A stretch of 23,220 nt of DNA. Origin: an uncultured Peptostreptococcaceae bacterium. GTDB taxonomy: Bacteria > Bacillota > Clostridia > Peptostreptococcales > Anaerovoracaceae. The notes beneath the pieces were generated by a model. That model was not told where the DNA came from and made no database searches. It worked only from the letters and a program-made list of their open reading frames with translations. The position numbers were made by a program, and so were the translations under genes. Each line of letters opens with the position of its first letter. The first letter of the stretch is position 1. Location of the stretch: NCBI GenBank assembly GCA_905236895.1, contig CAJOQI010000131.1, forward strand, positions 1 through 23,220, in the 5' to 3' direction. This document shows, piece by piece, positions 1 through 23,220 of the stretch.

Positions 1-19
1 CAAATTGCCCGATTGCTCG

Positions 20-39
20 AAAACCGCAGTATTACTGGG
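20..39 (-). terminator. weak candidate terminator after the RNA methyltransferase gene
   Basis: Just past the stop codon of the methyltransferase gene, the minus strand shows a short imperfect hairpin (CAGT paired with ACTG, plus two G-C pairs across a bulged base) followed by TTTTC. It resembles the better-formed terminator after recN in its second arm and T-run. The stem is short and imperfect and the T-run has only four bases, so this is a tentative call. Confidence 0.4.
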
Positions 40-48
40 CTTTCGCGC

Positions 49-3338
<3,290 letters not shown>

Positions 3339-3355
3339 TCTTTCACCTCATATAA

Positions 3356-4411
3356 CTAGTAAATCAGCATTGCATCGCCGTAGCTGAAAAACCTATACTT
3401 CTCTTTCACTGCTTCACGGTATGCATTCAATATATATTCTCTATCTGCCAGGGCTGAAATCAGCATTACCAAGGTTGACTTGGGCAGATGAAAATTCGTA
3501 ATAAGGGCGTCCACTATTTTGAACTGGTAGCCGGGATAGATGAATATATCCGTTGCTCCATCTCCCGCCTTGACCATATACTTTCCCTTATCCTCATCAA
3601 GGGTTGCTACGCTTTCAAGGGTTCTTGTGGATGTTGTTCCAACGGAGATTACCCTTCCGCCATTTTTGATGGCTCTGTTTATGGTCGCCGCCGCTTCTTC
3701 TGAAACCTCATATTCCTCAAAATGCATATGGTGTTCTTCCACCACATCCACCTTAACCGGCCTAAAGGTTCCTATTCCCACATGGAGGGTTAGATATGCG
3801 ATTTCCGCTCCTTTCTCCTTTACCTGCTCCAGCAGTTCCTCCGTAAAATGAAGTCCCGCCGTGGGAGCCGCAACGGATCCGTCGATTCTGGCATAGACCG
3901 TTTGATAGTCCTCTCGGTCCTCCTCCGTTGCTTCTCTTTCTATATATGGAGGCAGGGGCATGGTTCCAGCTTCTTCAAGCCTTTCCATGAAGATCCCGTC
4001 GTAGGCGAACTCAACTATTCTCGTTCCGTCCTCACCGTATTCCAGAATCTCCGCGGAGAGCCTCTTTCCCTCTTCAGTGGAGAAGACCACTCTGTCTCCC
4101 GGCTTAAGCCTTCTTCCCGGCCTTACCATGGTTTCCCATTTATCTCCGGAGATTCTTTTGATCAGAAGGAATTCTATCTTCGCTCCCGTCCCTTCCTTCT
4201 CTCCATAGAGCCTGGCGGGGATTACTTTGCTATCATTTACTACCAGCACATCTCCGTGGTTTATATAATCCAGAATATCCCTAAATATTCTGTGCTCCAT
4301 ATTCTTCTTTTCTCGGTCAAGAACCATTAGCCTGCAGCTTTCCCTGTCCTTTAGGGGCTGCTGGGCAATCAGTTCTTCCGGAAGTTCATAATCAAAATCT
4401 TCAACTCTCAT
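3356..4411 (-). CDS. queA: S-adenosylmethionine:tRNA ribosyltransferase-isomerase
   Basis: Transfers and isomerises the ribosyl group of SAM onto preQ1 in tRNA to give epoxyqueuosine, the step after Tgt. The 351-residue length is standard. Recognisable family motifs in order are the N-terminal [65 protein letters not shown], and the C-terminal [11 protein letters not shown] and [15 protein letters not shown]. The start ATG overlaps the ruvB stop by one base (TAATG), with GGAG 11 bases upstream inside ruvB, so it is probably translated by coupling. The ruvB-queA-tgt order is common in Bacillota; here a membrane protein gene separates queA from tgt. Confidence 0.97.
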
Positions 4412-5478
4412 TAAAGAAAACTCTCCTGAACTCCCTGACCGTCGTCATTATTGTCTTCATCATCACTGGGCTTATAGGCATTTCCCGTAACCTGAAGTCC
4501 CAGATGATGATAGGCTGCTTCCGTTACCATTCTTCCCTTTTGGGTTCTATAGAGAAGCCCGCTTTGAATCAAATATGGCTCATAGGCATCCTCTATGGTA
4601 ACTCTCTCTTCACCGATTGAAGCGGCGATTGTATCTATTCCAACGGGTCCACCCTTAAACCTGGTGATGATGGTATTAAGGATTTCCCTATCCAGCTTTT
4701 CAAGGCCCAGGTGATCTATTCCCATGGCCTCAAAGGCTTTCTTTGTTGATTCCATATCTATATGGTCGCTTCCGCTAACCAAGGAGAAATCTCTAACTCT
4801 CTTAAGGAGGCGGTTTGCAACTCTTGGGGTTCCACGGGAACATCTTGCCATCTCCAAAAGAGCATCCTCATCCACCTTCAGATCGAGAAGACCTGCAGAC
4901 CTTCTGATAATCTCAGCAAGGTCCTCTTCCCCATAGATTTCCATTTTGTCTATTATTCCGAATCTGTCTCTTAAAGGTGCGGAAAGGCTTCCTGCCCTGG
5001 TGGTTGCACCTATCAGGGTAAACTTGGGAAGCTCAAATCTCAGAGCCTCGGGCATCAGTCCCTTGCCCACAACGAAGTCTATAACATAGTCCTCCATGGC
5101 GGAATATAGAACTTCTTCCACGGCGCGATTAAGTCTATGAATCTCGTCGATAAACAAAACGTCGTTGGGATTAAGTTTTGTCAGAATGGCAGCCAAATCC
5201 CCCGCTCTTCCAATGGCAGGACCGGATGTTACTTTGATGTCAACACCCAGCTCATTTGCTATAATCCCTGCCAGGGTGGTCTTTCCAAGTCCCGGAGGCC
5301 CATAGAAAAGAACGTGATCCAAAGGCTCATTCCTGAGTCTGGCCGCATCAATATAGACCTTCAGATTCTTCTTTACATTTCCCTGGCCGATAAAGTCCTC
5401 CAGGTACTGAGGCCTTAAGTTTATCTCCTGCTTTTCTTCACCTATTTCCGCTCTTGCGTCGGTGATTCTCTGTTCCAT
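4411..5478 (-). CDS. ruvB: Holliday junction branch migration ATPase RuvB
   Basis: AAA+ motor that forms hexameric rings on DNA and drives branch migration with RuvA before RuvC cuts the junction. The 355-residue protein shows the N-terminal [11 protein letters not shown], Walker [12 protein letters not shown], Walker B DEIHRL, the sensor/arginine-finger region [18 protein letters not shown], and the C-terminal winged-helix segment. It ends in a short acidic, probably disordered tail (DDEDNNDD). The start has GGAG seven bases upstream. A 70-bp gap separates it from ruvA, the longest spacing inside this operon, and I see no promoter or terminator there. Its stop overlaps the queA start. Confidence 0.98.
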
Positions 5479-5548
5479 TCTATCTCCTTACCCGCACAAC
5501 CGGCACATCCGTACTCGATTTACATCGGGGACGGCTCCTTTGTTGCAC

Positions 5549-6151
5549 TTAAGCTGAAATCAGCGCTCTTCTTATATATTCCTCTGCGGTCAGCCCTTCC
5601 TCAGGCACTCTGCCTACCATGGTGGAGGCTTCCGTTCTGCTATATCCAAGGGATACCAGGGCTTCCACCGCATTATCCCTTACGCTTCCCCTTGTTATTG
5701 CGGCTTCAGGCTGGGCGGTAGCTGCCCCTCCGCTGAAATCGAAGTCACTACCTACCTTGTCCTTAAGCTCCAAAATCAGCCTTTCCGCGGTTTTCTTTCC
5801 AACTCCCGGAGCTTGAGCTATGGCCTTGGAATCTCCCGAGGCTATGGCAAGCTTAAGGTCCCTGGGCACCAATGTGCTCATGATGGACATGGCTCCCTTT
5901 GCTCCGATTCCGCTTACGGTTATAAGCATTTCGAAAAGGTCCAGTTCTTCCTTGGAGGTGAAACCGTAGAGGCTCATGCTGTCCTCCTTCACAACCATGG
6001 AAGTAAATACCTCCACCTCGGAACCGTCGCTAAGCTTATACAGTCCCGAGCCAAGGGGAATATTTACCCTGAACCCGATTCCCGCCGGGGTTTCTATTAT
6101 GACGCTTCCCTCAAGGGAAGTTCTTAGAAGTCCTTTGATAGATCTAATCAT
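5549..6151 (-). CDS. ruvA: Holliday junction DNA helicase subunit RuvA
   Basis: Tetrameric protein that binds the four-way junction and loads RuvB. At 200 residues it has normal length. The N-terminal OB-fold begins MIRSIKGLL, followed by two helix-hairpin-helix motifs, VSGIGAKGAMSIMS and APGVGKKTAERLILELKDKV. A linker rich in Gly/Ala leads to the C-terminal RuvB-contacting domain (EALVSLGYSRTEA). The start overlaps the ruvC stop by four bases (ATGA), the usual sign of coupled translation. Confidence 0.98.
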   Translation of the reverse strand: MIRSIKGLLRTSLEGSVIIETPAGIGFRVNIPLGSGLYKLSDGSEVEVFTSMVVKEDSMSLYGFTSKEELDLFEMLITVSGIGAKGAMSIMSTLVPRDLKLAIASGDSKAIAQAPGVGKKTAERLILELKDKVGSDFDFSGGAATAQPEAAITRGSVRDNAVEALVSLGYSRTEASTMVGRVPEEGLTAEEYIRRALISA

Positions 6152-6633
6152 TTAAGGATTATCCTTCCTCTGCTGTTTCCGTGACAAATGGCTGCAGCCA
6201 CAGCATCTGCAGTATCGTCGGGCTTTGGCACCTCCTGAAGGTTCAGGATGGTCTTAACCATGGCCTGGACCTGTTTTTTTTCCGCTTTACCGTAACCCGT
6301 AAGAGCCTGCTTTATCTGGAGGGGCGTGTATTCCGATACCTTTAGGCCGTTATTGACGCAAGCCAAAATGGCAACTCCCCTGGCCTGGCCAACAAAGATT
6401 ACCGTCTTGGCATTATTGGTGAAATAGAGTTCCTCGATTGCAGCCTCCTCAGGTTGATACTCCGCAATAATTGCGGAAAGCTGGGAGTATAGATGCTGAA
6501 TTCTAAGAGGCATCTCCATCTTCGCATCTGTAGTTATGGACCCGTAATCCACCACTGAATAGCGATTTCCTTTAAGGTCCAGAATTCCCCAGCCCATTAT
6601 AGCATAGCCCGGGTCTATTCCCAGTATTCTCAT
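6148..6633 (-). CDS. ruvC: crossover junction endodeoxyribonuclease RuvC
   Basis: Resolves Holliday junctions by paired symmetric nicks and uses metal ions held by four acidic residues. All four are visible: D7 in MRILGIDPGY, E67 in AAIEELYF, and D140 and D143 in PDDTADAVAAAICH. The LTGYGKAEKKQV segment is also typical. Length is 161 residues, normal for the family. It is the first gene of the seven-gene minus-strand operon. An extended -10 promoter lies about 45 bases upstream and an AAGGGG-type ribosome binding site precedes the ATG. I see no clear LexA/DinR box in the upstream region, so SOS control is not supported by what is visible. Confidence 0.97.
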   Translation of the reverse strand: MRILGIDPGYAIMGWGILDLKGNRYSVVDYGSITTDAKMEMPLRIQHLYSQLSAIIAEYQPEEAAIEELYFTNNAKTVIFVGQARGVAILACVNNGLKVSEYTPLQIKQALTGYGKAEKKQVQAMVKTILNLQEVPKPDDTADAVAAAICHGNSRGRIILK

Positions 6634-6675
6634 ACTTTCCCCTTTGTTTATTATTACTTATTAAATAACCGTATA

Positions 6676-6704
6676 ATTGTATCATATAGGAGGAATATAG
6701 ACAA
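6676..6704 (-). promoter_or_regulatory. predicted promoter of the ruvC operon
   Basis: On the minus strand, TTGTCT (6704-6699) is followed after 17 bases by TACAAT (6681-6676), and TG sits one base before the -10 box, giving an extended -10. Transcription would start near 6669, about 36 bases before the ruvC ATG. It lies back to back with the argR promoter. Confidence 0.65.
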
Positions 6705-6769
6705 ATACCCACATTTCGCAAATATGTTGATTTTTTATTAGTTCACCTCTTTTTTTATTCAGATAAGTA

Positions 6770-6778
6770 TGGTATAAT
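6770..6778 (+). promoter_or_regulatory. predicted extended -10 promoter of argR-recN
   Basis: TGGTATAAT on the plus strand is a full extended -10 element. A T-rich stretch lies where the -35 would be, with no good TTGACA match, as is usual for extended -10 promoters. Transcription would start near 6785. I looked for an ArgR operator here for autoregulation and saw no convincing palindromic ARG box. Confidence 0.6.
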
Positions 6779-6831
6779 CACAATATATTTTTACACTTTG
6801 ACTAATCTGTAAAGAGACGGAGGACATAATT

Positions 6832-7296
6832 ATGCGATATACTAGACAGAACAAGATATTGGAACTCATCTCTACCCAAGAAATCGAAACCCAAGACAGA
6901 CTTGCTGCCCTTCTGAAGGAACAGGGCTTTGATGTTACACAGGCAACAGTCTCAAGAGATATTAAAGAGCTCCAGCTTGTTAAGGTACTTTCCAATTCGG
7001 GAAGGTATAAATACGCTGTTAGTACTCAGCAGGATGCTCCAATTTCAGATCGTTTCGTTAAGATATTCAGGGAAACCATTACATCCTTTGCATCGGCACA
7101 GAATCTAATCGTAATCAAAACCCTTTCCGGTTGCGGCGCCGCTGCGGGAGAAGCCATTGACAGCATAGGCCTTTCCCATATTATCGGGTCAATCGCAGGA
7201 GACAATACCCTTCTCCTGGTGGTTGACGATCAAGAAAATGTTGAAGAAATCCTCGGAGTCTTTAACAGTATGCTAACTCTAAACCCACGTAAATAA
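6832..7296 (+). CDS. argR: arginine repressor ArgR
   Basis: Hexameric DNA-binding regulator that uses L-arginine as co-repressor. Arginine biosynthesis genes are its usual targets, and none are in this window. Of the 154 residues, the N-terminal half is a winged helix with the signature DVTQATVSRDIKELQLVKV. The C-terminal half has the arginine-binding and oligomerisation segment, with GCGAAAGEAIDS followed by IIGSIAGDNTLLLVV. The start is fixed by GGAGG eight bases upstream. The stop overlaps the recN start by one base. The argR-recN arrangement is widely conserved in Bacillota and does not by itself imply a shared function. Confidence 0.96.
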   Translation: MRYTRQNKILELISTQEIETQDRLAALLKEQGFDVTQATVSRDIKELQLVKVLSNSGRYKYAVSTQQDAPISDRFVKIFRETITSFASAQNLIVIKTLSGCGAAAGEAIDSIGLSHIIGSIAGDNTLLLVVDDQENVEEILGVFNSMLTLNPRK

Positions 7297-8915
7297 TGAT
7301 CTATCACATTGCCATCAAAGACTTCGCCATCATTCAAGATGCGGAAGTGTCATTCAAGGATGGCCTAAACATTGTAACCGGAGAAACCGGCAGCGGGAAG
7401 TCCATCCTTATTACAGCAATCAGCCTTGCCCTTGGTAGCAGGGCTGACGTTTCATTTATACGACATGGCTCCGAAAGAGCCCTGGTTGAGCTTGTGGGAG
7501 AACTCTACGGCGAAGAAATAGTAATAACCAGAGAAGTCAACGCCTCGGGGAAAAACCTCTGCAAGCTGAACGGCCGCCTGGTATCCTTAAGCGAGCTGGC
7601 GGAAACCGCCGCTTTGATGGCGGATGTTCACGGTCAGTACGACAACCAGTCCCTTCTTAACCCGGACAACCATTTGGAAATAGTGGACAATTACAAGGCC
7701 GATACTATCCTCCCCTTGCGAGAGGAGTATTACGGTCTCTATAAGGATTATACGGAAGCAAAGTCCGCCCTGGGCAAACTTCTTTCTCTTTCCGCGGAAA
7801 ACGCCAGAAAGCTGGACTTCTACAAATACGAGATCGATGAAATCGATAGCGCCAACCTCATTCCCGGGGAGGACGAAGAACTGGCAGGAAGAATCAATCT
7901 ACTAAAGAACGGCGAAAAGGTTTTCGCCAAGACCAAGTCTGCCTATGACAGTTTGGACCAAGATGGCGGCGCCTACGAAGGCCTTGGGAATGCCATTAAT
8001 TCCTTGGAAACCATCAGTTCCCTCTCCCCTGACCTGGAGAAAATGCTAAGCCAGCTTAACGATATCTATTACCAAATGGAGGATGTTCAGGGAAGTCTAA
8101 GGGAGTTAATCGAGAATCTTAATTATTCCGAGGCTGAGTTGGATAGAGCCATGGATAGGCAGGTTCTCTTGGAAGGACTAAAAAAGAAATACGGCTCCAC
8201 CATCGAAGAGATTCTGGAATATAGGGAGAAAATCGGAGTTGAGCTGAATCAGATAGAAAACTTTGATGATGAGAAAAACCGTCTTCAGAAAGCGGAGGCC
8301 GAAGCCTTGAAGAAGCTTATGGCCGTTGGAGAAAAACTCACTCTGGCCCGCAAGGATGCCGCCGAAGACCTGGCATCAAAAATCGAAAAAGAATTGGGTG
8401 ATCTAAACTTTGGAGAAGCAAGGCTATCCATAGAATTCACTCCGACGGAAGGCCCAACCCCAAAAGGTCTTGACCAAGCAGAGATGCTTATATCGACCAA
8501 TCTGGGAGAACCCCTTAAGCCACTGGTAAAAGTCGCTTCAGGCGGTGAAATCAGCAGAATAATGCTGGCAATCAAATCAATCACCGCAGCATACGACAAG
8601 ATACCCACCATCATATTCGACGAAATAGACCAGGGTATTTCCGGAAAGACCGCCGCTGTTGTGGGGCGAAAACTTAAGGAAATTGCAGCGGAAAGACAAA
8701 TAATCTGCATTACCCACCTGCCCCAGATTGCCGCCTGCTCCGACCAAAGCTATCGCATCTACAAGGAATCCGACGATTCCAATACCTATACTCATATAGA
8801 AGAGCTGGATGAAAACAGGAAAGTCCTTGAAATCGCCCGTCTCCTGGGTGGCGAGATCATAACCCAGGCAGCCATGGACAATGCAAAGGAATTGATTCAA
8901 TCCTCAGGCAATTGA
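7296..8915 (+). CDS. recN: DNA repair ATPase RecN
   Basis: SMC-like ATPase that acts early at DNA double-strand breaks. The 539-residue protein carries Walker A GETGSGKS (29-36), long central regions predicted to form antiparallel coiled coils (about 150-370), the ABC signature ASGGEISR (about 414-421), Walker B TIIFDEIDQGISG (about 437-449), and the H-loop region ITHLPQIAA. The ATG overlaps the argR stop by one base (TAATG), so translation is probably coupled. A strong hairpin terminator lies about 30 bases past the stop. Confidence 0.97.
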   Translation: MIYHIAIKDFAIIQDAEVSFKDGLNIVTGETGSGKSILITAISLALGSRADVSFIRHGSERALVELVGELYGEEIVITREVNASGKNLCKLNGRLVSLSELAETAALMADVHGQYDNQSLLNPDNHLEIVDNYKADTILPLREEYYGLYKDYTEAKSALGKLLSLSAENARKLDFYKYEIDEIDSANLIPGEDEELAGRINLLKNGEKVFAKTKSAYDSLDQDGGAYEGLGNAINSLETISSLSPDLEKMLSQLNDIYYQMEDVQGSLRELIENLNYSEAELDRAMDRQVLLEGLKKKYGSTIEEILEYREKIGVELNQIENFDDEKNRLQKAEAEALKKLMAVGEKLTLARKDAAEDLASKIEKELGDLNFGEARLSIEFTPTEGPTPKGLDQAEMLISTNLGEPLKPLVKVASGGEISRIMLAIKSITAAYDKIPTIIFDEIDQGISGKTAAVVGRKLKEIAAERQIICITHLPQIAACSDQSYRIYKESDDSNTYTHIEELDENRKVLEIARLLGGEIITQAAMDNAKELIQSSGN

Positions 8916-8944
8916 TCCTATACATCAAAACATATGAGAAACAT

Positions 8945-8977
8945 AAGAAAATCCCGCAATTACTGCGGGGTTTTCTT
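8945..8977 (+). terminator. intrinsic terminator of argR-recN
   Basis: CCCGCA and TGCGGG form a perfect stem around a five-base loop (ATTAC). The stem extends through a T-G wobble into AAGAAAA paired with TTTTCTT. On the plus strand the T-run follows the G-rich arm, as expected for termination of recN transcripts. The symmetric flanks could also allow some function on the other strand. Confidence 0.88.
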
Positions 8978-9002
8978 GTATTAGCAAGCTATGGATAAAA
9001 AG

Positions 9003-9036
9003 CATTGATGACCTGCCTCATTGATGACCTGCCTCA
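9003..9036. repeat. 16-bp tandem duplication
   Basis: CATTGATGACCTGCCT occurs twice head to tail and is followed by CA of a third copy. The two copies are identical, which points to a recent slippage or duplication event. No gene reads through it. Confidence 0.9.
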
Positions 9037-9066
9037 AGATAGTTGGCCAGTCTCGGCGTAACGTAA

Positions 9067-9142
9067 AAATCGTACACCAAATGCAATTTTCACACAAAAA
9101 AACATACCCCAAATGTCAAAAAACGCATTTGGGGTACGATTT
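9067..9142. repeat. 76-bp element bounded by 18-bp inverted repeats
   Basis: The left end AAATCGTACACCAAATGC (9067-9084) is the reverse complement of the right end GCATTTGGGGTACGATTT (9125-9142) except for one base. Inside lies a third related copy, TACCCCAAATG (9105-9115), in the same orientation as the left end. The right end can therefore pair with either of the other two. The inner pairing doubles as a minus-strand terminator. A small MITE- or REPIN-like element is possible, but no target duplication was seen. Confidence 0.65.
9096..9136 (-). terminator. hairpin terminator behind the surface-protein remnant
   Basis: On the minus strand, TACCCCAAATG pairs perfectly with CATTTGGGGTA (11 bp) around a 10-base loop, and TGTTTTTTT follows the second arm. 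It lies about 35 bases past the stop codon of the sorting-tail remnant. It probably once ended that gene. Confidence 0.75.
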
Positions 9143-9170
9143 CCATTTTGTTTTATAGATAATATCTTCC

Positions 9171-9245
9171 TTATTTTGTCCTGCGCTTACGGTAACCTAT
9201 GGCAACGCCTATGACCCCTATGCCCAGGAGGCCTGCCCAAAACAT
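9171..9245 (-). pseudogene. remnant of a sortase-anchored surface protein (C-terminal tail only)
   Basis: A 24-codon open frame ends in a hydrophobic run followed by basic residues, GLLGIGVIGVAIGYRKRR, then three residues and a stop. That is the form of the membrane-spanning and retention tail of LPXTG-type proteins. The LPXTG motif itself is not present upstream: reading back in frame, a TGA lies three codons before the Met. There is no ribosome binding site before the ATG, so independent translation is unlikely. A terminator follows in the same orientation. I read it as the surviving 3' end of a decayed or deleted gene. A very short membrane peptide cannot be excluded. Confidence 0.55.
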
Positions 9246-9338
9246 TGGTATTCAGGTTACACACGGTGTCAATTATTAATTTTTCTTGACTTAATAATAG
9301 ATTATTGTCATTTTTTTGACAACAATATTCTTCCTCAT

Positions 9339-9376
9339 AAAAAAGGGCGATTACAAATCGTAATCGCCCCTTTTTT
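9339..9376. terminator. bidirectional intrinsic terminator
   Basis: GGGCGATTAC (9345-9354) and GTAATCGCCC (9360-9369) form a perfect 10-bp stem around AAATC. Six A bases lie on the left flank and six T bases on the right, so each strand has its own T-run. On the minus strand it lies 20 bases past the stop of the large flavoprotein gene and ends that operon. On the plus strand it would stop any read-through from recN. Confidence 0.92.
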
Positions 9377-9396
9377 AAGTTTTATTGATTATCTAC

Positions 9397-12300
9397 TTAT
9401 TGCTTCGGCTTTGGAATTCTCTCAGCATTGAGATTCATCAAAGCATCGCTCCAAGGCAGTTCATCAGCCATCTTAGCCTTCTTGGCCGGTACCAGATTAA
9501 TCTCTGCAGGCTTAAGAACTCCGCCCAGAACCTCGCCTACCTCAGCGTATTTATAGAGAGGAAGTGCATCGTCCATTTCATAGCTGATGTCGATTTCATC
9601 TTCGAACCAGAATTCCTCTTCAAATACGTGGGCCAATTCAGCTGCAATCTCCCAGTTGGAGATTTCCACATCCTCATTGATTGCAGGCTCTACAGGAAGA
9701 AGTCTTCTCTCGGTATTGGTATAGGTACCGATTGTTGATGCAGATCCCGTTGCGGGGATGAATACATCTGCCTTCTCTCCTGTCTTGGTCATATAGATAT
9801 CGCTTACCATGAGGAATTCCAGATCCTTGCGGTCCTTCATTACCTTGGTTCCGATTGGGTCTTCACCGAATACCATAAGGCCCTTAACTCCATCAAGGAC
9901 TTCAGCACCGGCTCTGATTCCCATATCCACAAGACCCTGAGAATTGTTCTTGGACTTAACCTCAAGGATACCGTCTCTGGCTTCTCCGATATGTCCGGAG
10001 ATAGCTGCCATATCAGCAAGGAGTCCTGCTGCCTCTTCAGTCAGAACGTTCTGCTCGAATACGATCATGGCCTTCTTGGCATTTCCGTAAATCTCGGCGA
10101 TTTCCTTTGCTTCTGCAGTTACCTTGAATCCTGCCAGGGACTTCTTAAGTTCCTTATAGCCCTCAAGCTTCTCGCCCTTTCCGCCTTCCATCAAAGCCTT
10201 TGTTACGCCGGCAAGAAGGTCGGTGGTATTTGCTGTTTCATATACCTTGTGAGCGAATTTGAATTTGCTCTTGGCTTCATTGGTATTAATTACAACTACC
10301 TTTGCTCCGTTTTCTGCAGCCTGCTTAATCTTATTCCAGATTACCGCAGCTCTGTTCTTGATGAATCCGGGAACCAGGATAACTTCTGCGGAAAGAAGCT
10401 CGTCTATGGTATTGGGAGAACCGTCGAATCCGAATACATCCAGGATTGCGTTATGACGGTTATTGAAGCTGAAGACCTTTGCTCCAACCACTCCTGCCAT
10501 CTTCTTGATTGCATAGGCTTCTTCATTGGTATATCTGTCGGAGATGGAAACTGCCAGAGCATCCTTTCCGTAGCGAGCTTTGATGGATTCCATCTTCTTT
10601 GCTGCCATCATGATTGCCTCATGATAGTCGGTCTCCTCAAGGCTCTTTCCGATCTTAACCATAGGATCTACGATCTTGCCTTCCAGCATGGATACGTCGA
10701 ATCCCCATTTTCCCTTGGCGCAGCAGATTCCCTTGTTTACGGGACCTTCCTTATCCGGATTGGCCTTAATCAGCATATCGCCATAGCTCTCAAGATTGAA
10801 GGTACATCCAACGGCGCAGTTGGCGCAGGTGGTTGTGGTAATATCCGTATCCAGAGGAATTTCCTTCTGTACGGACTGTCTCTCCTGAAGAGCACCTACG
10901 GGGCAAACAGCAACGCACTGTCCGCAGGATTCGCATCCGCTTTCAAGGAGTGGCTTCTCAAGACAAGGCTTAACAACAGTATCAAAGCCTCTGTGAACCA
11001 ATCCGAGAGCTCCAACTCCCATTACCTCGTCGCAGACTCTTACGCAAAGCCCGCAGAGGATACACTTGTTGGGATCTCTTACGATAAATGGATGGTTGTC
11101 CTCGAACTCAACGATATTGATATCCCCTTCAAGTCTCTGGGGCTCAACATTATAGATATTCGCATAGTCTATCAGCTTACATTCGAAGAAGTCGTGGCAT
11201 CCGCATTCCAGACATCTGGAAGCTTCAGCAACAGCCTGAACATCCGTAAGTCCGCCATATACAACCTCGCTGAAGTTGTCCTTTCTTTCCTTTGCCGTAA
11301 GCTGGTCAGCCTTTTCTCTGCAGAGTCTTTCTCTGTCTTCAAAGGTTTCGGGAGTAACATCCTTTCTCTCAACCCTGAATGGCTCCTCTACGGAATAGGC
11401 TTCGCCGTTAAGATATGCATCGATGGATTCAGCGCACTTCTTGGCATCAGCTATGGATTCAACTGCGATTGAAATCTTGTCGTTACCGCAGTCACCACCT
11501 GCAAAGACTCCGGGGATATTGGTCATCATGGTTTCGGGATCGTATTTGATTCCGCCCTTTCTGGTCTTCTCCACATCAAAGCCTTCGGCGTTTACAGCCT
11601 GACCGATTGCCAAAACTACGTTATCAACGTCGATGGTCTCGGTCTTACCCTTTACGGGTACAGGACTTCTACGGCCTGAAGCATCCGGCTCACCAAGTTC
11701 CATAACCTGAAGAACGATCTGCTTAACATGACCCTTCTTGTCCTTAACGATCTTAAGAGGATTGGTAAGGTTCTTGAAGATTACTCCTTCTTCTTCGGCC
11801 TCTTCGATTTCTATCATATCTGCCGGCATTTCGTTCTTTGTACGACGATAGATATTGTAGACCTTTTCCGCACCAAGACGAACTGCTGTACGGCAAGCGT
11901 CCATGGCGGTATTACCACCACCTACGATAGCTACGTTCTTGCCCAGTTCCATGGGTTCGTTTCTAACTACTCTTCTCAGAAAGTCAATACCTCCCCAAAC
12001 TCCTTCCGCATCTTCACCGGGGCAACCAACGCCTGTTGATACCCAGGCACCGATTCCAAGAAGTACAGCATCATAGTCGGATCTGATGGTTTCCAGAGAA
12101 AGATCTTCACCGATCTTGGTATTGGGAATGATTTCAACTCCCATGGTTTCAATGATGTCGATTTCCGCATCCAGAACTTCCTTGGGAAGTCTGTATTCGG
12201 GAATACCATAGCGCATCATTCCGCCCAGTTTAGGCATTGCATCAAAGATTGTTACATCATGACCCATCTGACGGAGGAAGTATGCTGCGGAAAGACCCAT

Positions 12301-12909
12301 GGGGCCACCGCCGATAATAGCAACGGACTTGCCTGTTTCTTCCTCAATGTCGGGGATATAACTTTCATCGCTGGTGAGATCGTAGTCACCTGCGAATCTC
12401 TTGATCATTGCAATGCTGATTGGCTCATCCACCAATCCTCTGCGGCAATTGTCTTCGCAGGGATGGGGGCATACACGACCTATGGATGCAGGTAGTGGAA
12501 TCTTATCCTTGATAAGCTCGTTGGCCTTGGCAAATTCGCCGTTGGCTACCAAGCCTACATAACCCTGACAGTCGGTCTTGGCGGGGCAGCCCTTCATACA
12601 GGGTGCTACGCAGTCTCCTCTGTGGTTTGAAATGAGCAGTTCCAGATTGGTCTTTCTGGATTCGATTACTCTTTCTGTGGCTGTCTTAACAACCATGCCG
12701 GGAGCAATCTCCGTTGCACAAGCCTTTACCAGTTTGGGATTTCCTTCAACCTCTACAACGCAGATACCGCAGGCGCCATAGATTTCCGTTCTCTCATCAA
12801 AGCAGAGGGTAGGAATAAAGATATCGTTTTCCTTTGCTACCTCCAGGATGGTCTGACCGGGATAGCCGATGACTTCTTTGCCATCGATATTCATTCTAAA
12901 TCCTTTCAC
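9397..12909 (-). CDS. multidomain Fe-S flavoprotein: 2Fe-2S + GltD-like NADPH/FAD module + ferredoxin clusters + MopB-like domain (StnA-like)
   Basis: A 1170-residue soluble protein. In order: a plant-type [2Fe-2S] domain (C36, C47, C50, C64); a GltD-type N-terminal cluster region (C100, C104, C108, C114, then C147, C151, C155); an FAD Rossmann site VAIIGGGPMGLSAAY (about 196-210); a second dinucleotide site VAIVGGGNTAMDA with YRRTKNEMPA after it (about 326-363), the NADPH-type pattern of GltD; the FAD-closing GVFAGGDC; a Cys cluster near 566-577; two ferredoxin [4Fe-4S] motifs (C616-C626, C659-C669); and a molybdopterin-oxidoreductase-like domain opening with C695, C698, C702 and C729/730. 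That last domain has TNEEAYA but no Cys or Sec where formate dehydrogenases have one, so it looks NuoG-like and catalytically degenerate. The start is GTG with GGAGGG six bases upstream; an ATG five codons later also has AAAGGA before it. The gene lies 12 bp after the NuoF-like gene. Likely role (inferred): the NADPH and ferredoxin side of an electron-bifurcating transhydrogenase. Confidence 0.85.
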   Translation of the reverse strand: MKGFRMNIDGKEVIGYPGQTILEVAKENDIFIPTLCFDERTEIYGACGICVVEVEGNPKLVKACATEIAPGMVVKTATERVIESRKTNLELLISNHRGDCVAPCMKGCPAKTDCQGYVGLVANGEFAKANELIKDKIPLPASIGRVCPHPCEDNCRRGLVDEPISIAMIKRFAGDYDLTSDESYIPDIEEETGKSVAIIGGGPMGLSAAYFLRQMGHDVTIFDAMPKLGGMMRYGIPEYRLPKEVLDAEIDIIETMGVEIIPNTKIGEDLSLETIRSDYDAVLLGIGAWVSTGVGCPGEDAEGVWGGIDFLRRVVRNEPMELGKNVAIVGGGNTAMDACRTAVRLGAEKVYNIYRRTKNEMPADMIEIEEAEEEGVIFKNLTNPLKIVKDKKGHVKQIVLQVMELGEPDASGRRSPVPVKGKTETIDVDNVVLAIGQAVNAEGFDVEKTRKGGIKYDPETMMTNIPGVFAGGDCGNDKISIAVESIADAKKCAESIDAYLNGEAYSVEEPFRVERKDVTPETFEDRERLCREKADQLTAKERKDNFSEVVYGGLTDVQAVAEASRCLECGCHDFFECKLIDYANIYNVEPQRLEGDINIVEFEDNHPFIVRDPNKCILCGLCVRVCDEVMGVGALGLVHRGFDTVVKPCLEKPLLESGCESCGQCVAVCPVGALQERQSVQKEIPLDTDITTTTCANCAVGCTFNLESYGDMLIKANPDKEGPVNKGICCAKGKWGFDVSMLEGKIVDPMVKIGKSLEETDYHEAIMMAAKKMESIKARYGKDALAVSISDRYTNEEAYAIKKMAGVVGAKVFSFNNRHNAILDVFGFDGSPNTIDELLSAEVILVPGFIKNRAAVIWNKIKQAAENGAKVVVINTNEAKSKFKFAHKVYETANTTDLLAGVTKALMEGGKGEKLEGYKELKKSLAGFKVTAEAKEIAEIYGNAKKAMIVFEQNVLTEEAAGLLADMAAISGHIGEARDGILEVKSKNNSQGLVDMGIRAGAEVLDGVKGLMVFGEDPIGTKVMKDRKDLEFLMVSDIYMTKTGEKADVFIPATGSASTIGTYTNTERRLLPVEPAINEDVEISNWEIAAELAHVFEEEFWFEDEIDISYEMDDALPLYKYAEVGEVLGGVLKPAEINLVPAKKAKMADELPWSDALMNLNAERIPKPKQ

Positions 12910-12921
12910 AGTCGTCCCTCC

Positions 12922-14670
12922 TTACTCTCTTGTTATTGCATTGAAGCGGCAGTTCTCTTGGCATCTTCCGCATCTTATGCACTTCTCTTGATCGATAACG
13001 TGTTTCTTCTTAACTTCACCTTGGATGGCATCAACAGGACAGCCTCTTGAACACATGGTGCAGCCTACGCACTTATCCGTAATATCGAATTTGATAAGGG
13101 CTCTGCAGGACTTGGCTGTGCACTTGTGATTGTAGATGTGATCCTCGTATTCGTTTCTGAAGTATTTAAGAGTTGTGAGAACCGGGTTGGGAGCAGTCTG
13201 TCCAAGTCCGCACATAGCGCCGTCCTTGATCTTTCCTGCCAATTCTTCAAGGAGTTCGATATCTCCGTCCTTGCCCTTGCCCTCGGTGATTCTCTCAAGA
13301 ATCTCCAACATTCTCTTTGTACCTATACGACAGTAATTACATTTTCCACAGCTTTCCTTCTTGGTGAAGTCCAGGAAATATCTGGCCATGTCTACCATAC
13401 AGGTATCTTCGTCCATGACAATCATACCGCCGGAACCAACGATGGCGCCGGTCTTATTGATGTCTTCGTATGTTACAGGTGTGTCTATGAGCTGTGCCGG
13501 AATACATCCGCCGGAGGGGCCGCCCATCTGAACAGCCTTGAACTTCTTGTCGTTCTTGATTCCGCCGCCGATTCCGTAAATAACATCCTTAAGGGTAAGA
13601 CCCATGGGTACTTCCGCAAGGCCTCCCTTCTTAATCTTTCCGGCCAGAGCGAATACCTTGGTTCCCTTGGACTGTTCCGTTCCCATGGCACCAAAGGCTG
13701 CACCGCCGTTATTGATTATCCATGCCACATTGGCAAAGGTTTCAACATTGTTGATATTTGTTGGCTGCTGCCAATATCCCTTGGCTGCGGGGAATGGAGG
13801 TTTCAGCCTGGGCATTCCTCTTTCACCTTCCAGGGATGCGATAAGAGCTGTCTCTTCGCCGCAAACAAAGGCTCCTGCGCCGGCTTTGATTCTGATGTCA
13901 AAATCATATCCGGATCCAAAGATATTCTTTCCCAGGAATCCCTTCTCTCTTGCCTGTTCCATGGCGATTTCAAGACGCTTGATAGCCAGAGGATACTCAG
14001 CACGGCAGTAGATTACGCCTTCTGTGGCTCCCATGGCATAGCCGCCGATGGTCATACCTTCGATTACGGAATGGGGATCTCCCTCCAGGACGGATCTGTC
14101 CATGAATGCACCGGGGTCACCCTCGTCGGCGTTACAAACGATATATTTATTCTTTCCGGCATTGCCCTTGGCTGCGTTCCATTTGAACCAGGTGGGGAAT
14201 CCGGCGCCGCCACGACCTCTAAGTCCGGAGATCTTAATCTCTTCGATTACTTCTTCCGGCTTCATGGAGGTTACCCCTTTCTTGGTGGCTTCGTAGCCGC
14301 CTACGTTGATATAGTCCTCGATTATTTCGGGATTGATGAGACCGCAGTGTCTTAAAACTACTCTCTTCTGCTTGTCGATGAATTTGCTGTCTTCAGGCTG
14401 GATTGTAAGAGCTTCAACAGGCTTTCCGCCTTTGATGTGACTCTCAATGATTTCTCCAACCTTCTCAGGCTGTACATGGACGTAACGGGTCATCTTTCCG
14501 TCGTCCTCGTAAACATCAACAATGGGCTCCAGATAGCAGGTTCCCACGCATCCAGTAGTGTCGATCTCGGCTTTCAGTTTGGCTGCCTTAACCTGTTCTC
14601 TAAAGGCTGCTTCGGTTTTCTTTGCTCCGGATGCGATTCCGCAGCTTCCCTGTCCTATTACTATCTTCAT
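12922..14670 (-). CDS. NuoF/HydB-like NADH-binding flavoprotein subunit
   Basis: A 582-residue subunit that should bind NAD(H), FMN and several Fe-S clusters. An N-terminal thioredoxin-like region has GSCGIASGA and TGCVGTC (C10, C41, C45), as in HndC/HydB proteins. The NuoF core shows GLRGRGGAGFPTWFKW, CNADEGDPGAFMDR, and GAGAFVCGEETALIASLEG followed by LKPPFPA for FMN and NADH binding. A [4Fe-4S] motif ESCGKCNYCR...MCGLG follows. The C-terminus adds two ferredoxin-type clusters (C534, C537, C540, C544 and C564, C567, C570, C574). These extra clusters are typical of HydB of bifurcating hydrogenases and absent from respiratory NuoF. The start overlaps the upstream stop by four bases (ATGA) with GGGGGTG in front. 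In HydABC-type enzymes the bifurcating flavin resides in this subunit; I infer the same here. Confidence 0.93.
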   Translation of the reverse strand: MKIVIGQGSCGIASGAKKTEAAFREQVKAAKLKAEIDTTGCVGTCYLEPIVDVYEDDGKMTRYVHVQPEKVGEIIESHIKGGKPVEALTIQPEDSKFIDKQKRVVLRHCGLINPEIIEDYINVGGYEATKKGVTSMKPEEVIEEIKISGLRGRGGAGFPTWFKWNAAKGNAGKNKYIVCNADEGDPGAFMDRSVLEGDPHSVIEGMTIGGYAMGATEGVIYCRAEYPLAIKRLEIAMEQAREKGFLGKNIFGSGYDFDIRIKAGAGAFVCGEETALIASLEGERGMPRLKPPFPAAKGYWQQPTNINNVETFANVAWIINNGGAAFGAMGTEQSKGTKVFALAGKIKKGGLAEVPMGLTLKDVIYGIGGGIKNDKKFKAVQMGGPSGGCIPAQLIDTPVTYEDINKTGAIVGSGGMIVMDEDTCMVDMARYFLDFTKKESCGKCNYCRIGTKRMLEILERITEGKGKDGDIELLEELAGKIKDGAMCGLGQTAPNPVLTTLKYFRNEYEDHIYNHKCTAKSCRALIKFDITDKCVGCTMCSRGCPVDAIQGEVKKKHVIDQEKCIRCGRCQENCRFNAITRE

Positions 14671-15188
14671 TTCTTCACCCCCTTAGCATTGGCGGCAAGT
14701 TCGTCAAGAATCTTAACCGCTTTGTCCTTGGTGAGGCTTCCGTAGGTTTCGTTTCCTTCGGAGTCCTGAATCATCATAACCGGGGCCAAGGAGCAGCATC
14801 CAAGGCAGGCTACGTAATTCAAAGTAAAGAGTCCGTCCTCAGTGGTCTCTCCATCTTGGATTCCAAGATGTTCACTTACCGCTTCACCGATGGATTCGGA
14901 TCCATTTACGTGGCAGGCAGTACCCTGACACATCATAATTAAGTATTTTCCGATGGGCTGCAGGCGGAATTGAGCGTAAAAGGTTGCAACGCCATAGATC
15001 TTGGCGGGCTCTATTCCGGTTCTCTCAGAAATGTAGTTAATGGCATCCAGAGAAAGATAGCCATAGATGGATTGTGCACTCTGCAAGATAGTAATTAGGC
15101 TTCCCGGCACTTTGGCGTATTTTTCCAAAGTGGGTTCAAGTTCAGCAAAGGCTGACTTAACCTTTCCGGTGGTCTTTTTTGCGCACAT
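14667..15188 (-). CDS. NuoE/HydC-like [2Fe-2S] subunit
   Basis: A 173-residue thioredoxin-fold iron-sulfur protein, first gene of the operon. It has the N-terminal helical bundle typical of NuoE (about 10-75, including KIYGVATFYAQF) and the cluster ligands C87 and C92 (CQGTAC) and C128 and C132 (CLGCC). In NuoE/HydC proteins this cluster sits next to the FMN of the NuoF/HydB partner, which is encoded next with a 4-bp overlap. GGAGGTG lies five bases before the ATG, one of the strongest ribosome binding sites in the window. Confidence 0.95.
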   Translation of the reverse strand: MCAKKTTGKVKSAFAELEPTLEKYAKVPGSLITILQSAQSIYGYLSLDAINYISERTGIEPAKIYGVATFYAQFRLQPIGKYLIMMCQGTACHVNGSESIGEAVSEHLGIQDGETTEDGLFTLNYVACLGCCSLAPVMMIQDSEGNETYGSLTKDKAVKILDELAANAKGVKK

Positions 15189-15214
15189 ATAGACACCTCC
15201 GTTTCATTTATAGC

Positions 15215-15240
15215 TAGTCTGATTAGTGGTAATCAGACTA
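15215..15240. promoter_or_regulatory. perfect 11+11 bp inverted repeat in the flavoprotein operon leader (operator candidate)
   Basis: TAGTCTGATTA and TAATCAGACTA are exact reverse complements separated by four bases (GTGG). The repeat begins about seven bases downstream of the predicted -10 box, so it covers the expected transcription start and the first 25 or so transcribed bases. It ends 14 bases before the GGAGGTG site. It could be a repressor operator or an mRNA stem. No T-run follows in either direction, so it is not a terminator. It does not match the Rex consensus well (about four of seven half-site positions). Confidence 0.75.
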
Positions 15241-15246
15241 TAAACA

Positions 15247-15275
15247 ATTATACAAAAAAAGCCCCCCATAGGCAA
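15247..15275 (-). promoter_or_regulatory. predicted promoter of the flavoprotein operon
   Basis: On the minus strand TTGCCT (15275-15270) and a perfect TATAAT (15252-15247) are 17 bases apart. The predicted start is near 15240, giving a leader of about 50 bases. The -35 hexamer and spacer lie inside the terminator of the upstream gene, so the two signals share sequence. Confidence 0.65.
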
Positions 15276-15288
15276 TGCCTTGAGAGGC
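15254..15288 (-). terminator. intrinsic terminator of the comEC-holA-transporter unit
   Basis: On the minus strand GCCTCTC pairs with GGGGGGC (two G-T wobbles) around an inner hairpin AGGC-ATT-GCCT, and seven T bases follow. It lies 18 bases past the transporter stop codon. It overlaps the predicted -35 region of the next operon on the same strand. Confidence 0.85.
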
Positions 15289-15306
15289 AATCTGTTAATT
15301 TTTTAT

Positions 15307-16194
15307 TTATTTTTTTCTCATCAAGGAGGCAGGATTTATCTCCGTTAAAAGAAGGGCCAAAAGCATTAGAATCGCTCCAAAATAAGCTTTTGGCGATAAT
15401 ATCTCTCCCCCTATGAAGAAGGCTACAATTGAGGCAAAAACAGGCTCCAAAGTAAATATGATTCCCACATGGGCTGCAGTGGTATATTGCTGGGCGATAG
15501 GCTGGATGATAAAGGGAATTCCAGTACATACCACCGTAAGGAAAAAGAGAAATAGCCAAAGCCTGGGGCTTTGGGGAAGAGATGTATTTTCCAGGGAAAG
15601 GGTTCCCAGGATCATCAAAGCCCCCGTAACGCCCAGCTGAAGCACCCCCATCTGGAGGGCGTCAACCTTCTCTTCGTTAACCCCCTTCTCCGTAATCAAA
15701 AGATCCACCGCATATGAAATGGCGGCGATAATGCAAAGCATATCACCTTTTAAGTGAATTGGATTAACAGAAAAACCTTCTTGCAAGGTCATTAAAGCAA
15801 TGCCTATAAAGCAGAGCACAACCGCAATAAGCACCCTCTTCTCAAGACTCTTCTTTAGGAACAAAAACTGAAGAATGGGTACGAAGATAACGGGAAGTGC
15901 GCAGAGAAAGGCGGAATTGGACAGGCTGGTATACTTGATTCCGTAGGTTACCCCCGCATAGCATGTAAAAAGAGCAATTCCAACAAGAATGCTATATTTC
16001 CAAATTGCCTTGGATATATTCTTAAGCCTCTTAAAAGTAAAAGGAAGAGCAATTAAAAAAGCCCCAAGGAACCTTACCCCGTTTATAGCCATGGGAGTAG
16101 CCTCATTAAGGATTTCATCCAACATATAATATGATGCACCCCAACCGACAACCATCAGAAGAAGTGACATGTCTGCCTTAAACTGTTTGCTCAT
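15307..16194 (-). CDS. EamA/DMT-family transporter
   Basis: A 295-residue integral membrane protein with about ten hydrophobic helices arranged as two similar halves, the EamA duplication. Half one starts with LLMVVGWGASYYML and includes NGVRFLGAFLIALPF. Half two includes GDMLCIIAAISYAVDLL and ends HVGIIFTLEPVFASIVAFFIGGE, the usual second-repeat signature, followed by a basic C-terminus. Family members export or take up small metabolites such as amino acids; the substrate cannot be read from sequence. The ribosome binding site is weak (GGAA), and an alternative start eight codons later has AAGG in front. It follows holA by 39 bp and is followed by a terminator. Confidence 0.92.
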   Translation of the reverse strand: MSKQFKADMSLLLMVVGWGASYYMLDEILNEATPMAINGVRFLGAFLIALPFTFKRLKNISKAIWKYSILVGIALFTCYAGVTYGIKYTSLSNSAFLCALPVIFVPILQFLFLKKSLEKRVLIAVVLCFIGIALMTLQEGFSVNPIHLKGDMLCIIAAISYAVDLLITEKGVNEEKVDALQMGVLQLGVTGALMILGTLSLENTSLPQSPRLWLFLFFLTVVCTGIPFIIQPIAQQYTTAAHVGIIFTLEPVFASIVAFFIGGEILSPKAYFGAILMLLALLLTEINPASLMRKK

Positions 16195-16233
16195 ATATTT
16201 CCGCTAAAAGAATCGTATTTGGTGATTTATTGA

Positions 16234-17286
16234 TTAAAGATTGGCTATAAATAGCTCCAAAGCAAGCCTTTGATCCAAATAACCCGTCTTGATTTCTCTG
16301 TCGATTTCGTAAACCGAAGAAAGGATCTTCATAAGCTCATCCTTGGAAAACCTGGCCGCCTGAGGCATGAGTTTTTCAACTCTATAGGGATTGGCCCCGA
16401 GACGCTTTGCCATTTCCTTGGAAGGAATTCCGTCATCCCTCATCTGCCTTATTGAAAGCATCAATTCAAACTGAACCGCCAACTGGCTAAGCTGACCGTA
16501 GATTTCCTCTCCTTGAGTAAGCTTATTGTTTAGAATCTCGAAAGCCCTCTCCTTTTTTCTTGTGGAAATGCTTTCGATAAGATCGAATAGATAGGTCTCC
16601 TCGTCGCCGGAGACCAAGGCCTGAATTGCCCCAGAAGGAATGGAGCCTCCCTCTGTCAGGGCAACCAGTTTCTGCAGGTCGTTCTCCATGCTATAGAGAT
16701 CGTAGTCGCTTTCTTTGTTGTAATATCCGCTTTCATCTATTAGAAGGTCCACGTCTCTTCCGTTAACCATAATCCCTGCGGCCCTAAATCTTTTGCTGAT
16801 AAACTGTCTGAGGGATTTCTTGTCCAGCTTGTCCATATTATAGGTCTTGGTCTTGGAAACAAAGGGTTCCAGAGCCTTGCTCTTTATGTCCAAGGTGGTG
16901 GAGCTGAAAATCAAGATGCATCCCTCTTCGGGATTCTCCAAATAATTCGCAAGTCTGGCTTTATCCTCTGCCGGAAGGGCTTTCCCTTCTTTTTGCAAGA
17001 AAGCCGGTTCCCTTACCCAGACGATTTTTCTATCGGACAGCATGGGCGGCGTCTCGCAGGCCTCAAGCAAAGTATCCACAAGACCCAGATTTTCCAATTC
17101 TTCTTCGTCTACAACCACCCTATCCAAGGTTCTCATGGCAGGATTTACATATTTATCCGAAAGAGTATCAAAAACCCATCTAAAGAGAAAGCGCTCCCTG
17201 CCATAGAGAAGGATCACATTCTTTAGATTGTCGGTATTCAAATCGTTGAAAAAAAGATTAAACCCATGGGGCTGCTCTTGGTACAT
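16234..17286 (-). CDS. holA: DNA polymerase III delta subunit
   Basis: Clamp-loader subunit that opens the beta clamp during replication. The 350-residue length and overall pattern fit HolA: an N-terminal NVILLYGRERFLFRWVFDTL at the place of the degenerate ATP site, an AAA+-like middle domain with CILIFSSTTLDIKSKAL, the segment DLYSMENDLQKLVAL, and the C-terminal collar domain ending in IDREIKTGYLDQRLALELFI. The chosen ATG overlaps the 3' end of comEC by 49 bp and has AAAGGA only at about 13 bases, so the exact start is less certain than the identity. comEC next to holA is common in Bacillota; rpsT, often divergent beside holA, is not seen here. Confidence 0.93.
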   Translation of the reverse strand: MYQEQPHGFNLFFNDLNTDNLKNVILLYGRERFLFRWVFDTLSDKYVNPAMRTLDRVVVDEEELENLGLVDTLLEACETPPMLSDRKIVWVREPAFLQKEGKALPAEDKARLANYLENPEEGCILIFSSTTLDIKSKALEPFVSKTKTYNMDKLDKKSLRQFISKRFRAAGIMVNGRDVDLLIDESGYYNKESDYDLYSMENDLQKLVALTEGGSIPSGAIQALVSGDEETYLFDLIESISTRKKERAFEILNNKLTQGEEIYGQLSQLAVQFELMLSIRQMRDDGIPSKEMAKRLGANPYRVEKLMPQAARFSKDELMKILSSVYEIDREIKTGYLDQRLALELFIANL

Positions 17287-19610
17287 AGAATAAATCGGTT
17301 TTCCTTTACTATTATTCCTATCGAACCAATAATGTCCGTTCGCATTATCATTATATCGCGGCTTTTTAATTTTTCAATCACCTGTGGGGATGGATGGCCG
17401 TAATTATTCTTTCCCAAGGAGATAACCGCAACCAGCGGCTCGGTATAGTCCAGAAACTCTTCCGAAGTGCTGAACCTGCTGCCATGGTGAGCCACCTTGA
17501 GAATATGGCATTTAAGCAGGCCCCCCTCCCCATAGATTTCAATAAGCCTCTTCTCCACCTCTGCGGAAATATCTCCCGTAACAAGGGTAATTACTCCTCT
17601 GTCAAAGATTCTGAGGACCATGGACCTATCGTTGGAACTGTCCTTTTCATCTCCCATTTCCTCATCGTCAAGAGGCCACAGCACATCTATATATCTATCT
17701 TCCGAATAGATTATTCTCTCTCCACCTTTCCCCTGGGTTTTCATCTCCTTCACGGGAAAACATTCCTTTAACTCCTTCAGCCCTTTGTAATGATCCGCGT
17801 CCAGATGAGTAGCTATGGCAAGATCTATATTCCTTTCTCCCCTCTTAAGAAGATATGGTTTTAGCAGGTTTTTCCCATAGTCATAATCAGTCCTTCCTCC
17901 TCCATCTATCAAAATATCCGTTCTTCCCCAATCTATATGGAGAGCATCGCCTTGCCCCACATCAAGGAAGATCAGATTCCCTTTGTTAAAGGGTGAATAG
18001 CCAATTAGCAGGGATATCATGACAAGAACTCCGAAGATTTCCCCAAGTCTTCTTAGGAGTTCCATATCCTTTCTAATAAGGACATGGATGTGAAAAAACT
18101 CCGAAGCCAGGAGAATTATGAGGAAATAGTATATGGCAAGCCCAGGGCCCGAAAGACCTATTCCCCCTCCTCCCAAAGCTTCAGCCAAATGCTGAAAAAG
18201 ACTGTTTATGGAGGTAATCAAAAAGAGCAACGCTTTTATTATAGTGCCGGACAGTCCGATAAATGCTCCGCCCAAAAAATAGAAGCTGAAGCCAATTACT
18301 CCAATGATAACCAAGGGAGATGCGAAGAAGAGTATGGGAATATTGGCAAGGAGCCCCATAAAAGGAAAACTGTTCAATCTAAACATCATATATGGAAAAA
18401 GCATCAGCTGAACTCCCATAACCACCCCTACACCCTTTGGCATCCATCTTTCAAGTAAAGGAGATAGATGAAAAATCCCAAGAGTCGCAAGAAAGGACAT
18501 CTGAAGTCCCGTGGAGAATAGGCCGAAGGGATGGATTGTTAGCTCCAGAACAAAGCAGAATGCCAAGGCAGTAATCCTATCAAAGCCAACCTCCAAAAGG
18601 TCAGCTGCATATTTGAGGAAAACCAGGAGAATAGCCCTTGTAACCGAGGGGGACCAAAGGGCCGCAGTTCCGTAGATAAGCAAAAAAGAGAGAAAGAGCG
18701 GCGGAAGAATCACGGTCCTAAACCGCTTCTCCAATTCTTTATATGCCATATAGATTATGCCAATATGAAGGCCGCTTACAGCAAGAATATGAGCTGTCCC
18801 CACCAGCCTAAAGCCCTCGTAGGTGTCCTCATCTATCTCATCTTTCTCGCCAAATAAAATTCCCTTAAGAAGGCTTGCTTCCCCCTTCTCCAGATTGAGG
18901 CTTTGGATAAAACCTTCCCTCTTAATCATGATTATCCTTTTTATTGAAAGAAAGAGACCGCTTAAACCTTTAACTGCCACAGGTTCTTTTAGGCTTTCCA
19001 CCGACTCCATTATTCCTATTCCGCATATGCCTTTTCCATAGAGATATTCCCTATAATCAAAACCTCCTGGAACTGTGCTTCCCTTGGGTACTTCTATCTT
19101 CCCATCATAATAAATGACCCTCCCAATCAGCTCATATGGGGACTTATTTATGGATTCTTCCCCATACCCTTCATCGTTCATTGCTCCTTCATTGTAAACC
19201 CTAATTATATAATGATTACAATATAGCTTTAGACCCTCTATCTTCTTTGTTTCAAGGGCCAAATAATCATCTTTCTCTTCCACCCCAACAACTACCATGG
19301 ATCCATTAAAATCATATACATTATGGCCGTGATTGGCCTCCAAAACATCATCCGGGACATTAAATCCGGGATAGCCGGAGGACCAAAAGAATAGTCCCAT
19401 AACTATAAGGCCCATTGGCACTCCAATCATCACCCTTATATCTCCCTTCTTTTCCAGAATTGCCCTTCCAATAAGAAGAATCAACAAAGCAAAAGAAAGG
19501 CCCATTGGGACCCAAAGAAATCTGCCTTTGTACAGTGACTGGCAAAGGAAAACCGGAATGACCATTCCGGCTCCATAGAACATGGAAAAATAAAGGAATT
19601 TCCTTCTCAT
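17238..19610 (-). CDS. comEC: ComEC/Rec2-family DNA uptake channel protein
   Basis: In competent bacteria ComEC carries single-stranded transforming DNA across the membrane. The 790-residue protein has all three expected parts: two or three N-terminal transmembrane helices and an OB-fold-like soluble region (about 50-210), a multi-helix Competence domain (about 225-530, with LVGTAHILAVSGLHIGIIY), and a C-terminal metallo-beta-lactamase-like domain. In the last, FLDVGQGDALHI, LIDGGG, the metal motif THLDADH (H602, D604, D606, H607), TGDIS, and VAHHGS are intact, so the nuclease-like site appears preserved. An in-frame TGA five codons upstream fixes the ATG as the first possible start; GGGAGG lies very close (3 bases). 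Other competence genes are not in the window, so natural transformation is not shown. Confidence 0.94.
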   Translation of the reverse strand: MRRKFLYFSMFYGAGMVIPVFLCQSLYKGRFLWVPMGLSFALLILLIGRAILEKKGDIRVMIGVPMGLIVMGLFFWSSGYPGFNVPDDVLEANHGHNVYDFNGSMVVVGVEEKDDYLALETKKIEGLKLYCNHYIIRVYNEGAMNDEGYGEESINKSPYELIGRVIYYDGKIEVPKGSTVPGGFDYREYLYGKGICGIGIMESVESLKEPVAVKGLSGLFLSIKRIIMIKREGFIQSLNLEKGEASLLKGILFGEKDEIDEDTYEGFRLVGTAHILAVSGLHIGIIYMAYKELEKRFRTVILPPLFLSFLLIYGTAALWSPSVTRAILLVFLKYAADLLEVGFDRITALAFCFVLELTIHPFGLFSTGLQMSFLATLGIFHLSPLLERWMPKGVGVVMGVQLMLFPYMMFRLNSFPFMGLLANIPILFFASPLVIIGVIGFSFYFLGGAFIGLSGTIIKALLFLITSINSLFQHLAEALGGGGIGLSGPGLAIYYFLIILLASEFFHIHVLIRKDMELLRRLGEIFGVLVMISLLIGYSPFNKGNLIFLDVGQGDALHIDWGRTDILIDGGGRTDYDYGKNLLKPYLLKRGERNIDLAIATHLDADHYKGLKELKECFPVKEMKTQGKGGERIIYSEDRYIDVLWPLDDEEMGDEKDSSNDRSMVLRIFDRGVITLVTGDISAEVEKRLIEIYGEGGLLKCHILKVAHHGSRFSTSEEFLDYTEPLVAVISLGKNNYGHPSPQVIEKLKSRDIMIMRTDIIGSIGIIVKENRFILCTKSSPMGLIFFSTI

Positions 19611-19641
19611 AGGCCTCCCGGCCCATCAGCTTTTCAGAATC

Positions 19642-19650
19642 ATCATAACA
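19642..19650 (-). promoter_or_regulatory. candidate extended -10 promoter of comEC
   Basis: TGTTATGAT on the minus strand is an extended -10 element without a recognisable -35. The start would fall near 19636, about 25 bases before the comEC ATG. A GC-rich hairpin sequence lies directly upstream (19660-19681). Confidence 0.45.
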
Positions 19651-19659
19651 CAAAAAATA

Positions 19660-19681
19660 TTTGGGGAATTACCTCCCCAAA
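19660..19681. repeat. 8-bp inverted repeat in the comEC/penicillin-binding protein intergenic region
   Basis: TTTGGGGA and TCCCCAAA are perfect reverse complements around a six-base loop. On the minus strand the second arm is followed by TATTTTTTG, giving it a terminator-like shape. No gene lies upstream on that strand within the window, so it could stop antisense transcription, attenuate comEC, or be a protein-binding site upstream of the comEC -10 box. Confidence 0.6.
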
Positions 19682-19738
19682 CAAATCTTTAATAAAACTT
19701 ATACCGCCACAATTCCTCTACAATTCTTCCTTAATTTA

Positions 19739-19747
19739 TGATATAAT
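19739..19747 (+). promoter_or_regulatory. predicted extended -10 promoter of the penicillin-binding protein gene
   Basis: TGATATAAT is a full extended -10 match. A weak -35 (TCTACA, 19717-19722) lies 19 bases upstream. Transcription would start near 19754, about 42 bases before the ATG. Confidence 0.65.
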
Positions 19748-19795
19748 AGCATCAAATTGGATAAATTTTTTGACCTTGAAAGGAATGCAATAAAA

Positions 19796-22700
19796 ATGAG
19801 TCAGTCCAATAATCAGGACCCGAAAAATCAGAAACAAGCCCCGGAGGATACCCTTATATTTTCTCCGGCGGATTTTGCTGAGGCCCAGGCTCGTGTGAAA
19901 ATGGAAAAAGAAGCGGCAGAAATCAAGGCAAAGGCTGAGTCCTTTGTTGCTGCCAGTGCCGCCTTCGATACATCCCATCCCTCCTCTACGGAGAGTCCTT
20001 GGGGAAACAATAGCTTTGCTCCGAAAAAGCCAAGGGATACCGGTGTTGTGGATCCCTTTGAGGTTCCGGATTTTCTTGCTATCAGAAAGGCCATCCCTGC
20101 GGAGATGATCAAGATGCAGGGCAATGTGGCAAAAATTCCCCGCTCCTATTTGAAAGGCGAAGAAGAAGTAATAGGACATGAAGTTGAGATTCCCATGGAA
20201 GCTCCTCCCACAGGGGAGAATGCTTTGGACGCTTCCATGGAAGAAGCCATTTACGATACTGCTGGAGCCGAGGAAGAAGCAAAGACCCCTTCCGGATTCT
20301 TGAGCAGAAAGATTCACTCCGGCGGAAAGCCCAAGCACCTTCCCCTTATCCAGAAATTGGACCCGGAAGAGTTGGAGAGAGAGTTTGAACTGGAGGAAGA
20401 AGAAAGAGAGCATAGAAGGCTCGAAAAAACCGCTCTAAAGGCCGGAAAAGCCAAACAGGATAGGATTGAATTTGACGAAATAGCGGCTCATGAGGCTGCT
20501 TATGCGGTTATTACCGGTGAAAGGGACGAGGATTCCTTTGTTCCCCCCTTCTATGCCACAGAAGAAGAAAAATTAGCCGCAGAAGCAGCGGCTATGGAGA
20601 GGGCTGCAGCCCAAGCTCCGTCCCGCCTTGCCAGAAAGGGTAAGTCCCATTCATCAAAGGCCAAGGCCGCCAAGGCCGAGAAAACCAAGAAGGCCGCTCA
20701 AGCAAAGGCAGAAACTCCAAAAGAAGAAAAGCAGAAAGAGAAAAAGAAGAAAAAGCGTCATCCTTTCTTAATGCTTTTCGCCGCCCTTTTCGCCCTATTC
20801 CTCATAGGAGCATCAGCGGTATTCATCTTTGTTTACTCCATAATCTCCAAGGCTGAGCCAATCGAGCCCAGTGAATTCCATTCACTTCTTGCCGAGACCT
20901 CTGTAATCTATGACGACCAAGGCAAGGAAATAGACGAAATCTATTACGGTAGCAATCGTGAAACGGTAAGCGTTGACGATATGCCGGATATGCTTAAGAA
21001 TGCCTTTATCGCCTTGGAGGACAAAACCTTCAGAACCCACCACGGATTTAACTTTATCCGTATTGCCGGTGCCGTATGGGATTCCCTCACCTCAGGTGGT
21101 GAGATTTCCGGTACCAGTACCATCACCCAGCAGTTGGCCAGAAACCTTTGGATTAAGGACGACCAATATAACCACAGCTATAAGCGTAAGCTGATAGAAG
21201 CCTATTATGCTGCCCAGATTGAAAAAGAACTTACCAAGGATGAAATCCTTGAAGCCTATCTCAATACCATTTATTTCGGATATAACAGTTACGGCGTACA
21301 GACCGCGGCCAGAAACTATTTCTCCAAGGATGTAAGCCAGCTTACGGTGGCTGAATGCGCAGCCCTGGCTGCCCTTCCCCAGGCACCGGACTCCTATCAG
21401 TTGGTTCAGTTCGTGGAAGGCGGAAGCGCCGCCACATACTCCTCCACCCTCCTTAAGGAGACCTCAACGGGAGTCTTTGTTTCCAACGATATATCCAAGA
21501 GCAGAAGAGATATCTGCCTCAATCTCATGTGTGAGCAGGGTTATATTACAGCCCAGGAAAGAGATGAGGCTAAGGCTGTTTCCATTACGGACATCCTTAA
21601 GCCGGACTTCACCAGTTTGGAAAAGACCAACTCATACTTTGTTGACTATGTGGTAAGCGAAGTAATCCAAGATCTGATGACAGAAAAGGGTTGGGATTAT
21701 AACAAAGCCTGGGTAACCGCATACCAGGGTGGTCTTGAAATCTATTCAACCTTGGACCAGCAGGCCCAGGGCGTTCTGGAAGTTGAATTCAATAATTTCG
21801 ACAATTACCCCGGTGCAGATCCATTCTTTGATGAGGAAGGAAATATAATCAACTCCGAGGGAATGATTCTGATGCTGAGATACAAGAATTATTTCGACGA
21901 GGGCGGAGTCTATACTCTCCCCGCCGGCGTAATGGAAAAGCGAAGCGACGGAAGCGCCATCCTCCACTACAGCGAACATCTCAACATCTATCAAACCGAG
22001 GTTCAGGGAGCTACCGACTACAGCCTGGAGTTCAAGGACATGTACTATTATGACGACGATTGGTTCCTCTTCTCCATAGCGGGTGGTTTCATCAATATAC
22101 CTCAGAACTTTAAGAGTTCCGGCGGAGATGACGGCGTCATTATCGCAAGGGAATTCCTTGAGTCCGAAGAATATAAGGACTTTATCAGGTTTAACGAAGA
22201 TGGCACCGTATCCATCCAACAGGGCCTATATACACTGAATAATAGAACCAGGCAGCCTCAGGCAGCCATGACCATAGTTGAGAACTCCACAGGACATATC
22301 AAAGCCATGATAGGCGGACGTGATACCTCAGGAAGACTTCTCTACAACAGAGCTACCGCTGCCCACCAGCCCGGTTCATCCATCAAACCTCTTGGAGTTT
22401 ACTCCGCGGCCATTCAGCAAAGCGCCGAGGAATACGCCAGAGGCGAAAGACATAACTTTGTTAACTATCATATCGATAAGCAAGGGGCAGACCTTTGGGG
22501 CGACTATCTTACCGCCGCTTCGGTAGTACTTGACGAGAGAACCACAGTTGACGGCGAAGTATGGCCCAAGAACTTTAATCGTAACTATACGGGCTATAAT
22601 ACTTTAAGATCCGCCATGGTGGCTTCCCTCAATACCTGCGCCGTAAAGATAGTAATGCAGGTTGGATATGAATACTCATTGGAAACAATCAAGAGATTCG

Positions 22701-23220
22701 GAATCACCTCTCTTGTTGAAGAAGGAAGCGTAAACGACTATAACCCTGCTGCTCTGGCTCTTGGTGGAATGACCTACGGCGTTAGCACTCTGGAAATGGC
22801 CAGCGCATATACGGTATTCCCCAATAACGGAGTCCGCTACCCTCACTCCTCCTATACCAAGGTATTGGATAAGGACGGAAATGTTCTCCTGGAAAACAAT
22901 CCTGTTCCGGAACAGGTTCTTGACCCCGGGGTGGCCTGGATAATGACGGATATGCTCAGGGATGTAGTAATGAAGAGTTCCTATGAAGCGGAAATCGAAG
23001 GAGTATATGTAGGCGGAAAGACCGGTACAGCTACAGGTGAAGGAGACGCCTACTGCGATATCTGGTTCGACGGATTCACTCAGAACTACACCGCCTCCCT
23101 CTGGATCGGCAACGATAAGATTATTCCCCTCACCGACTTCAGTGAAGCCGCAACAAAGTTCTGGGGCACTGTTATGAGACAGATTGACGGCTCCTACCTG
23201 GGAGAGCGCGCTGAGATGCC
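19796..23220 (+). CDS. class A penicillin-binding protein (transglycosylase/transpeptidase), 3' end beyond window
   Basis: Bifunctional peptidoglycan synthase of the PBP1A type, open for 1141 codons up to the window edge. Residues 1 to about 320 are cytoplasmic, charged and low in complexity, ending in a Lys/Ala-rich stretch. One transmembrane helix follows (about 323-351, FLMLFAALFALFLIGASAVF). The glycosyltransferase domain has the catalytic Glu at 408 (EDKTFRTHHGF), then TITQQLARNLW and the YLNTIYFGYNSYGV segment. The transpeptidase domain has S861 in SSIK, SLN at 944-946, and KTG at 1075-1077, so both active sites look intact. The ATG at 19796 has AAAGGA 11 bases upstream; a nearer ATG at 19785 meets a stop after two codons. 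It is transcribed divergently from comEC. The cytoplasmic region is far longer than in typical PBP1 proteins. The C-terminus is not visible. Confidence 0.95.
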   Translation, partial: MSQSNNQDPKNQKQAPEDTLIFSPADFAEAQARVKMEKEAAEIKAKAESFVAASAAFDTSHPSSTESPWGNNSFAPKKPRDTGVVDPFEVPDFLAIRKAIPAEMIKMQGNVAKIPRSYLKGEEEVIGHEVEIPMEAPPTGENALDASMEEAIYDTAGAEEEAKTPSGFLSRKIHSGGKPKHLPLIQKLDPEELEREFELEEEEREHRRLEKTALKAGKAKQDRIEFDEIAAHEAAYAVITGERDEDSFVPPFYATEEEKLAAEAAAMERAAAQAPSRLARKGKSHSSKAKAAKAEKTKKAAQAKAETPKEEKQKEKKKKKRHPFLMLFAALFALFLIGASAVFIFVYSIISKAEPIEPSEFHSLLAETSVIYDDQGKEIDEIYYGSNRETVSVDDMPDMLKNAFIALEDKTFRTHHGFNFIRIAGAVWDSLTSGGEISGTSTITQQLARNLWIKDDQYNHSYKRKLIEAYYAAQIEKELTKDEILEAYLNTIYFGYNSYGVQTAARNYFSKDVSQLTVAECAALAALPQAPDSYQLVQFVEGGSAATYSSTLLKETSTGVFVSNDISKSRRDICLNLMCEQGYITAQERDEAKAVSITDILKPDFTSLEKTNSYFVDYVVSEVIQDLMTEKGWDYNKAWVTAYQGGLEIYSTLDQQAQGVLEVEFNNFDNYPGADPFFDEEGNIINSEGMILMLRYKNYFDEGGVYTLPAGVMEKRSDGSAILHYSEHLNIYQTEVQGATDYSLEFKDMYYYDDDWFLFSIAGGFINIPQNFKSSGGDDGVIIAREFLESEEYKDFIRFNEDGTVSIQQGLYTLNNRTRQPQAAMTIVENSTGHIKAMIGGRDTSGRLLYNRATAAHQPGSSIKPLGVYSAAIQQSAEEYARGERHNFVNYHIDKQGADLWGDYLTAASVVLDERTTVDGEVWPKNFNRNYTGYNTLRSAMVASLNTCAVKIVMQVGYEYSLETIKRFGITSLVEEGSVNDYNPAALALGGMTYGVSTLEMASAYTVFPNNGVRYPHSSYTKVLDKDGNVLLENNPVPEQVLDPGVAWIMTDMLRDVVMKSSYEAEIEGVYVGGKTGTATGEGDAYCDIWFDGFTQNYTASLWIGNDKIIPLTDFSEAATKFWGTVMRQIDGSYLGERAEM

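Follow-up and report, generated by a model that had tools for sequence, protein, structure and literature searches.

An operon of three genes in the analysed stretch of DNA (hereafter the window; 23,220 nucleotides from an Anaerovoracaceae-like genome) very probably encodes an electron-bifurcating transhydrogenase of the Stn family (i.e. the Sporomusa-type Nfn, or Type 1 Nfn-Bfu), a reading to which we assign, on the strength of the sequence, a probability of roughly 0.93. The genes (coordinates from the open reading frame list), the domains of the third subunit and the flanking signals are as follows:

15247..15275, minus strand: candidate sigma-70-type promoter upstream of stnA (TTGCCT-17-TATAAT, 10/12)
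14667..15188, minus strand: stnA, 173 aa, ATG start
12922..14670, minus strand: stnB, 582 aa, ATG start, overlapping stnA by 4 nt
9397..12909, minus strand: stnC, 1170 aa, GTG start, after a 12-nt gap behind stnB
11398..12612, minus strand: GltD-like module in stnC (residues ~ 100-504; TIGR01316, Pfam Pyr_redox_2)
9400..10839, minus strand: MopB/FdhF-like C-terminal domain in stnC (residues ~ 691-1170)
9345..9369, no strand given: terminator-like hairpin 27 nt beyond the end of stnC, its 10 bp stem flanked on either side by T runs

The genes are thus coupled or closely spaced, as the original prediction had claimed, and a search for similar loci returned 26, of which 25 have an operon of the same type (StnC identity 67-80%). 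StnA and StnB adjoin StnC in 20 of these 25 close loci, while in the other five the contig breaks off within the operon or right ahead of it. Shine-Dalgarno-like GGAGG motifs precede stnA and stnC. The hairpin is read as a putative terminator because of its position and not because of the number of such sites, which is not enriched in the region (7 versus 6.2 in shuffled sequence). The candidate stnA promoter is weak on its own strength, with 7 promoter-like sites observed and 8.5 expected in shuffles. Long plus-strand frames opposite the operon (e.g. 9991-11472 and 13126-14355) are taken as shadow frames. In the window, comEC and holA precede the operon.

For all three subunits, the best solved homologues are the 9bov and 8oh5 complexes (E between 1.2e-58 and 0), a kinship that, judged by sequence comparison, is far beyond chance. 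StnA is a NuoE/HydC-like thioredoxin-fold [2Fe-2S] subunit (Pfam 2Fe-2S_thioredx, 4.9e-50), which matches 9bov_C with 200.7 bits and 8oh5_A with 181.7 bits. Its identity to the latter is 58.6% (89 of 152 aligned residues), with 5 of 6 cysteines kept, and all four ligand-type cysteines (C87, C92, C128 and C132) are in place. StnB has the features of a NuoF/HydB-like FMN/NAD(H) subunit with a C-terminal 2[4Fe-4S] ferredoxin-like domain (Pfam Complex1_51K, NADH_4Fe-4S and C-terminal Fer4). Over residues 1-580 it matches 9bov_B (901.4 bits) and 8oh5_B (887.2 bits; 66.0% identity, 382/579, with 23 of 25 cysteines kept), and the two acids of the FMN loop in S. ovata StnB, E184 and D186, are both kept as E183 and D185. 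At residue level, the features expected of a bifurcating BfuBC core (i.e. the C-terminal 2[4Fe-4S] domain and FMN loop acids of StnB, together with the [2Fe-2S] cysteines of StnA) appear to be present, whereas clusters B2-B5 are missing from the B subunits of homologues that do not bifurcate (PMC9304861).

The 1170-residue third subunit, which had been put forward as the counterpart of StnA, is StnC in the published naming. It consists, in order, of a [2Fe-2S] domain, the GltD module (FAD, NADP(H)), a NuoG-like [4Fe-4S] part and the FdhF/MopB-like domain (Pfam Fer2_4, Fer4_20, Pyr_redox_2, Fer4_Nqo3, Molybdop_Fe4S4 and Molybdopterin), so that the operon combines a NuoE-like, a NuoF-like and a GltD-NuoG fusion subunit, the last with the size (~ 1170 aa) and domain order of Stn. 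It matches 9bov_A with 1085.2 bits (residues 3-1102; 47.3% identity) and 8oh5_C with 976.1 bits (residues 4-1080; 47.0%), the last 70-90 residues being left unaligned with either by phmmer. Against the aligned pieces of 8oh5_C 28 of 33 cysteines are kept, and all 26 tested cysteine positions and H96 are conserved, as are C114, Y117, K170 and R240 (R239 in S. ovata). K170, a strictly conserved ligand of C7, C114 and R239 are named as site residues in the Stn literature (PMC10482914). The GltD module carries an FAD-type GGGPMG motif at 200 and GGGNTA at 330, an instance of the GxGxxA motif that is read as NADP(H)-type (PMC7483475); the probable preference of StnC for NADPH rests on this motif and on kinship. 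On TIGR01316 itself the protein scores 343.5 bits, below the cut-off of 471.75, and it is partnered by StnA and StnB, which speaks against an NfnAB enzyme.

The predicted single-chain model of StnC (mean pLDDT 73.7, pTM 0.49, with residues 518-576 and 598-686 under 50) is of little use beyond confirming fold neighbours. A fold search with it ranked 9bov_A, 8oh5_C and the Thermococcus chain 9n5u_A on top, while its full-length superposition was poor (TM about 0.4) because the model quality is only moderate. Sequence comparison and, for StnC, fold search agree on NfnABC/StnABC as the best matches, and the assignment of the three subunits to NuoE/HydC-like, NuoF/HydB-like and GltD-containing types is borne out by both Pfam and PDB matches. 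The closest characterised homologues are 9bov and 8oh5 and not a hydrogenase or formate dehydrogenase. The chain 8oh5_C is labelled 'Formate dehydrogenase-O, major subunit', yet the entry is StnABC.

The cofactors, the bifurcation and its direction in the cell are inferred by analogy. The FAD of the GltD module would be reduced by NADPH (or would reduce NADP+), and electrons would travel one by one along the iron-sulphur chain of StnC to the FMN of StnB. There StnA/StnB would split or join them between two sites, the FMN for NAD(H) and the C-terminal 2[4Fe-4S] domain of StnB for ferredoxin. The net reaction would be that known from Nfn and Stn enzymes, NADH + Fd(red) + 2 NADP+ <=> NAD+ + Fd(ox) + 2 NADPH, here probably running towards NADPH. 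The MopB-like domain would have no catalytic role and probably serves assembly, as in S. ovata. Hallmarks of Stn also include a tetramer of heterotrimers joined through StnC and the simultaneous, NADPH-dependent reduction of NAD+ and ferredoxin. Conservation of residues does not by itself imply bifurcation, as is illustrated by NfnII of P. furiosus, an Nfn paralogue that failed to reduce ferredoxin and NAD+ with NADPH (PMC7483475).

The window's genome consists of 174 contigs and has a completeness of 78.8%, which makes absences from it weak evidence. RnfC (440.6 bits) and PFOR (1726.8 bits) were found in it; an NfnB/GltA-type protein over the cut-off, zwf (G6PDH) and MoeA were not. An H-cluster domain (PF02906), which the original prediction had held to be missing, occurs in none of the three Stn proteins and was not detected elsewhere in this incomplete genome, nor was a separate formate dehydrogenase over the family cut-off, so a catalytic partner gene of either kind did not come to light. 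In the same genus, two genomes that are 99% complete (G011 and G095) possess StnC and also contain neither an NfnB/GltA-type protein over the cut-off nor MoeA, which is consistent with StnC working without molybdopterin. With the operon comes a likely supply of NADPH by way of Stn, in a family whose members tend to have either Stn or Nfn.

Three other explanations have to be weighed. The one that survives best, though it is improbable, is an NADPH oxidoreductase of the Nso/Sfr kind that does not bifurcate and whose electrons would go to sulphur, metals or some other acceptor: a GltD-NuoG fusion with StnA/StnB-like subunits is also common to archaeal Nso (PMC7483475). The nearest solved relatives, however, are two bacterial complexes described as bifurcating, C114 is kept where NfnA of Thermococcus sibiricus has Val, and the ferredoxin domain of StnB is intact.

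Even less probable is an Fdh-Bfu complex, in which the MopB-like domain would bind molybdopterin and oxidise formate, the electrons leaving through GltD and StnAB. Although the Molybdopterin and Molybdop_Fe4S4 matches in StnC are above their cut-offs, and the same family has GltD-FDH fusions that look live (one of them behind the same neighbour genes), the domain in the window is apparently catalytically dead, judging from its residues. It has no catalytic loop (which reads NN-x-D-x-CARL-[C/U]-H in live relatives), nor does the alignment with 8oh5_C show one, and PF01568 is not among its Pfam matches. On the Fdh-alpha profile TIGR01591, whose cut-off is 666, it scores 195 bits in two stretches (the best covering profile positions 1-335 of 672), compared with 891-908 for three live-looking relatives (L054, L055 and L058). 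MoeA was missing from all three genomes mentioned above, of which the window's is incomplete. Furthermore, the published StnC of S. ovata has a FdhF-like C-terminal domain as well, described as catalytically inactive (PMC10482914), and the Stn structural paper regards the C1/C2 branch as a non-functional evolutionary remnant and the exact role of these two clusters as not clearly understood (PMC10482914). Since this domain is standard in published StnC, it is not an 'added' one as originally proposed, and of the two options offered, that of an Stn enzyme holds (best PDB matches 9bov/8oh5, site residues) and that of a distinct branch is not supported.

That StnAB mainly serves another catalytic subunit encoded elsewhere (e.g. 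a hydrogenase), StnC being one of several partners, is just as hard to credit as the formate dehydrogenase reading: HydBC-like modules do pair with many BfuA types (PMC9304861), but the incomplete genome yielded only one full StnB-like protein and neither a second full StnC-like nor an H-cluster protein, and the three stn genes overlap or lie 12 nt apart.

Read as an Stn transhydrogenase, the window operon is nothing out of the ordinary within a known family; what is new comes from relatives whose formate dehydrogenase domain looks live. Two sampled genomes of the same family (G031 and G107) have stnA-stnB-stnC operons in which StnC joins the NADPH module to a complete, Cys-type formate dehydrogenase domain, and the operon of G031 stands behind comEC and holA, as the window operon does. 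The live-looking StnC proteins of sister genera are 1356 aa long, with the NADPH/FAD module and every tested cluster cysteine kept. A selenocysteine form occurs in a further genome (G085), but next to a StnB without the ferredoxin domain, and in other relatives the formate dehydrogenase domain is dead, shrunken or absent; a StnC of the L068 type, for instance, has 679 aa and no MopB domain. The chances are about even that a living formate dehydrogenase form exists among StnC-type proteins and the MopB-like domain in the window is a relic of that kind, that the live forms of the sister genera are four-carrier bifurcating enzymes (a single complex for formate/CO2, NADP(H), NAD(H) and ferredoxin), and that the formate dehydrogenase part has since been lost, shrunk or killed several times. 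No description of a GltD-FDH fusion in a StnAB operon or of a four-carrier enzyme was recognised among the openly accessible papers listed in literature searches, as judged mostly by title and start of abstract, and the passages of PMC6895022 that were consulted say nothing on such a fusion.

Trees of the two parts of StnC (quick method, SH-aLRT only) do not settle the origin of live versus dead forms; they cover, as a partial sample, 24 of the 34 listed proteins with a live Cys motif, L054, L055, L058 and two truncated ones. In the N-part tree (67 rows, with two GltD-hydrogenase fusions as root), live forms make up all of the deepest rows, and L054, L055 and L058 group with dead forms of Anaerovoracaceae to the exclusion of 8oh5 and 9bov. 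In the C-part tree (62 rows, with a program warning on long branches), the dead Stn domains (8oh5, 9bov, the window and L061 included) form one clade on a very long branch (1.63), apart from the L054-like proteins, which reflects either long-branch attraction or exchange of the C-terminal domain by recombination. The relatives with a complete, a trimmed or no such domain provide a natural series for testing the origin of, and the need for, the FdhF-like part of StnC.

Compared with known systems, the bifurcating [FeFe]-hydrogenase HydABC and the Type 1 Fdh-Bfu share the HydBC/BfuBC core (i.e. StnAB) but have H2 or formate as third substrate, whereas both an H-cluster domain and a live formate dehydrogenase site are missing from the third subunit in the window. 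Two-subunit NfnAB, which was not detected in the incomplete genome, has the same net reaction and a GltD-like NADPH module, but it lacks a HydBC-like module and bifurcates at the FAD of NfnB. NfnABC of T. sibiricus (9n5u, 9n5v) combines a GltD-NuoG fusion with a HydBC-like module, as here, but its NfnA (963 aa, with the Val noted above) is about 200 residues shorter, with a partial C-terminal domain and some cluster cysteines missing (PMC9304861, PMC10482914). NfnABC of Caldicellulosiruptor saccharolyticus (9bov, 9bp5) is the best PDB match of all three subunits, its StnC equivalent (1178 aa) differing at 47.3% identity. Sporomusa ovata StnABC (8oh5, 8oh9), which has been produced in tagged form in E. 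coli, differs in sequence (47%, 66% and 59% identity for C, B and A; 5 of 33, 2 of 25 and 1 of 6 cysteines in the aligned pieces not kept in the window) and in host, the window organism being Anaerovoracaceae-like, but it has the same three subunits and roles, the same domain order, the tested site residues, the inactive FdhF-like domain and a StnC of 1172 aa compared to 1170 aa.

To judge from sequence, the operon is an ordinary Stn operon, the first of the two options that the original prediction had proposed: in a search of PDB chain sequences, the solved structures 9bov (Caldicellulosiruptor saccharolyticus Nfn-ABC) and 8oh5 (Sporomusa ovata StnABC) were the best matches for each of the three subunits, and the mapped site residues, whose roles are taken from PMC10482914, are kept. 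All three genes are open reading frame calls:

stnA, 14667-15188, minus strand
stnB, 12922-14670, minus strand, overlapping stnA by 4 nt
stnC, 9397-12909, minus strand, with a GTG start and a 12-nt gap to stnB

The residue map gives identities to 8oh5 of 47.0% (493/1050) for StnC, 66.0% (382/579) for StnB and 58.6% (89/152) for StnA. In this map StnC keeps K170, C114, Y117 and R239 (here R240), while E184 and D186 of StnB are kept as E183 and D185; the cysteines retained from the aligned S. ovata pieces number 28/33, 23/25 and 5/6 for StnC, StnB and StnA, respectively. A larger alignment has H96 and all 26 tested cysteine positions common to the window, 8oh5 and 9bov. By homology, electrons would pass from NADPH via FAD and the StnC clusters to the FMN of StnB, the [2Fe-2S] cluster of StnA would gate their passage to the StnB ferredoxin domain, and NADP+ reduction would be driven by reduced ferredoxin together with NADH.

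Searching genome contigs with StnC returned 26 loci, 25 of them at 67-80% identity, the last (L029) being a 26% match to the GltD part only. Named organisms among the close loci include Emergencia sp. (76%), [Eubacterium] infirmum (75%), Aminicella lysinilytica (73%) and Hornefia butyriciproducens (72%), all placed in Anaerovoracaceae, and Terrisporobacter (67%), which lies further from the window in the tree than those four. Upstream of the operon are what we take, from reading the frames, to be eamA-, holA- and comEC-like genes, and downstream presumably convergent recN- and argR-like genes, with ruvC further out. The gene order recurs, as HolA matches upstream at 12 and RecN downstream at 9 of the 25 close loci, many of whose flanks are cut by contig ends; at L008, L020, L022, L026 and L027 a HolA match is absent from the 3.7 kb before stnA. 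G+C is 0.41-0.50 across the whole window, and a tRNA search of it found none. A hairpin flanked by T runs on either side (9345-9369), in the space that separates stnC from the convergent recN side, is possibly a bidirectional terminator. The plus-strand open frames opposite stnC (9991-11472, 493 aa) and stnB (13126-14355, 409 aa) are taken as shadow ORFs.

As to rnf and nfn, to which the original prediction had pointed, the window's genome (1.37 Mb in 174 contigs, 3.34% contamination) holds RnfC (440.6 bits, over the cut-off), and NfnB/GltA gave no match over the cut-off, the best of 7 weaker matches being StnC itself. Pyruvate:ferredoxin oxidoreductase is present (1726.8 bits); G6PDH, an H-cluster hydrogenase and MoeA were not detected in this 78.8% complete genome, nor does any Fdh-alpha match in it pass the cut-off, the best (143.5 bits) lying within StnC. 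Two genomes of the same genus (G011 and G095) have one H-cluster-domain match each (E 1.3e-64 and 4.9e-66), weaker than the family's many at about 1e-90 to 1e-104. Among 119 family genomes, some incomplete, near-full-length StnC (one piece from residue 5 or earlier to at least 1147) occurs in 42 and TIGR01316, which does not separate NfnB from GltA, passes its cut-off in 48, with both in 9 (Fisher p = 0.0019, kinship ignored). This pattern is in line with the near-exclusivity of Stn and Nfn reported for acetogens in the accessible part of PMC7483475.

The MopB-like domain of StnC had been regarded as an addition, which does not hold, since S. ovata StnC (1172 aa) already carries a catalytically inactive FdhF-like part at 683-1172 (PMC10482914). 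The window's domain aligns to residue 1080 with 8oh5 and 1102 with 9bov, of 1170. Its match to the Fdh-alpha profile is split into two stretches and reaches 195 bits (cut-off 666), the best stretch stopping at profile position 335/672; it is missing the catalytic Cys/Sec loop, and a Pfam search of StnC found no PF01568 match. We read the domain as a probable relic, like that of S. ovata.

The interest of the operon lies mainly in its being an entry to a variable StnC C-terminus, and the outward search from this odd domain yielded the most interesting material, beginning with three loci of relatives where the formate dehydrogenase (FDH) domain appears complete and live:

L054 (genome G031), 2866-9241, plus strand: stnA-stnB, then StnC of 1356 aa, its Cys-type FDH domain complete
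L055 (G107), 296-6626, minus strand: stnA-stnB, then StnC of 1356 aa, its Cys-type FDH domain complete
L058 (G085), 5521-15288, plus strand: another Stn-like operon, TGA in frame, selA and selB downstream

In L054 and L055, StnC has as its C-terminal part a complete Fdh-alpha that scores 904 and 908 bits, respectively (cut-off 666), and carries NNVDNCARLCHSSS; the N-terminal part keeps K170, C114, R240 and every tested cysteine. The L054 StnB retains its 2[4Fe-4S] C-terminus. As in the window, comEC- and holA-like genes (33% and 35% identity) lie ahead of the L054 operon, with no match there to the window's eamA-like gene; L055 ends before its flank. L058 also holds a canonical StnC, broken by a stretch of N. 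After a further 1.2 kb comes a second stnA-stnB-stnC, whose stnC has TGA in frame at the FDH catalytic codon and scores 891 bits on Fdh-alpha. SECIS_3 matches at 10122-10180, its 34.1 bits (E 6.7e-6 in the 601 bases searched) falling short of the gathering score of 63; selA (574 bits) and selB (376 bits) are both over cut-off. The StnB of this second operon (531 aa) is without the ferredoxin domain, and therefore the Sec-form complex may not bifurcate.

MoeA is required for molybdopterin enzymes. It was present in 5 of the 13 genomes examined: both with the live Cys form and all three with altered or shortened StnC (G002, G025, G073), where other molybdoenzymes may be present. It was found in none of seven canonical-StnC genomes (G000, G011, G095, G043, G116, G083 and G023, the last six 92-99% complete), nor in G085 (87% complete), which either counts against an active L058 enzyme or reflects a gap. 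MoeA is therefore not restricted to live-form genomes, and canonical StnC evidently occurs in genomes without it.

Other relatives have altered, shortened or lost the domain:

L056, 3632-7699, minus strand: StnC of 1355 aa, long FDH-like domain with Asn at the catalytic place
L057, 5707-9399, minus strand, and L061, 6022-9651, plus strand: long, catalytically altered FDH-like domain
L065, 5976-8882, plus strand; L066, 4744-7734, plus strand; L067, 4990-7869, minus strand: MopB domain partly deleted (959-996 aa)
L068, 4525-6564, plus strand: StnC of 679 aa, MopB domain wholly absent

L056 scores 721 on Fdh-alpha, over the cut-off despite its Asn, so that the score alone is no proof of a live site. 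Fdh-alpha passes the cut-off in 9/119 family genomes, four of which have it in a frame of at least 1300 aa (G031, G107, G085 with TGA, G025 with a dead Asn). A search with the L054 protein scored 7994 candidates and found 7993; among the best 120 of the 7993, 34 have the CARLCH motif and 2 further matches stop immediately ahead of it, which is what a selenocysteine codon would produce. Two trees disagree on the evolutionary direction between live and dead forms. A single frame also joins a GltD-like N-terminal part to an [FeFe]-hydrogenase H-cluster domain (L059, 6180-9590, and L060, 1-3378, both minus strand), with no stnA or stnB match near it in the stretch examined (for L060, a 4.3 kb contig).

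In S. ovata, an active complex could not be purified with StnC lacking the FdhF-like part, and Cys-to-Ala exchange at C1 or C2 blocked tetramer formation (PMC10482914). The forms at L065-L068, where stnA and stnB still adjoin stnC, bear on this reported requirement for assembly. All functions given here for Stn and its relatives are ones we infer from sequence. The literature searched, as far as its text was available, gave no description of a single StnC with both NADPH and live formate sites. In its available sections, PMC9304861 sets Type 1 Nfn-Bfu apart from Type 1 Fdh-Bfu and names no BfuA with both modules, and its Nfn clade 53 of BfuB also includes Fdh sub-clades. Dehalobacteriia, according to the accessible part of PMC10327494, have Stn-like genes together with a formate dehydrogenase gene, the significance being unclear, and an archaeal FDH has been characterised whose NAD(P)-binding subunit, modelled on NfnI, is separate (PMC8965080, available portion).
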